Source: Microbacterium ureisolvens
Lineage (GTDB): Bacteria > Actinomycetota > Actinomycetes > Actinomycetales > Microbacteriaceae
Length of the DNA: 64,000 nt
Direction of reading: 5' to 3'
Assembly (NCBI RefSeq): GCF_015278315.1
Contig: NZ_JADIJE010000010.1
Coordinates: 62,001-126,000 of the forward strand
Shown piece after piece: positions 1 to 64,000 of the stretch (its first letter is position 1; each line of letters starts with the position of its first letter). A program made the translations under genes and the position numbers. Below the pieces are notes generated by a model. That model had not been told where the DNA came from. It was given only the letters and a program-made list of their open reading frames with translations, and searched no databases.

Positions 1-20
1 TGGGCGATCCCGCCAAGACC

Positions 21-2111
21 GTGACCCGCGAGCCTCGCGACCGTTCACCCGAGCACGCCGAGCCCTCACGCTTCCTCCCGCATGTCCAGGGACTGCGCGC
101 GATCGCCGTGCTGTGCGTGGTGCTGTACCACTTCTGGCCGGGGCGCGTCTCGGGCGGCTACATCGGCGTCGACATCTTCTTCGTGATCTCGGGCTTCCTC
201 ATCACGGCCCACCTGATGCGCGAGCTCATCGCGACGGGCACCGTGAAACTGGGGCAGTTCTGGGCCCGGCGCGCGCGACGCCTGCTGCCGGCATCCCTTC
301 TCGTTCTGGTCTTCTGCGCGCTCGTCGTGATGTCGCCGTACCTCATGCCCACCTCCGCGCTGCCGAACGAGGTGCGCGAGATCCTGGCGTCGACGTTCTA
401 CGTCGAGAACTGGTACCTGGCGCTGAACTCCGCCGACTATCTGAACCACGGCGGTTCGCCCACGACCGTCCAGCACTATTGGTCGCTGTCGCTGGAAGAG
501 CAGTTCTACGTGATGTGGCCGCTCATCATGCTGCTGGCCGCCTGGATCGGGGTGAAGTGGTTCCGGGGTGCGCGGCGACGCGCCATCCTGGTGGCGCTGG
601 GCGCCGTGACGGTCGTGTCGTTCGCGTTCTGCGTGTGGTTCACCATCACGAACCCCGCCCCGGCGTACTTCGTCACGTTCGGGCGGATGTGGCAGTTCGG
701 CGTCGGCGCGATGATCGCACTGGTGCCGATGCTGCGGATCCGCAACGCGATCGGGAGCTTCATCCTCGGGTGGGGCGGCATCCTGCTGCTCGTCTACGTC
801 ACGTTCACGTTCGACGCGCAGACCCCGTTCCCCGGGTACATGGCGGCGCTTCCCACCCTGGGCGCGGCTGCGATCATCGCCGCCTCGAACGCCGAGCGGT
901 GGTGGTACCCCACCCGCATCCTCGCCATCCGCCCGGCGCAGTTCGTCGGCGACATCTCGTACTCGCTCTACCTGTGGCACTGGCCGCTCATCATCATCGC
1001 GCCGTCCGTGCCGTTCTGGGGGCTGACGATCTACCACCGGGTCGCGCTCCTCGTTCTCTGCTTCGTGCTGGCATGGCTCACGAAGCGCTTCGTCGAAGAC
1101 CCGGTCCGAGGCTGGAAGGTGCTCACCGGGCGGCCGGCTCGCGTGACGCTGTGGTCCTCGCTGGCGGCGATGATCGTCGTCGCGCTCGTCGCCGCGGCGG
1201 CCTGGTTCGTGAACGCACCCCTGTACAACCAGGGCACCCGAGACATCGCGCAGCTCCAGCAGGATCCTCCCGATTGCTTCGGCGCGGCATCCGTGCTCGA
1301 TCCTTCCTGCGCGGACGTGGACTTCGGCGACACGATCCTTCCCGCGCCGGGATTCGCGGGCATCGACCGTCCGGAGGATTCGCAGTGCTTCGTGCAGCTG
1401 ACCGACTCGCGGCCGGTCTCGTGCAACTTCGGGTCCGACGACGCCGACGCGCCCCGGGTCGCGCTCATCGGCGACAGCCACGCGTATCAGCTGTTGCCCA
1501 CGTTCCAGCGCATGGCCGATGAGAACGGCTGGCAGCTGGTGACCTGGTTCAAGGGCGCCTGCCCCTGGAACACGACGCCGCTGTCCACCCCGGGCGCCTT
1601 CGGCGCCGCGTGCACCGAGTGGCGCGAGCGCGTGCAGCGGGCGATCGACGACGCCGATCTCGATGCCGTGTTCACCGCGGCCATCGCGACCACTCCCTAC
1701 TCTTCGGCCGGCTACGACTCGGCGCACGACGCGGCGGTCGCCGGCTACCGCGACGCCTGGAGCACCGTGACCGACCGCGGCATCCCGGTGATCACGGTGG
1801 TCGACAACCCGGTGTGGGAGTCCGATCCCAACAAGTGCCTGCGCACGCGCGACGCCTCCGAATGCGACGGCGCCCGCTCCGACGTCCTGGTGGCGGACGA
1901 TCCGCTGCGGGATGCGGCATCCGGTGCCGATTCGGTGACCCTGCTCGACTTCACCGACGTGTTCTGCGGCGCCGAGACGTGCGCTCCCGTCGTCGGCGGC
2001 GCGAACGTCTACCGCGACCAGGACCACCTCACGGTGACGTTCGCCGACACCCTCGCTCCGTGGTACACCGAGGCAATCCAGGCGGCGCTCGCCAATAGAG
2101 TCGGATCATGA
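21..2111 (+). CDS. Membrane acyltransferase (OafA/YrhL type) with C-terminal SGNH domain
   Basis: Predicted integral-membrane O-acyltransferase of 696 aa that moves acyl groups from the cytoplasmic side onto a cell-surface glycan. The N-terminal half is an Acyltransferase_3 domain with about ten hydrophobic segments and the conserved His of the LYHFW motif (His37). The C-terminal third, after about residue 400, is an extracytoplasmic SGNH-like domain with the nucleophile block GDSH near residue 490 and the DxxH block (DQDH) near the end. This two-domain layout is known in peptidoglycan and polysaccharide O-acetylases. The true substrate cannot be told from the sequence. The start is GTG. The stop overlaps the next ATG by 4 nt (ATGA). 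Confidence 0.9.
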   Translation: MTREPRDRSPEHAEPSRFLPHVQGLRAIAVLCVVLYHFWPGRVSGGYIGVDIFFVISGFLITAHLMRELIATGTVKLGQFWARRARRLLPASLLVLVFCALVVMSPYLMPTSALPNEVREILASTFYVENWYLALNSADYLNHGGSPTTVQHYWSLSLEEQFYVMWPLIMLLAAWIGVKWFRGARRRAILVALGAVTVVSFAFCVWFTITNPAPAYFVTFGRMWQFGVGAMIALVPMLRIRNAIGSFILGWGGILLLVYVTFTFDAQTPFPGYMAALPTLGAAAIIAASNAERWWYPTRILAIRPAQFVGDISYSLYLWHWPLIIIAPSVPFWGLTIYHRVALLVLCFVLAWLTKRFVEDPVRGWKVLTGRPARVTLWSSLAAMIVVALVAAAAWFVNAPLYNQGTRDIAQLQQDPPDCFGAASVLDPSCADVDFGDTILPAPGFAGIDRPEDSQCFVQLTDSRPVSCNFGSDDADAPRVALIGDSHAYQLLPTFQRMADENGWQLVTWFKGACPWNTTPLSTPGAFGAACTEWRERVQRAIDDADLDAVFTAAIATTPYSSAGYDSAHDAAVAGYRDAWSTVTDRGIPVITVVDNPVWESDPNKCLRTRDASECDGARSDVLVADDPLRDAASGADSVTLLDFTDVFCGAETCAPVVGGANVYRDQDHLTVTFADTLAPWYTEAIQAALANRVGS
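2096..2101 (+). promoter_or_regulatory. -10 box TAGAGT, leaderless promoter for the gamma-carbonic anhydrase gene
   Basis: TAGAGT lies inside the 3' end of the acyltransferase gene, and exactly 6 nt (CGGATC) separate it from the ATG at 2108. A transcript from this box would start at or next to the A of the ATG. Inferred from spacing only. Confidence 0.5.
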
Positions 2112-2647
2112 CGGTCGCACCCGGAGCCTCGGTCCTCAGCGCGGCGGGCAGAACCCCGAAGCTCGACCCGACGTCGTTCGTCGCCGCCGGCGCGCGCATC
2201 GTCGGCGGCGTGACCCTGGGTCCCGGGGCGAGCGTCTGGTACAACGCGGTGCTCCGCGCCGACGGCGACACCATCACCGTCGGCGCCCGCAGCAACCTGC
2301 AGGACAACGTCTCCGTCCACGTCGACGCCGGAAAGCCCGTCGTGATCGGGGAGGACGTGTCGGTCGGCCACAATGCCGTCGTGCACGGGTGCACCATCGG
2401 CGACGGGTCGCTCGTCGGCATGGGCGCGGTCGTGCTGAACGGGGCGAGGATCGGATCCGGATGCCTCGTCGCCGGCGGTGCGGTCGTGCTCGAGGGCTCC
2501 GAGATCCCAGATGGGTCACTGGTCGCGGGCGTGCCCGCGAAGGTCCGCCGCGAGCTGACGCCCGAGGAGCGGGAGGGACTGCTGCGCAACGCGGAGCATT
2601 ACCTCGCGCACATCGACGAGCACATGGACGCGAGGCCCGTCGACTGA
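2108..2647 (+). CDS. Gamma-class carbonic anhydrase family protein
   Basis: A left-handed parallel beta-helix protein of 179 aa built from hexapeptide repeats of the pattern (IVL)GxxxxI, filling roughly residues 25-150. The three zinc-ligand histidines of gamma carbonic anhydrases are present at His71, His88 and His93. The family hydrates CO2, although many bacterial members have weak or unproven activity. There is no Shine-Dalgarno sequence. Expression probably comes from the embedded TAGAGT box and by coupling to the upstream gene through the ATGA overlap. Confidence 0.88.
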   Translation: MTVAPGASVLSAAGRTPKLDPTSFVAAGARIVGGVTLGPGASVWYNAVLRADGDTITVGARSNLQDNVSVHVDAGKPVVIGEDVSVGHNAVVHGCTIGDGSLVGMGAVVLNGARIGSGCLVAGGAVVLEGSEIPDGSLVAGVPAKVRRELTPEEREGLLRNAEHYLAHIDEHMDARPVD

Positions 2648-2683
2648 CGGCGGCGCATCCGCGGACAGAGCCGGAGGCATGAG

Positions 2684-3586
2684 TCAGGCCTTCGGCGGAG
2701 GGTGGTGCCTGCCGCGGTGCACCTCGTAGAGCCGCACGTGACCGGGCCAGGACGGGTCGTTGTCGATCGGCTTGTCATCCATGAAGAGGCGGATCACGTG
2801 CGCGAGCTGCCCCGGGTGGCTGAAGTTGATCGCGTGCGCGGCGCCCTCCAGCAGCACGACCAGGACGTGGCTGTCGGTCTGACTGGCGATCTCGCTCACG
2901 CGATGCGCGTGGGGCAGCAGCGGGTCCCGCTCACCCAGGACGACGAGGGTCGGGATGTGCAGCTCGAGCAGCCGCTGCAGCGACGGGTACTGGGTGAGCG
3001 AGCGGAACATCCGCATCGTGCTCGGCACGCCGAACCGCACGTAGTCGGGCACGGCAACGCGGGCCATCCGCGTGGGCTCCCGCGGCGCATCGACGGAGAG
3101 CTGGCGGATCGCTCGTCGCAGCGGCTGATTGAACACGCCGCCCGCCGGCGAGACGAGCACCGCGCGGTCGATGCGATCGGGGTAGGTGTGCGCGGTCTCG
3201 ATGATGACCGGGCATCCCATGGAGTTGCCCACCAGCGTCGCCTTCTCGACGCCGCGGTCGTCGAGGAAGTCGACGGCGGCCCGAGCCAGGTCGGGGATGT
3301 CGAGCATGTCGCGGCGCTTGCCGCTGCGACCGAACCCCGGCAGATCGGGCACGAAGGTGTGGAAGTCGTCGGCGAGCTTCTCCGCGGTCGGCAGGAGGTA
3401 CCGCCCTGACAGCCCGAAGCCGTGCACGTGGACCATGACGCGGGGATCGCGCGGCGGATCGGGCGACTCCCGGTAGAACACGTCGACGTCGTCGATGCGG
3501 GTCCACTTCTCGGTCAGGCTCGACGCCGGTCGGCGCGGCAGCTTCCTCGGCTGCGCCGGATCCGTGCTCGATCCCCGCTTGCTCAT
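2684..3586 (-). CDS. Alpha/beta-fold hydrolase
   Basis: A 300-aa single-domain alpha/beta hydrolase. The oxyanion HG motif is HGFG at residues 55-58 and the nucleophile elbow is G-N-S-M-G with Ser122. The acid is probably the Asp of GERDPLLP and the base the His of GAAHAINF. The likely reaction is ester, amide or C-C bond hydrolysis of a small molecule; the substrate is unknown. The first 25 residues are basic and probably disordered. A good ribosome site (GGGGAGG) sits just upstream of the ATG. It converges with the carbonic anhydrase gene. Confidence 0.85.
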   Translation of the reverse strand: MSKRGSSTDPAQPRKLPRRPASSLTEKWTRIDDVDVFYRESPDPPRDPRVMVHVHGFGLSGRYLLPTAEKLADDFHTFVPDLPGFGRSGKRRDMLDIPDLARAAVDFLDDRGVEKATLVGNSMGCPVIIETAHTYPDRIDRAVLVSPAGGVFNQPLRRAIRQLSVDAPREPTRMARVAVPDYVRFGVPSTMRMFRSLTQYPSLQRLLELHIPTLVVLGERDPLLPHAHRVSEIASQTDSHVLVVLLEGAAHAINFSHPGQLAHVIRLFMDDKPIDNDPSWPGHVRLYEVHRGRHHPPPKA

Positions 3587-3693
3587 CGCGCCTCCCCACG
3601 GCCGGCAACAATTCCGTGCTCAGTCTGCCGCGCCGTGAACCCGGGCAACAGGAGGGGGAGGAGCGAGCCGCAGAGGTGCGGCCGAGAGGGGTG

Positions 3694-3767
3694 TGGAGGG
3701 GATGACGGGAATCGAACCCGCACCATCAGTTTGGAAGACTGAGGCTCTACCATTGAGCTACATCCCC
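3694..3767 (-). tRNA. tRNA-Gly (TCC)
   Basis: On the minus strand the acceptor arm GGGGATG (3767-3761) pairs with CATCCCC (3704-3698). The discriminator is T and the 3' CCA is encoded (3696-3694). The anticodon loop CTTCCAA gives anticodon TCC. The T-loop TTCGATT is canonical. A -10-like TACGAT lies at 3799-3794 on the same strand. Confidence 0.97.
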
Positions 3768-3902
3768 GTGCGCCCGCGGACGGGCACCGGTCAATCGTAG
3801 TACATCGCGCCGACCGTGCCGTTCCGACCCGCCGGCCGCCCGAGACGCCGGCCCCGACATCGAGCGCATCCGGGTGCGCAGATACGTTCCTGGCTGGTCG
3901 GC

Positions 3903-3908
3903 TAGACT
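3903..3908 (+). promoter_or_regulatory. -10 box TAGACT, probable tRNA-Pro promoter
   Basis: TAGACT lies 42 nt before the tRNA-Pro 5' end, leaving a short leader of about 36 nt for RNase P to remove. No convincing -35 element was seen. Confidence 0.4.
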
Positions 3909-3950
3909 TCTCGGGGCCGAAATGCGCGCACACACGTGTGCGGACCCGCC

Positions 3951-4024
3951 CGGGGCGTAGCTCAGCTTGGTAGAGCGCCCGCTTTGGGAGCGGGAGGCCG
4001 CAGGTTCAAATCCTGTCGCCCCGA
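3951..4024 (+). tRNA. tRNA-Pro (TGG)
   Basis: The acceptor stem CGGGGCG (3951-3957) pairs with CGCCCCG (4017-4023), followed by discriminator A at 4024. The anticodon stem CCCGC/GCGGG encloses the loop TTTGGGA, giving anticodon TGG. CCA is not encoded and must be added after transcription. Confidence 0.97.
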
Positions 4025-4104
4025 CGTCAGGCCCTGATGAATTCCGACCCCAGACCTTGTACCGCCGCGTCCTCGCGCGGTCCGATAGAGGAGAAGTAAC
4101 AGGC

Positions 4105-5619
4105 ATGGTGAACAGCACCGTCGAGAAGCTCAGCCCGACCCGGGTGAAGCTCCACATCACGGTCAGCCCCGACGAGCTCAAGCCGTCGATCAAGCACGCG
4201 TACGAGCACATCGCGCAGGACGTGCAGATCCCCGGCTTCCGCAAGGGCAAGGTGCCCGCGCCCATCATCGACCAGCGCATCGGCCGCGTCGCGGTGCTCG
4301 AGCACGCCGTCAGCGAGGGTCTCGACAACTTCTACCGCGAGGCCGTCGCCGCCAACGAGCTGCGCGTGCTGGGCCGTCCGTCGGCCGAGGTCACCGAGTG
4401 GCCGAACGAGAAGGACTTCTCGGGCGACCTCGAGGTCGAGGTCGAGGTCGATGTGCGTCCCGAGTTCGACCTGCCGGCCTTCGAGGGCACGACCGTCGAG
4501 GTCGACGCCATCGAGGTCGACGAGGCCGCCATCGACGCCGAGCTCGACCGCCTGCGCGGCCGCTTCGGCACGCTCGTGACGGTCGACCGTCCCGCCGCGA
4601 ACGGCGACTTCGTCGAGCTCGACCTGGTCGCGACGATCGACGGCGCCGAGATCGACCGCGCCGACGGCGTGTCGTACGAGGTCGGCTCCGGCGAGCTGCT
4701 CGAGGGCATCGACGAGGCCATCGACTCGCTCACCGCCGGTGAGGACACCACCTTCCGCTCGAAGCTGGTCGGCGGCGACCACGCCGGCGAAGAAGCTGAG
4801 GTCTCCGTCACCGTCAAGGCCGTCAAGGAGCGCGAGCTGCCCGAGGCCGACGACGACTTCGCGCAGATCGCGAGCGAGTTCGACACCATCGCCGAGCTGC
4901 GCGACAGCCTCAAGGAGCGCGTCGGTCAGCAGGGTGCGTTCACGCAGGGCTCGGCCGCGCGCGACAAGCTCATCGAGACCCTGCTCGCACAGGTCGAGAT
5001 CCCCGTTCCGCCGCAGCTGATCGAGGACGAGGTCCACAACCACCTCGAGGGCGAGGGCCGCCTCGAGGACGACGTGCACCGCGCCGAGGTCGCCGAGGCC
5101 AGCGAGAAGCAGTTCAAGACGCAGATGCTGCTCGACAAGATCGCCGAGACGGTCAACGTGCAGGTGTCGCAGGACGAGCTGACCCAGTACCTCGTGCAGT
5201 CGGCCGCCCAGTACGGCATGGCCCCGCAGGAGTTCGTCAACGCGCTGCAGGAGGGCAACCAGCTCCCCGCGATGATCGGCGAGGTCGCCCGCAACAAGGC
5301 GCTCGCCGTCGCCCTCGGCAAGGTCACCGTCGTCGACACCAACGGCGACCCGGTCGACCTGAGCGGCTTCGTCGCCACCGAGGACGAGGAAGAGGTCGTG
5401 GAGGAGGCGGAGGAGATCGCGGATGCCGCGGCCGACGCCGACGCCGTGATCGAGGCCGAGGAGGCCGAGAAGCCCGCGAAGAAGGCCCCCGCGCGCAAGC
5501 CCGCCGCGAAGAAGGCGGCGGCCGCCGACGCCGACGAGGCTCCCGCCGAGAAGAAGGCTCCGGCCAAGAAGGCGCCCGCGAAGAAGGCTCCGGCCAAGAA
5601 GGCCGCCGACGCCGAGTGA
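4105..5619 (+). CDS. tig: Trigger factor, ribosome-associated chaperone
   Basis: Trigger factor of 504 aa, which docks on ribosomal protein L23 and shields nascent chains. The ribosome-binding signature GFRKGKVP is near residue 45. It is followed by an FKBP-type PPIase domain (about 155-245) and the helical C-terminal arm. The last 80 residues are unusual: an acidic Glu/Ala/Asp stretch, then Ala/Lys blocks built of PAKKA repeats like histone-H1-type tails. The ATG at 4105 is chosen because GAGGAGAAG precedes it. Reading further upstream in frame would run through tRNA-Pro. It sits directly ahead of clpP1-clpP2-clpX, as in many bacteria. Confidence 0.97.
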
Positions 5620-5655
5620 CCTTGGACAGGCCTGCATCGCGCAGTGACCGATGAA

Positions 5656-5693
5656 CGCGAGAGGACGGATGCCGCGGCATCCGTCCTCTTGCG
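5656..5693 (+). terminator. Terminator hairpin after tig
   Basis: A perfect 30-bp palindrome (5660-5689, half site AGAGGACGGATGCCG) is extended by a G-U and three more pairs, giving a very stable hairpin with almost no loop. Only a weak T-rich tail follows. It separates tig from clpP1. Confidence 0.7.
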
Positions 5694-5703
5694 TCTCGTG
5701 CCC

Positions 5704-5721
5704 GATCTGCCCAGGGCGAAC
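5704..5721 (+). promoter_or_regulatory. Candidate ClgR box upstream of clpP1
   Basis: The sequence TGCCCAGGGCGAAC matches the recalled ClgR consensus core CGCYNANRGCGWWS at all but its first base. It lies about 30 nt upstream of the -10 box TAGATT (5749-5754). ClgR activates clp genes in Corynebacterium, Mycobacterium and Streptomyces. The assignment here is by motif alone. Confidence 0.4.
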
Positions 5722-5748
5722 ACGGGCGGGTCGCTCGCGACGCGCCGG

Positions 5749-5754
5749 TAGATT
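5749..5754 (+). promoter_or_regulatory. -10 box TAGATT of the clpP1 promoter
   Basis: TAGATT precedes clpP1 by 30 nt, giving a short leader that carries the ribosome site CAGGAG 5-10 nt before the ATG. Confidence 0.5.
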
Positions 5755-5784
5755 CGATGGCGACCCAAGGAAACAGGAGTACAA

Positions 5785-6375
5785 ATGGCCGAACCACTTG
5801 TCGCGACCAGCGTCTTCGACAGGCTGCTGAAGGACCGCATCATCTGGCTGGGGTCGGAGGTGCGTGACGAGAACGCCAACGAGATCTGCGCGAAGATCCT
5901 GCTTCTCGCCGCCGAGGACTCCGAGAAGGACATCTACCTCTACATCAACTCGCCCGGCGGCTCGATCACGGCCGGCATGGCGATCTACGACACGATGCAG
6001 TTCGTCCCGAACGACATCGTCACCGTCGGCATCGGCATGGCCGCGTCGATGGGCCAGCTGCTGCTGACCGCAGGAACCAAGGGCAAGCGCTACATCACGC
6101 CCAACGCCCGCGTGCTGCTCCACCAGCCGCACGGCGGCTTCGGCGGCACGGCGAGCGACATCCAGACGCAGGCGCAGCTCATCCTCGACATGAAGAAGCG
6201 TCTCGCCGAGATCACCGCGAAGCAGACCGGCAAGAGCGTCGAGCAGATCAACGCCGACGGTGACCGCGACCGCTGGTTCGGGGCCGAAGAGGCGCTCGAG
6301 TACGGCTTCGTCGACCACATCCGCGAGTCCGCGACGGACGTCATCGGCGGCGGCGGCACCGCCACCGACAGCTGA
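5785..6375 (+). CDS. clpP1: ATP-dependent Clp protease proteolytic subunit, first copy
   Basis: ClpP peptidase of 196 aa. The catalytic triad reads Ser88 (in GMAASMG), His113 (HQPHGG) and Asp162 (DRDRWF). It stacks into heptameric rings and, in actinobacteria, works as a mixed barrel with the second ClpP, fed by ClpX or ClpC. The ATG is preceded by CAGGAG. clpP2 follows after 29 nt with the same orientation, so the two are surely co-transcribed. Activation by ClgR is suggested by the box at 5704-5721. Confidence 0.97.
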
Positions 6376-6404
6376 GGCCGAAGGCGAAAGAGAGAGAACC
6401 AGGA

Positions 6405-7076
6405 ATGCAGACCCCCACCTTCGGTCAGGCGGCGCCCCAGGCGCTGCAGATGCCCGGCAGCCGCTACATCCTGCCGCAGTTCGAGGAGCGCACGGCCTAC
6501 GGCTACAAGCGCCAGGACCCCTACAACAAGCTGTTCGAGGACCGCGTGATCTTCCTGGGCGTCCAGGTCGACGACGCCTCGGCGGACGATGTCATGGCGC
6601 AGCTGCTCGTGCTCGAGTCGCAGGACCCCGATCGCGACATCATCATGTACATCAACTCGCCCGGCGGCTCGTTCACGGCGATGACGGCGATCTACGACAC
6701 CATGCAGTACGTGTCGCCGCAGATCCAGACGGTCGTGCTGGGACAGGCGGCCTCCGCGGCGGCCGTGCTGCTCGCGGCCGGCGCCCCGGGCAAGCGTCTC
6801 GCGCTGCCGAACGCCCGCATCCTGATCCACCAGCCCGCCATGGGCGAGGCCGGTCACGGGCAGGCGTCCGACATCGAGATCCAGGCGCAGGAGATCCTGC
6901 GCATGCGCACGTGGCTCGAGCAGACGCTGTCGAAGCACTCGAACAAGAGCGTCGAGGAGGTCAACAAGGACATCGACCGCGACAAGATCCTCTCCGCCGA
7001 GGAGAGCGTCGCGTACGGCCTCGTCGACCAGGTGCTCACCACTCGCAAGCGCGGCCAGCAGGCGCTGACGAAGTAG
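6405..7076 (+). CDS. clpP2: ATP-dependent Clp protease proteolytic subunit, second copy
   Basis: Second ClpP subunit, 223 aa. It has a longer N-terminal propeptide-like extension (about 30 residues) than clpP1. The triad Ser117 (GQAASA) and His142 (HQPAMG) is clear, and the Asp is in the DIDRDK block. It probably pairs with ClpP1 to form the active tetradecamer, as shown for mycobacterial ClpP1P2. A strong hairpin follows the gene (7091-7129), so clpX appears to have its own transcription unit. Confidence 0.97.
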
Positions 7077-7090
7077 CGTCCGCGACGCCC

Positions 7091-7129
7091 CGGCGCCCCG
7101 CCTCCCGATCAACGGGCGGCGGGGCGCCG
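7091..7129 (+). terminator. Terminator hairpin after clpP2
   Basis: Twelve-bp arms CGGCGCCCCGCC and GGCGGGGCGCCG enclose a second 4-bp helix (CCCG/CGGG) with loop ATCAA. There is no T-run, as is usual for high-GC terminators. Confidence 0.65.
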
Positions 7130-7143
7130 TCGTGTGCGCGGAT

Positions 7144-7161
7144 GTTCCGCTCACGGCGAAC
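7144..7161 (+). promoter_or_regulatory. Candidate ClgR box upstream of clpX
   Basis: CGCTCACGGCGAAC matches the recalled consensus CGCYNANRGCGWWS at every position. The right half GGCGAAC is identical to that of the box before clpP1. It lies between the clpP2 terminator and the clpX start. Confidence 0.45.
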
Positions 7162-7270
7162 CGCGGTCGTCCACAACGTGCGTCGCAATGCCGCCGCTTG
7201 TCGGCGTCAGCTATTAGGCTCGGAGAACAGCCGGGGGGCGAGTCCCCTCGATGTCACGAGGAGGAGCAGA

Positions 7271-8539
7271 ATGGCACGCATCGGTGAGAGTGCCGACTTG
7301 TTCAAGTGCTCTTTCTGCGGCAAGAGCCAGAAGCAGGTCCAGCAGCTGATCGCCGGCCCCGGCGTCTACATCTGCGACGAGTGCGTCGAGCTGTGCAACG
7401 AGATCATCGAAGAGCGCATGGCCGAGTCGTCCTCCGGCGTCGTCGCCGACTTCGATCTGCCCAAGCCGCGCGAGATCTTCGCCTTCCTCGAGGAGTACGT
7501 CGTCGGCCAGCATGACGCCAAGCGCGCGCTGTCGGTGGCCGTCTACAACCACTACAAGCGCGTGCGGGCCCACGGCACGATCCAGTCGGCCGAGCAGCGC
7601 GCCGACGAGATCGAGATCGCCAAGAGCAACATCCTGCTCCTCGGACCGACCGGCTGCGGCAAGACATACCTCGCACAGACGCTCGCCAAGCGGCTCAATG
7701 TGCCGTTCGCGGTCGCTGACGCGACCGCGCTCACCGAGGCGGGCTACGTCGGCGAAGACGTCGAGAACATCCTCCTCAAGCTGCTGCAGGCGGCCGACTT
7801 CGACACCAAGCGCGCCGAGACCGGGATCATCTACATCGACGAGGTCGACAAGATCGCCCGCAAGGCGGAGAACCCCTCGATCACCCGCGATGTGTCGGGC
7901 GAGGGCGTTCAGCAGGCGCTGCTGAAGATCCTCGAGGGCACCGTCGCATCGGTGCCGCCGCAGGGCGGCCGCAAGCACCCGCACCAGGAGTTCATCCAGA
8001 TCGACACGACGAACGTGCTGTTCATCGTGGCAGGCGCCTTCGCGGGACTGGAAGACATCATCTCCTCGCGCGTGGGCAAGCACGGCGTCGGCTTCGGCGC
8101 CTCGCTGCACCGCAAGGACGAGGACCTCAACCTCTTCGGCGACGTCCAGCCCGAAGACCTGCACAAGTTCGGACTCATTCCCGAGTTCATCGGGCGCCTC
8201 CCGGTCGTCGCGTCGGTGTCGCCGCTGGACCGCGAAGCGCTCATGGAGATCCTCACCGAGCCGAAGAACGCGCTGGTGAAGCAATACCACCGCATGTTCG
8301 AGCTCGACGGCGTGTCGCTCGAGTTCGATCGCGAGGCGCTCGAGGCCATCGCCGATCTCGCGGTCGCCCGCAAGACCGGAGCCCGCGGCCTCCGCGCGAT
8401 CCTCGAAGACGTGCTCGGCCCGATCATGTTCGAGATCCCCTCGACCGACGACGTCGACAAGGTGATCGTGACCCGCGCGGCTGTCGACGAGGGCGCGCCG
8501 CCGACGCTGGTGCTGCGCGAGAAGCGCAAGAGCGCCTGA
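7271..8539 (+). CDS. clpX: Clp protease ATP-binding subunit ClpX
   Basis: AAA+ unfoldase of 422 aa that recognises substrates and threads them into ClpP. The N-terminal zinc-binding domain has Cys13, Cys16, Cys35 and Cys38. Walker A is GPTGCGKT, Walker [10 protein letters not shown], and the C-terminal small domain is complete. The ATG at 7271 has the ribosome site GAGGAGGAG just upstream. An apparent longer reading frame back to 6260 is an overlap with clpP2. A small hairpin CCTCG/CGAGG (7247-7262) partly covers the ribosome site and could tune translation. Confidence 0.97.
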
Positions 8540-8557
8540 GCGGTTCCACGCACCCGC

Positions 8558-8563
8558 TACAGT
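8558..8563 (+). promoter_or_regulatory. -10 box TACAGT, leaderless promoter for the serine hydrolase gene
   Basis: TACAGT is 7 nt from the ATG at 8571, leaving no room for a ribosome site. Transcription is expected to begin at or near the start codon. Confidence 0.5.
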
Positions 8564-8570
8564 TCCAGGC

Positions 8571-9557
8571 ATGGAGCAACTGAGCCCCGACCTCGAGGGC
8601 TACTGCGGCGTCGTCAGCGTGCGCCGCGGCGACGAGGTGCTCGGAGAGTGGTCGCTCGGGCTCGCCGATCGCACCGCAGGCGTCGCCAACACCGTCCGCA
8701 CCAGGTTCGGTCTGGCCAGTGGGACCAAGACATTCACGGCGGTCACCGCGCTGTCGCTCGTAGGGGAGGGCGCTCTGTCGCTCGACACGACCGCCCGGCA
8801 TGTCCTCGGAGACGACCTGCCCCTCATCGCGGACGACGTGACGATCGACCATCTCCTGACGCACACGTCGGGCATCGGCGACTACCTCGACGAGGAGATC
8901 GACGGCCTCGCACCGCTTGCGGTCCCGGTGCAGCAGCTGGATTCGACGCCGGCGTATCTGCCTCTGCTCGACGGCTTCCCGACCAAGTTCCCCGCGGGGG
9001 AGCGGTTCTCCTACTGCAACGGCGGGTACGTCGTGCTCGCCGTCATCGCGGAACGGGTCTCTGGCACCCCCTTCGCCGATCTGGTCGCGCAGCGCGTGTT
9101 CGAGCCGGCGCGGATGACGGCATCCGGCTTCCCGCGTTCGGATCTGCTCCCGCCCGGCACGGCGACCGGTTACGAGGAGAACGGCCGGACCAACGTGTTC
9201 GAATTGCCCGTCGTCGGCTCAGGAGACGGCGGGGCGCACTCCACGGTCGGCGACCTGCACAGGTTCTGGCGGGCGCTGCTCGCCGGCCGGATCATCGCCC
9301 CGGCGCTCGTCGATCTGCTGATCGAGCCCGTGACCGCCGACGCGGGGGACGGACTGGCGTACGGCCGCGGGGTATGGCTCGACGGGGACGACCTCACGAT
9401 GGCGGGGGGCGACCACGGCGTCACCGCCGTCAGCAGACACGACGCGCGCACCTCCACGACGGTGTCGGGCCTCGCGAACGTGATGGTCCCCACCTTCGCC
9501 CGAACGAAGGCGCTGATGGAATCCGTGCGGGCCAGGGATGTCGGAGGACTCTCATAG
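8571..9557 (+). CDS. Serine hydrolase of the beta-lactamase / class C family
   Basis: A 328-aa penicillin-recognising fold enzyme. The catalytic SxxK is Ser50-Gly-Thr-Lys53, the second motif is Tyr148-Cys-Asn150, and the HxG-like third motif lies near GGDHGVTAV. No signal peptide is visible, so it is probably cytoplasmic and acts on a small ester or peptide, as in the EstB or D-aminopeptidase branches, rather than as a secreted beta-lactamase. Its stop codon TAG is part of the -10 box of the next gene. Confidence 0.85.
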   Translation: MEQLSPDLEGYCGVVSVRRGDEVLGEWSLGLADRTAGVANTVRTRFGLASGTKTFTAVTALSLVGEGALSLDTTARHVLGDDLPLIADDVTIDHLLTHTSGIGDYLDEEIDGLAPLAVPVQQLDSTPAYLPLLDGFPTKFPAGERFSYCNGGYVVLAVIAERVSGTPFADLVAQRVFEPARMTASGFPRSDLLPPGTATGYEENGRTNVFELPVVGSGDGGAHSTVGDLHRFWRALLAGRIIAPALVDLLIEPVTADAGDGLAYGRGVWLDGDDLTMAGGDHGVTAVSRHDARTSTTVSGLANVMVPTFARTKALMESVRARDVGGLS

Positions 9558-9560
9558 TCT
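9555..9560 (+). promoter_or_regulatory. -10 box TAGTCT overlapping a stop codon
   Basis: TAGTCT begins with the TAG stop of the serine hydrolase gene and is exactly 6 nt from the ATG at 9567, predicting a leaderless mRNA for the epoxide hydrolase gene. Confidence 0.5.
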
Positions 9561-9566
9561 GCCGGA

Positions 9567-10682
9567 ATGAGCATCCGGCCCTTCGCCGTCCACGTCCCCG
9601 ACGCTGACCTCGCCGACCTGCGGAACCGCCTCGAGCGCTTCCGCCCGCTTCCCGACTCGCCGCGGCGGCCTGATTCCGGGATGACCGCCGGCTATCTCGC
9701 GGAGCTCGTCACGAGCTGGCGATCATGGGACTGGCGCGCACGGGAACGCTGGCTGAACGCACACCCGCAGTTCCTCGCCGACATCGGCGACAGCACCGTC
9801 CACTTCGCCCACCTGCGGTCCGAGAACGCCGACGCTCCCGCGATCCTCGTGATGCACGGCTGGCCGCACACCTTCGCCCTGCAGCTGGACTTCGCCGATC
9901 TGCTGCCGGACTTCCACGTCGTGGTGCCGAGCTTCCCGGGCTTCGCCTACTCGAGCGCCTACGCCGACGGTCCCGTCACCGAGACGCGGCTGGCCGCCAC
10001 GATGCACACCCTGATGTCCGAGGTGCTCGGCTACGACCGGTACCTGACCTACGGCGAGGACGTGTCGGCGAACGTCAATGACCTGATCGCGGGCACATAC
10101 GGCGACGAGGTGTCGGGGATCATCGCGACTCACTCGCACTTCCCGTCCTCGGCCGAGCGCGCCGAGCTGACGGCGCCCGACGAGGTCGCGTTCTTCGCGA
10201 GGCTGGAGCAGTGGGGTGGCGCGAACGGCGCCTACGGGCACGTCCAGGCGACTCGACCCGACACCCTGGCGGCCGCGCTGAACGATTCTCCCGCGGGGCT
10301 TCTGGCGTGGCTGACGGAGAAGCTGGTCGAGTGGAGCGACACGCCCGCGGCCGACCCGCGTGACCTCGAGCGCCGCATCTCCCGCGACCGGATCCTCACC
10401 GAGGCGATGATCTACTGGACGACGCAGAGCATCGGCACGTCGTTCCGGCCGTATTACGAGGGCGCCGACCAACCGGATGTGATGCCGCCGGTCGAGGTTC
10501 CGGCATCCGTCCACATCCAACGGCACGAGGGCGACTACCCCGAGTCGCTCGCCCGGCGCTTCTACCTCGACCTGCGCACGTTCGAGCGGCTTGACGAGGG
10601 CGGGCACTTCGCTGTCGCAGAAGTGCCCGCAGCCATGGCCGACCGCGTGCGCGCGTTCGCGCGCGAGATCGGAGTGCTGTGA
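9567..10682 (+). CDS. Epoxide hydrolase family protein
   Basis: A 371-aa alpha/beta hydrolase with the N-terminal EHN extension typical of microsomal-type epoxide hydrolases (residues 1-85). The oxyanion motif HGWP is at 97-100. The nucleophile position carries Asp165 (YGEDVSA), as expected for epoxide rather than ester hydrolysis. The C-terminal base is the His of DEGGHFAVAE. The expected role is opening an epoxide to a diol via a covalent Asp ester. The substrate is unknown. Confidence 0.87.
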   Translation: MSIRPFAVHVPDADLADLRNRLERFRPLPDSPRRPDSGMTAGYLAELVTSWRSWDWRARERWLNAHPQFLADIGDSTVHFAHLRSENADAPAILVMHGWPHTFALQLDFADLLPDFHVVVPSFPGFAYSSAYADGPVTETRLAATMHTLMSEVLGYDRYLTYGEDVSANVNDLIAGTYGDEVSGIIATHSHFPSSAERAELTAPDEVAFFARLEQWGGANGAYGHVQATRPDTLAAALNDSPAGLLAWLTEKLVEWSDTPAADPRDLERRISRDRILTEAMIYWTTQSIGTSFRPYYEGADQPDVMPPVEVPASVHIQRHEGDYPESLARRFYLDLRTFERLDEGGHFAVAEVPAAMADRVRAFAREIGVL

Positions 10683-10760
10683 GTCGCTGCGGCAGCGGTG
10701 GGCTTGGCTGACGCACCCTCTGGGGAGAGCCCGGCGCCGTTTGATGCCTCTGCCTCGCCG

Positions 10761-10790
10761 CGGATGATGGCCCGATCGGGCCATCATCCG
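10761..10790. promoter_or_regulatory. 30-bp perfect palindrome, operator or terminator
   Basis: The half site CGGATGATGGCCCGA is followed immediately by its exact reverse complement. Five more pairs (TCGCC 10755-10759 with GGCGA 10794-10798) extend it after a small bulge. It stands alone in the 161-bp gap between the epoxide hydrolase and the hotdog-fold gene. With no loop and no T-run it could be a dimer-binding operator as well as a terminator. Confidence 0.6.
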
Positions 10791-10843
10791 AATGGCGACT
10801 CCGGGCGACGCGGCGACACGCGCCCAGCCGGTGTACTCGGGGC

Positions 10844-11731
10844 ATGTCCACATCCACATCACCGTCACTCCGCGAAGCCACGTCGTCCTCGCCGGTGGCA
10901 TCGTCCACTCGCGACGAATCGTCCGCCCACGCGGCGCGCGCGACAGCCCGCGCGACGACCCCCACAGCCGGCGCGACAGTCGGCGCCCGGATCGGCGACC
11001 TGTTCATCGAACGGACGCTGAACGGACCCCGTCGCCACGCCAACGGCGGATTCGCCGCGGGGTCCATCGCCCAGCACGTCGAGGCCGACAGCGTCACCGT
11101 CGTCCTCGAGCGACCGATCCCGCTCGCGCGACAGCTGGAGGTGCGCGATGACGTCGCAGGCGGCGCGATCGTCTGGGACGGTCGTCGCGTCGTCGCCCGC
11201 GCGCGCCCCGGCCGACTCACCGGCGACCATCCGGTCCCGGCCGCTCCGTCCTTCACCGAGGCTCTCGCTGCCCGGGCCCGGCACCCGCTCGCCGGGGTGC
11301 GGCATCCGCTCTCCGACTGCGTCGTCTGCGGAACGGACCGCGCGGACGGGATGCATGTCACGCCGGGCTTCGTGCCCGGTTCCTCCGACCGCCTCGTGGC
11401 GCCCTGGACCGTCGACGTCCGGTTCGCGCATGCCGGTCTCGCCCGGTATCCGGCCGTGTGGGCCGCACTGGACTGCCCGAGCTACCCCGCACGCGCGCTG
11501 GCGGAGGGAACCGTGTGCCTCCTCGGCACGATGACCGCGTGCGTCGAGAGGCGCCCTCGCGTGGGCGAACATCTCGTCGTCCACAGCTGGACCCGGGAGC
11601 AGCACGGGAGGCGTTACGAGACATCGGCGGCGATGGTCGACGCGGCGGGCGGTCTCGTCGCACGCGCCGACGCGACGTGGGTGGCACTCAAGCACCAGCG
11701 CGCCATCGGCACGATGCGCTGGCTGCGTTGA
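10844..11731 (+). CDS. Hotdog-fold thioesterase-like protein, function unproven
   Basis: A 295-aa protein. The first 45 residues are Ser/Thr/Ala-rich and may be mis-assigned; translation could begin at a later in-frame start. From about residue 45 the pattern resembles double-hotdog acyl-CoA-binding proteins: a FAAGSIAQ helix turn, then a linker with Cys-Val-Val-Cys-Gly, and a second half with the block WAALDCPSYPA, which recalls mycobacterial hotdog proteins. No catalytic residue can be named with confidence. No ribosome site or clear -10 box is seen before the ATG, so the start is uncertain. Confidence 0.6.
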   Translation: MSTSTSPSLREATSSSPVASSTRDESSAHAARATARATTPTAGATVGARIGDLFIERTLNGPRRHANGGFAAGSIAQHVEADSVTVVLERPIPLARQLEVRDDVAGGAIVWDGRRVVARARPGRLTGDHPVPAAPSFTEALAARARHPLAGVRHPLSDCVVCGTDRADGMHVTPGFVPGSSDRLVAPWTVDVRFAHAGLARYPAVWAALDCPSYPARALAEGTVCLLGTMTACVERRPRVGEHLVVHSWTREQHGRRYETSAAMVDAAGGLVARADATWVALKHQRAIGTMRWLR

Positions 11732-11880
11732 CGACGATCCTCCGGCGGGTGCAATGGCCCGTTCCGGCCACCGCGGCCGCGCCCCGGGATGGCAGATCCT
11801 GCCGATGCCGAGGCGCCACGCACGGCGGTGAACTGATGCCAGCCGGGGAGCGTCCCCAAGGTCGCAAGGAAGGAACAGAG

Positions 11881-13005
11881 ATGTCGATCAACACCCTCGA
11901 CGACGCCGACGTGCTGTTGGAATCGGTTGCGTCCACTCAGGAGAAGGCGGCCGCGCTCGCGCAGCGACTGCTCGAGTCGGTCGGTCCCGCTCTCGAGCTG
12001 CTCACGGTCGAGCTCGGCCGTCGCCTGGGTCTCTACTCCGCGATCGACGGCGCCGGCATCGTGACAGCGCCCGATGTGGCGCGCCTGACCGGATACGGTG
12101 AGCGCCAGGTGCGCGAGTGGCTCGACCAGCAGGCGGTGGCCGGACTGCTCGAGGTCGACCTGGATTCGCCGCGGCGGTACTGGATTCCGCGCGCCCATCG
12201 TGCGGTGCTGCTCGATCCCACCTCACCCGTACACGGTGCCGGGCTGGCGTCGATGTTCGCCGGCGTCGCGTCGACCTTCGACGCCGTAGCCGAATCCTTC
12301 AGCGACGACGGCGCGGTGGCATTCGCGCATTTCGGCGCCCCGGTGCGCCATGGCCTGGAAGCGATCCACCGGCCGGGATACACGCACGCGCTCGCGATGT
12401 GGTTGGAACAGCTGCCGGACATCGCGTCGCGCCTGGAGAACGGCGGCGTCATTCTCGACGCGGGATGCGGAACGGGGTGGTCGACCGTCGCCCTTGCGCG
12501 CCGTTTTCCGCTCGCACAGGTGATCGGCGTCGACCTGGACGGCGCGTCCATCGAGGAGGCCCGACGCAACGCCGCCTCAGCCGGCGTCCTCGACCGGGTG
12601 CGCTTCGCACGCGCCGATGTGGGGGACCAGGCGCGGCTGCGTGCCGTCGTCGACCAGCCGGCCGACCTCGTCACCGTCTTCCTCGCCCTGCACGACATGA
12701 GTGATCCGCAGCGCGCACTCGCCTCACTGGCCGCCATGGTGGCACCCGACGGTGCGGTGCTCGTCGGCGAGGCCAAGGTCGACGACGAGTTCACGGCGCC
12801 CGGCGGACCGCTGGATCGGATGTTCTCCGCCTTCAGCGTCCTTCACTGCCTGCCGGCGACCCTCGCCGAGGGGACCGGACCGGCACACGGCGCTGTGCTG
12901 CGAGCGTCGACGGTCCTGGCGTGGAGCGCTCGGGCGGGCCTCCGCCGCGCGGCTCGCCTCGCGATCGATCACCCCACCTGGTCGTTCTACCGGCTGGACC
13001 CGTGA
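11881..13005 (+). CDS. Class I SAM-dependent methyltransferase with N-terminal winged-helix-like domain
   Basis: A 374-aa protein. Residues 25-110 look like a helical/winged-helix dimerisation region of the kind found in small-molecule O-methyltransferases (TAPDVARLTGYGERQVREWL). Residues 185-330 form a Rossmann domain with motif I ILDAGCGTGW (191-200) and the acidic ribose-binding block VIGVDLD. The acceptor is unknown. The ATG is preceded by AAGGAAGGA, a clear ribosome site. A 10-bp stem hairpin follows the gene. Confidence 0.82.
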   Translation: MSINTLDDADVLLESVASTQEKAAALAQRLLESVGPALELLTVELGRRLGLYSAIDGAGIVTAPDVARLTGYGERQVREWLDQQAVAGLLEVDLDSPRRYWIPRAHRAVLLDPTSPVHGAGLASMFAGVASTFDAVAESFSDDGAVAFAHFGAPVRHGLEAIHRPGYTHALAMWLEQLPDIASRLENGGVILDAGCGTGWSTVALARRFPLAQVIGVDLDGASIEEARRNAASAGVLDRVRFARADVGDQARLRAVVDQPADLVTVFLALHDMSDPQRALASLAAMVAPDGAVLVGEAKVDDEFTAPGGPLDRMFSAFSVLHCLPATLAEGTGPAHGAVLRASTVLAWSARAGLRRAARLAIDHPTWSFYRLDP

Positions 13006-13040
13006 CGATCCCGCCCCTCCGGGCCGCTTCGACCTCGCCG

Positions 13041-13065
13041 CCCGGCCCGCTGTATGCGGGCCGGG
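13041..13065 (+). terminator. Terminator hairpin after the methyltransferase
   Basis: Perfect 10-bp arms CCCGGCCCGC and GCGGGCCGGG surround loop TGTAT. It ends 8 nt before the -10 box of the next gene. Confidence 0.65.
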
Positions 13066-13073
13066 ACGTGGCC

Positions 13074-13079
13074 CATACT
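13074..13079 (+). promoter_or_regulatory. -10 box CATACT, leaderless promoter of the hydrolase-LuxR gene
   Basis: CATACT is exactly 6 nt from the GTG at 13086. This spacing is the main reason for choosing that start over upstream in-frame codons. Confidence 0.45.
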
Positions 13080-13085
13080 GATCTC

Positions 13086-14162
13086 GTGTCCAGCCCGGTG
13101 CGCGTGCAGTACGCCTGGTCGGGATCCGATGACGTGGCGTGGTCGGAGACCGGCGCCGGAGAGCCCGTGCTCGTGGGCGGCTGGTGGATGAGTCATCTGG
13201 AGCGCGACTGGGAGTATCCGCCGTTCCGGGCGTTCGTCGAGGCGATGGCACGCCACCGCCGGGTGATCCGTCTGGACGCGCCCGGCAGCGGGATGTCGCG
13301 ATCCCGGGGTGCGACGCCCGAACGCCTCGAGCCGCACATCGACGCCATGAAGGCGGTTCTGGACGCCTCCGGCGCGCCCACGGCGACTCTCTTCGCGGGA
13401 TCGTCGGGGTGCGCGATCGCCGTGGAGTTCGCGGCACGCCACCCAGATCGCGTGCGTCGGCTGGTGCTCTCCGGTGCCTACCTCGACGGGTCGGCGATCG
13501 CGCCACCCGGCGATCGGGCGGCGCTCGTCGAGTTGGTGAGGAGCAGCTGGGGCCTGAGCTCCCGCGTCATGTCGGACATCTTCTACCCCGACGCGACCCC
13601 GGAGCAGCGCCGGGCCTACGCCCGCCACCAGCGCTCGACGGCGACCGCCGAGGCGGCTGCCGCAGGGCTGGAGGCGGTGTACTCCTTCGACGCCACGGCG
13701 GCGGCCTCACAGGTGCGCGCGCCCACGCTGGTGCTGCACCGTCGGGGTGATCGCGCGATCCCGCTGGCACTGGGGGCAGCGGCCGCATCGGCCATACCGG
13801 GCGCGCGCCTCGAGGTTCTCGACGGCGCCGATCACCATCCGTGGCACGGCGACGCGGCGGGGCTCCTCCGTCGCGTGCTGGAGTTCGACGGTGTTCCCGC
13901 CGACATCCTCGAGAGGGAGCCGCTGCCCTCCGTTTCCGCGCAGCACCCGGCACCCTCCTCGCCCGCGGCGCCGATCTCGGCCCGCGAGCTCGAGGTGCTG
14001 CGCCTCGTCGTGCGAGGGATGACCGATGCCCAGATCGCCACCGAGCTCTTCCTCAGCGTCCACACCGTGCATCGCCACGTGGCCAATGCGCGGACGAAGC
14101 TCGGCGTGCCGTCGCGAGCGGCCGCCGCCGCGTGGGCGGCCGCTCGCGACAGCGCTCGCTAG
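13086..14162 (+). CDS. Alpha/beta hydrolase fused to a C-terminal LuxR-type DNA-binding domain
   Basis: A 358-aa fusion. Residues 5-275 form an alpha/beta hydrolase with a plausible triad: Ser107 in an elbow reading G-S-S-G-C (the last Gly of GxSxG is Cys), Asp222 (RRGDRAI) and His250 or His251. A Pro/Ser/Ala linker (278-297) leads to a LuxR helix-turn-helix (298-358: LSxREL-like start, then IATELFLSVHTVHRH). The likely role is a transcription factor whose hydrolase domain senses, and perhaps consumes, its ligand. The target is unknown; the neighbouring methyltransferase and hotdog genes are candidates. The TAG stop overlaps the stop of the convergent peptidase gene. Confidence 0.82.
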   Translation: MSSPVRVQYAWSGSDDVAWSETGAGEPVLVGGWWMSHLERDWEYPPFRAFVEAMARHRRVIRLDAPGSGMSRSRGATPERLEPHIDAMKAVLDASGAPTATLFAGSSGCAIAVEFAARHPDRVRRLVLSGAYLDGSAIAPPGDRAALVELVRSSWGLSSRVMSDIFYPDATPEQRRAYARHQRSTATAEAAAAGLEAVYSFDATAAASQVRAPTLVLHRRGDRAIPLALGAAAASAIPGARLEVLDGADHHPWHGDAAGLLRRVLEFDGVPADILEREPLPSVSAQHPAPSSPAAPISARELEVLRLVVRGMTDAQIATELFLSVHTVHRHVANARTKLGVPSRAAAAAWAAARDSAR

Positions 14163-16210
14163 TCGGCGAGCCCGCGCCGCTCGAGGAGGGGCTGGATCTC
14201 GGCGTCACGCCCGCGGAAGTCGCGGTAGGCCTCGAGCGGGTCCTTGGACCCGCCGACTCCCAGCAGGCGGTCCCTGAAGCGGTCGCCGTTCTCCCGGCGC
14301 AGGCCGCCGTTCTCGCGGAACCACTCGACGGTGTCCGCGTCGAGCACCTCGCTCCAGATGTACGAGTAGTAGCCCGCGCTGTAGCCGCCCGAGAACACGT
14401 GCGCGAAGTAGGTGGACGAGTAGCGCGTCGGCACGGCCGGATTGTCCAGGCCGATGTCGGCCAGCGCGGCCGACTCGAACTCCGCAACATCGAGCTCGGC
14501 GGCCGCCTCGTCGACCGAGAGAGAGTGCCAGGCCTGATCGAGCCATGCGGCTGCGAGGTACTCGCTGGTCGCGAAGCCCTGGTTGAAGGCCTCCGAAGCG
14601 TGGAGCTTCTCGACCACCTCCGCGGGCAGCGGCTCGTCGGTGTCGATGTGGCGCGCGTAGGAGGCGAGGATCTCGGGCCAGTAGATCCACATCTCGTTCA
14701 CTTGACTTGGGAACTCCACGAAGTCGCGGTAGACGTTCGTGCCGGCGAAGTGCGGGTATGTGACGGTGGCGAAGAGGCCGTGAAGCGCGTGGCCGAACTC
14801 GTGGAACAGCGTCGTGACCTCGTCGAGGCTCAGCAGCGTCGGGCGTCCGGCCGCCGGCTTGGGCACGTTCAGGTTGTTCACGACGACCGGCGCCGTGCCG
14901 CGCAGGCGGGACTGCAGCACGATCGAGTTCATCCACGCGCCACCGCGCTTGGTGTCACGCGTGTAGAGATCGAGGATGTACAGGCCGAGCGCCGACCCGT
15001 CGGCGTTGTGCACCTCGAAGACCCGCGTGTCGGGGTGGTAGCCGCCGAGATCGGTGCGCTCGGAGAACGTGATGCCGTACAGGTCGGTGGCGGCACGGAA
15101 GACGCCGTCGTGCAGCACGCGCTCGGCCTCGAACCACGGGCGCAGCGCACTGCGATCGAGGTCGTACTCCGCCGAGCGCACCTTCTCGGTATAGAACGCC
15201 CAGTCGTGAGCCTCCAGCGGGAAAGGCGCGGGTTCGCGGTCGATGATCGCCTGCAGCTTCTCCTGCTCACGGCGTGCATTGCGGGCGGCGGGCACGGCCA
15301 GCTGGCGCAGGAGATCGTGGACGGCTGCCGGTGAGCCCGCGGTCTGGTCCGAGGTCACGTACGCGGTGTGCGAGTCGTACCCCAGCAGGGCCGCGCGCTC
15401 GGCGCGCAGCCGGACGATCTCGAGAAGAGTGGCGCGGTTGTCGTGCTCATTGCCGCGAGAGCCACGCGAACGGGATGCCGCGAGCAGGCGCGCGCGGGAC
15501 TCGCGGCGGGTGAGGCTCGACAGGTACGGGTGTCCGGTGAAGAGCGTGAGCGTCACGACCCACTTGCCGTCGAGGCCCCGATCGGCCGCAGCCTGCGCCG
15601 CGGCGGAGAGCTCCCCCTCGGAGAGCCCCTCGAGGTCGGCCGCGTCGTCGAAGACGACGGCAAGGTCGTTGGTGTCGGCGAGGAGGTTCTTCTCGAACTG
15701 CGTGGTCAGCGTCGACAGGCGCTGGTTGAGTTCGCTCAGTCGGGTCTTGGCCTCGTCGTCGAGGCCGGCGCCGGCGTGCGACATCTCGGTGAAGTGGCGC
15801 TCGACGAGGTAGCGCTGCTCGGGGGAGAGGTCGAGGTCGTCAAGCTGCTCGTGAATCGTCCTGATGCGCCAGAACAGTGCCGAGTCCAGCTGGATCGAGT
15901 CCTGATGGGCGGCCATCAGCGGTGCGAGCTGCTCCTCGATCTCCTGGATCTCCGGCGTCGCGTCGGCGGAGGAGACGGTGTAGAACGCACGAGAGACGTC
16001 ACCCAGCAGACGGCCGCTCTCCTCCAGAGGGATCAAGGTGTTCTCGAACGTCGGCATCGACCGGACCTTCGTGATGGCCGCCACCTCGGAGCTGTGCACG
16101 GCGAACGCGTGCTCGAATGCCGGCAGGTAGTGCTCGGGCCGGATCGCGGCGTAGTCGGGCAGTGCGTACGGGAGCGTGCTGGACACGAGCAGCGGGTTGT
16201 CGATCGGCAT
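14159..16210 (-). CDS. M3 family zinc metallopeptidase (oligopeptidase/dipeptidyl carboxypeptidase type)
   Basis: A cytoplasmic thimet-like oligopeptidase of 683 aa. The zinc site HEFGH is at residues 470-474, with further conserved blocks downstream (EFPSQVNE). It trims peptides left by Clp and other proteases. The usual length for Dcp/OpdA enzymes is about 680 aa, so it is complete. The ATG at 16210 (MPIDNPLL) is preferred to an upstream one at 16273, because the upstream extension would run into the operator array of the divergent regulator. Confidence 0.93.
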   Translation of the reverse strand: MPIDNPLLVSSTLPYALPDYAAIRPEHYLPAFEHAFAVHSSEVAAITKVRSMPTFENTLIPLEESGRLLGDVSRAFYTVSSADATPEIQEIEEQLAPLMAAHQDSIQLDSALFWRIRTIHEQLDDLDLSPEQRYLVERHFTEMSHAGAGLDDEAKTRLSELNQRLSTLTTQFEKNLLADTNDLAVVFDDAADLEGLSEGELSAAAQAAADRGLDGKWVVTLTLFTGHPYLSSLTRRESRARLLAASRSRGSRGNEHDNRATLLEIVRLRAERAALLGYDSHTAYVTSDQTAGSPAAVHDLLRQLAVPAARNARREQEKLQAIIDREPAPFPLEAHDWAFYTEKVRSAEYDLDRSALRPWFEAERVLHDGVFRAATDLYGITFSERTDLGGYHPDTRVFEVHNADGSALGLYILDLYTRDTKRGGAWMNSIVLQSRLRGTAPVVVNNLNVPKPAAGRPTLLSLDEVTTLFHEFGHALHGLFATVTYPHFAGTNVYRDFVEFPSQVNEMWIYWPEILASYARHIDTDEPLPAEVVEKLHASEAFNQGFATSEYLAAAWLDQAWHSLSVDEAAAELDVAEFESAALADIGLDNPAVPTRYSSTYFAHVFSGGYSAGYYSYIWSEVLDADTVEWFRENGGLRRENGDRFRDRLLGVGGSKDPLEAYRDFRGRDAEIQPLLERRGLAD

Positions 16211-16253
16211 GGCGTACAGCCTAATCACCCGCCGCCCCGATGCCGCCGATCTT

Positions 16254-16300
16254 TTGCAAAGAATAGATTGCAAAGAAATACTTGCAAAGAGTTCTTTGCA
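16254..16300 (+). promoter_or_regulatory. Operator array: three TTGCAAAGA direct repeats plus one inverted copy
   Basis: TTGCAAAGAA (16254), TTGCAAAGAA (16268) and TTGCAAAGAG (16282) recur with an exact 14-bp period. The reverse complement TTCTTTGCA follows at 16292-16300. The third copy and the inverted copy form an 8-bp inverted repeat (TGCAAAGA / TCTTTGCA, 2-nt spacer). This AT-rich block stands out in GC-rich DNA. It covers the -35 region of the regulator gene downstream, as expected for autoregulation. Confidence 0.75.
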
Positions 16301-16310
16301 TCGCTATCTT
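16282..16310 (+). promoter_or_regulatory. Promoter TTGCAA - 17 bp - TATCTT for the ArsR-type operon
   Basis: The third operator repeat supplies a -35 hexamer TTGCAA (16282-16287). The -10 is TATCTT (16305-16310) at the ideal 17-bp spacing, and 6 nt later is the ATG, predicting a leaderless mRNA. Confidence 0.65.
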
Positions 16311-16316
16311 GAAGGC

Positions 16317-16955
16317 ATGGCAGAGAACGACAAGGACGCGACCGCCGCCGCGATGGCCCGTTCCGAGCAGCGCCACAGCGAGGATCGCGTCCTCGACACC
16401 GGTGCGCTGCGCGCTCTGGCCCACCCGCTTCGGGTGAAGATCTACGACATCCTCAGCCAGTACGGCCCGCAGACCGCGAGCTCACTGGCCGAGCGCCTGG
16501 GGGAGTCCAGCGGCTCCACCAGCTACCACCTGCGGGCCCTCGCCAAGCAGGACCTCATCCGCGAAGCGGAGGACCGCGGCACAGGACGCGAGCGGTGGTG
16601 GGAGCGCCCTGTGGGAGGCGTCTCCTTCGCCAGCCCCGACGCGATCGCCACCCCCGCAGGACGCGCAGCCACGCAGGTCGTGATGAACGAGTTCCTGCGC
16701 AACCGCAATGAGCAGCTGCTGGACTTCGTCAACCGCGGGATCGGCGGGGAGGACGAGATCTGGCGCGACGGCACGCTCATCTCCACAGCCACAGCCCGCC
16801 TGACCCCCGAGCAGAGCAAGGAGCTGTCGCTCAAGATCATGGCGCTCATCGACGAGACCGTCGACAACTACCGCAATCAGACCGGCGAGAACGTCCGCCC
16901 CGTCACCATCCGGGCCGACCTGTTCCCGCTCCCGCAACTAGGAGAACAGTCATGA
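16317..16955 (+). CDS. ArsR-type winged-helix transcriptional regulator
   Basis: A 212-aa regulator. Residues 30-100 form an ArsR-like winged helix: the block [16 protein letters not shown], then the recognition helix region [17 protein letters not shown]. The rest is a helical effector or dimerisation region with no metal-binding Cys cluster, so a small organic ligand is more likely than a metal. It is the first gene of a three-gene operon ending in an exporter and presumably represses it. The start at 16317 fits the promoter spacing. The TGA overlaps the next ATG by 4 nt. Confidence 0.88.
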
Positions 16956-17182
16956 CCACCATCACGGCAGACGAACTCGCTGTACGCGGATTCCAGAGCT
17001 CCGCGACACGGTTCGACCGCACGCTGCTGCGCGCAGCAGCCGCTCTCGGCGCCTACGCCCTCGGCCGCGTCGAGCGGCGCCACGACGCCGCCCAGCGCCG
17101 CGCGCTCACCGCTCAGGACGTGGCGGCCGGCGCACGCCGAGAGGCCGAGGCCCTCGGCGCCATCGGGATGATTCCGCGATGA
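16952..17182 (+). CDS. Small conserved-looking protein between regulator and exporter, unknown function
   Basis: A 76-aa Ala/Arg-rich helical protein. Residues 20-40 ([18 protein letters not shown]) could form a short amphipathic or membrane-touching helix; the rest is charged. I do not recognise a family. It overlaps the regulator upstream and the transporter downstream by 4 nt each (ATGA both times), so it is translationally coupled. That argues it is a real gene linked to the exporter's work. Confidence 0.7.
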
Positions 17183-18528
17183 GCGAGAGCATCGACACGG
17201 CCGAGCGCACCGGATCGACGGCCGGGCGGGCACGCAGGGTCCCGCTCGGCCGCGACTTCGGCAAGCTGTGGACCGCGGCCGCGTTCAGCAACCTCGCCGA
17301 CGGCGTGGGCCGCGTCGCGGTGCCGCTCATCGCGACCACCCTCACTCGCGATCCGCTCGCGATCTCGGCGATCAGCGCCCTGGCATTCCTGCCGTGGCTC
17401 GTGTTCGGCCTCCCCGCGGGAATGCTCGTCGACCGCTTCGACCGCCGCTGGATCATGGCCATCGCCAACGGCATCCGGGGCCTCGCGGCCGTCGCCCTCG
17501 CGCTGCTGACCGTGTCGGGCGCCCTCGACATCTGGTGGCTCTACGCGGGTGTCCTGGTGTTCGGGTTCGGCGAGACCCTCTTCGACAACGCGACCAACGC
17601 CGTCGTGCCGAGCGTCGTCAAGCGCCCGGCGCTGGACCGCGCGAACGGCTGGCTGCAGGCGGCGCAGATCACGATCGACAGCTTCATCTCCTCGCCGATC
17701 GGCGGAGTGCTCTTCGCCGTCTCCCTCGCGCTGCCCCTGTGGGTGGGCGCGGCGGGCTACCTGGTGCCCATCGTGCTCGCCAGCCTCCTCCCGCTGTCGG
17801 CGGCACGACCGCTGCGCGAAGCGGAGGTGACGCCGACGCGCGCCGAGGCGTCGATCGCCGCGGGCGATCCGCTCGCCGCCGCTGAGGAGGCCGTCGCACC
17901 GACGGCTCCTGCCGCACCGTCCAAGGTGTCGGCGCGCGAGGCGCTGTCGTACCTCTGGCACCACCGCTTCCTGCGTTCGATGGTGATCTTCACCTCGATC
18001 GTGGGCTCGGCGTTCGCCTTCGCGCAGGCGCCGGTGTTCCTGTACTTCCTCGACGTGCACCACGTCGCCCCGGCTGCGATCGGCCTGGTCACCGCGGGCA
18101 TCGGGGTCGGCGGACTGGGCGGGTCGCTGATCGCGTCGTCGCTCGTGGCGCGATTCGGGCGCGGGCGGGTGATGCTCGGGGCGAACTTCGTCGCGGCGAT
18201 CAGCCTTGCAGGGGTGTGGGCGGCCCCGGAGGCGATCTCGGGCACCGTCGCGTACGGCCTGATGGCGGCCGCGGTGTCGGTGTGGAACGTCCCGTGGGGA
18301 GCGCTCCGCCAGACCATCGTCCCTGGGCACCTCTTCGGCCGGGTGCTCGGCATCGGCCGTACCCTCACCTGGGGGATCTTCCCGTTCGCGACGCTGCTCG
18401 GCGGCTGGGTCGCGCGGGTCGACCTGCGGCTGCCGTTCCTCCTCGCGGCGGGAGTCACGCTGGTGGCGACGCTCGTCGCCGTCAGGCTCCTCCTCGAGGC
18501 GTCGAAGCACGACGCGCCGGAGGAGTGA
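17179..18528 (+). CDS. MFS exporter of the drug/metabolite (DHA3-like) type
   Basis: A 449-aa major facilitator with about twelve membrane segments. The loop 2-3 signature [11 protein letters not shown] (motif A-like) is clear. The middle cytoplasmic loop is long and Ala-rich (about residues 210-255). The pattern resembles EntS/MefA-type exporters. Together with the upstream ArsR-type regulator it forms an inducible efflux operon. The substrate is unknown. The start ATG overlaps the small gene's stop. Confidence 0.88.
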
Positions 18529-18540
18529 GCACCCAGAGGC

Positions 18541-18789
18541 TCACCCGAAGCCGTCGTCCGGATCGTTCCGGGCGACGGCTTCGCCGTTCGCGTTGAGCGA
18601 GACGATCACACCGGTGTCGAGTTCGGCGATCGGCCTGCCCTCCAGCCACGTCAGCGTCCAGCGCGGACGCGGCTGTCCCAGCTGGTCCGCGGGGATCGTC
18701 TCGTCGACGGCGCGGATGCCGCGGCGCAATGCCTCCGGTACCGACGAGGGCGGTTCCTCGCCCGAGGTCCAGCGTGTTCCGAGCTGCAT
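18541..18789 (-). CDS. Small protein coupled to valS, unknown function
   Basis: An 82-aa acidic protein with no recognised domain. It follows valS on the same strand: the valS stop TGA (18793-18791) and this ATG (18789) are one base apart, and a perfect AGGAGG within the end of valS serves as its ribosome site. That is strong evidence for translation. Its last codons carry an 11-bp inverted repeat (18546-18583). Confidence 0.7.
   Translation of the reverse strand: MQLGTRWTSGEEPPSSVPEALRRGIRAVDETIPADQLGQPRPRWTLTWLEGRPIAELDTGVIVSLNANGEAVARNDPDDGFG
18546..18583. terminator. Inverted repeat between convergent operons, possible bidirectional terminator
   Basis: CGAAGCCGTCG (18546-18556) and CGACGGCTTCG (18573-18583) are exact complements and flank a CCGG-containing loop. 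They lie at the very end of the 82-aa gene and just past the MFS exporter stop. Confidence 0.5.
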
Positions 18790-18790
18790 G

Positions 18791-21385
18791 TCAGTCCTCC
18801 TGCGGGGCGAGCTCGATGTCGGTCACGGCGAGGGTCTCGGCGTCGGCATAGCGGATCTCGGCGATGCGGCCCACGGCGCGCAGGTCGCCCTCCGCCAGCC
18901 GCAGTGCGGCGACGGCGTCGGCGGGCGCTGCGATCGTCACGTGCGACACCGCCGCCTTCTGCGACACCTTCGCCTCGGTCTTGGCGCGGCGGATGCCGAT
19001 GAGCGCTTCGCCCACGACCTCCAGCACCGCGGGGTCGCCCTCGATGCCGAGGGGCACGGGCCACGTGGCGTTGTGGACGGATCCGTCGTTGAACCACGAC
19101 CACGACTCTTCGGCTGCAAACGCCAGGACCGGCGCGAACAGACGGAGCAGCGTCGACAGCGCCATACGCAGGGCCAGCGCGGCAGAAGCCTGTCCGACGT
19201 CGGTCTGGTTGTAGGCGCGCTCCTTCACGAGCTCGAGGTAGTCGTCGCAGAACGTCCAGAAGAACGACTCGGCCACCTCGAGGGCCCGTGCGTGGTCGTA
19301 CGCGTCCAGCGCCTTCGTCGCCTCGCGGACGACGCCGTCGAGGGCGGTGAGCATCGACGCGTCGAGCGCGTGGGTGACCTGGGCGCCTTCGGGGACCGGG
19401 AACGACAGCACGAACTTGGCGGCGTTGAGCACCTTGATCGCGAGGCGGCGCCCGATCTTGACCTGCGTCGGGTTCTGCGGGTCGAACGCCGCATCCGTGC
19501 CGAGCCGGCTCGAGGCGGCCCAGTAGCGGACGGCGTCCGAACCGTGCTGGGCGAGGATGTCGGCCGGCGTGACGACGTTGCCCTTCGACTTCGACATCTT
19601 CTTGCGGTCGGGGTCGACGATGAAGCCCGAGATCGCGGCATCCGTCCACGGCGCGCGGCCGTCTTCGAGGGCGCTGCGCAGCAGCGTCGAGAACAGCCAG
19701 GTGCGGATGATGTCCTGGCCCTGGGGGCGCAGGTCGAACGGCGCGACGAGGTCCCACAGCTCCGGGTCGCGGTCCCAGCCGCCCGCGAGCTGCGGCGTGA
19801 GAGACGAGGTCGCCCAGGTGTCGAAGATGTCGTTCTCGCCCTCGAAGCCGCCCGGCACGCCGCGCTGGTCGGCCGAGTAGCCCGGGGGCACGTCGGTGGA
19901 CGGGTCGATGGGCAGCGATGCGTGTTCGGGCGTCAGCACGCGGTCGTAGTCGCGCTCGCCGTTCTCGTCGAGCGCGTACCAGACGGGGATCGGCACGCCG
20001 AAGAATCGCTGGCGCGAGACGAGCCAGTCGCCGGTGAGGCCGTTGGTCCAGTTCTCGAAGCGCACGCGCATGAAGTCCGGGTGCCACGACATCTGCTTGC
20101 CGAGCGCGATGAGCCGATCGCGCAGAGCCTCGTCGCGGGCGCCGTTGCGGATGTACCACTGGCGCGTCGAGACGATCTCCATCGGGCGATCGCCCTTCTC
20201 GTAGAACTTCACGACGTGGGAGAACGGCTTGGGGTCGCCGATGAGGTCCCCCGACTCCTGGAGGAGCTCCACCACGCGCTTCTTGGCGCTGAACACCGTC
20301 TTGCCGGCGAGTTCGGCGTACGCCGCCTTGCCGGCATCCGTCGCGATCGCCTCGGGCGCCTCGGCGATGACCCGCCCGTCGAGCCCGAGGATGGTGCGGT
20401 TGGGCAGGTTCAGCTCGCGCCACCAGATGATGTCGGTCACATCGCCGAACGTGCAGATCATCGCGATGCCGGATCCCTTGTCGGGCTGCGCCAGCGGATG
20501 GGCGAGCACGGGCACTTCGACGTCGAACAGCGGCGTGCGCACGGTGGTGCCGAACAGCGGCTGGTAGCGCTCGTCGTCGGGGTGGGCGACCAGCGCGACG
20601 CACGCCGGCAGCAGCTCGGGCCGGGTGGTCTCGATGTGCACGTCGCCCGACCCGTCGGCGCGGTGGAACGCGACGCGGTGGAAGGCTGCGGGCTGCTCGC
20701 GCTCCTCGAGCTCGGCCTGAGCGATCGCGGTGCGGAAGTCGATGTCCCACATGGTGGGAGCGAGGTCCTGATAGGCCTCGCCGCGCTCGAGGTTGCGCAG
20801 GAACGCGCGCTGGCTGGTGCGGATCGTGTCGTCCGAGATCGTGCGGTACGTCTGGGTCCAGTCCACGCTCAGGCCGAGCTGACGGAAGAGAGCCTCGAAG
20901 TGCTTCTCGTCCTCGACGGTGAGCTTCTCGCAGAGGTCGATGAAGTTGCGGCGACTGACGGGCACCTGGTCGGCCGCGCGGCTGGACTTGTTGTCGCCGC
21001 CTTCGAACGGCGGTGTGAAGCCGGCGTCGTAGGGAAGAGACGGGTCGCAGCGCACGCCGTAGTAGTTCTGCACGCGGCGCTCGGTCGGCAGTCCGTTGTC
21101 GTCCCAGCCCATCGGGTAGAAGACGGTCTTGCCCCGCATGCGCTCGTACCGGACCTTGAGGTCGGTGTGAGTGAACGAGAACACGTGCCCGATGTGCAGG
21201 CTTCCGGAGGCCGTCGGCGGGGGAGTGTCGACCGAGTAGACGCCCCCGCGACCCACCTGCGCCGCACGGGCGCGGTCGAAGAGGTACGTGCCCTGCGCGG
21301 ACCACGCGGCATCCCACTTCTCTTCGAGGCCCTCCAGTGCGGGCTTGTCCGGAATCTGTCCCTGAACGGGGCGGGCGTCGGTCAT
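18791..21385 (-). CDS. valS: Valine--tRNA ligase
   Basis: Class I aminoacyl-tRNA synthetase of 864 aa that charges tRNA-Val. The HIGH motif is HIGH at 64-67 and the KMSKS loop is at 596-600. The editing domain and the C-terminal anticodon-binding region are complete. The ATG at 21385 is chosen because GAGGAG lies 7 nt upstream; a longer frame exists but lacks a ribosome site. A -10 box TAGAAT at 21455-21450 would give a leader of about 60 nt. No T-box motif is present there, unlike at ileS. Confidence 0.97.
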   Translation of the reverse strand: MTDARPVQGQIPDKPALEGLEEKWDAAWSAQGTYLFDRARAAQVGRGGVYSVDTPPPTASGSLHIGHVFSFTHTDLKVRYERMRGKTVFYPMGWDDNGLPTERRVQNYYGVRCDPSLPYDAGFTPPFEGGDNKSSRAADQVPVSRRNFIDLCEKLTVEDEKHFEALFRQLGLSVDWTQTYRTISDDTIRTSQRAFLRNLERGEAYQDLAPTMWDIDFRTAIAQAELEEREQPAAFHRVAFHRADGSGDVHIETTRPELLPACVALVAHPDDERYQPLFGTTVRTPLFDVEVPVLAHPLAQPDKGSGIAMICTFGDVTDIIWWRELNLPNRTILGLDGRVIAEAPEAIATDAGKAAYAELAGKTVFSAKKRVVELLQESGDLIGDPKPFSHVVKFYEKGDRPMEIVSTRQWYIRNGARDEALRDRLIALGKQMSWHPDFMRVRFENWTNGLTGDWLVSRQRFFGVPIPVWYALDENGERDYDRVLTPEHASLPIDPSTDVPPGYSADQRGVPGGFEGENDIFDTWATSSLTPQLAGGWDRDPELWDLVAPFDLRPQGQDIIRTWLFSTLLRSALEDGRAPWTDAAISGFIVDPDRKKMSKSKGNVVTPADILAQHGSDAVRYWAASSRLGTDAAFDPQNPTQVKIGRRLAIKVLNAAKFVLSFPVPEGAQVTHALDASMLTALDGVVREATKALDAYDHARALEVAESFFWTFCDDYLELVKERAYNQTDVGQASAALALRMALSTLLRLFAPVLAFAAEESWSWFNDGSVHNATWPVPLGIEGDPAVLEVVGEALIGIRRAKTEAKVSQKAAVSHVTIAAPADAVAALRLAEGDLRAVGRIAEIRYADAETLAVTDIELAPQED

Positions 21386-21449
21386 GGAGAACTCCTCGAG
21401 CGATATGTGCGGCACTGTGTGAGCGTGCCTGAGTGTGGGATGTCGCTCG

Positions 21450-21455
21450 ATTCTA
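21450..21455 (-). promoter_or_regulatory. -10 box TAGAAT of valS
   Basis: TAGAAT on the minus strand lies 64 nt before the valS ATG, close to the terminator of the upstream transporter gene. Confidence 0.5.
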
Positions 21456-21480
21456 GCCCGGGGTGCTCCTACCCCGGAAA

Positions 21481-21518
21481 AGCGGACGGATGCCGGGGTC
21501 ACCGGCATCCGCCCCGCT
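21481..21518 (-). terminator. Terminator after the MHS transporter
   Basis: On the minus strand GGATGCCGG-TGAC-CCGGCATCC forms the core hairpin, flanked by pairing AGCGG/CCGCT and then a TTTT run, a standard intrinsic terminator. Confidence 0.75.
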
Positions 21519-22856
21519 TCACGCGTTCGCGGTGGCGGTCGCCGGGTCGGTCGCCAGCTCCGGCTCGACACCGCGGCGGGCCGCCAGCCACGCCGACACC
21601 AGCGTGACGGCCGACATGATCGCGAGGATCACCCCGGGATGCCACCACGCGTAGCCGGTGCCCTCACCCAGGATCAGGGTGAGGTACGGCACGAAGCCGC
21701 TGATCGTCGCGGCGAGGGCGTAGGAGAACGACAGCGCCGAGTAGCGGAAGCTGTCGGGGAACAGATCGTTCATGAGACCGCCGAGCGCCGCCCACGCCAT
21801 GGTGGGGAGGATGCCGCCGACGATCATCGTTCCGACGAGGATCGGGAAGGTCGCGAACTGCAGCAGGAAGTACATCGGGAAGGTGATGAGCAGCGTCCCC
21901 AGCGCGCCCCACGCCACGACGTTCGCCGAGCCGACCCGGCTCGCCCAGGCACCGAAGAGCGGGATGGTGATGAGCTGCAGCAGGCCGCCGATCGTGGTGG
22001 CGACGAGCAGATCCTGGAAGCTGAAGCCGAGCTGGGCCACGCCGTAGTTGACGGTGTACGTGTTCATCAGCGAATACGACCCGATGCCCAGGAGCGCCGC
22101 ACCGATGGCGATCGCCATCGCCCCGGGGCGCTTGGCGAACATCGTGAGGAACGGCACCCGGTCGCGACGGCCTTCGGCGACGACGCTGCGGAACACGGGC
22201 GTCTCGGAGATGGACCAGCGCAGGTACAGCGACACCAGCAGCAGCGGCAGCGCGAGGAGGAACGGGATGCGCCAGCCCCACTCTGCGATCTGCTCGGCGG
22301 GGAGCACCGCGGTCAGGACGAGGAACACCGCGGCCGAGAGGATGGAGCCGACGGGGGAGCCGAGCTGCGGGACGGCGGCGTAGAACGCGCGCTTGAGGGG
22401 ACCGGAGTTCTCGGTGGCGATGAGGATGGATCCGCCCCATTCGCCCCCGAGCGAGAGACCCTGGACGATGCGCAGGAGGATCAGGAGCACCGCGCCGATC
22501 CAGCCCGCCTGCGCGTAGGTCGGCAGCAGGCCGATGAGGCCGGTCGCGATGCCCATGATGGCGACGGTCCACAGCAGCGTCGCGCGACGGCCCACCCGGT
22601 CGCCCATGTACCCGAAGATGATCGCGCCCACGGGCCGCACGACGAACGCGAGGGCGATCGTCAGGAAGGCGGCGCTCGTCGCGCCGAACGCGCCGAGCGG
22701 ATCGAAGAACAGCGGTCCGACGAAGAAGGCCGAGAAGTAGGCGAAGAGGTAGAAGTCGAACGACTCCAGGGAGGTGCCGACCATCGATGCCCACGCGACG
22801 CGGCGCGTGGGTGTTGCTTCGGGTGCGGCGGCGGATGCGGGTGCGGCGGCGGTCAC
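21519..22856 (-). CDS. MFS transporter, metabolite:H+ symporter (MHS) family
   Basis: About 445 aa with twelve hydrophobic segments. The order of blocks (SLESFDFYLFAYFSAFF at the start; YMGDRVGRR motif A; GWRIPFLLALPLL and RWSISETPVF in the middle) matches ProP/ShiA/KgtP-type importers of organic acids or betaines. Substrate unknown. The start is uncertain: a GTG at 22856 is used, and a TTG at 22865 is possible. Neither has a clear ribosome site. It diverges from ileS. Confidence 0.88.
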   Translation of the reverse strand: MTAAAPASAAAPEATPTRRVAWASMVGTSLESFDFYLFAYFSAFFVGPLFFDPLGAFGATSAAFLTIALAFVVRPVGAIIFGYMGDRVGRRATLLWTVAIMGIATGLIGLLPTYAQAGWIGAVLLILLRIVQGLSLGGEWGGSILIATENSGPLKRAFYAAVPQLGSPVGSILSAAVFLVLTAVLPAEQIAEWGWRIPFLLALPLLLVSLYLRWSISETPVFRSVVAEGRRDRVPFLTMFAKRPGAMAIAIGAALLGIGSYSLMNTYTVNYGVAQLGFSFQDLLVATTIGGLLQLITIPLFGAWASRVGSANVVAWGALGTLLITFPMYFLLQFATFPILVGTMIVGGILPTMAWAALGGLMNDLFPDSFRYSALSFSYALAATISGFVPYLTLILGEGTGYAWWHPGVILAIMSAVTLVSAWLAARRGVEPELATDPATATANA

Positions 22857-22926
22857 GGACGTCAATCTTGGCACGAGTCCAGAAACCGCGGCGGCGCCCT
22901 CCGCATTCCCCCTTGCGCGCCCACGG

Positions 22927-22932
22927 TAGAAT
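22927..22932 (+). promoter_or_regulatory. -10 box TAGAAT of ileS
   Basis: TAGAAT lies just ahead of the T-box leader. Transcription would start at about 22939, giving a leader of about 225 nt. Confidence 0.55.
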
Positions 22933-22937
22933 CGTCG

Positions 22938-23165
22938 GACCAGCGCGGATCCGGCCATCACCGGGGAGCTCTCGGAAGAACAGGACTCCGGTCCCCATTA
23001 GAACCGAGCGGGTCAGGCCCGTCACAGCCGCAGTGAGAGAGGGCGCTCGGTCCCGGAGCCTGTCGAAGGGCCCGAGCCGCCAATGCAGGGTGGTACCGCG
23101 GTCGGTCTGGACTCCAGACGGGTCGTCCCCGCAGGAAGCACACGAGCGAGCACCTGCGAGAGAAG
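22938..23165 (+). promoter_or_regulatory. T-box riboswitch of ileS (actinobacterial, translational type)
   Basis: The T-box core AGGGTGGTACCGCG (23087-23100) is unmistakable; its TGGT would pair with the ACCA end of uncharged tRNA-Ile. A short stem I (CCGG/CCGG) holds the loop CCATCA with specifier codon ATC (22957-22959), an Ile codon. The hairpin GCAGG (23131-23135) / CCTGC (23153-23157) ends just before the purine-rich ribosome site, so control is probably by hiding the site rather than by termination, as in mycobacterial ileS. A linker helix GCTCGG/CCGAGC (23045-23077) carries an inserted repeat. Confidence 0.9.
23056..23069. repeat. Short dispersed stem-loop repeat, copy 1 (inside the T-box)
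   Basis: GAGCCTGTCGAAGG is the exact reverse complement of the 14 nt at 34541-34554. It sits in the loop side of a linker helix of the ileS T-box. Confidence 0.6.
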
Positions 23166-26100
23166 ATGACCTACCCCCGCCCTTCCGCCTTCGGGCCCGC
23201 GGCCGACCCCTCGACGACCTCGGCGGCCGGAGTGAGCCCCGTCGTCCCCAGCCCTCGCTTCCCCGAGATCGAGCGCGAGACGCTCGCGTTCTGGGAGGCC
23301 GACCAGACCTTCCGCGCCTCGATCGACCAGCGCGACGGCGCAGAGGAGTGGGTCTTCTACGACGGCCCGCCCTTCGCGAACGGCCTCCCGCACTACGGCC
23401 ACCTCCTGACCGGCTACGCGAAGGACCTCTTCCCGCGCTTCCAGACGATGCGCGGCAAGAAGGTCGACCGCGTGTTCGGCTGGGACACCCACGGTCTTCC
23501 CGCCGAACTCGAGGCGATGAAGCAGCTCGGCATCACCGAGAAGAGCGAGATCGAGGCGATGGGGATCGCCGCGTTCAACGCCAAGTCGCGCGAGTCCGTG
23601 CTTGCCTACACACGCGAGTGGGAGGACTACGTCACCCGCCAGGCGCGGTGGGTGGACTTCGAGCGCGGCTACAAGACGCTCGACCTCAGCTACATGGAGT
23701 CCGTGCTCTGGGCGTTCAAGACGATCTACGACAAGGGCCTCGCCTACGAGGGGCATCGCGTGCTGCCCTACTGCTGGCGCGACGAGACGCCGCTGTCGGC
23801 GCACGAGCTGCGCATGGACGACGACGTCTACAAGATGCGTCAGGACCCGTCGGTGACGGTCACCTTCCCGCTGACGGGAGTGAAGGCCGAGGCCCTCGGG
23901 CTCACCGCCGTGCGTGCGCTCGCGTGGACGACGACCCCGTGGACCCTGCCGACCAACTTCGCCCTCGCCGTGGGTCCCGACATCCGCTATGTCGTGCTGC
24001 CCGGCGGGCCGAACGGCGCTGCCGACGTGCACCGCGACGACGAGCCCGCCGAGGCGGAGTCGCACCGCTACCTCCTCGCCGAGGAGCTCCTCGCCGGCTA
24101 CGCGAAGGACCTGGGCTACGACTCGGTGGAAGCCGCCCGCGCGGCTATCGAGCAGACCTTCCTGGGTGCCGACCTCCAGGACGTCACCTACGACCGCCTC
24201 TTCGACTACTACGCCGACGCGGCGACGTGGGGCACCCAGGGCGCCTGGCGGATCCTCGTCGACGACTACGTCACGACCGGTGACGGCACGGGAATCGTCC
24301 ACCAGGCGCCGGCCTACGGCGAGGACGACCAGCGGGTCACCGAGGCCGCCGGCATCCCGCTCATCATGAGCCTCGATGACGGCGGACGCTTCCTCCCGCA
24401 GGTGACGGATGTCGCGGGCGAGCTGTGGATGGACGCCAACCGTCCGCTGATCCGGCTGCTGCGCCAGGAGGGGCGCCTGCTCCGCGAGGCGAGCTACGAG
24501 CACTCGTACCCGCACTGCTGGCGGTGCCGGAACCCCCTCATCTACCGCGCGGTGTCGAGCTGGTTCGTCCGCGTCACCGAGATCAAGGACCGCATGCTCG
24601 CGGGCAACGAGCAGATCACCTGGGTGCCTGAGAACGTCAAGCACGGCCAGTTCGGCAAGTGGCTGGAAGGAGCGCGCGACTGGTCGATCAGCCGCAATCG
24701 GTACTGGGGCTCGCCCATCCCGGTGTGGAAGAGCGACGACCCCGAGCACCCCCGCGTCGATGTGTACGGCTCGCTCGAGGACCTCGAGCGCGACTTCGGC
24801 CGCCTGCCCCGCAACGCCGAGGGCGAGGTCGATCTGCACCGCCCGTACATCGACGACCTCACGCGTCCGAATCCCGACGACCCGACGGGCCGATCGACCA
24901 TGCGCCGGATCGAGGACGTGTTCGACGTCTGGTTCGACTCCGGGTCGATGCCCTACGCGCAGGTGCACTACCCGTTCGAGAACCAGCAGTGGTTCGACGA
25001 GCACTCGCCGGCGGACTTCATCGTCGAGTACATCGGGCAGACTCGCGGCTGGTTCTACGTGATGCACGTGCTCTCCACCGCGCTGTTCGACCGTCCGGCG
25101 TTCACCGGCGTGTCGTGCCACGGCATCGTGCTCGGCAGCGACGGACAGAAGATGTCGAAGTCGCTGCGGAACTACCCCGACGTCAGCGAGGTCTTCGACC
25201 GCGACGGCTCCGACGCGATGCGCTGGTTCCTGATGTCGAGCTCGGTGCTGCGCGGCGGCAACCTCATCGTCACCGAGGAGGGCATCCGCGCGGGCGTCCG
25301 GGAGTTCCTGCTCCCGCTGTGGAACGCGTGGTACTTCTTCGCGACCTACGCCAACGCGGCCGGCGCGGCCCCGGACGGCGGGTCGGGCGAGGGCTACCAG
25401 GCGACGTGGCGCACCGATTCGACCGACGTCCTCGACCGCTACATCCTGGCGCTCACGGGCGACGTGGTGCGCGACGTGGCCGCCGACCTCGAAGTGCTCG
25501 ACTCCACGCTCGCGGCGGCGAAGCTTCGCGACTTCGCCGAGGCGCTGACCAACTGGTACATCCGCCGCTCGCGCGACCGCTTCTGGGTAGGCGTGTCAGA
25601 CGACCCGAAGAGCCGCGAGGCGTTCGACACGCTCTACACCGTGCTCGAGACGCTGACCCGCGTCGCCGCACCGCTCATCCCGCTGGTGTCCGAGCGGATC
25701 TGGCAGGGGCTCACCGGTGGGCGCAGCGTGCACCTTCAGGACTGGCCCGACGCCGACGCCTTCCCGGCGGCCGACGACATCCGCGCCGCGATGGACGCGG
25801 TGCGCGAGGCATCCAGCGTCGCCAATGCCCTGCGCAAGAAGGAGGGCCGTCGCGTGCGCCTGCCGCTTCCCACCCTGACGGTCGCGGTTGCCGATGCCGC
25901 GTCCCTCGGCCAGTTCGACGGCATCCTGCGCGACGAGCTCAATGTGAAATCGGTCGAGCTGATCGAGCTCGGCGACGACGTCTCGGAGCGCTACGGCATC
26001 AGCAAGCGCCTGTCGGTGAACGCGCGCGCGGCCGGGCCCCGCCTCGGCAAGCAGGTGCAGCACGTCATCGCCGGCGCGAAGGCGGGCGTGTGGGAGGAGC

Positions 26101-26579
26101 GCGACGGCGGCGTGGTCGTCGACGGCATCGCCCTCGAACCGGGGGAGTACGAGCTCACCCTCGAGGCGGGTGGGGTCGCCGAAGGCACGGCGATCGCCCT
26201 GCTCGCGGGCGAAGGATTCGTGCTGCTCGACACGACGACGACGCCCGAGCTCGAAGCCGAAGGGCTGGCGCGCGACGTCATCCGCGCCGTGCAGGACACG
26301 CGCAAGGCGGCGGGCTTCGACGTGAGCGACCGCATCCGACTGGGACTGCTGTTCGACGAGGCCGCCGACGGCGAGGCCGTCGCATCCGCCTTCGAGGCGG
26401 CCGACGTCGCCGGCGAGACCCTGGCGGTCGCGCACTCGGTGCGCACCCGCACGGCGGAGCTCGCCACCGCGGGCGACGGACAGGCGCCCGTGGAGTATGA
26501 GGCTGTGATCGACGCGGGCACGTACGCGAACCGCGGCGCCTTCACGGTCTCGGTCGGACGGACGGGGGCCTCGGCATGA
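23166..26579 (+). CDS. ileS: Isoleucine--tRNA ligase
   Basis: Class I synthetase of 1137 aa that charges tRNA-Ile. The HIGH motif is HYGH at 76-79 and KMSKS is at 662-666. The length and the block [14 protein letters not shown] place it with the longer, eukaryote-like type 2 IleRS, often less sensitive to mupirocin (known for the type, not shown here). The ATG at 23166 is preceded by GAGAGAAG. It is controlled by the T-box. Its stop overlaps the folC start (ATGA). Confidence 0.97.
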
Positions 26580-27934
26580 GCGACCGCGACCGCCGCCGCG
26601 CCGACGCCGTCTACGAGGCGCTGCTCCAGAGGCAGGGCGAGCGGTGGGTGCAGCCGCGCGTCGAGCGCACCCGCCGCGTGCTCGAGCTTCTCGATGACCC
26701 GCAGAAGACGTACCGCGTGGTCCACGTGACGGGGACGAACGGCAAGACGTCGACGAGCCGCATGATCGAGAGCCTGGTGCGCGCGCACGGCCTGCGCACC
26801 GGCCTCTTCACGAGCCCGCACCTCGAGCGCTTCACCGAACGGATCATGGTCGACGGCGAGCCGATCGACGATGCCGCCGTCGCCGATGCGTGGGACGAGA
26901 TCGAGCCGTTCGTGGACATCGTCGACGCCGAGCTCGAGGCGAACGGCGATGCGCCGCTCACGTTCTTCGAGCTGCTCACGGTCCTGGCCTTCGTCGCCTT
27001 CGCCGACGCGCCGATCGACGTTCTCGTGCTCGAGGTGGGGATGGGCGGGTCCTGGGACTCGACGAACACCGCCGACGGCGACGTCGCGGTGTTCGCACCC
27101 ATCGACCTCGACCACGCCGACCGCCTGGGCGACACCATCGCCGAGATCGCGCACGTCAAGGCCGGCATCATCAAGGACGGCGCCGCCGTCGTCTCGGCGC
27201 GACAGGATGCCGCCGCCGAGGCGGTGCTGCGCGAAGCCGCTGAGGCGCAGGGCGCCACGATCGCGTTCGAAGGCGGCGAGTTCGCGCTCGCCCAGCAGCG
27301 GCTCGCCGTCGGCGGGCAGCAGATCACGGTCAGAGGTCTTGCCGGCACCTACGAGGACGAGTACCTGCCGCTCTACGGCGGGCACCAGGGATTCAACGCC
27401 GCCCTGGCCATCGCCGCCGTGGAATCGCTCGTGGGCGGCGGCTCCCAGCGCATCGCGGGGGACGTCCTGGCCGAGGGCCTCGGAAGCGTCACCTCACCCG
27501 GCCGTCTGCAGCTGGTCGGGGCGAACCCGACGGTGCTCGTCGACGCGGCACACAACCCCCACGGCGCGCGGGCTCTCGTCACCGCACTGCGGGAGGCCTT
27601 CGACTTCGACGAGTGGGGCGTGGTGCTGGGGGTGCTCTCCGACAAGGACGCCGCCGGCATCGTCGCCGAGCTCGCGCCGGTCGCGGCGCAGGTGTTCGCG
27701 ACGGCGCCCGACTCGGACCGCGCCGAGGATGCCGACGCGATCGCGGATCTGGCCGAGGGTCACGATCTGCGCGTCACGGTGCACCGCGACCTCGCCGACG
27801 CCGCCGACGCGGCGAGGGCGTGGGCTGCGGCATCCGATCGCCGCGCCGTGGTCATCGCGGGCTCGGTCGTGCTCGCGGGCGAGGCGCTCGCCCTCGCGAG
27901 CGCGGACGACTGGAAGGCAGGGTGGAAGCAGTGA
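26576..27934 (+). CDS. folC: Bifunctional folylpolyglutamate synthase / dihydrofolate synthase
   Basis: A Mur-ligase-fold enzyme of 452 aa that joins glutamate to dihydropteroate and extends folate polyglutamate tails. The P-loop GTNGKTS is at 53-59. The folate-loop and central blocks ([25 protein letters not shown]) and the C-terminal domain ([10 protein letters not shown]) are intact. It is the second gene of the ileS operon by a 4-nt overlap and is itself overlapped by the next gene (GTGA). Confidence 0.95.
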
Positions 27935-28332
27935 GCGCCGAGGGGCAGCCGAAGCCCCGCCGGCCCCGGGGCGCCGCCGAGTCGCTCGCGACCATCGTGC
28001 TCGGCTTCGAGTCGATCATCGCGTTCCTCGCGGGACTCGTGATCTACGGCCTCAAGGCGCTGCCCACGGGCATCGAGCCGTGGTGGGGCATCGTCGCGGG
28101 CTCCGTGGTCGCGGTGCTGATGATTGCGACGACCCGCGTCGTGCGCTACACCTGGGGGATCGCGCTCGGCTGGGTGCTGCAGGCCGTCGTGGCGCTCGGC
28201 GCCCTCCTCGTTCCCGCACTCGCGCTCGTCGCCCTCATTTTCGGCGGCATGTACGGGTATGCGACGATCAAGGGGGCAGCTCTCGACCGGCGCAATGCGC
28301 GCCTCGCGGCCCATCCTCCCGAAGAGCACTGA
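27931..28332 (+). CDS. DUF4233 membrane protein
   Basis: A 133-aa protein with about four hydrophobic segments and the conserved ESLATIVLGFESIIAF start characteristic of DUF4233. Its place between folC and ndk is conserved in actinobacteria, but its function is unknown. The GTG start overlaps the folC stop, so it is translationally coupled. The C-terminus is a short basic tail (DRRNARL). Confidence 0.85.
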   Translation: MSAEGQPKPRRPRGAAESLATIVLGFESIIAFLAGLVIYGLKALPTGIEPWWGIVAGSVVAVLMIATTRVVRYTWGIALGWVLQAVVALGALLVPALALVALIFGGMYGYATIKGAALDRRNARLAAHPPEEH

Positions 28333-28369
28333 CCCCCGAACAAGCCTGACCCCCGAAACGGAGACTCGC

Positions 28370-28786
28370 ATGGCCATCGAAGAGACCCTCGTCCTCGTCA
28401 AGCCGGACGGCGTCGCTCGCGGCCTCACCGGCGCGATCCTCGCCCGCATCGAGGCGAAGGGGTACGCCCTCGTCGACATCCGGCTGGTCGAGCCCGACCG
28501 AGAGCGGCTCGAGCGCCACTACGCCGAGCACGAGGGCAAGCCGTTCTACGAGCCTCTGCTCGAGTTCATGATGTCGGGCCCGTCGGTCGCCATCCGTCTC
28601 GCCGGCAACCGCGTCATCGAGGGCTTCCGGTCCCTCGGCGGCACGACCGATCCGACGACGGCCGCTCCGGGCACGATCCGCGGCGATTACGGACGCGACT
28701 GGGGACTCAAGGTCCAGCAGAACCTCGTCCACGGCTCCGACAGCACCGAGTCCGCCGCGCGCGAGCTCGAGATCTGGTTCAGCTGA
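28370..28786 (+). CDS. ndk: Nucleoside diphosphate kinase
   Basis: A 138-aa enzyme that balances NTP pools by passing phosphate through a phospho-histidine. The active-site block is NLVHGSDS with His121; the nucleotide-binding VKPDG block is at 10-14. The length is normal for the family. ATG at 28370, with GGAG 7 nt upstream. It probably ends the ileS-folC operon. Confidence 0.96.
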   Translation: MAIEETLVLVKPDGVARGLTGAILARIEAKGYALVDIRLVEPDRERLERHYAEHEGKPFYEPLLEFMMSGPSVAIRLAGNRVIEGFRSLGGTTDPTTAAPGTIRGDYGRDWGLKVQQNLVHGSDSTESAARELEIWFS

Positions 28787-28823
28787 CCGCTGTCGCGGCC
28801 GGTCTCCGTGCGACGCGCGGGGG

Positions 28824-29441
28824 CTAGCCGAACAGCGTCTGCCAGATGTTGACGACCGCGTTCATCTCCAGCTGGGCCAGCAGCAGGATGACGGCGTAGC
28901 TGAGGATCGCAGCCAGGGGCACCCAGGCCATCAGCCGGTCGGCGACGTGGCGAACGCGCTCCGATGCGGGAACCTGGCCGGAGCGCAGCATGTGGAGGGT
29001 CACCGCGTAGAAGGTCGGGATCGTCACCGACCATGTCACCATGCACCACGGGCAGAGGGTGTGCAGGTCGTAGAGGCTCTGGCTGATGAGCCAGATGACG
29101 AAGCCGAACGCGAACGCGATCCCTGCCCAGAAGCACCACCAGAACCAGCGGGCGAAGCGCGCGCGGGCGAGGATCGCCATCCCGACCACGATGGGCGCCA
29201 CCCAGCCCGCGATGCCGAGGAGCGGGTTGGGGAAGCCGAACACGCTGCCCTGCCACGAGTCGAGGTTGGCGGTGCACTGCACCAGCACGCTCAGGTCGCA
29301 CGAGGCGATGGCGTCGGGGTCCGCGAGCTTCTCGAGCTTCTCGACCGTCAGCGCGAAGGCCGCCCACCAGCCGACGACTCCGGCGATGACGAGCCATATG
29401 GCGAGCCCGGTGGGACGGGTGTGGTTCTGCTGGTCGGGCAT
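28824..29441 (-). CDS. Vitamin K epoxide reductase (VKOR) family membrane protein
   Basis: A 205-aa protein with five membrane segments. The loop cysteines Cys48 and Cys56 and the active-site pair Cys130-Pro-Trp-Cys133 fit bacterial VKOR, which re-oxidises a DsbA-like partner using menaquinone and so drives disulfide formation outside the cell. No thioredoxin-like partner domain or gene is adjacent. Only a 13-nt gap precedes the start after a CATAAT box, so the mRNA is probably leaderless. Confidence 0.92.
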   Translation of the reverse strand: MPDQQNHTRPTGLAIWLVIAGVVGWWAAFALTVEKLEKLADPDAIASCDLSVLVQCTANLDSWQGSVFGFPNPLLGIAGWVAPIVVGMAILARARFARWFWWCFWAGIAFAFGFVIWLISQSLYDLHTLCPWCMVTWSVTIPTFYAVTLHMLRSGQVPASERVRHVADRLMAWVPLAAILSYAVILLLAQLEMNAVVNIWQTLFG

Positions 29442-29448
29442 GCCTCGG

Positions 29449-29454
29449 ATTATG
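29449..29454 (-). promoter_or_regulatory. -10 box CATAAT, leaderless promoter of the VKOR gene
   Basis: CATAAT on the minus strand is 7 nt from the ATG at 29441. Confidence 0.5.
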
Positions 29455-29563
29455 GCACCGGGATCTGCACGGATGCCGCACCACGGCGCCGTGCAAATCG
29501 ACCGGCTGCGGCGTGGGGAACGCGCTGCGCGGCCGCGAATGGGCATTCTGGCGGGGTAGGTGC

Positions 29564-29569
29564 GATAAT
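29564..29569 (+). promoter_or_regulatory. -10 box GATAAT of the rne leader
   Basis: GATAAT is 8 nt from the ATG of the leader ORF (29578), so transcription should start within a base or two of that ATG and give a leader of about 205 nt before rne. Confidence 0.5.
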
Positions 29570-29577
29570 GGGGGGCG

Positions 29578-29784
29578 ATGACTCACGGCCGCGCCGTGAC
29601 GATCATCACCAGAAGACTTCAGGGCGACGAATGCCCTTGGCAGCGCGAGCATCCGCTGAGAGCCGAGCTCCGCTGCAGACCGAGTGAGTTCGCGGCACCG
29701 CCCCGTCCGGAGGGGCATGGGCGGCGCCGCACGAGATTTCGCCGGGCGACGCGCGGTGCCGCCCCGCTAGGAGTACGCCAGTGA
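29578..29784 (+). CDS. Candidate 68-codon upstream ORF filling the rne leader
   Basis: An open frame of 68 codons begins 8 nt after GATAAT and ends at TGA (29782-29784), overlapping the rne start GTGATG. The product is very Arg-rich and I recognise no family. Two readings are possible: a leaderless upstream ORF whose translation is coupled to rne, or a chance frame in a structured leader. The precise overlap with the start codon and the leaderless spacing favour a role. Protein function is not claimed. Confidence 0.4.
   Translation: MTHGRAVTIITRRLQGDECPWQREHPLRAELRCRPSEFAAPPRPEGHGRRRTRFRRATRGAAPLGVRQ
29692..29762 (+). promoter_or_regulatory. Structured element in the rne 5' leader
   Basis: GCGGCACCGC (29692-29701) and GCGGTGCCGC (29753-29762) are exact complements 51 nt apart. 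Between them lie a CCCC/GGGG hairpin (29701-29715) and the palindrome GCGGCGCCGC (29721-29730). The outer helix ends about 6 nt before the ribosome site, so it could control access. Long leaders that mediate autoregulation are known for rne in other bacteria. Confidence 0.55.
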
Positions 29785-32324
29785 TGGCTGATGGAAACGA
29801 TGCAGAATTCACCCCTCAGACCGAACCGGATGCGCCGCTGACGCCAGCGGACGAGTCCGTCGAGGTCGATGCGGAGGCGGAGTCCCCGGCCGAAGCGCCG
29901 GCGGCCCCGCAGGAGAGCGCGCAGGCCGAGGCGCCCGCCGAAGCGGGCGAGCCCGAGGCGAGTGAGCAGCAGCCTGACGAAGTGACGGGCGAGGCCGACG
30001 CGGACCACGTCGCGGTGACTGATGCCGATGCCGGGCCGACGGTCGAGGCGCCCGAAGAGGCGGCGAAGGCCGAAGACGCGCCGAAGGCCGAGGATGCCCC
30101 GAAGGCCGAGGACGCGCCGAAGGCCGAGGACGCGCCGAAGGCCGAGGATGAGCCGCAGGGCCTGCAGGCGTCCGACGAGCCGGAGCAGCAGGCCGAGGAG
30201 CCGCAGACCCCGCAGGAGCCGCAGCCGGCCGAGGAGCCGCAGGCCCCCGCCGAGCCGGAGCCGGTGACCGCCCAGAGCCTGGGACTTCTGCCCGATGTCT
30301 TCGTGTCGGCTGTCTCGACGCAGCTGCACTTCTACGCTCCCGAGATCGTGGTGCTGCCCGCCCGCGCCGGGCGCACGCAGCCCGAGCCCGCGCCCGAGGC
30401 GGACAGCGCAGCGTCGACCAGCTCGCGCCGCCGCAGCCGTCGTCGCGGCGGAGAGGGCCGGGACGAGGCATCCGGCGCGTCCGACGAGCCGAAGCAGCCG
30501 CAGCAGACGCGCCAGCGCGCCGTCGAGCTCATCACCGAGCCGCAGCGCATCAAGGGCTCCACGCGCCTGGAGGCCAAGAAGCAGCGCCGCCGCGACGGCC
30601 GCGAGGCGGGCCGCCGCCGCGCCGTCGTGACTGAGGCCGAGTTCCTCGCGCGCCGCGAGGCCGTCGACCGCGACATGATCGTGCGCTCGCGCAACGGCCG
30701 CATCCAGATCGCCGTGCTCGAAGACAACGTGCTCGTCGAGCACTACGTCGCCCGCAACCAGGACGCGTCGCTCATCGGCAACGTCTACCTCGGCCGGGTG
30801 CAGAACGTGCTGCCCAGCATGGAGGCGGCGTTCGTCGACATCGGCCGCGGCCGCAACGCCGTGCTGTACTCGGGCGAAGTGGACTGGGACGCCGTCGAGA
30901 CCGGCAACCAGCCCCGTCGCATCGAGCTCGCGCTCAAGACCGGCGACCGCGTGCTGGTCCAGGTCACGAAGGATCCGGTCGGCCACAAGGGCGCCCGTCT
31001 GACGAGCCAGATCTCGCTCCCCGGTCGCTACCTGGTGTACGTGCCGGGCGGCAACATGAACGGCATCTCGCGCAAGCTCCCCGACACCGAGCGCGCCCGC
31101 CTGAAGAAGATCCTCAAGGAGGTGCTCCCCGAGTCGTCCGGTGTCATCGTGCGCACCGCGGCCGAGGGCGCCACCGAGGAGCAGCTGACGCGCGATGTGC
31201 AGCGTCTCACCAACCAGTGGGAGCACATCTCGAAGCAGATCGAGACGATCCAAGCGCCGTCGCTGCTGCACTCCGAGCCGGACCTCCTCGTCAAGATCGT
31301 CCGCGACGTCTTCAACGAGGACTTCTCGAAGATGCTCATCCAGGGCGACGACGCGCATCACACGATCTCGAAGTACCTCGAGTCCGTCGCGCCCGACCTC
31401 CTCGAGCGCGTCGAGCGCTACGAGGGCGAGCACGACCCGTTCGACGTGTTCCGTGTCACCGAGCAGATCGAGAAGGCGCTCGATCGCAAGGTCTGGCTGC
31501 CCTCGGGTGGATCGCTCGTCATCGACCGCACCGAGGCGATGACGGTCGTCGACGTCAACACCGGCAAGTTCGTCGGCTCGGGCGGCAACCTCGAAGAGAC
31601 CGTCACGAAGAACAACCTCGAGGCTGCGGAGGAGATCGTCCGGCAGCTGCGGCTGCGCGACATCGGCGGCATCATCGTCGTCGACTTCATCGACATGGTG
31701 CTCGAGTCCAACCGCGACCTCGTGCTGCGGCGCCTCGTCGAATGCCTGAGCCGCGACCGCACCAAGCACCAGGTCGCCGAGGTGACCTCGCTCGGTCTCG
31801 TGCAGATGACCCGCAAGAAGCTCGGTCTCGGGCTCCTCGAGACCTTCAGCGAGGCGTGCGAGGTGTGCGCCGGCCGCGGGCTCATCGTCCACCACGACCC
31901 GGTCGTGAAGCACCGCGCACCGGCCGCCGGTGCTCCGTCCTCCTCCTCGGGCCGTCGCCCGCGCGGCGGGTCTCCCGCGCCGTCCGCCGGCGGCTCGAAC
32001 GGCACTCACGTCATCACCGAGGGCGTGAAGTCGGCGCTGGCACAGATCGCGGCATCCACGATCCATCACAACGATGAGGCCGCGCCCGCCGAGGCCGCGC
32101 CGGTCGCCGAGCCTGCCCCCGCCGAGCGCCCGAAGAAGCAGCGCAAGAAGCGCCAGGACTCCCGCGCCAAGAAGGAGGCGCGCACCGAGAAGGACCTGCT
32201 CCTGGATTCGGTGCTCAACGCGCTCCCCGAGCCGAAGGCGCCCGGTCAGGGTCGCTCGCGGCGACGGGTCACCACGGCTGCGCTCACCGGAACGCCCGTT
32301 CCGCACACTCCGTCCGAGGACTGA
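29781..32324 (+). CDS. rne: Ribonuclease E/G family endoribonuclease
   Basis: The main mRNA-decay and rRNA-processing endonuclease, 847 aa. The first 290 residues are acidic and low-complexity, with five tandem KAEDAP-like hexapeptides (about 96-125). The S1-type RNA-binding and sensor regions follow. The catalytic acids fit Asp591 (VVDVNTGKF) and Asp635 (VVDFIDM), 44 residues apart as in E. coli. The zinc-link is Cys693-Glu-Val-Cys696. The C-tail is basic. The start is GTG at 29781 (AGGAG 7 nt upstream) or ATG at 29784. This N- plus C-extended layout is typical of actinobacterial RNase E. Confidence 0.95.
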   Translation: MMADGNDAEFTPQTEPDAPLTPADESVEVDAEAESPAEAPAAPQESAQAEAPAEAGEPEASEQQPDEVTGEADADHVAVTDADAGPTVEAPEEAAKAEDAPKAEDAPKAEDAPKAEDAPKAEDEPQGLQASDEPEQQAEEPQTPQEPQPAEEPQAPAEPEPVTAQSLGLLPDVFVSAVSTQLHFYAPEIVVLPARAGRTQPEPAPEADSAASTSSRRRSRRRGGEGRDEASGASDEPKQPQQTRQRAVELITEPQRIKGSTRLEAKKQRRRDGREAGRRRAVVTEAEFLARREAVDRDMIVRSRNGRIQIAVLEDNVLVEHYVARNQDASLIGNVYLGRVQNVLPSMEAAFVDIGRGRNAVLYSGEVDWDAVETGNQPRRIELALKTGDRVLVQVTKDPVGHKGARLTSQISLPGRYLVYVPGGNMNGISRKLPDTERARLKKILKEVLPESSGVIVRTAAEGATEEQLTRDVQRLTNQWEHISKQIETIQAPSLLHSEPDLLVKIVRDVFNEDFSKMLIQGDDAHHTISKYLESVAPDLLERVERYEGEHDPFDVFRVTEQIEKALDRKVWLPSGGSLVIDRTEAMTVVDVNTGKFVGSGGNLEETVTKNNLEAAEEIVRQLRLRDIGGIIVVDFIDMVLESNRDLVLRRLVECLSRDRTKHQVAEVTSLGLVQMTRKKLGLGLLETFSEACEVCAGRGLIVHHDPVVKHRAPAAGAPSSSSGRRPRGGSPAPSAGGSNGTHVITEGVKSALAQIAASTIHHNDEAAPAEAAPVAEPAPAERPKKQRKKRQDSRAKKEARTEKDLLLDSVLNALPEPKAPGQGRSRRRVTTAALTGTPVPHTPSED
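30066..30155 (+). repeat. 18-bp tandem repeat encoding KAEDAP, five units
   Basis: Units of 18 bp (AAGGCCGAGGACGCGCCG and close variants) start at 30066, 30084, 30102, 30120 and 30138. They keep frame within the acidic N-terminus of RNase E. Copy number may vary between strains. Confidence 0.85.
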
Positions 32325-32326
32325 GC

Positions 32327-32370
32327 AGCACGCGCCCCTGTCCGGCTCCGGCCGGGCAGGGGCGCGTGCT
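32327..32370 (+). terminator. Terminator hairpin after rne
   Basis: Perfect 14-bp arms AGCACGCGCCCCTG and CAGGGGCGCGTGCT with a CCGG-containing inner loop, starting 3 nt after the rne stop. Confidence 0.75.
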
Positions 32371-32392
32371 CTGTCGCCCGGGCCGCGCGCTC

Positions 32393-32398
32393 GATAAT
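32393..32398 (+). promoter_or_regulatory. -10 box GATAAT before the glycosyltransferase gene
   Basis: GATAAT lies about 27 nt before the ATG at 32425, giving a short leader that includes the ribosome site ACGGAGG. Confidence 0.45.
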
Positions 32399-32424
32399 CT
32401 GGGCGCCCGGGGAACGGAGGCGCG

Positions 32425-33519
32425 ATGGCGCGCTACATGTTCGTGACGTGGGACGGTGGCGGCAACCGCATGCCCACCATCGCCGTCGCGCGCGCACTCG
32501 CGGAGCGCGGTCATGACGTGCGGGTGCTCGGACACGACGCGCAGGCCGCAGCGTTCCGGGCCGCCGGTCTGCGCTTCACGCCCTACCCGAGCGCCCCCGG
32601 CTTCGTGCTCGACCCCCGACCCGCAGGACTGCTGGGGCTGTTCACCGACAGGGGACTGGCTGACGACACCGTCGCCCAGCTCGCGGCGAATCCCGTCGAC
32701 GTGGTGGTCGTGGACTGCATGCTCCTGAGCGTGCTGGATGTGCTCGACCGGATGGACCAGCGCTTCGCGATCCTCGAGCACACTCTGCACGACTTCCTGG
32801 CCCGCGGCGCCCGGGCGCTGGCGGTGCTGGTCTGGCCCCGGGGTGTGCGCGTCAGCCGACCGCGATCCCACGCGGCACCGATCGTGGTGGCATCCGTTCC
32901 GAGTCTTCGTGTGCCCTTCCCCGCGCAGCCGGCGCTCTCGGCCGCACCGGGAACCGTGGTCTACGCGGGTGCCATGACACCGGCGGTCGCCGCGCACCCG
33001 GCGCAGCCGACGGTGGTGCTGAGCCTCAGCACGTTCCGGTTCGCCGGACTGGTGGCCTCGTGGCAGCGCGTGCTCGACGCCGTCGACGGCCTGGAAGCCC
33101 ACGTCGTCGCGACACTGGGCCCCGCGCTGAGGGCGGGGGAGGTGCGGGTGCCGGCCGGTGTCGAAGTGCACGAATGGATGCCGCACGAGCAGGTTCTCCC
33201 GCGGGCATCGCTGGTCGTCGGCCATGGTGGGCATGGGACGACGCTCGCCGCGCTGGCTCACGGCGTGCCGGTGCTGGCTCTGCCGCTGGATGCCACGTCG
33301 GACCAGCCGCGCATCGCGAGGGCGGTGACCTCGGCGGGGGTGGGGGAGACTCTGCCGAGCCGATCGGGGCCACACGCGATCCGGGCGACTGTGGAGCGGA
33401 TGCTCGCGAGCAGCGCGCTGCACTCGCGTGCCGAGCGCCTGGGCGCGGCCATCAGAGAGCTGGACGGGCCGCGACGGGCCGCCGACGTGCTCGAGCTGTC
33501 GGCATCCGCCCGCGGGTGA
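32425..33519 (+). CDS. GT1 (UGT-like) glycosyltransferase
   Basis: A 364-aa GT-B glycosyltransferase similar to macrolide/flavonoid glycosyltransferases. The N-terminal acceptor domain starts MFVTWDGGGNRMP. The C-terminal donor block reads VVGHGGHGTTLAALAHGVPVL, close to the HGGxGTT signature for nucleotide-sugar binding, followed by DQPRIARAV. It probably adds a sugar to a lipophilic small molecule in the cytoplasm. It stands alone between rne and the rplU cluster. Confidence 0.85.
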   Translation: MARYMFVTWDGGGNRMPTIAVARALAERGHDVRVLGHDAQAAAFRAAGLRFTPYPSAPGFVLDPRPAGLLGLFTDRGLADDTVAQLAANPVDVVVVDCMLLSVLDVLDRMDQRFAILEHTLHDFLARGARALAVLVWPRGVRVSRPRSHAAPIVVASVPSLRVPFPAQPALSAAPGTVVYAGAMTPAVAAHPAQPTVVLSLSTFRFAGLVASWQRVLDAVDGLEAHVVATLGPALRAGEVRVPAGVEVHEWMPHEQVLPRASLVVGHGGHGTTLAALAHGVPVLALPLDATSDQPRIARAVTSAGVGETLPSRSGPHAIRATVERMLASSALHSRAERLGAAIRELDGPRRAADVLELSASARG

Positions 33520-33524
33520 AGAGA

Positions 33525-33791
33525 TCAGTGACGGTCACGGGCGCGCACCCGGAGACCGGACGCGATCAGCCGCCGCACCAGTTCGTGGCCGCTGACGTGC
33601 TCGGCTCCCGCCGCGACCAGGCGCGCGTGCGCCTCTTCGGGCACGTCGTAGTGATCGAGGTCGAAACCGCGGCGGGGGATCCCGTTCGCCGCGGCGAAGG
33701 CGTGGAGTTCGTCGAGGTCGGTGTCCGTCACCAAGTGCGCCCACAGACGCCCATGGGCCGGCCAGCGCGGATCGTCGATCAGGATCGCCAC
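33525..33791 (-). CDS. DUF4031 protein
   Basis: An 88-aa protein starting AILIDDPRWPAHGRLWAHL, the hallmark of DUF4031, with conserved His and Asp residues (HLVTDTDLDELHAFA; FDLDHYDVPE). Function unknown; the His/Asp pattern suggests metal binding, but this is only inference. It is a stand-alone gene convergent with the glycosyltransferase, with a GTG start and a leaderless-type promoter. Confidence 0.85.
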   Translation of the reverse strand: MAILIDDPRWPAHGRLWAHLVTDTDLDELHAFAAANGIPRRGFDLDHYDVPEEAHARLVAAGAEHVSGHELVRRLIASGLRVRARDRH

Positions 33792-33797
33792 GAGCAG

Positions 33798-33803
33798 ATC
33801 CTA
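33798..33803 (-). promoter_or_regulatory. -10 box TAGGAT, leaderless promoter of the DUF4031 gene
   Basis: TAGGAT on the minus strand is exactly 6 nt from the GTG at 33791. Confidence 0.5.
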
Positions 33804-33860
33804 CGCACCGGATGCCACGACACGGTGCTGCCCGCTTTCGCGGACTGATCCGGCATCTGG

Positions 33861-33866
33861 TAAAGT
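33861..33866 (+). promoter_or_regulatory. -10 box TAAAGT of the rplU operon
   Basis: TAAAGT precedes the rplU leader. Transcription would begin at about 33873, right at the foot of the leader hairpin. Confidence 0.55.
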
Positions 33867-33871
33867 GGACC

Positions 33872-33899
33872 CTTGGTGCGTCGAGAAATCCGCACCAAG
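33872..33899 (+). promoter_or_regulatory. Hairpin at the 5' end of the rplU leader
   Basis: CTTGGTGCG (33872-33880) and CGCACCAAG (33891-33899) are exact complements around a 10-nt loop TCGAGAAATC, followed by TCTTTC. It begins at the predicted transcription start. It could be an attenuator or L21-binding leader for the L21-L27 operon, or a 5' stabiliser. Confidence 0.6.
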
Positions 33900-33953
33900 T
33901 CTTTCATGACGTCCTGAGCGCGTGCGCGTGCTCCCAGAAGAAACAGGTGTGAA

Positions 33954-34262
33954 GTGGTTTACGCAGTTGTGCGCGCCGGTGGCCGGCAGGAGAAGGTCGA
34001 GGTCGGCACGATCGTCGTTCTCGACCGCCAGGCCGCGAAGGTCGGCGACAAGATCGAGCTCCCCGCGGTGCTCTTCGTCGACGGTGACACCGTCACGACC
34101 GACGCCGACAAGCTCGCGAAGGTCACCGTGACCGCCGAGGTGCTCGGCGAGGAGCGCGGCCCGAAGATCGTGATCCAGAAGTTCAAGAACAAGACCGGCT
34201 ACAAGAAGCGCCAGGGCCACCGTCAGGACCTCACGCGCGTCAAGGTCACCGGCATCAAGTAA
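33954..34262 (+). CDS. rplU: 50S ribosomal protein L21
   Basis: Protein L21 of the large subunit, 102 aa, complete from [14 protein letters not shown] to the basic tail [15 protein letters not shown]. The start is GTG; AGAAG lies 13 nt upstream. It is the first gene of the rplU-rpmA pair, with rpmA 19 nt downstream. Confidence 0.97.
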
Positions 34263-34281
34263 AGCCACAGGAGACGCAGAG

Positions 34282-37008
<2,727 letters not shown>

Positions 37009-37012
<4 letters not shown>

Positions 37013-38268
37013 CCACCACCGCCACGACGGCACGGGAACGGATGCTGCTGGCCAAGGACGCCGCCCGCAGCATCGGCCTCCTCGGCGACGACGCGAAGCG
37101 CGACGCCCTCCTCTCGATCGCGGACGCGATCGAGGCGGCCACCCCGCAGATCGTGGCGGCCAACGCCGAGGACCTCGAGCACGGACGCGCCACCGGGCTC
37201 TCCACCGCGCTGCAGGACCGCCTCCGCCTGGACGAGCCGCGCGTCGCGGCACTCGCCTCGGCGGTGCGCGAGATCGCGGCCCTTCCCGACCCGGTCGGAC
37301 GCGTCCTCGACGAGCGCACGCTGTCCAACGGCGTATCGCTGACCAAGGTCGCGGTGCCGTTCGGCGTCGTCGGCTCGATCTACGAGGCCCGGCCGAACGT
37401 CACGGTCGACATCGCGGCCCTCGCCCTTCGATCGGGCAACGCGGTCGTGCTGCGCGGCGGGACCGCCGCCGAGCACACCAACGCCGCTCTCGTGCGTGCG
37501 ATGCGCGGTGCGCTGGCCGAGCGGGGCATCGACCCCGAGGCCATCCAGACCGTCGACGAGTTCGGGCGCGACGGTGCCCGCGAGCTCATGCACGCGCGCG
37601 GGATCATCGACGTCCTCGTGCCGCGCGGCAGCGCCCAGCTCATCGAGACGGTCGTCACCGAGTCCTCGGTGCCCGTCATCGAGACCGGCGCCGGAGTCGT
37701 TCACATCGTGCTCGACGAGTCCGCCCCGCTCGAGTGGGCTCGCGACATCGTCGTGAACGCGAAGACCCAGCGTCCGAGCGTGTGCAACGCGGTCGAGACG
37801 GTCCTCGTGCACCGGAGCGCCGCCGATCGCCTGGTCGGTCCCGTCGTGGAGGCCCTGCAGCAGGGTGGGGTCACCGTGCACGGCGACGAGACGGTTGCGC
37901 GCCTCGCGGCCGGCGTGACGCCCGCGACCGACGAGGACTGGGTCACCGAGTATCTGAGCCTCGACCTCGCAATGCGCGTCGTCGACGATCTCGACGAGGC
38001 GCTGGACCACATCCGTCGCTACTCGACCCATCACACCGAGTCGATCGTGACGCAGGATGCCGCCAACGAGGCGCGCTTCCTCGCCGAGGTCGACTCCGCC
38101 GTCGTGATGGCCAACACGTCGACGCGCTTCACCGACGGCGGCGAGTTCGGCTTCGGCGCCGAGGTGGGCATCTCGACCCAGAAGCTGCACGCCCGGGGTC
38201 CCATGGGCCTGGCCGAGCTCACGAGCTCGAAGTGGCTCGCGCGCGGTGCCGGGCAGGTCCGCGTCTGA
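37009..38268 (+). CDS. proA: Glutamate-5-semialdehyde dehydrogenase (gamma-glutamyl phosphate reductase)
   Basis: Second step of proline synthesis, NADPH-dependent, 419 aa of the aldehyde-dehydrogenase fold. The catalytic Cys is in QRPSVCNAVETVLVH; the block GSIYEARPNVTVD and the C-terminal GPMGLAELTSSKW are characteristic. ATG overlaps the proB stop by 4 nt. An internal promoter may allow separate expression. Confidence 0.97.
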
Positions 38269-38273
38269 CGGAA

Positions 38274-38279
38274 TAGACT
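38274..38279 (+). promoter_or_regulatory. -10 box TAGACT after proA
   Basis: TAGACT lies 5 nt past the proA stop and would give a leader of about 37 nt for the small membrane protein and nadD, with a ribosome site ACGGAG. Confidence 0.45.
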
Positions 38280-38322
38280 GGTCCAGTCCTGCGCCCCAGA
38301 GGCGAACCCGAACGGAGCCCGA

Positions 38323-38547
38323 ATGACACTCGCCACGATCATCGCCCTCGCCGCCGAAGAGGCCGAGCACCACGGCAACGTCGCCCTCGAGACGGTCTGG
38401 TACGGCATCGTCGCGATCGTCGTCTTCGGCGTGCTGGCCCTCGTGACCGCGTCGTACCGCAACGTGGCGAACCGCCACTCGCACAAGGCCGAGGCGTACG
38501 CCAAGGCACACGCCGACGACGTCCAGCGAGCGGGGCACGGCCACTGA
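38323..38547 (+). CDS. Small single-span membrane protein, His-rich ends
   Basis: A 74-aa protein with one membrane segment (about residues 24-43, [20 protein letters not shown]) between an acidic N-terminus (EEAEHHGN) and a His-rich C-terminus ([17 protein letters not shown] to GHGH). The family is unknown to me by name. The good ribosome site GGAGCC and its steady place between proA and nadD indicate a real gene. Metal binding by the histidines is only a guess. Confidence 0.75.
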
Positions 38548-38557
38548 GGCTTGCTGC

Positions 38558-39154
38558 ATGTCGGTGACGACAGCCCCCCGCATCGGGGTCATGGGCGGAA
38601 CGTTCGACCCCGTGCATCACGGGCACCTCGTGGCCGCCAGTGAGGTGGCTCAGTGGTTCGACCTCGACGAGGTCGTCTTCGTGCCGACGGGTCAGCCGTG
38701 GCAGAAGGAAGACGTCTCGCCGAGCGAGCATCGCTACCTCATGACCGTCATCGCGACGGCATCCAATCCCCGCTTCACGGTCAGCCGCGTCGACATCGAC
38801 CGCGAGGGACCGACTTACACCATCGACACGCTCCGCGATCTGAAGGCCCAGCGCCCGGACGCGGAGCTGTTCTTCATCACGGGCGCCGACGCCATAGCGC
38901 AAATTCTCAGTTGGAGAGACCATGATGAGTTGTGGGACCTCGCCCACTTCGTCGCGGTGTCCAGGCCGGGGCATGTCCTGAACACCGACGGCCTGCCCAG
39001 CGACGACGTCAGCCAGCTCGAGATCCCCGCCCTCGCCATCTCGTCGACGGACTGCCGCGACCGAGTTCAGCGAGGACACCCCGTGTGGTACCTCGTGCCG
39101 GACGGGGTCGTCCAATACATTGCGAAGCACCATCTCTACCGGAGCAAGGAATGA
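38558..39154 (+). CDS. nadD: Nicotinate-nucleotide adenylyltransferase
   Basis: NAD synthesis enzyme of 198 aa joining ATP to nicotinate mononucleotide. The nucleotidyltransferase signature [12 protein letters not shown] is at residues 14-25, with the ISSTDCRDR block near the C-terminus (ISSTxxR motif). ATG with a weak ribosome site. The stop overlaps the next ATG (ATGA). Confidence 0.96.
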
Positions 39155-40398
39155 GTACACCCGAGCACCCGGCAACGCCAGCCCTCACGCGGAAGCAGAT
39201 CCGCGAACTGCGGAACACCGGATCCACGCCGGTGATCGCGCCGCAGACCGACGCCCCCGAAGGCTCGGAGGCCACCGCCCCCTCCGCGGCACCGCCCGCC
39301 GCGCCGCCGGTCACCCCGCCGCCGGCGCCCGTCGCCGCCGCCCCGTTCCCACGCCCCGCCGAGCCCGCACCGGTGGCACCCGCGCCGGTGCCCGACGCAG
39401 CCGTCGACCTCGGTGTCTCGCCCCTGACCCGCCGGCAGGCGAGGCAGCAGGAGCGGATCCGCACCGCGTCGGTGCCGGTGATAACCCCCGAGGTCGTCGC
39501 CGCCCACGCCGCCGCGACCGCAGGTGCGGCTCCCGCGTTCGCGTTCCCGACCGCTCCGCCCGCCGTCGCCCCGTTCCCGGAGCCCGAGCGCCCGCTCTTC
39601 GCCCCGCCCCACGACGACTCCGCCGAGGTCTCGACCGACAGCGGCATGCACGCGCTCTTCGGAATCCCTCGCGAGACCGAGGACGCCCGGCCCGCTCCCG
39701 CCCCGCGCTGGGAGCCGCCGGCTCCGCCCGCGGCCTCGGTGCCCGCGCCTGCGGCCTCGGTGCCGGCGTTCGCCGCCGAGCCCGCGTTCGTCGCCGAGCC
39801 CGCGACCCGCACCACTGACGAGGACGATCTCTCCGACGTGTTCGGCGGCGCCACCGCCGCGCCGGAAGACGCCGACGAATCCGCCGCGCCCAAGGCCGTC
39901 AGCCCGCTGCTCGGAGCGAACCTCCTCGACGAGACCCCCGTCGCCGCGGCGCCGCAGGCGGTCGACATGCCGCCGTCCTTCGATCAGCTGCTCTCGCGCA
40001 CGACCGGGTCGATTGCAATCCCCAACACGCTGATCGTCTCGCAGGCCCCCGAGATCGCGCCGCTGGTCGCCCCGGTCACCGCGACAGGCGAGGTCATCGT
40101 CACCGGCACGTTCAACCTGCCCGAAGGGCTCGGGTCGACCGGTCATGCCAAGGGCACCGCCGACGGCAAGGAGATCGACGCCACCCTGGTCGACGGCGAG
40201 CTGCCGTCGCACTCGTCGCCCACGCCGATCGCCGCGAGCTCCGCGGTGAGCACGGCGAAGGCGCCCGGCGACGTGATCAAGCCGCCGGCACCCGAGAAGG
40301 GCGGCAAGCTCATGATGTCGCTCGCCATCACGGCGGGTGTCCTGGCCCTGGCCCTGGTGGGCGTGCTGATCCTCGCCTTCGTGACGGGAGTCTTCTGA
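39151..40398 (+). CDS. Pro/Ala-rich single-span membrane protein with a duplicated LTRxQxR motif
   Basis: A 415-aa protein of unknown function. About 370 residues are low-complexity Pro/Ala/Glu, ending in one membrane helix (about 388-412). Two copies of a conserved motif stand out: [18 protein letters not shown] (12-29) and [20 protein letters not shown] (92-111). A region 310-360 has a folded look ([16 protein letters not shown]). Its coupling to nadD (ATGA) and rsfS (TGATG) puts it inside a housekeeping operon. Topology would leave the long N-terminus in the cytoplasm. Confidence 0.75.
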
Positions 40399-40778
40399 TG
40401 GTCGCCAGTGCGCAGTCGCACGACATGCTGCAGATCGCCGCGGCCGCGGCGGATGCGAAAGGCGGCGAAGACCTCGTCGCCCTCGACGTGTCGGAACCGC
40501 TGCCGCTCGTCGACATCTTCCTGCTGGTCACCGGTCGCAGCGAGCGCAACGTAGCCGCCATCGCCGACGAGATCGAGGACAAGCTGCTCGAGGCAGGGCA
40601 CAAGCGCCTGCGCCGTGAGGGGCGCGAGGAGTCCCGATGGGTGCTCATCGACTTCGGCGACCTCGTGGTGCACGTGTTCCACGAGCAGGAGCGGGTGTAC
40701 TACGGCCTGGAGCGACTGTGGAAGGACTGCCCCGTCGTGCCGGTCACGCTGCCCGCCCGCGCGGCCGTCGAGGAGTGA
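40398..40778 (+). CDS. rsfS: Ribosomal silencing factor RsfS
   Basis: A 126-aa RsfS/Iojap protein that binds L14 and blocks subunit joining when nutrients fall. The conserved core DIFLLVTGRSERNVAAIADEIE and WVLIDFGDLVVHVFHEQERVYYGLERLW is complete. The ATG shares its A with the stop of the upstream gene. Confidence 0.96.
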   Translation: MVASAQSHDMLQIAAAAADAKGGEDLVALDVSEPLPLVDIFLLVTGRSERNVAAIADEIEDKLLEAGHKRLRREGREESRWVLIDFGDLVVHVFHEQERVYYGLERLWKDCPVVPVTLPARAAVEE

Positions 40779-40849
40779 GCCTGGTACGGAGCACCCTTCC
40801 GGGTGTTGTAAGCTAGACGAGTTGCCCCGCGAGAGCGGGAACGACATCC

Positions 40850-40922
40850 GGGCCTGTGGCGCAGCTGGTAGCGCACCTGCATGGCATGCAGGGGGTCAGG
40901 GGTTCGAGTCCCCTCAGGTCCA
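40850..40922 (+). tRNA. tRNA-Ala (GGC)
   Basis: The acceptor GGGCCTG (40850-40856) pairs with CAGGTCC (40915-40921) with one G-U. The anticodon stem CCTGC/GCAGG holds the loop ATGGCAT, giving anticodon GGC. Discriminator A at 40922; CCA not encoded. Confidence 0.97.
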
Positions 40923-40927
40923 CCGGA

Positions 40928-40955
40928 AAGAGGCCGCCCGACAGGGCGGCCTCTT
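40928..40955 (+). terminator. Terminator after tRNA-Ala
   Basis: AAGAGGCCGCCC-GACA-GGGCGGCCTCTT is a perfect 12-bp hairpin followed by CCGTTTCC. Confidence 0.8.
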
Positions 40956-41045
40956 CCGTTTCCGCCGGCATGATCTCGGGGCGCACCGCTGCCTGCAGCT
41001 CTCGGCCGATGAGGGTGCCTCTGGGCCGCACCCGGCGCCCCGCGG

Positions 41046-41615
41046 TCAGACCATCGCTCCCGTGGGTCGATAGCGGAGCGCGACGGCTCCGGAACGCAAT
41101 TCGCGGCGATCGACGAGGTCGAGCTGAATCCGCTCGCGAAGCCCGGCGAACAGCGTGGGCCCGTGCCCGGCCAGCACCGGCTGCACCAGGAATTCGTACT
41201 CGTCGATCAGTCCCAGGTCGGCCAGAGCGAGCGGCAGGGCGACACCGCCCACCCAGAGCCCCTCGCCCGGTTGCTGCTTCAGCTGCGTGACGGTGCGCTC
41301 GAGGTCGCCGCGCAGCAGTTCGGCGTTCCAATCCGCCGCGGTCAGGGTTCTGGAGATGACGTACTTCTCCGCCCGGTCGATGGTCTCGGCGAACGGGATC
41401 TGCCACTCGTTCATCCAGTCCGGCCATGCGCCCGTGGAAGGTCGCCGCCACGCAGACTGCATCATCTCGTACGTGACCCGGCCGAAGAGCAGAGCGTCGG
41501 CTTCTGCCAGCCGAGCAGCCCAGTACTGCATCGACTCCTCGTCCGGCGGGAGGCCCGCCTCGTGGTGGCAGCAGCCGTCGAGTGTGACGTTGATCGAGTA
41601 TCGCAACGGCCTCAT
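41046..41615 (-). CDS. Dihydrofolate reductase-like protein (RibD C-terminal family)
   Basis: A 189-aa NADPH-binding-fold protein of the RibD_C/DHFR-like group, common in actinobacteria and usually of unknown substrate. Seen: the start RPLRYSINVTLDG, the block ADALLFGRVTYEMM, and the nucleotide-binding LWVGGVALPLALADLGLIDEYEFLVQPVLAGHG. The ATG at 41615 is chosen because AGAGGAAAG precedes it by 3 nt; two upstream ATGs exist. Confidence 0.85.
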   Translation of the reverse strand: MRPLRYSINVTLDGCCHHEAGLPPDEESMQYWAARLAEADALLFGRVTYEMMQSAWRRPSTGAWPDWMNEWQIPFAETIDRAEKYVISRTLTAADWNAELLRGDLERTVTQLKQQPGEGLWVGGVALPLALADLGLIDEYEFLVQPVLAGHGPTLFAGLRERIQLDLVDRRELRSGAVALRYRPTGAMV

Positions 41616-41774
41616 CGTCTTTCCTCTCTTCATTGGAACGGTCACTCAGTACAACGAACGAGTCGTCCGAGACCGGACACTTCAGCCCAGGCACTTCATG
41701 CAAGCTGCGCACACCGACGTCATCAGCGTCCTCGCCCATTGCGCCTGCCGGAGCCGTCGGGGAGGGTGGAACGC

Positions 41775-42251
41775 ATGAGCGCTGTGACCCCCTTCCTCTG
41801 GTTCGACGACTCGGCTGAGGAGGCCGTCGCGTTCTACACCGCGCTCGTGCCGGAGTCGGAGATCGTCACGATCGATCGCTACCCCGGCGAAGTGCCGGGC
41901 ATGGGCGGCAAGGTGATGCACGTGCACTTCCGGCTGGGTGGCCGCGACTACTACGGGATGGACGCCGGCCCGCAGTTCCCCTTCACGGAGGCCGTCTCGC
42001 TCTACGTCGCGTGCCGTGACCAGACTGAGGTCGACCGCTACTGGGACGCGCTGACGGCTGACGGCGGCCAGGAGCAGCCGTGCGGTTGGCTCAAGGACCG
42101 CTGGGGACTGTCGTGGCAGATCATCCCCGAGCGCCTGGTGGAGCTCATCCGGCATCCCGATCCCGAGATCGCCCACCGCGCCGTCCAGGCGATGCTGCGG
42201 ATGCGGCGGATCGACCTGGCCGTCCTCGAGGCGGCCGTGGCGGACGGATGA
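41775..42251 (+). CDS. VOC family protein (PhnB/3-demethylubiquinone-like)
   Basis: A 158-aa vicinal-oxygen-chelate fold protein: LWFDDSAEEAVAFYTALVPESEI at the start and WGLSWQIIPERL in the second half. Most such PhnB-like proteins lack an assigned reaction. ATG with GGAGGGTGG upstream. The TGA overlaps the next ATG, so it is coupled to the sugar-dehydrogenase-like gene. Confidence 0.85.
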   Translation: MSAVTPFLWFDDSAEEAVAFYTALVPESEIVTIDRYPGEVPGMGGKVMHVHFRLGGRDYYGMDAGPQFPFTEAVSLYVACRDQTEVDRYWDALTADGGQEQPCGWLKDRWGLSWQIIPERLVELIRHPDPEIAHRAVQAMLRMRRIDLAVLEAAVADG

Positions 42252-43387
42252 CGAGACTTCTCCGCTGGGCGGCCGCCGGAGGTGTCATCCTCGCCTTGAA
42301 CGCGGCGTCCGCCTGCAGCGCCCCGGCCACCGCGCCCGCACCGTCGTCTCAGGCTCCTTCGGTGGGACCCACACGATCCGCGCCGGCCGAGTCGTGGTGG
42401 CGGGTCGGAAGCGTGACGGGCGCCCTCGCGTCGGGACTGAGCACGCCATGGTCCGTCATACCGCTCGCCGGCGGCGGAGCACTCATCTCCCAGCGCGACG
42501 ACGGCGCCGTGCGCGAGCTGACCGCCGGCGGTGAGCTCCGCACGGTGGGGACGATCCCGGGCGTCGTGTCCGGCGGCGAGTCCGGCCTGCACGGCATCGC
42601 GCTCCTCACCGCGGAGGATCCTGCGGTGCTGTACGCATACTTCGGATCAGCGCAGGATAACCGAGTGGTGCGGATGCCGCTTCTCGGCGACGCGGGAGCG
42701 CTCGCCCTCGGCGAGGCCGAGGTGGTGCTCGACGGCATCCCGCGCGCGAGCACCCACGACGGCGGCCGCCTCGCGTTCGGCCCGGACGGATTCCTCTACA
42801 TCACGACCGGCGACGCGCAGCAGCGCGATGCCGCACAGGACGCCGATGCGCTGGGCGGGAAGATCCTCCGCGTGACGGTGGACGGCGAGCCGGCGCCCGG
42901 AAACCCCTGGGGCACGCGGGTGTGGTCGATGGGACACCGCAACGTGCAGGGGATCGCCTGGACGGCCGACGGCACGATGTGGGCCAGCGAGTTCGGTCAG
43001 AACACCTGGGACGAGCTCAATCGCATCGAGGCGGGAGCCAACTACGGTTGGCCCGTGGTGGAAGGCGAAGCCGGTCGCACCGAATTCGTCGACCCGGTCG
43101 CCCAGTGGCCGACGAGCGAGGCCAGCCCGAGCGGCATCGCGGCCGTGGGCGACACCGTGTTCATGGCGGGGCTGCGCGGCGAACGGCTGTGGCAGATCGA
43201 CACGCGGTCAGGCGAGGCCGCGGGAGAACCCGTCGCCGCACTCGTGGGCGCCCACGGACGCCTCCGCGATGCGGTCGCGTTGCCCGACGGATCTCTGTTT
43301 ATCCTGACCAGCAACACCGACGGCCGCGGGGCGCCGCGCGCCGACGACGATCTGCTGCTGCGGGTGGAGCTGGTCCCGGAGCCGTGA
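42248..43387 (+). CDS. PQQ-dependent sugar dehydrogenase family lipoprotein or secreted protein
   Basis: A 379-aa six-bladed beta-propeller of the soluble glucose/sorbosone dehydrogenase family. A signal peptide (about 1-22) ends in the possible lipobox AASAC. Propeller blocks seen: GLHGIAL, HDGGRLAFGPDGFLYITTGDA, GGKILRV, MGHRNVQGIAW, SEFGQNTWDELN, GANYGWP. It probably oxidises an aldose outside the membrane. Whether this organism makes PQQ is not visible here. Coupled to the VOC gene. Confidence 0.85.
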   Translation: MTRLLRWAAAGGVILALNAASACSAPATAPAPSSQAPSVGPTRSAPAESWWRVGSVTGALASGLSTPWSVIPLAGGGALISQRDDGAVRELTAGGELRTVGTIPGVVSGGESGLHGIALLTAEDPAVLYAYFGSAQDNRVVRMPLLGDAGALALGEAEVVLDGIPRASTHDGGRLAFGPDGFLYITTGDAQQRDAAQDADALGGKILRVTVDGEPAPGNPWGTRVWSMGHRNVQGIAWTADGTMWASEFGQNTWDELNRIEAGANYGWPVVEGEAGRTEFVDPVAQWPTSEASPSGIAAVGDTVFMAGLRGERLWQIDTRSGEAAGEPVAALVGAHGRLRDAVALPDGSLFILTSNTDGRGAPRADDDLLLRVELVPEP

Positions 43388-43414
43388 CGTGTCTCCGGCG
43401 CCTTCGCGGGGCGC

Positions 43415-43420
43415 TACGGT
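43415..43420 (+). promoter_or_regulatory. -10 box TACGGT, leaderless promoter of the metallopeptidase-AidB pair
   Basis: TACGGT is exactly 6 nt from the GTG at 43427. Confidence 0.5.
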
Positions 43421-43426
43421 GAGACC

Positions 43427-44512
43427 GTGAGCACGCAGCCCCGCTGTCCGCATTGTCGCCACTTCGTGTACCTCGACACGCTTCGCTGTCCGAACTGCGA
43501 GGCCGAGATCGGGTATCACCTGCCGACGCGCGAGTTTCACGGCGTCCGCCACGGGCAGGTCGAGATCGACGGCGAGAACTGGTACACGTGCTCCAACCGC
43601 GAGTGGGCGTGCAACTGGCTGGTGTGGGAGAACGCGCCTGCGGGTCGCTGCTTCTCGTGCCGGCTCACCCGTCGCCGTCCCGCGGCCGACGACACCGTGG
43701 CGCTGGAGAAGCTCGCGAAGACGGAGGAGGCCAAACGTCGCCTCATCCTGCAGCTGGCCGACCTGGGTCTGCCGATCGTCGGCTGGGATCTGCAGAAGGG
43801 CGGTCTCGGCTTCGACCTCATCTCGAGCCTGTCCGACGGCAAGCCGGTCACGATCGGGCACGCGAACGGCATCATCACGATCGATCTCGCCGAGAACCTC
43901 GATGACCGCCGCGAGGCGCTCCGCGTGCGCCTCGGCGAGCCGTACCGCACCATCCTCGGACACCTACGTCACGAGGTGGGCCACTACTACCAGAACGTGC
44001 TGCTCACCGACGATCAGCTGTGGGCCCGGTGTCGCGAGCTCTTCGGCGACGAACGGACCAGCTATCGCGACGCGCTGAAGCGCCACTACAAGTTCGGCGC
44101 CCCGTCCGACTGGCATGAGTCGTTCATCTCGGAGTACGCCACGATGCACCCGTGGGAGGACTTCGCCGAGACCTTCGCGCATTATCTGCACATCACGGGC
44201 ACGCTGCAGACCGCGGCGGTCATCGGCATCCACCTCGACGCGTCCGTGACGAATCTGCGCGACACCGACGTCGTGCCGCTCGCCTCGTACGAGAACGAGC
44301 CGATCCAGCGCCTGCTGACGGACTGGGAGTGGATGTCGCAGGGCTTCAACCGGATCAACCGCTCGATGGGCTTCGGCGACCTGTACCCGTTCACGATCGT
44401 GACCCCGGTGCGGCACAAGCTCGCCTTCGTGCACGACATCGTCACGCGCGCGCCGCTCAGCCCAGGCGAGCAGTACGCGCTCGCGATGGTGGGGGAGCGG
44501 GAGCAGGCATGA
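43427..44512 (+). CDS. Putative zinc-binding metallopeptidase with N-terminal zinc ribbon
   Basis: A 361-aa protein. The N-terminal zinc ribbon has Cys7, Cys10, Cys21 and Cys24, and a second Cys set lies near residues 50-80. The peptidase motif HEVGH is at 182-186, with a Glu-rich downstream block PWEDFAETFAHYLH. This matches a conserved bacterial family annotated only as putative zinc-binding metallopeptidase; substrates are unknown. GTG start by promoter spacing. The stop overlaps the next ATG, so it is translated together with the AidB-like gene. Confidence 0.85.
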   Translation: MSTQPRCPHCRHFVYLDTLRCPNCEAEIGYHLPTREFHGVRHGQVEIDGENWYTCSNREWACNWLVWENAPAGRCFSCRLTRRRPAADDTVALEKLAKTEEAKRRLILQLADLGLPIVGWDLQKGGLGFDLISSLSDGKPVTIGHANGIITIDLAENLDDRREALRVRLGEPYRTILGHLRHEVGHYYQNVLLTDDQLWARCRELFGDERTSYRDALKRHYKFGAPSDWHESFISEYATMHPWEDFAETFAHYLHITGTLQTAAVIGIHLDASVTNLRDTDVVPLASYENEPIQRLLTDWEWMSQGFNRINRSMGFGDLYPFTIVTPVRHKLAFVHDIVTRAPLSPGEQYALAMVGEREQA

Positions 44513-46188
44513 CCTCGTTCGCGCGCGGGCAGCGGGTGATCGGCGCGGCGACGCACTACGTCGACAATCAGCCGCCCTGGCGCGTGGACGTCGATGAATA
44601 CGCACTCAACGCCCCGCTGCGCGAGGGTGTGGCCGGGTTCGGCGCGGGGTGGGCGGAGGAGACCCTCGCCGAAGCGGGGGCGCTCGTCGGCTCGGCCGCC
44701 TTCCAGCGCGATGCGCACCTTGCAAACCTGCACACGCCCGTCGCCCATGCGCACGACCGATGGGGCTACCGCCTCGACGAGGTGGAGTACGACCCGTCGT
44801 ATCACCGGGTGATCGGGGAGGCGATCGCCCGCGGCGCGCACACGTCCGCGTGGGCCGAGCCTCGGCCGGGCGCCCACGTCGCGCGTGCGGCGATGTTCTT
44901 GCTGTTCGCGCAGGTCGAGCCCGGGCATGCCTGCCCTGTGTCGATGACCCACGCTGCGGTCGCGTCGGTCGAGGGATCCCCGTGGGTCGCCGATGACTGG
45001 CTGCCCCGTGTGTATTCGCGGGAGTACGAGCCTCGCCTGATCACCGAGGGACCCAAGCGCAGCGCGCTCATCGGCATGGCGATGACAGAGAAGCAGGGCG
45101 GCTCCGACGTGCGGGCGGGCACCACGGTGGGCGAGGCGATGGGCGGTCACGCCTATCAGCTCACCGGCCACAAGTGGTTCTGCTCCGCGCCGATGTCGGA
45201 CGCGTTCCTCGTGCTCGCGCATACGCGAAGCGGTGGTCGCGACGAGGGCCTGTCGTGCCTGTTCGTGCCGCGGGTCCTCCCGCACGGGATGCGGAACGTG
45301 TTCCGGATCCAACGGCTCAAAGACAAGCTCGGCAACCGTTCCAACGCGTCGGCCGAGGTCGAGTTCGACGGCACGGTCGGCTTCGTGGTCGGCGAGCCCG
45401 GCCGGGGCGTCCGCACGATCATCGAGATGGTCCAGCGCACCCGGCTGGACTGCGTGCTCGGCACGGCAGCCGGCATGCGGCAGTCGGTGGCCGAGGCGCT
45501 GTGGCATGCCCGCGGACGCGAGGCGTTCGGCGCCCTCCTCATCGACCAGCCCGCGATGACGGCGGTGCTCGCCGACCTCGCCATCGAATACGAGGCGGCG
45601 CTCCTGACGGGACTGCGCCTCGCGCAGCTGTTCGAGGCCGAGGCTTCCGATCGCGACCGCGCGCTGCGCCGGCTCGCGACGCCGGTGTCGAAGTACTGGG
45701 TCTGCAAGCGGGGTCCGCATCACGCGTACGAGGCGCTCGAGTGCCTCGGCGGAAACGGCTACACCGAATCGTTCCCGCTGGCGCGGCGCTATCGCGAGCA
45801 GCCGGTGATGGCCATCTGGGAGGGGTCCGGCAACGTCATCGCGCTCGATGTGCTGCGCGCGCTGACGCGGGACCGCGACTCCGGTGAGGCGTTCGCCGAC
45901 GAGCTGGGCTCGACCGCCGGAGCCTCGCCCGTGCTCGACCGGCACGTGGAACGCACGCTCACCCTGCTGCAGCGCCTGTCCGGCGCGGATGCCGACGACG
46001 CCGCGTCGCAGGCCCGGCGCCTCAGTGAGGACCTCGCGCTCGCCTTCCAGGCCTCCCTCATGCTCCGGCATGCGCCCTCGTCCCACGCGGAGACCTTCAT
46101 CGCCGCCCGGTTGGGCGAGGACCGCGGGGTCCAGTACGGCGTGCTTCCGGCACACACGGATGCCGCCGCCATCGTCGCCCGGCACTGA
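44509..46188 (+). CDS. AidB-like acyl-CoA dehydrogenase family protein
   Basis: A 559-aa flavoprotein. The block LTGHKWFCSAPMSDAFLVLA, the early TEKQGGSDVR motif and the later LGGNGYTESFPLARRYREQPVMAIWEGSGNV are typical of AidB, the E. coli protein induced by alkylating agents, rather than of classical short-chain acyl-CoA dehydrogenases. The length (AidB about 540 aa) agrees. The role is probably protection of DNA or detoxification of alkylators, but dehydrogenase activity on CoA esters cannot be excluded. ATG overlaps the metallopeptidase stop. Confidence 0.88.
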   Translation: MTSFARGQRVIGAATHYVDNQPPWRVDVDEYALNAPLREGVAGFGAGWAEETLAEAGALVGSAAFQRDAHLANLHTPVAHAHDRWGYRLDEVEYDPSYHRVIGEAIARGAHTSAWAEPRPGAHVARAAMFLLFAQVEPGHACPVSMTHAAVASVEGSPWVADDWLPRVYSREYEPRLITEGPKRSALIGMAMTEKQGGSDVRAGTTVGEAMGGHAYQLTGHKWFCSAPMSDAFLVLAHTRSGGRDEGLSCLFVPRVLPHGMRNVFRIQRLKDKLGNRSNASAEVEFDGTVGFVVGEPGRGVRTIIEMVQRTRLDCVLGTAAGMRQSVAEALWHARGREAFGALLIDQPAMTAVLADLAIEYEAALLTGLRLAQLFEAEASDRDRALRRLATPVSKYWVCKRGPHHAYEALECLGGNGYTESFPLARRYREQPVMAIWEGSGNVIALDVLRALTRDRDSGEAFADELGSTAGASPVLDRHVERTLTLLQRLSGADADDAASQARRLSEDLALAFQASLMLRHAPSSHAETFIAARLGEDRGVQYGVLPAHTDAAAIVARH

Positions 46189-46218
46189 ATCGTGAGCGCC
46201 CCCACGGGCGGGCGCACC

Positions 46219-46224
46219 TAGGCT
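46219..46224 (+). promoter_or_regulatory. -10 box TAGGCT, leaderless promoter of the GH3 gene
   Basis: TAGGCT is exactly 6 nt from the GTG at 46231. Confidence 0.5.
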
Positions 46225-46230
46225 GGACGA

Positions 46231-47430
46231 GTGACTTCCGCGCGACGAACCGCCCTGCTCGGCGCGCTCCTGGCGATCACCGCGACGCTGTGCGGCGCCT
46301 GTGCCGCGCCGCAGGAGCCGACACCCGCACCGACGGCGTCGACAGCGACCCCGTCCGCCACCGCGACCCCGGAAGCAGCCGACCCCGCGGCGGCCGTCGT
46401 CGACGCGATGTCGCTGCGCGAGCGTGCGGCCAGCGTCGTCATGGCACACATCCCGACCACGGATCCGGCCGCTCTCCGGTCGTACATGGAGTCCGATCAG
46501 CTCGGGGGCTTCCTGCTGATGGGCGCGAACATCCCCGAGGACGCGGCCGCGCTGCAGGCGCTCACCGCATCGCTGACCGTCGATCCCGCCCGCCCGCCTC
46601 TGATCGCGATCGACCAGGAGGGCGGCGACGTTTCGCGCCTGCCGTGGGACGACCTCCCCGCGCCCTACCAGCTGCAGCAGGCGGATCCCGCGGCGGCCGA
46701 GGCCGCGTTCGCCGGACGCGCCGGTCTGGTGCGTCAGGCGGGCATCCCGGTGAACTTCGGCATCGTCGCCGACGTCACTGCCGATCCGGGTTCGTTCATC
46801 CATCGGCGCACCCTCGGCACGACGCCCGATGCTGCTGCGGCCCGGGTGGCGGCCGCGGTGCGCGGCGAGCGGGGCACCGTGTTCTCGACGCTCAAGCACT
46901 TCCCGGGTCACGGGGCCGCCCCGGGCGACTCGCACTCCTCGATCCCCACGACCGCGATGTCACTCGATCAGTGGCGCTCCGCCGACGCCGTGCCGTTCCG
47001 GGCCGGCATCGACGAGGGGGCAGAGCTGCTCATGTACGGCCATCTCGCCTATACGGCGGTGGATCCGGCGCCGGCGAGCCTGTCGGCCGAGTGGCATCGG
47101 ATCGCCAGGGACGAGCTCGGGTTCGACGGAGTCATGGTCACCGACGACCTCGGCATGCTGGAGTCCTCCGGCGTCCCCGAGTACGCCGACCCCGTCGCCA
47201 ACGCGGTGACCGCGCTCGCCGCCGGAAACGACCTCGTGCTGACGGTGGTAGGTTCGACGGCCGAGACCGCCCCGGCGATCGTCGACGGCATCGTGGCAGC
47301 CGTCGAGTCGGGCACCCTCGCCGAGGACCGTCTCGACGACGCCGCCACACGCGTCATGGAGCTGCGCCTGGCGCTGGCCGACTCCGCTGGAGGGGCGCTG
47401 CCCTGCACGACGTGCGATCCAGAGGGCTGA
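46231..47430 (+). CDS. Glycoside hydrolase family 3 protein, exported (NagZ-like)
   Basis: A 399-aa protein with a signal peptide and a Cys-containing cleavage region (LCGAC), probably a lipoprotein, then a Thr/Pro/Ala-rich tether. The GH3 barrel has KHFPGHG at 222-228 followed by DSH, which supplies the acid/base His of NagZ-type enzymes. The nucleophile is probably the first Asp of TDDLGM (Asp305). Likely a beta-N-acetylglucosaminidase acting on cell-wall fragments outside the membrane. Confidence 0.87.
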   Translation: MTSARRTALLGALLAITATLCGACAAPQEPTPAPTASTATPSATATPEAADPAAAVVDAMSLRERAASVVMAHIPTTDPAALRSYMESDQLGGFLLMGANIPEDAAALQALTASLTVDPARPPLIAIDQEGGDVSRLPWDDLPAPYQLQQADPAAAEAAFAGRAGLVRQAGIPVNFGIVADVTADPGSFIHRRTLGTTPDAAAARVAAAVRGERGTVFSTLKHFPGHGAAPGDSHSSIPTTAMSLDQWRSADAVPFRAGIDEGAELLMYGHLAYTAVDPAPASLSAEWHRIARDELGFDGVMVTDDLGMLESSGVPEYADPVANAVTALAAGNDLVLTVVGSTAETAPAIVDGIVAAVESGTLAEDRLDDAATRVMELRLALADSAGGALPCTTCDPEG

Positions 47431-47431
47431 G

Positions 47432-48304
47432 TCAGACGGCCGCCGCCGCGAGCAGCCGCGCGCGGATCGGCCGGCCGCGCTCGGCGAACGCGCGCTGCGC
47501 GCGCACGTAGGCGGCCTTCCCGTCGGGCGTCTCGATCGGCACCGGGTCGTAGCCCCAGTCGCGGAGATCGTAGGGCGACGCGCGCATGTCCAGCTCCCGG
47601 ATGTCGCGGGCCAGTTCGAACGCGTCGAGCAGCACCTCGCCCGGCGCCAGTGGGCCGAGTTTCACCGCCCACTTGTAGAGATCCATCCCCGCGTGCAGGC
47701 ACCCGGGCTGCTCGAGCTCCGCCTGCCGATCGCGGGTGGGCGCGTCGCGGTTTCGCGGCACCGCATCTGGTGTGAAGAAGCGGAAGGCGTCGAAGTGGGT
47801 ACAGCGGAGATCGTGCGCCTCGACGACCGCGTCCGTCGCCTCCTGACCAAGACGCAGCGGAACCGGATGCCGGTGGTCGGCCTGCCGGTAGACCATCGCC
47901 CACTCGTGCAGGCCGAAGCAGCCGAATCCCGGTGCGCGGCCCGCCGTCGCCCGCAGGATGCGCGCCACGTTGGCCACGAGCGCGCCCCGCTCAGCCCGGA
48001 TGCCCGCGCCGTCGACGACCACCGAACCCGGCGTTTCGCCCGCGCGGTACCAGCGCCACGTCGCGCGGGCGTCGGATGCGGCATCCGCCAGCTCCACGCC
48101 CGCTCCGGGGTGCCACCGGTGCAGCACCGCGGGCTTGTACGAGTAGTACGTGAAGAGGAAGTCCTCGACCGGATGCGCCTCCCGGCGCGCCGCACGCTCG
48201 CGATGCGCGCGCGTCAGCGCCTGCGCGCGGGCCTCGTGCGCAGCCGCGCGCTCGCGCCACACGCCCGCCGGAAGCATCGGCGCGGCGGAGAGGGCGATCG
48301 TCAC
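47432..48304 (-). CDS. Protein of the actinobacterial 3-methyladenine DNA glycosylase-annotated family
   Basis: A 290-aa protein with conserved blocks HPVEDFLFTYYSYKPAVLHRWHPG, CFGLHEWAMVYR and DLYKWAVKLGPL. I recall relatives carrying the name 3-methyladenine DNA glycosylase in actinobacterial genomes, but I see no helix-hairpin-helix glycosylase signature, so the function is doubtful. GTG start set by a leaderless-type promoter. It converges with the GH3 gene with one base between stops. Confidence 0.6.
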   Translation of the reverse strand: MTIALSAAPMLPAGVWRERAAAHEARAQALTRAHRERAARREAHPVEDFLFTYYSYKPAVLHRWHPGAGVELADAASDARATWRWYRAGETPGSVVVDGAGIRAERGALVANVARILRATAGRAPGFGCFGLHEWAMVYRQADHRHPVPLRLGQEATDAVVEAHDLRCTHFDAFRFFTPDAVPRNRDAPTRDRQAELEQPGCLHAGMDLYKWAVKLGPLAPGEVLLDAFELARDIRELDMRASPYDLRDWGYDPVPIETPDGKAAYVRAQRAFAERGRPIRARLLAAAAV

Positions 48305-48310
48305 CGTACG

Positions 48311-48316
48311 AGGATA
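48311..48316 (-). promoter_or_regulatory. -10 box TATCCT, leaderless promoter of the glycosylase-like gene
   Basis: TATCCT on the minus strand is exactly 6 nt from the GTG at 48304. Confidence 0.5.
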
Positions 48317-48350
48317 CGCCGGGGATCCCGCGCGGTCGCGGGGAGCCGGG

Positions 48351-49064
48351 TCAGGAGTCCGCGGGCTCGATGAGCTCGGGGGAGTTGTTGCGCACGTTCC
48401 CGACGGCCTTGGACACCTCGTGGTCGCTGAGCGTGTCGGCCAGGGCCGGAGCGGCGTCGATCGCCGCATCGAGGACGTCGCGAACGTTGTCGGTCGTCGG
48501 ATCGAGCCACGCGTCCGCGTGGTCGGGGTCGAGGAACAGCGGCATGCGGTCGTGGATGGAGCCGAGGTGCCCGATCGAGTCGCGGGTCAGGATCGTGAAG
48601 CTCAACAGCCACCGCTCGGGGTCATCGTCGCCCTTGGTCTTGTCGCGCCACCACTCGTAGAGCCCCGCCAGGAACAGGGGCTCACCGTCGGCGGGATGGA
48701 TGTAGTGCGGGATCTTGACCCCGTCCACGTTCTTCCATTCGTAGTAGCCGGATGTCGGAACCACCGCACGCCGCTTCTCGAGCGCGCTGCGGAACATCGG
48801 CTTGTCTTCAAGCTCCTCCGCGCGGGCGTTGAAGGCGCGGGCGCCGATCTTGGTGTCCTTCGCCCAGGACGGGATGAGACCCCATCGGGCGGCCTCCAGG
48901 CGCCGCGTGGGGGGCTCGGTCTTGGCCGAGTCGAGCACGATCGCGACGCTGTTGGTGGGCGCCACATTGAAGGAGGGGGCGGGCAGGTCATCGCCCTCGA
49001 CGTCGACTCGCAGGACACCGACGAGGTCGGAGCCGGCACTGGCCACTACGAAGCGTCCGCACAT
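48351..49064 (-). CDS. SOS response-associated peptidase (SRAP/YedK/HMCES family)
   Basis: A 237-aa SRAP-domain protein. Cys2 right after the initiator Met is the residue that forms a thiazolidine crosslink with abasic sites in single-stranded DNA. The conserved FNARAEEL (Asn, Arg, Glu), the PTSGYYEW block with its Glu, and the late HDRMP His are all present. It shields abasic sites until repair. The start is fixed by Cys2 and by a leaderless-type promoter. Confidence 0.94.
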   Translation of the reverse strand: MCGRFVVASAGSDLVGVLRVDVEGDDLPAPSFNVAPTNSVAIVLDSAKTEPPTRRLEAARWGLIPSWAKDTKIGARAFNARAEELEDKPMFRSALEKRRAVVPTSGYYEWKNVDGVKIPHYIHPADGEPLFLAGLYEWWRDKTKGDDDPERWLLSFTILTRDSIGHLGSIHDRMPLFLDPDHADAWLDPTTDNVRDVLDAAIDAAPALADTLSDHEVSKAVGNVRNNSPELIEPADS

Positions 49065-49070
49065 GCGGCC

Positions 49071-49076
49071 AGCCTA
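49071..49076 (-). promoter_or_regulatory. -10 box TAGGCT, leaderless promoter of the SRAP gene
   Basis: TAGGCT on the minus strand is exactly 6 nt from the ATG at 49064. No LexA-type operator was recognised. Confidence 0.5.
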
Positions 49077-49127
49077 CGCGCGGCCGCCGACGTACGGCCC
49101 GCCACACCCGTCGGCGTGCGTGGCGCC

Positions 49128-50183
49128 TCAGGCCTCGATCGTCCCTGCGCTGCCGAGGACCCCGACGCCCTCCAGGCGCTCGAGCAGGCCTGCCCCGTCG
49201 TTGTCGCTCACCCACGGCACCTCGGCCGCGGCGTGGTCGTTGACGGCGGTGCGGCCGCCGGCGAGAACGGCCTCGGCGGGGGAGAGCCGGCGGATGGCGA
49301 CCGCCACCACCTGCGAGGGGTGCTCGTCGGTGAACGTGGTGTAGATCTCGTCGTCGTGCTGGCCGTCGTCGCCGACGAGGAGCCAGCGCACGTCGGGGAA
49401 CTCGGCGGCCAGTCGGCGCAGGTTGGAGAGCTTGTGCGCCTTGCCGCTGCGGAACCAGCGGTCGTGGGTCGGTCCCCAGTCGGTCAGCAGCAGAGCCCCC
49501 GGCGGGAAGACGTGGCGGCTGAGGAAGCGGATGAGCGTCGGCGCGATGTTCCACGCGCCGGTCGAGAGGTAGATCAGCGGCGCACCCGGGTTCTCGCGCA
49601 CGACGCGTTCCATCAGCACCGCCATGCCGGGGACCGGCTGACGCGCGTGCTCGTTGACCACGAACGAGTTCCACGCCGCGAGCAGCGGCCGGGGAAGGGC
49701 GGTGACCATCACCGTGTCGTCGACGTCCGACACGATGCCGAATCGCACGTCGGGACCGACGACGAAGACACGGGTCTCGACGGGCTCGCCGTTCTCGACG
49801 GTCATCGTGAAGGTCTGCCAGCCGGGTTCCAGCTGTGCAGGAAGGCGCGTGTCGATGACACCGCCGCGGTCGGCGACCACTTCGTGCTCGATGCCCGCGA
49901 TCGTGACGGTGACCTGGGCGTAGCCGATGGGCACGGCGGCGAAGCTGCGCCAGCCGCGCACGCCGGCGTACTCGCCGGACTCGGTCTGCTTGACGGGCGG
50001 GACGATCATCACGCGGCCGAGGACGCGCACCCACCCGGGTCCGCCGTAGCCGGGGAAAGGGGCCACCGTGGGGGTCTGTCCGCGCTTGCGGGCACGGCGC
50101 TCGCGCCACGCGTGGAACCGGTACTCCAGGCGCGCGAGCCAGAGCACTTTGGCGCGCACCGGCTGGGGATCGGTCTGAGGCAC
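49128..50183 (-). CDS. App1-like phosphatase domain protein (DUF2183)
   Basis: A 351-aa protein whose C-terminal half carries the HAD-type DxDxT motif of App1 phosphatidate phosphatases (Asp153-Val-Asp155-Asp-Thr157), followed by NIAPTLIRFLSRHVFPPGALLLTDWG and LLVGDDGQHDDEIY. The N-terminal 140 residues form a beta-rich domain. Likely removes phosphate from a lipid or other phosphomonoester. GTG start. The DedA gene ends 4 nt upstream, so the pair forms an operon. Confidence 0.85.
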   Translation of the reverse strand: MPQTDPQPVRAKVLWLARLEYRFHAWRERRARKRGQTPTVAPFPGYGGPGWVRVLGRVMIVPPVKQTESGEYAGVRGWRSFAAVPIGYAQVTVTIAGIEHEVVADRGGVIDTRLPAQLEPGWQTFTMTVENGEPVETRVFVVGPDVRFGIVSDVDDTVMVTALPRPLLAAWNSFVVNEHARQPVPGMAVLMERVVRENPGAPLIYLSTGAWNIAPTLIRFLSRHVFPPGALLLTDWGPTHDRWFRSGKAHKLSNLRRLAAEFPDVRWLLVGDDGQHDDEIYTTFTDEHPSQVVAVAIRRLSPAEAVLAGGRTAVNDHAAAEVPWVSDNDGAGLLERLEGVGVLGSAGTIEA

Positions 50184-50187
50184 CGCT

Positions 50188-50865
50188 TCAGTCTTTCACG
50201 TCCGCCACCGACGTCTCGTCCGGACCCTCGTGATCGAGGTGCTTGCTCTCGGCGCGCTCGATGACCTTCTTGCTGATGTACACGAGCACCAGGAACAGGA
50301 CGATGACGCCGACGAAGATGTAGCCGGCGTAGTGGAGCTGGTCGGCGAGCTCGCGGTAGGTGCCCGCCGCCAGCGCAGCGACGGAGATGTAGAGCGTCGA
50401 CCAGATGACGCACGCGGGAACGGTCCAGGCGAGGAAGCGGCGGTACGGATACCCGCTCATCCCCACCGTGAGCGGCACCAGCGAGTGAAGGACCGGCAGG
50501 AAGCGGGAGATGAAGATCGCGGGTCCGCCGCGCCGGCGCAGGTATCGCTCCGACCGCTCCCAGTTCTCCTCGCCGATGCGCCGGCCGAGCCGCGAGTGCC
50601 GGATGCGCGGGCCGAGGAATCGCCCGAGCCAGAAGCCGATGCTCTCGCCGACGAGTGCGCCCAGCACGACGACGACGCCCAGCACGATGCCCTCCAGCAG
50701 CGACGCGACCGCCGTTCCCGCGACGATCACGATCGTGTCGCCGGGCACGACCAGGCCGATCAGCACGCTCGTCTCGAGCATGATCGCGAGTCCCGCCAGG
50801 AGTGTCCTGACGACCGGGTCGACGCTCTGAACCGCGTCGAGCAGCCAAGTCAGGAACTCGTTCAC
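50188..50865 (-). CDS. DedA family membrane protein
   Basis: A 225-aa DedA/VTT-domain protein with several membrane segments; relatives act as undecaprenyl-phosphate or phospholipid flippases. Seen: PGDTIVIVAGTAVAS, GALVGESIGFWLGRFLG and ISRFLPVLHSLVPLTVGMSGYPYRRF. GTG start by promoter spacing. Co-transcribed with the App1-like phosphatase, a lipid-phosphate pairing that makes sense. Confidence 0.92.
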   Translation of the reverse strand: MNEFLTWLLDAVQSVDPVVRTLLAGLAIMLETSVLIGLVVPGDTIVIVAGTAVASLLEGIVLGVVVVLGALVGESIGFWLGRFLGPRIRHSRLGRRIGEENWERSERYLRRRGGPAIFISRFLPVLHSLVPLTVGMSGYPYRRFLAWTVPACVIWSTLYISVAALAAGTYRELADQLHYAGYIFVGVIVLFLVLVYISKKVIERAESKHLDHEGPDETSVADVKD

Positions 50866-50871
50866 GCCACG

Positions 50872-50901
50872 AGCCTAGAGGCCTTGGCGTCGCTCTAACC
50901 T
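50872..50901. promoter_or_regulatory. Back-to-back leaderless promoters for dedA (-) and pabB (+)
   Basis: TAGGCT on the minus strand (50877-50872) is 6 nt from the dedA GTG. TAACCT on the plus strand (50896-50901) is 6 nt from the pabB ATG. Only 18 nt lie between the two -10 boxes, so each promoter's -35 region falls on the other's -10. Confidence 0.55.
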
Positions 50902-50907
50902 GGGAAC

Positions 50908-52221
50908 ATGTCGGACCCCCTCGCCACCTCGGACGTCGCGCACTGGGTGGATCCGGCATCCGTCTTCGCCGCGCTGTTCGCGGGCGAGCCGCACGCGTTC
51001 TGGCTCGACGCCGGCCCCGATGCCGCAGAGGGGTGGAGCTTCATGGGCGCGGGCGTGCCCGACGACGCGGCGCACGTGCGGGCCACCGTGTGCGCCGACG
51101 GGTTGCGCGAGCACACGGCCGGGCCGTTCGGCGGGGGCTGGATCGGCTGGGCCGGCTACGACGAGGCGGCCGCCCGGGCGGGCGCTCCTTCCTCGCACGA
51201 CGACGACGGCGTCCCCCACGAGCGGTGGCTGCGCGTGTCGCGGTTCGTGGCGTTCGACCACTCGACCATGCGCGCGCACGCATATGCGCCGACCGGTGAG
51301 GCGGCCTCGCTGGCCGACGCCGTCGCTTCCGCGTCGGCGCCGGCGCCGTTCGGTCCGACCGCGGTGATCGGTCGCGCGCGCGGCCGCCATGCTCCTGATC
51401 AGTACGCCGCGCTCATCGAAGGGTGCCGCGACGCGATCCGGGAGGGCGACGCGTACCAGCTGTGCCTCACGACGCGCTTCGAGGTCGAGGCATCCGTCGA
51501 TCCTCTCGAGGTGTATGCGCGGCTGCGCGCGGCGACGCCCGCCCATCACGGTGGATTCGTGCGCTCCGGTGACGTGGCGCTCTTGAGCGCGAGCCCTGAG
51601 CGCTTCCTGCACGTCGAGCCCGGCCCCGACGGCTCGGGCACCGTGCGGACCAGGCCCATCAAGGGCACACGCCCGCGGGGGACGGATGCCGCCACCGACG
51701 CGGCGCTGGCCGCGGAGCTCCGTGCGAGCGAGAAGGAGCGCGCCGAGAACGTCATGATCGTCGACCTCATGCGCAACGACCTGTCGCGGGTGTGCCTGGA
51801 CGGCACGGTGACGGTCGACGCGCTGCTGGAGGTCGAGTCCTACCCCGCCGTGCACCAGCTGGTGAGCACGGTGTCGGGGCGCCTCGCGCCCGGTACGACG
51901 TTCGACCGGCTCCTCGAGGCGACCTTTCCCGCGGGGTCTATGACGGGCGCTCCGAAGCTCTCGGCGATGACGATCCTGCACGATCTCGAGGGTGCCCCGC
52001 GCGGCGTGTTCTCGGGGTGCTTCGGATGGGTCGGCGACGACGGCGCGCTGGACCTCGCCATGGTGATCCGCTCGATCGTGGTCGCGCCGCACCTCGCGTA
52101 CGTGGGGGCGGGCGGGGGCATCACGTGGAGATCGGATGCCGCTGCCGAGGTCGCCGAGGTGGGCATCAAGGCCCGCGGGCCCCTGGCCGCCCTCGGCGCC
52201 GCCCTTCCGCCGGGCTGGTGA
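50908..52221 (+). CDS. pabB: Aminodeoxychorismate synthase component I
   Basis: A 437-aa chorismate-binding enzyme. The motif PIKGT (250-254, Lys252) is the PabB version; anthranilate synthases have PIAGT. Other blocks: EGDAYQLCLTTRF, SASPERFL, ENVMIVDLMRNDLSRVC, PAGSMTGAPKLSAM. It makes 4-amino-4-deoxychorismate for folate with a PabA amidotransferase encoded elsewhere. The first 130 residues are more divergent. Confidence 0.9.
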   Translation: MSDPLATSDVAHWVDPASVFAALFAGEPHAFWLDAGPDAAEGWSFMGAGVPDDAAHVRATVCADGLREHTAGPFGGGWIGWAGYDEAAARAGAPSSHDDDGVPHERWLRVSRFVAFDHSTMRAHAYAPTGEAASLADAVASASAPAPFGPTAVIGRARGRHAPDQYAALIEGCRDAIREGDAYQLCLTTRFEVEASVDPLEVYARLRAATPAHHGGFVRSGDVALLSASPERFLHVEPGPDGSGTVRTRPIKGTRPRGTDAATDAALAAELRASEKERAENVMIVDLMRNDLSRVCLDGTVTVDALLEVESYPAVHQLVSTVSGRLAPGTTFDRLLEATFPAGSMTGAPKLSAMTILHDLEGAPRGVFSGCFGWVGDDGALDLAMVIRSIVVAPHLAYVGAGGGITWRSDAAAEVAEVGIKARGPLAALGAALPPGW

Positions 52222-52234
52222 GGACACCCGTCCG

Positions 52235-52240
52235 CTAATC
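52235..52240 (+). promoter_or_regulatory. -10 box TAATCT of leuS
   Basis: TAATCT precedes a leader of about 40 nt containing alternating GCGC runs that could fold. No T-box sequence is present. Confidence 0.4.
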
Positions 52241-52283
52241 TGGAAGACGCGCTTCGCGCGCTGCGCGCGCTTTCCGGCATTCC

Positions 52284-54884
52284 ATGATTGGTGCTTCCCT
52301 CGTGAGTCAGACCGAAACCCCCGACACCTCTGCGCCCGCCGAGGGCTACGACGCCTACGCGATCCAGCAGAAGTGGCAGGCGCGCTGGGCCGAAGCCGAC
52401 CCCTTCCGTGCGGGCGGCCACGACGACACCCGTCCCCGCAAGTACGTCCTCGGCATGTTCCCGTATCCGTCGGGAGACATGCACATGGGCCATGCCGAGA
52501 ACTACGCCTACGTCGACACCGTCGCCCGCTTCTGGCGTCACCGTGGCTACAACGTGCTCAACCCGATGGGCTGGGACTCGTTCGGCCTGCCCGCCGAGAA
52601 CGCGGCGATCCAGCGCGGGGCAGACCCCCGCGAGTGGACCTACGCCAACATCGCGCAGCAGAAGGAGAGCCTGAAGAACTTCGGCACCTCCTACGACTGG
52701 AGCCGGGTGCTCCACACCAGCGACCCCGAGTACTACCGCTGGAACCAGTGGCTGTTCCAGCGGCTGTACGAGCGCGGCCTGGCGTACCGCAAGGAGAGCC
52801 CGGTCAACTGGTGCCCCCACGACCAGACGGTGCTCGCCAACGAGCAGGTCGTCGACGGGCACTGCGAGCGGTGCGGCACCGAGGTCGTGAAGAAGAAGCT
52901 CACGCAGTGGTACTTCAAGATCACCGACTACGCCGACCGCCTGCTGGACGACCTCAACCAGCTGGAGGGGTTCTGGCCGCAGAAGGTCATCCGGATGCAG
53001 CGCAACTGGATCGGGCGCTCCGTCGGCGCCGACATCGACTTCGAGATCGAGGGGCGGGCCGAGAAGGTCACGGTCTTCTCCACGCGCCCCGACACGCTGC
53101 ACGGCGCTACCTTCATGGTCGTCGCGCCCGACAGCGACCTGGCCGCAGAGCTCGCCGCCGGGTCGTCGGCCGAGGTCCGCATGCGCTTCCAGGACTACCT
53201 GGAGACCGTGCAGCGCGAGACGGACATCGAGCGCCAGAGCACCGACCGGCCCAAGACCGGGGTCTTCCTCGACCGCTTCGCGGTCAACCCCGTCAACGGC
53301 GACCGGCTGCCGATCTGGGCGGCCGACTACGTGCTGGCCGATTACGGCCACGGCGCGGTGATGGCCGTGCCCGCGCACGACCAGCGCGACCTCGACTTCG
53401 CACGCGCCTTCGACCTGCCGGTCAAGGTCGTCGTCGACACCACGGCGCCGATCACTGGTGCGATCCCCGTCATCGAGCTCGATGACGACGGCGTGCCGAT
53501 CGACCCGGGCCCGCTCGAGACGCTCGACGACATCGACCCCGCACGGACGGGCATCGCCCTGACCGGCGAGGGCCGGCTGATCAACTCCGGGTCGCTGGAC
53601 GGGCTGTCCAAGCGCAACGCCATCGCCCGCATCATCGAACAGCTCGAGGCTGCCGGCACCGGCCGGGCGGCGAAGTCGTACCGCCTGCGCGACTGGCTCA
53701 TCTCGCGCCAGCGCTTCTGGGGCACGCCGATCCCGATGATCCACACGCAGGACGGCCGCATCGTGCCGGTGCCGGACGACCAGCTGCCGCTGCGCCTGCC
53801 CGACGCGCAGGGCCTCGATCTGGCGCCCAAGGGCACCTCGCCGCTGGGCGGCGCCACCGAGTGGATGCAGACCACCGACCCCGAGACGGGCGAGCCTGCG
53901 CTGCGCGACCCCGACACGATGGACACGTTCGTCGACAGCTCCTGGTACTTCCTGCGGTTCCTGGCGCCGACGTCTGACGTCGAGGCGTTCCCGTCCCGCG
54001 AGGCCGACCGGTGGGCGCCCGTCGACTCGTACATCGGCGGAGTCGAGCACGCGATCCTGCACCTGCTGTACGCGCGCTTCATCACCAAGGTCCTGTTCGA
54101 CATGGGCCTGATCGACTTCACCGAGCCCTTCTCGAGCCTGATCAACCAGGGCATGGTGCTCCTGGGCGGCACGAAGATGTCGAAGTCCAAGGGCAACCTC
54201 GTCGAGTTCGCCGCGAGCATGGTGCACCCCGGGGCCGACGCCTCCCGTGTTGCGATGGTGTTCGCAGGTCCCGTCGAGGACGACATCAACTGGGAGGACG
54301 TGTCGACCACGGGCGCCCAGAAGTTCCTCGCGCGCGCCTGGCGCATGGCGACCGACGTCACGAGCGACCCCGACGTCGTCTGGGCGGAAGGGGATGCGGC
54401 GCTGCGCCGCGTGACCCACCGCCTGCTGGCCGAAGCGCCCGGCCTGGTCGAGCAGACGAAGTTCAACGTCGTCGTCGCGCGCCTGATGGAGCTGGTCAAC
54501 GCGACCCGCAAGGTGATCGACACCGGCGCCGGCCCCGCCGACCCCGCCGTGCGCGAGGCCGCCGAGGCCACTGCCATGATCCTCGACCTCTTCGCACCGC
54601 ACACGGCGGAGGAGATGTGGGAGATCCTCGGCTATGACGGCTTCGTCGGACTGGTGCCGTGGCGCAACGCCGACCCGACGCTCCTCGTGGAGGAGAGCGT
54701 GACGGCCGTGGTGCAGATCGACGGCAAGGTGCGCGGCACGCTCCAGGTGCCCGCTCGCATCGACGCCGCCGAGCTCGAGCGTCTCGCCCGGGCGGACGAG
54801 AAGGTCGTCCGCTCGCTCGCGGGTCGTGAGATCACCCGCGCGGTCGTGCGCCCGCCCAAGGTCGTGAGCTTCAGCACACACTGA
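52284..54884 (+). CDS. leuS: Leucine--tRNA ligase
   Basis: Class I synthetase of 866 aa charging tRNA-Leu. HIGH is HMGH at 67-70, KMSKS is at 631-635, with a full CP1 editing domain between and the bacterial leucine-specific and anticodon regions. The start is uncertain: ATG at 52284 is used, and GTG at 52302 (MSQTETPD) would fit relatives equally well. Neither has a good ribosome site. Confidence 0.96.
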
Positions 54885-54885
54885 G

Positions 54886-54934
54886 CCTCCTCCACAGGAG
54901 GAGCCGGTTCCGGGGTCTGCACATCCCGGAACCG
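54886..54934 (+). terminator. Tandem hairpins after leuS
   Basis: CCTCCT-CCAC-AGGAGG (54887-54902) is followed by CGGTTCCGGG / CCCGGAACCG (54905-54914, 54925-54934). Confidence 0.65.
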
Positions 54935-54963
54935 CGACGCGTCGAGCGCCCGCCCGGGGACTC

Positions 54964-54969
54964 TAGCGT
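54964..54969 (+). promoter_or_regulatory. -10 box TAGCGT, leaderless promoter of comEA
   Basis: TAGCGT is exactly 6 nt from the GTG at 54976. Confidence 0.5.
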
Positions 54970-54975
54970 GAGTGC

Positions 54976-55602
54976 GTGACAGCCGGTGATGCCGACGGAG
55001 CCGGGGCGACGGATGCCGCATCCGCACGCCGACGGCTGGGAGCCGGTGCCGTCGTCGTGCTGGTCGTCGCCGCGCTGGCGGTGACCGTCGGCATCGGCAT
55101 CGTCCGTGGTGCGCTCGCCCCCGTCGATCAGGTCGTCGTCGACACGACTCCCTCCGCGTCCGCCGAGGCCGCCTCGGAGCTGTACGTGCACGTGTCGGGC
55201 GCGGTCCGGGCGCCCGGGCTGTATGTGCTGCCGACCTCCGCGCGGGCGGTCGACGCGATCGCCGCGGCCGGCGGCTTCGCCGACGACGCCGACCGTGGCG
55301 CCGTGAATCTGGCCAGGGCGCTCGACGACGGCGAGCAGCTCGCCGTGCCCCGCCAGGGCGAGACTCCCGCCGCCCCCGCCGGTCCGGCCGCCGCCACCGG
55401 GGCTGCGGACGCGCCGCTCGACCTCAACACCGCTGATGCCGCGCAGCTGGAGACATTGCCGCGGATCGGTCCCGCGCTGGCGGAGCGCATCGTCGCCTGG
55501 CGGGATGACAACGGGGGCTTCACCAGCGTCGAAGACCTGCTGGCGGTCCCGGGGATCGGCGACAAGATGCTCGAGTCGCTGCGCGACCTGGTCACGGTCT
55601 GA
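54976..55602 (+). CDS. comEA: ComEA family DNA-binding protein
   Basis: A 208-aa membrane-anchored protein: one membrane helix (about 22-46), an SLBB domain (about 68-125, YVHVSGAVRAPGLY), a Pro/Ala linker, and a C-terminal pair of helix-hairpin-helix motifs (147-208, LDLNTADAAQLETLPRIG). ComEA binds incoming double-stranded DNA during natural transformation. Followed by comEC 1 nt later. Competence in this organism is not shown by the sequence alone. Confidence 0.93.
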   Translation: MTAGDADGAGATDAASARRRLGAGAVVVLVVAALAVTVGIGIVRGALAPVDQVVVDTTPSASAEAASELYVHVSGAVRAPGLYVLPTSARAVDAIAAAGGFADDADRGAVNLARALDDGEQLAVPRQGETPAAPAGPAAATGAADAPLDLNTADAAQLETLPRIGPALAERIVAWRDDNGGFTSVEDLLAVPGIGDKMLESLRDLVTV

Positions 55603-55603
55603 C

Positions 55604-57991
55604 GTGCGGCACCGCGCCGGCCTGCGCCTGGCACCCGTGGCCGGGGCGACCTGGGCAGGTGCAGCCGCCGCGATCCTCGCGCCCGACACCTCACCATGGG
55701 TCGCCTTCGTGCTGTGGTCGCTCGTCGCAGTGGGGCTCGTGGTGCTCCTGCGCCTCGGTTCTGTCGCGGACTCCGCCGGCGGCCGCGATACAGGGCGACG
55801 GCGGCGCGCTCCCCGGAACGGCCTGCGGCGCGTGATCGTGGTGACCGTGCTGGCGGCGGCGGGTTCTGCGGCGGCCGCGTCGCACGTCGCGTGGGCCCAG
55901 CCCGAGCGAGCCGGAGTCTCGCAGCTGGCGCTGGACGGCGGGCGGGCGGTCGAGGCCCGCGCCACCGTCGTGGGCAAGCTCGAGAGGCGCGCCGACGGGA
56001 GCCTCTCATTCGACGCTCGATCGACGATCCTCACGACGGGGGCCGAGGCGCACCGAGCGGAGGTGGAGATCACGGTGCGCGTCGCACCCGCCGAGGTCGG
56101 CGACCCGGAACAGCTCGACGTCGGGGCCGTGGTGGAGGCGAAGGGCACGGCGCAACCCGCGAGGGCGGGGGAGCGCGCCGTACTGGTGCTGTGGGCGTCG
56201 CGCGGCGTCGAGGTCCGCCGGCCGCCGGAGGGTGCGGCCCGCATCGCATCCGACCTCCGCCGCGGCCTCGTGAGCGCCGTCCGCGGCCTGCCCGGGGAGG
56301 GAGCAGGGCTCGTTCCCGGCCTCGCCGTCGGCGACACCTCCATCGTGTCGCCGGCGCTCGACGGCGCGATGAAGGAGGCCTCGCTGTCGCACCTGACGGC
56401 GGTGTCGGGCGCGAACTGCGCGCTCGTCGTCGGAATCGCCTTCGCCGTCGCCGCGGCCTGCGGTGCCTCACGCCGTGGACGGGTGGCCAGCGGGCTCGGC
56501 GTGCTGGTCGGCTTCGTGCTGCTCGTGACTCCTGAGCCGAGCGTCGTGCGGGCCGGCGCGATGGCCGCGATCGCCATGCTGGCGATCCTGCTCGGTCGCA
56601 GCGGGGCGGGCATCGCGGTGCTGTCCGCCGCGGTGGCGCTGCTCCTGGTGCTCGACCCGTGGCTGGCGGCCTCGCTCGGCTTCGCGCTCTCGGTCGCGGC
56701 GACCGCATCGCTGCTCGTGTGCACGCGACCTCTGACCGGCGGACTCGCCCGCGTCGTTCCGCGCCCGCTCGCCCTCGCCCTCGCCGTTCCGCTGGCGGCA
56801 CAGCTCGCGTGCGGGCCGCTCCTCATCCTCATCCAGCCCACCGTGCCGGTCTACGGTGTACTCGCGAACCTGATCGCCGGCCCCGCGGCGCCGGCGGCCA
56901 CGGTGCTCGGCCTCGCCGCCTGCCTGAGCGCGCCCCTGCCGTGGCTGCAGTCAGGTCTGGCCGCCCTGGCGTGGATTCCCGCGTCGTGGATCGCGGCGAC
57001 GGCCACGACCGCCGCGGCGCTGCCCGCCGACGCGATGCCGTGGCTGGAAGGATGGCCGGGCGCCGTCGCCTTGGCGGCACTCGGCCTGGCGATCGGACTG
57101 GTCATCACACTCGAACGGGGTGGTGCGCTCCGCCGCCGGATCGCGCGCGTCGTCTCCATCGCGCTCGTCGCGGTCATCGGGGGCGTCGGGCTCGGTGCCG
57201 GCGCGCTCACCACCGTCGTCGGGAGATGGACGCTCCCCTCGGAATGGTCGGTGCTGGCGTGCGACGTCGGCCAGGGCGACGCCGTCCTGCTCCGCTCTGC
57301 GGGAGCCGTCGCCCTCGTCGACACCGGACCCGCGCCCGAGCCGCTCGCCGCGTGTCTGTCTCGGGCAGGCATCGACAGGATCGACCTCCTCGTGCTCACC
57401 CACTGGGACCTCGACCACGTCGGCGGCGTCGACGCGCTGGACGGCCGGGTCGGCACGGTGCTGCACGGCCCCGCCGACGCGGCCGCGGCGATGCTGATCG
57501 CCTCGCTGACTTCCCGCGGAGCGCGGGCGGTCGAAGCGTCCAGCGGATCGACCGGCTCCCTCGGTGACGCGCGGTGGCGGGTGCTGTGGCCCAAGTCCGG
57601 CAGCCGCGCCTTTCCCGTCGGTAACGATGCCAGCGTCGTCCTCGACGTCCGCGGCGGCGGTATCCCGGCCACCCTGCTGCTGGGGGACCTGTCGGCATCG
57701 CCGCAGCGCGTGCTGACGGCATCCGGCGCGCTATCGCCGCCCTACGCGATCGTCAAGGTCGCACACCACGGCAGCGCCGACCAGGACGCCGAGATCTATG
57801 CACGCGCGCAGCCCGCCGTCGCTCTGGTCACCGTGGGCGCCGGGAACGACTACGACCATCCGCGCGACGAGGCGCTCGACATCCTCAAGGCGGTGGGGGC
57901 CCGCACGCACCGCACCGACCGGGAGGGCGCGATCGCGCTGTGGTCGTCGGAGGTCGGCGGGGTGAGCGTGTGGCGTGAACGGGGCGGGTGA
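55604..57991 (+). CDS. comEC: ComEC/Rec2 family DNA-uptake channel protein
   Basis: A 795-aa polytopic membrane protein. The N-terminal soluble OB-like part is followed by the competence channel domain (LTAVSGANCALVVG near residue 265 is the classic ComEC signature) and a C-terminal metallo-beta-lactamase domain with THWDLDHVGG and AHHGS. Together with ComEA it would bring single-stranded DNA into the cell. GTG start directly after comEA. Confidence 0.93.
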   Translation: MRHRAGLRLAPVAGATWAGAAAAILAPDTSPWVAFVLWSLVAVGLVVLLRLGSVADSAGGRDTGRRRRAPRNGLRRVIVVTVLAAAGSAAAASHVAWAQPERAGVSQLALDGGRAVEARATVVGKLERRADGSLSFDARSTILTTGAEAHRAEVEITVRVAPAEVGDPEQLDVGAVVEAKGTAQPARAGERAVLVLWASRGVEVRRPPEGAARIASDLRRGLVSAVRGLPGEGAGLVPGLAVGDTSIVSPALDGAMKEASLSHLTAVSGANCALVVGIAFAVAAACGASRRGRVASGLGVLVGFVLLVTPEPSVVRAGAMAAIAMLAILLGRSGAGIAVLSAAVALLLVLDPWLAASLGFALSVAATASLLVCTRPLTGGLARVVPRPLALALAVPLAAQLACGPLLILIQPTVPVYGVLANLIAGPAAPAATVLGLAACLSAPLPWLQSGLAALAWIPASWIAATATTAAALPADAMPWLEGWPGAVALAALGLAIGLVITLERGGALRRRIARVVSIALVAVIGGVGLGAGALTTVVGRWTLPSEWSVLACDVGQGDAVLLRSAGAVALVDTGPAPEPLAACLSRAGIDRIDLLVLTHWDLDHVGGVDALDGRVGTVLHGPADAAAAMLIASLTSRGARAVEASSGSTGSLGDARWRVLWPKSGSRAFPVGNDASVVLDVRGGGIPATLLLGDLSASPQRVLTASGALSPPYAIVKVAHHGSADQDAEIYARAQPAVALVTVGAGNDYDHPRDEALDILKAVGARTHRTDREGAIALWSSEVGGVSVWRERGG

Positions 57992-58083
57992 GCGTGCTCC
58001 GGGAGGGGAGACGGGAGAGCTGTCCGACCGGAGCGCCGGACCCGAGCGAGGGCTGGGCGCGACGGGGCGTCGGCGGCCGTCGG

Positions 58084-58089
58084 TAGGCT
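58084..58089 (+). promoter_or_regulatory. -10 box TAGGCT, leaderless promoter of holA
   Basis: TAGGCT is exactly 6 nt from the ATG at 58096. Confidence 0.5.
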
Positions 58090-58095
58090 GGTGTC

Positions 58096-59133
58096 ATGGC
58101 ACCCACCGCACGCCGAGCACCCGCGAAGGCGACGCGCAGCGCCATCCCGCAGCTGTCGTGGCGGTCGCCCCAGCCTGCGCCGATCGTCCTCGTCTCGGGC
58201 CCGGAAGAGGTGTGCGCCGAACGCGCGATCGCGGGCGTTCGCGAGTATCTGCGTGCCGAAGATCCCACGCTCGAGGTCTCCGACATCCGCGCCGACGACT
58301 ACGCCGCGGGCACGCTGCTCGGTGTCACCTCGCCGTCGCTGTTCGGCGAGCCGCGGCTGGTTCGCGTGAGCGGGGTGGAGAAGTGCTCCGACACGTTCCT
58401 CGCCGAGGCGATCTCCTACCTCTCCGCCCCGCAGGACGGCGCCACGGTGGTGCTGCGCCATACCGGCGCGAGCGTGCGCGGCAAGAAGCTCCTCGACGCG
58501 ATCCGCGCGGGGCAGGGCTCCGGGGTCGAGATCGCCTGCCCGGCGGTGAAGCGCGATTCGGACCGGTTCGACTTCGCCGCCGGTGAGTTCCAGTCCGCCA
58601 AGAAGCGCATCGCGCCCTCAGCGCTGCGCGCCCTCGTCTCCGCCTTCGCCGACGATCTGACCGAGCTCGCGGCCGCGTGCCAGCAGCTCATCGCCGACGT
58701 CCCCGGCGACATCACCGATCAGATCGTCGAGCGCTACTACGGCGGCCGCGTCGAGACCTCCGCCTTCACCGTCGCCGACACCGCCATCGCAGGCCGCTAC
58801 GGCGAGGCGCTCATCGCCCTCCGTCACGCGCTGGCGTCGGGCGCCGATCCCGTCCCGCTCGTGGCCGCGGTCGCGATGAAGCTTCGGACCATGGCCCGCG
58901 TGGCCGGCAACCGGGAGTCCGCCTCAGCCCTCGCCGCACGCCTGGGCATGAAGGACTGGCAGGTCGACCGCGCCCGCAGAGATCTCGTGGGATGGAACGA
59001 GGAGAGCCTCGGCCGGGCGATCCAGGCGACGGCACGGGCGGATGCCGAGGTCAAAGGCGGCTCCCGCGACGCCGTCTTCGCGCTCGAGCGCATGATCACC
59101 GTCATCGCGACGCGCGCGCCGTACGGCGCCTGA
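58096..59133 (+). CDS. holA: DNA polymerase III subunit delta
   Basis: Clamp-loader delta subunit, 345 aa, which opens the beta clamp. The N-terminal AAA+-like region begins PIVLVSGPEEVCAERAI. The middle SALRALVSAFADDLTELAAACQQLIAD and C-terminal collar region (LARRLGMKDWQVDRARRDL-like) fit HolA. Its position after comEC and before rpsT is the standard bacterial order. Confidence 0.93.
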   Translation: MAPTARRAPAKATRSAIPQLSWRSPQPAPIVLVSGPEEVCAERAIAGVREYLRAEDPTLEVSDIRADDYAAGTLLGVTSPSLFGEPRLVRVSGVEKCSDTFLAEAISYLSAPQDGATVVLRHTGASVRGKKLLDAIRAGQGSGVEIACPAVKRDSDRFDFAAGEFQSAKKRIAPSALRALVSAFADDLTELAAACQQLIADVPGDITDQIVERYYGGRVETSAFTVADTAIAGRYGEALIALRHALASGADPVPLVAAVAMKLRTMARVAGNRESASALAARLGMKDWQVDRARRDLVGWNEESLGRAIQATARADAEVKGGSRDAVFALERMITVIATRAPYGA

Positions 59134-59146
59134 CCCGGCCCATGCG

Positions 59147-59176
59147 AAAGGCCCGCCCCTTGCGGGACGGGCCTTT
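59147..59176. terminator. Bidirectional terminator between holA and rpsT
   Basis: AAAGGCCCG (59147-59155) and CGGGCCTTT (59168-59176) form a stem with inner CCC/GGG pairs. It ends in TTTT on the plus strand and in a T-rich run on the minus strand. Confidence 0.8.
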
Positions 59177-59209
59177 TCGAGTGTCATGCCCGGCGGAGCC
59201 GGGGGAGCA

Positions 59210-59470
59210 TCAGAGCGCCGAGACCTGCTTGGCGATGGCCGACTTGCGGTTCGCCGCCTGGTTCTGGTGGATGACGCCCTTGCTGACGGCCTTGTCGAGC
59301 TTCTTGCTGGCCTTGCCGAGCGCCTGCTCTGCGGCGGCCTTGTCGCCCGCGGCGATGGCCTCGCGGGTGCGACGGACGAGCGTCTTCAGCTCGCTCTTGA
59401 CGGCCTTGTTGCGCTCGCGCGCCTTCTCGTTGGTCTTGTTGCGCTTGATCTGCGACTTGATGTTCGCCAC
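59210..59470 (-). CDS. rpsT: 30S ribosomal protein S20
   Basis: Small-subunit protein S20, 86 aa, three-helix bundle with the canonical start [24 protein letters not shown] start; a purine-rich GAAAGAA lies 10 nt upstream. The leader is about 100 nt, from a -10 box TAGAAT at 59586-59581, long enough for autoregulation as known in E. coli. Confidence 0.97.
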
Positions 59471-59580
59471 GTGTCGACGGTTCTTTCGTTCGGAGGTGAA
59501 TCGGTTTGATGTGCCGTTCGGCGAGAGAGGGGCGCCTGGCGGCGGTCGTGAGGGCGAACCCACACGCAAGCCAAACAAGG

Positions 59581-59586
59581 ATTCTA
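59581..59586 (-). promoter_or_regulatory. -10 box TAGAAT of rpsT
   Basis: TAGAAT on the minus strand sets an rpsT leader of about 100 nt. Confidence 0.55.
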
Positions 59587-59730
59587 TCAGGTCGGCGAGC
59601 GGCCCGTTGACGCCCACGGCTCCCGCGGATCTGTCCACAGGCACCGAACGCCGAGCCCCGTCCATGATGCATGATCGACGCGTGGGTGCTCGCGCCTCCC
59701 GACGCGCGACCCGTGACGAAGGAGTCCGCC

Positions 59731-61089
59731 GTGCCGCAGCATCCGTCCGTCGACCTCTCGCCGTTCCCGCCGGGGTTCCGATGGTCCACGGCGACGGCTG
59801 CCTTCCAGGTGGAGGGGTCCCGCGACACCGACGGGCGCGGACGCTCGATCTGGGACGACTTCGTCGACACGCCTGGTGCCGTCCGTGACGGCGCCACGGC
59901 CGATCCCGGACCCGACAGCTACCGGCGGCACGCCGAGGACGTCGGACTCGTCGCGCGCCTGGGCGTGGACCGCTACCGCTTCTCGATCTCATGGGTGCGC
60001 GTTCAGCCGGAACCGGGCGGTCCCATCCTGCAGGCGGGACTCGACTACTACCGGCGCCTCGCGGACGACCTGCACAGCGCAGGCGTCACACCCTTCGCGA
60101 CGCTGTACCACTGGGATCTTCCGAGCGTGCTCGAGGCGCAGGGCGGGTGGCTCGAGCGCGACACGGCGCTGCGCTTCGGCGAGTACGCCGAGATCGTCGC
60201 CGACGCGCTGGGTGACCGCATCCGTCACTGGTACACGCTCAACGAACCGGTCTCGACGTCGCTGCAGGGGTATGCGGTCGGCACGCTCGCCCCGGGCCGT
60301 CAGCTGCTGTTCGGCTCGCTCCCCACCGTGCACCACCAGCTGCTGGCACACGGGCTGGCGATTCAGGCGATACGGGCCGCGGGCGCGGAAGAGGTGGGCA
60401 TCGTCAACAATCACACGCTGGTCCTGCCGGCGTCGCGGGCGGATGCCGATCTCGCGGCGGCCGGCGTCTACGACGTCCTGCACAACCGGATCTTCGCCGA
60501 CCCCGTGCTCGCCGGCGCGTACCCCGACCTCGCAGCACTCGGCATCCCCGAAATGGCTGCGGTGCCGGGTGACCTCGAGCTGATCTCCACGCCGGGGGAC
60601 TTCTACGGTGTGAACTTCTACAACCCGACGACGATCGCCGCCGCACCCCCCGGAAGCCCCGTGCCGTTCGAGCTCGTGCCGACGCCCGGCGCCCCCGTCA
60701 CGGGATTCGGGCCGGAGTGGCCCATCGTGCCCACCGCGCTCACGGAGCTGCTGCTCGACTTCCGCGAGCGCTACGGCGACCGGCTGCCTCCGCTCGTGAT
60801 CGGCGAGAACGGCGCATCATTCCCGGAGCCGGACCACGTCGACCGGCCCGTCGACGACGAACAGCGCATCGCTTACCTCGCGGGGCACATCGACGCGGTG
60901 GGAGCCGCGGCTCGGGCGGGTGTGGACGTCCGCGAGTACACGGTGTGGTCGCTCCTGGACAACTTCGAATGGGCCGACGGCTGGTCGCAGCGCTTCGGCC
61001 TCGTCCACGTCGACTTCGACAGCGGGGCACGCACCCCCAAGGCGTCGTTCGACTGGTACCGCGAACTCATCGCAGGGGCGCGCTCATGA
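59731..61089 (+). CDS. Glycoside hydrolase family 1 beta-glucosidase
   Basis: A 452-aa cytoplasmic GH1 enzyme splitting beta-glucosides or beta-galactosides. The acid/base Glu172 is in YTLNEP and the nucleophile Glu359 in VIGENGA. The N-terminal block [14 protein letters not shown] and the late [23 protein letters not shown] are intact. The start GTG at 59731 is chosen because GAAGGAG lies 6 nt upstream; an ATG at 59671 without a ribosome site is also in frame. Coupled to the following MFS gene (ATGA). Confidence 0.95.
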
Positions 61090-62336
61090 GCGGGGCGCAG
61101 GGCGCCAAAGCCGGCGCGCGGTGGTTCACTCTCTTCACCCTCGCCTGGCTGGCGCTGTGGACGGTGCAGCTCACCCCTCTGCAGCTCCTCATCCCGCTGC
61201 AGCTCGACACGCCCGACGACGCCGACGGCTGGGTCTCGGGTGTCGTCTCGTCGGGTCTCGTGCTCGCCGTCGGCGGCGTCGCCGGCGTCATCGCCGCGCC
61301 CATTGCGGGCGGACTCTCCGACCGCACGAGGGGCCGGATGGGCAGGCGACGGCCGTGGGCGCTGACGGGCGTCTGGCTCGCCACGCTGTCGCTGGTCGCC
61401 ATCGCCTTCGCGTCGGGCCCGTGGGGCGTCGGGGTGGCGTGGGTCGGGGTCTCGGTGGGGATCGCGGTCGCCTCAGCGGCCTTCACGGCCCTCATCGCCG
61501 ACCAGCTGACGACGCAGCGCGGTGCCGCCTCCGCGGCCGTCTCGTCGTCGCAGGCCCTCGGCATCGTGGTCGGCGTGGGCGTGATCGTGCTTCTCGAGCT
61601 GGGCGTCGCGGTGGGCTATCTCGTGCTGGCCGGGTTCCTGGCGGTGATCGGCACCGCCGCCGCGCTGCTGCTGCCCGACCCGCCGGCACCGGCGGACGCC
61701 GCCGTCGCGCGGGAGGTGCGGACGCTGCGCGAGCGCCTCGCCGTGCTCGGCGACCGGGACTTCGCGTGGCTCCTGGCCGGCCGCCTCACCGTCAACATCG
61801 GCAATGCCCTCGGCACCGGCTTGCTGCTGTTCTTCCTGCTGTACGGGCTCCACCGGGATCCGTCGACCGCCGAGGACGAGCTGCTGCTCCTGATCCTCGT
61901 CTACACGCTGTTCGTCGTCGTCGCCTCGATCGTGTCGGGGCGGATCTCCGACCGCACGAGGCGCCGCATCCCGTTCGTCGTCTGGTCCGCCGTGCTCCAG
62001 GGGGTGGCCTCGATCGTGCTCGTGGTCGCACCGTCGCTCACCTCCGCGATGATCGCGGCGGCCCTCCTCGGCATCGGCTACGGCGCGTACATGTCCGTCG
62101 GACTGGCTCTGGGCACAGACCTGCTGCCGTATCCCGAGGACCACGCCCGGGACCTCGGCTTCGTCAACGTGTCAGCGAGCCTCGGGCAGCTCATCGGCCC
62201 GCTCCTGGGCGCGGGACTGGTGGCGCTCGTCGGCGGCTTCTGGCTGCTCTTCTTGGTGGGGGGAGTGGTCTCGATCGCCGGCGGGCTCATGACCTACGCC
62301 ATCCACAGCAGAGAGCGCTCCGGCTCAATCGTCTGA
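61086..62336 (+). CDS. MFS transporter coupled to the beta-glucosidase
   Basis: A 416-aa transporter with twelve hydrophobic segments. The loop SDRTRGRMGRRRPWAL resembles sugar-porter and GPH-like motif A, and a second copy SDRTRRRIPF opens the C-terminal half. Overlap with the GH1 gene argues it imports the beta-glucoside that the enzyme cleaves. Its 3' end overlaps the convergent hydrolase gene by 12 bp. Confidence 0.87.
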   Translation: MSGAQGAKAGARWFTLFTLAWLALWTVQLTPLQLLIPLQLDTPDDADGWVSGVVSSGLVLAVGGVAGVIAAPIAGGLSDRTRGRMGRRRPWALTGVWLATLSLVAIAFASGPWGVGVAWVGVSVGIAVASAAFTALIADQLTTQRGAASAAVSSSQALGIVVGVGVIVLLELGVAVGYLVLAGFLAVIGTAAALLLPDPPAPADAAVAREVRTLRERLAVLGDRDFAWLLAGRLTVNIGNALGTGLLLFFLLYGLHRDPSTAEDELLLLILVYTLFVVVASIVSGRISDRTRRRIPFVVWSAVLQGVASIVLVVAPSLTSAMIAAALLGIGYGAYMSVGLALGTDLLPYPEDHARDLGFVNVSASLGQLIGPLLGAGLVALVGGFWLLFLVGGVVSIAGGLMTYAIHSRERSGSIV

Positions 62337-63050
62337 GGCTTCGAGCGTCGTCAGGGCGACCTCGAGCAGCGCGTTGAACACGCGGGGGCGCATCACGGTG
62401 ACGTGGTGGGTCGTTCGCGGAACGACGACGAGCTCGGCGTGCGGGGCGATCCGCATGAACAGCCGCTCGTTGACGCGCAGCTGGTCGTACTGGCCGTTGA
62501 CGAACCACAGCGGCACCTCGATCCGCCGGAGAGCGGCGAGGAGATCGAGCACCGAGAGGCTCCGCAGCGCGACATCCTGCGCGTCCAGCGCGTAGCCGCC
62601 GGCGCCGAAGTCCGCGCGCGTCTCGTGCGGGAGGATGCGATCGAGCATCCGGTCGGTGAGCCACATGCCGCGGTCGGGGAGCGAGTCGAACCCGCGGGCC
62701 AGCACCCGATACGTCGCAAGGCCGACCCCGCGCGGGATGGCGGTGCACGATGCAGCGACGAAGCCGGCGACCGGAGGGGGTTCCTCGGCGCCGACGTACT
62801 CGATGCACAGGAGCCCGCCCATCGAGTGACCCGACAGCAGGACCGGCCCGTGCTCCGCGGCGGCTCGTACCGCGCCGTCGATCGTCTCGAACGCCGACTC
62901 CAGGGTGAACTCCTCCGCGATGCGCCCGCCGTGCCCGGGCAGATCGACAGCGGTCACCGGGTTGCCCCGTGCGGCCAGATACTCAACCTGCGAGCGCCAC
63001 ATCGTCGCGGACGTCCGGATGCCGTGCACGAGCACGACCTGGACCGTCAT
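62325..63050 (-). CDS. Alpha/beta-fold hydrolase
   Basis: A 241-aa hydrolase with the oxyanion motif HG at 9-10, nucleophile elbow GHSMG (74-78, Ser76), Asp in NGQYDQL and His in TTHHVTV. Substrate unknown. ATG at 63050 agrees with the leaderless-type promoter upstream; a much longer frame continuing upstream overlaps the divergent aminotransferase and is rejected. Confidence 0.87.
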   Translation of the reverse strand: MTVQVVLVHGIRTSATMWRSQVEYLAARGNPVTAVDLPGHGGRIAEEFTLESAFETIDGAVRAAAEHGPVLLSGHSMGGLLCIEYVGAEEPPPVAGFVAASCTAIPRGVGLATYRVLARGFDSLPDRGMWLTDRMLDRILPHETRADFGAGGYALDAQDVALRSLSVLDLLAALRRIEVPLWFVNGQYDQLRVNERLFMRIAPHAELVVVPRTTHHVTVMRPRVFNALLEVALTTLEASDD

Positions 63051-63057
63051 GACGAAC

Positions 63058-63083
63058 AGGCTAGCCGGGGGCGCGCCTAGCAT
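63058..63083. promoter_or_regulatory. Back-to-back leaderless promoters for the hydrolase (-) and aminotransferase (+)
   Basis: TAGCCT on the minus strand (63063-63058) is 7 nt from the hydrolase ATG. TAGCAT on the plus strand (63078-63083) is 6 nt from the aminotransferase ATG. The whole gap between the two start codons is 39 bp. Confidence 0.55.
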
Positions 63084-63089
63084 GGCGGC

Positions 63090-64000
63090 ATGCCCGACAT
63101 CGCCCCGCACATCGCGCGCATGCCGGGCTCCGGCGTACGCCACATCCTCGAGCGCGCCCTGCGCCGGCCCGGCACGATCATCCTGGCGGTCGGCGAGCCG
63201 GGTGAGGTTGCCGGTGCGGAGATCCGGGATGCGGCTGCCGACGCCTGGCGGGCCGGCGCGATCCGCTACACGCCGAACGGCGGCATCCCCGCGCTCCGCG
63301 AGGCTATCCGCTCGAAACTGGCCCGCGAGAACGGCCTGGAGGTCCACCCTGAGCAGATCTGGGTGACGGTCGGCGCGACGCAGGCGCTGTACCTCGCGAT
63401 GGCGCTCACGCTGTCGCGCGGGGACGAGATCCTGGTGCCCGATCCCGGCTATACGACCTTCACGATGAACGCGCACCTCCTGCAGGCAGTTCCCGTGCCG
63501 TACCCGCTGCGTCCCCAGCGCGCATTCCAGCCCGACCTCGCCGAGCTCGAAGCGCTGGTGACGCCGCGCACGCGCGCCCTGATCGTGAACACGCCATCCA
63601 ACCCGCTCGGCTCGACCTTCGATCGGGAGACCCTGCAGGCGCTGCTCGCGCTGGCACGACGGCACGACCTCTGGCTGATCAGCGACGAGGTGTACGAGCG
63701 CTTCACGTGGGGCGAGCCGCACGTGAGCCCCGCCACCCTGGACGCGGACCGTCGCGTGCTGTCGGTGTTCTCGATGTCGAAGACCTACGCCATGACCGGC
63801 GCTCGCGTCGGCTGGCTCGTCACGCCGCCGGGCTGGCGGCAGACCATGCTCCGTGTGCAGGAGTCGGTCGTGAGCTGCGTCGACGAGCCGTCGCAGCGGG
63901 CCGCCGCCGCGGCGCTCACCGGCGACCAGGCCGCCGTGCAGCGCAGCGCCGCGCACTACCGCGACAACCTCGCGGCGGCGACGGCCGCCCTCGACGCGCG
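63090..64000 (+). CDS. Class I/II PLP-dependent aminotransferase, cut by the window end
   Basis: The first 303 codons of a fold-type I aminotransferase; the C-terminus lies outside the window. Seen: AIRYTPNGGIPALREAI, the Asp block LVPDPGYTTF, NTPSNPLGS, SDEVYERFTW and the PLP-lysine block SMSKTYAMTGARVGW. Likely an aspartate/aromatic-type enzyme; specificity cannot be told. The ATG agrees with the TAGCAT box 6 nt upstream. Confidence 0.9.
   Translation, partial: MPDIAPHIARMPGSGVRHILERALRRPGTIILAVGEPGEVAGAEIRDAAADAWRAGAIRYTPNGGIPALREAIRSKLARENGLEVHPEQIWVTVGATQALYLAMALTLSRGDEILVPDPGYTTFTMNAHLLQAVPVPYPLRPQRAFQPDLAELEALVTPRTRALIVNTPSNPLGSTFDRETLQALLALARRHDLWLISDEVYERFTWGEPHVSPATLDADRRVLSVFSMSKTYAMTGARVGWLVTPPGWRQTMLRVQESVVSCVDEPSQRAAAAALTGDQAAVQRSAAHYRDNLAAATAALDA

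Follow-up and report, generated by a model that had tools for sequence, protein, structure and literature searches.

A 14-bp ladder of TTGCAA cores as a probable autoregulatory operator array of an ArsR-fold regulator in Microbacterium ureisolvens and related actinobacteria

The evenly spaced repeats in front of an ArsR-type regulator gene of Microbacterium ureisolvens very probably constitute the autoregulatory operator array of the regulator that is encoded directly downstream. They lie in a 64,000-nt stretch of DNA (positions 62,001 to 126,000 of contig NZ_JADIJE010000010.1, assembly GCF_015278315.1), which is called the window here, and form a ladder whose rungs are copies of the 9-mer TTGCAAAGA, following each other in steps of 14 bp. 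Autoregulation, as the original prediction had proposed, is the most likely reading of the comparisons described below, since the ladder lies over the predicted promoter of the regulator's own gene and a regulator homologue stands beside the pattern in 49 of the 49 genomes of the family in which the pattern occurs. The features concerned are listed in Table 1.

Table 1. Features of the ladder and of the neighbouring genes (positions are those of the window)
Feature	Position	Strand	Comment
M3 peptidase, 683 aa	14159..16210	-	nearest NCBIfam model Dcp, below cut-off (721 of 944 bits)
Putative -10 TAGGCT of the M3 gene	16218..16223	-	7 nt before start codon ATG; outside the full rungs
Degenerate on-lattice hexamer ATGCCG	16240..16245		14 bp upstream of rung 1
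Rung 1, TTGCAAAGA	16254..16262	+	exact copy
Rung 2, TTGCAAAGA	16268..16276	+	exact copy
Rung 3, TTGCAAAGA	16282..16290	+	exact copy; TTGCAA 16282-16287 is the putative -35 element
Rung 4, inverted copy TCTTTGCAT	16293..16301	-	8/9 bases; core TTGCAT 16296-16301
Putative -10 element TATCTT	16305..16310	+	17 bp after TTGCAA 16282-16287; by consensus
ArsR-fold (HTH_20) regulator, 212 aa	16317..16955	+	start codon 6 nt after the -10
Small ORF, 76 aa	16952..17182	+	start overlaps regulator stop (ATGA)
MFS transporter (MFS_1, MFS_3)	17179..18528	+	downstream of the small ORF

The three exact copies of TTGCAAAGA are the only ones in the window, where dinucleotide shuffling gives an expectation of 0.01, and three exact copies were found in none of 100 dinucleotide shuffles of the window. 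Their starts bear out the exact 14-bp period that had been claimed for the direct repeats. The inverted copy claimed along with them is present as well, but it is a rung of the same 14-bp lattice instead of a separate terminal element. Because the core TTGCAA is self-complementary, that is, its own reverse complement, the core of rung 4 also falls on the register, 14 bp past the core of rung 3, and all four cores share a single register. The direction of a rung is told by the flanking AGA alone, which stands after the core in rungs 1 to 3 and before it, as TCT, in rung 4; rungs 3 and 4 together make up the dyad TTGCAAAGA-N2-TCTTTGCAT. The term 'phased', which had been applied to the repeats, is right for the 14-bp step but not for the helix: at 10.5 bp per turn, 14 bp correspond to 1.33 turns, so that successive rungs face about 120 degrees apart, and three such steps add up to 42 bp, or four helical turns.

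Searches that allow mismatches lead back to the same place. With up to three mismatches, the four-rung pattern matches the window only at the array and its immediate edge (four overlapping matches, both strands counted) and matches 0 of 100 shuffles. In the whole genome (4.49 Mb in 35 contigs), the array is the sole place of the double copy (up to two mismatches) and of the dyad (up to three mismatches), and exact two-core pairs are confined to it. A wider regulon in the same genome was considered and rejected: the other two-core matches, at two places, need a mismatch, and the reversed control also matches, once per strand.

Is the ladder kept where the regulator is kept? Based on a protein search, 76 orthologue loci were found by protein alone. 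The original prediction was to be abandoned if the repeats were absent before orthologous operons, and this refutation failed: a core pair with no more than one mismatch in all is present at a distance of 14 bp in 75 of the 76 loci, compared with eight loci for a distance of 19 bp (mostly a core together with TTGCTA at the -10) and with 0 or 1 locus for any other spacing from 8 to 21. The exception, L025 from Sanguibacter, has the dyad alone, which indicates that the upstream rungs are dispensable in some loci. Between exact TTGCAA, TTGCAT or ATGCAA cores that lie no more than 300 bp upstream of the gene or 60 bp into it, 450 distances were obtained for the 76 loci and the window, and every one of them is a multiple of 14. 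Note that all such counts are taken over related sequences, which are non-independent observations.

For a finer comparison, 105 fragments were used, namely the 76 protein-found ones and 29 found by the DNA pattern, after the removal of six identical ones. The protein-found fragments are quoted apart, since the other 29 hold the pattern by construction. The ladder could be anchored to the promoter in 96 of the 105 fragments, 71 of them protein-found, and nine were left unanchored (L019, L022, L032, L034, L077, L087, L106, L113 and L116); in L077 the 14-bp pair is not placed at the promoter of the regulator. WTGCAW words number 365 in the 96 anchored fragments, with 359 on the lattice and 6 off it, and the corresponding numbers for the 71 protein-found fragments are 263 and 2. 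The core has hardly changed, in contrast to the 8-bp spacers, which have diverged, and several families of the class share the spacing. Functionless tandem-repeat slippage could account for units that are tandem and vary in number, but this contrast between core and spacers, together with the shared spacing, leaves it a negligible probability.

The search was extended to the class with a profile, which found regulator homologues (E up to 1e-15) in 68 of 148 genomes. Thirty loci were fetched, of which six repeat earlier places and 24 are new. Among the 24 new loci, 19 have the 14-bp pair, no pair occurs at the other distances in the range of 8 to 21, and two control words gave no pair in these loci. 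When no core is assumed, lag 14 gives a better self-match than every other lag from 8 to 21 in 12 of the 24 loci, compared with a mean of 1.7 and a maximum of 6 loci in 300 rounds of shuffling. The TTGCAA pair at 14 bp is absent from five of the 30 loci (L169, L180, L181, L183 and L184). Among them, L180 and L184 have a changed core and keep the 14-bp step. For example, TCGCGA and TTGCGA are found at positions 124 and 138 of the upstream slice of L184, as would be expected if the shape of the protein determined the step and its recognition helix determined the core. The upstream slice of L181 has CTGCAG, GTGCAG and CTGCGA at positions 120, 133 and 146, a regular 13-bp step that is possibly a natural variant of the spacing rule, while L169 and L183 have no recognisable ladder.

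The promoter layout proposed for the regulator gene, that is, TTGCAA, 17 bp, TATCTT, 6 nt and the ATG at 16317 to 16319, is found as described, and the putative operator overlaps this promoter, which is predicted by consensus only. TATCTT is the most frequent -10 among the orthologues (32 of 96). The -35 rung is separated from the -10 by 17 bp in 70 of the 71 anchored protein-found fragments, a count that is partly built in, as the anchoring allowed 16 to 18 bp and slightly favoured 17. Between the -10 and the start codon there are 6 or 7 nt in 89 of the 96 anchored fragments (68 of the 71 protein-found ones). Such a gap fits leaderless transcripts, and the regulator promoter under the operator-like array is probably leaderless, as had been claimed. 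The transcript would then start at or beside the ATG, so that control would probably be exerted at initiation and not in a leader.

The linkage of ladder and regulator was also assessed by a search with DNA only, in which a three-rung pattern was used and the reversed pattern served as control. The pattern is present in 49 of 299 family genomes (that of the window included) and the control in 0 of 299; in the phylum, the pattern is present in 8 of 396 genomes and the control in two. One place in each of the 49 family genomes and five distinct places outside the family were examined, and five of the 49 coincide with protein-found loci. The aligned part of a regulator homologue starts no more than 260 bp downstream of the pattern at every one of the 49 family places and at 4 of the 5 outside the family, that is, at 53 of 54 in all; the exception, L119, belongs to another family of the phylum and has the pattern without the regulator. 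Among eight other chosen genomes, five had any exact pairs. In four of these, all the pairs lie in one array, and in the fifth, a Streptomyces genome, the pair pattern occurs at two places, both beside a regulator homologue. The check that had been suggested, a search for repeat clusters at other promoters, gives no further exact pair in the window's own genome, and the places examined in the 49 family genomes all lead to a regulator homologue.

The M3 peptidase gene diverges from the same region, and control shared with it had also been suggested. Of 110 loci, a set which includes the window's own place and five repeats, 74 have a divergent M3 gene no more than 400 bp away. In addition, the degenerate hexamer ATGCCG occupies the place where the -35 of a divergent M3 promoter would fall, and xTGC is found at this lattice place upstream of rung 1 in 22 of 33 scored M3-linked loci of the Microbacterium type (36 were chosen, and L030, L031 and L035 were unscored). 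Both observations would agree with an array that is a shared operator and also controls the peptidase. However, the 14-bp pair is kept in 35 of the 36 loci without M3 within 400 bp (18 of 19 in the protein-found subset), and the M3 gene owns a -10 of the TAGGCT type outside the full rungs, which is exactly TAGGCT in 25 of the 33 scored loci. The M3 gene also looks leaderless, with 6 or 7 nt between -10 and start codon in 29 of the 33, although this count is partly built in because the -10 was found by a fixed expression.

The converse comparison starts from the peptidase. An M3 match was found in 62 of 100 family genomes, and 30 of these loci, that of the window included, were checked with flanks of 1.5 kb for three cores with up to two mismatches. 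All 18 M3 loci whose flanks contain a regulator homologue have the ladder, compared with 0 of the 12 whose flanks contain none. In G040, the genome of one of the M3 loci without a ladder, the ladder is located elsewhere, beside its regulator (L098). As M3 genes without a regulator homologue have no ladder and the M3 gene has its own -10, the array is not simply the operator of the peptidase, and this candidate is ruled out. A shared operator is unlikely too, and what survives of the suggestion is a possible side effect of the array on M3: the ladder tracks the regulator and not the peptidase, but with a degenerate rung at the would-be M3 -35, the bound regulator might still affect M3. The same 12 M3 genes also argue against the binding of the ladder by a different, global regulator, as do the uniqueness of the ladder in its own genome and the local regulator homologue that lies just downstream at nearly all of the 54 examined places; we consider such a regulator very improbable.

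The regulator itself matches the Pfam models HTH_20 (47.3 bits, cut-off 27) and HTH_5 (33.5 bits, cut-off 22), and more weakly, although still above their cut-offs, MarR, HTH_24 and HTH_27; no MerR family is among the 12 Pfam matches listed for it. ArsR/SmtB metalloregulators generally have a cysteine metal site. The 212-aa translation contains no cysteine, and the protein stays below the NCBI curated cut-off for ArsR/SmtB metalloregulators, NF033788 (41.7 vs. 55 bits). In the structural comparison of the predicted model (pLDDT 87.6), 4g6q heads the list with Z 11.2, 169 residues aligned and an rmsd of 4.3 over model residues 22 to 205 (Foldseek E 4.3e-05). The ArsR entries are tied with it by Z and align about 90 to 100 residues, such as 6j05 (ArsR; Z 10.4, 91 aligned, rmsd 3.5) and 1u2w (CadC; Z 10.2, 101 aligned, rmsd 8.7). 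Close orthologues in the protein search belong to Microbacterium, with up to 90% identity over the full length, and the further homologues in the window's own genome are weak (E 5.9e-4 and 9.2e-4). On a Microbacterium plasmid (L073), the regulator frame is interrupted once 87 aa of the match have been read and continues in another frame while the ladder remains, which reflects either a broken copy or a sequencing error.

How the regulator might occupy the rungs can be considered from their number and direction. The number of cores per locus varies in the 96 anchored fragments from 2 (in 5 loci) over 3 (10), 4 (42), 5 (26) and 6 (9) to 7 (4), and the numbers of loci with 2 to 7 cores among the 71 protein-found ones are 5, 7, 30, 19, 7 and 3. 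The dyad is the most fixed part, as the -35 rung is directed to the promoter in 91 of 95 fragments and the rung after it is directed back in 64 of 86 (15 are tied and 7 have the other direction). An extra rung at or just before the start codon, which is absent from the window, is found in 42 of 95 and is reversed in 40 of these. Farther upstream, AGA is on the promoter side in 74 of 92 cores at rung -2, in 41 of 72 at rung -3 (21 ties) and in 18 of 22 at rung -4. The upstream rungs, being mostly of one polarity, do not form a series of perfect dyads. Dimers seated side by side would need one core in common, and odd core numbers occur as well as even ones (40 odd and 56 even of 96; 29 odd of the 71 protein-found), which leaves dimers on alternate pairs, with some rungs possibly spare, or head-to-tail protomers. 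A tiling by dimers through even rung numbers was also considered, and the same counts leave it unsupported. The cooperative loading of several regulator dimers, which had been suggested from the repeats, may occur, but the rung number shows no tie to even values.

The polarity of the upstream rungs, the core that adjacent dimers would need in common and the free core number all agree with rungs bound as head-to-tail monomers in a polar filament, in the manner of BldC, with a polarity that reverses only at the promoter. However, ArsR-fold proteins are generally dimers, and both the fixed dyad at the promoter and the palindromic core suit dimers. In the available parts of the two reports, BldC binds in this manner to a varying number of direct repeats (PMC5859096), whereas LugJ, for which the model uses the same template fold, forms dimers in solution (PMC11980582). 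On balance, we regard head-to-tail binding as possible but rather doubtful. Its fullest form would be a polar spiral of an ArsR-fold regulator, head to tail on self-complementary half-sites in 14-bp steps and inverted in polarity only at the promoter; to our knowledge this mode has no precedent for the ArsR fold, and we hold it to be improbable. If it were true, the protein would fix the step and the rung number would be free to evolve, resulting in a tunable switch.

The preferred reading, autoregulation by the neighbouring regulator, could then work as follows. The left arm of the dyad is the putative -35 element and the right arm lies in the spacer between -35 and -10, preceded by a variable number of upstream rungs of mostly the same polarity. 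On the least assuming reading, the regulator bound to the dyad would cover the -35 and the spacer and shut out RNA polymerase, and would thereby repress its own operon, namely the regulator, the small ORF, which would be translationally coupled to it, and in some lineages the MFS transporter. If more molecules bound to the upstream rungs, each rotated by about 120 degrees, they would increase the local occupancy and steepen the switch, and the bound proteins would follow a spiral path about the DNA instead of lying along one side of it. A ligand would release the regulator.

Export would be no more than a possible core function of the operon, as an MFS gene lies downstream of the regulator in a minority of loci (47 of 110, two of which, L078 and L116, are weak matches with 25 to 27% identity). 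Some of the 110 loci end soon after the regulator: the 34 pattern-found ones carry just about 0.1 to 0.9 kb downstream, so that MFS genes are undercounted there. In contrast to the MFS gene, a small-ORF candidate directly 3' of the regulator is retained for 88 of 110 loci under a loose rule, the set being picked mechanically; loci were dropped if they had no candidate or one of more than 130 aa, as were seven named loci. Under a strict rule (a start of the ATGA type in overlap, 60 to 130 aa), the small ORF is present in 46 of the 76 protein-found loci; of the others, 5 have a longer ORF at the overlap, 8 have a shorter one and 17 have no start. The small ORF is also present in loci without an MFS gene. 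Thus the pair of regulator and small ORF appears to be more widespread than that of regulator and MFS, where the distant small ORFs are candidate homologues. The small ORF of the window has no NCBIfam match and no Pfam match above cut-off, and the scan of four small-ORF members gave no Pfam match above cut-off either. Compared with six orthologues, it shows dS of 0.48 to 1.20 and dN of 0.18 to 0.28, dS being about two- to fourfold dN. The small ORF may be an output of the operon. Downstream of the regulator in L039, L045 and L052, there is a class I tRNA synthetase gene that is oriented towards the operon from its other end.

Autoregulated ArsR operators are ordinary, and the autoregulated ArsR/SmtB repressors share with the present system the fold, the operon that includes the regulator's own gene and the dyad over the promoter. 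Their operators usually consist of one or two dyads, whereas the window has a lattice with one fixed step and a regulator without a cysteine for a metal site. Kfla_6221 of Kribbella flavida (PDB 4g6q) matches the fold over most of the regulator, but it has only 16 to 18% identity to it, the entry is titled 'functionally unknown', and we know of no operator for it. Another parallel, to a characterised protein of similar fold, may be drawn with LugJ of Staphylococcus lugdunensis, which represses the lugdunin transport genes and is released by lugdunin, according to the available part of its description (PMC11980582). LugJ is likewise a winged-helix repressor encoded beside exporter genes, its published dimer model is built on 4G6Q, the top of the structural list given above, and it binds a palindrome between the -35 and the ribosome site of the next gene (PMC11980582). 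However, it binds one 26-bp palindrome and not a ladder, and it represses a divergent transport operon; its known structural link to the regulator is the shared template 4G6Q. The authors attribute a second band in their EMSA more probably to a tetramer than to a second site of low affinity (PMC11980582). BldC of Streptomyces binds cooperatively to a varying number of polar direct repeats at promoters (PMC5859096, as far as available), a trait similar to the 2 to 7 cores of the ladder. In contrast to the ArsR-type regulator, BldC is MerR-like, its repeat is of 9 bp with an AT-rich core, it has many targets, and an inverted rung is unmentioned for its arrays in that part of the text. A lattice in which the step is fixed, the rung number is free and the polarity is reversed at the promoter has no description among the literature matches listed, which mostly exclude subscription journals, and no title among those listed for the 9-mer concerns an ArsR operator.

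The comparisons point to one spacing rule that is kept across families while the rung number and the gene content change. As the rule is constant and the rung number varies, the loci provide a natural series in which one promoter layout carries from 2 up to 7 rungs, which offers a direct test of copy number against the steepness of repression. In addition, an uncharacterised clade of actinobacterial regulators gains a predicted operator, and the small unnamed ORF, apparently found more widely than the transporter, becomes a candidate for an output of the operon.
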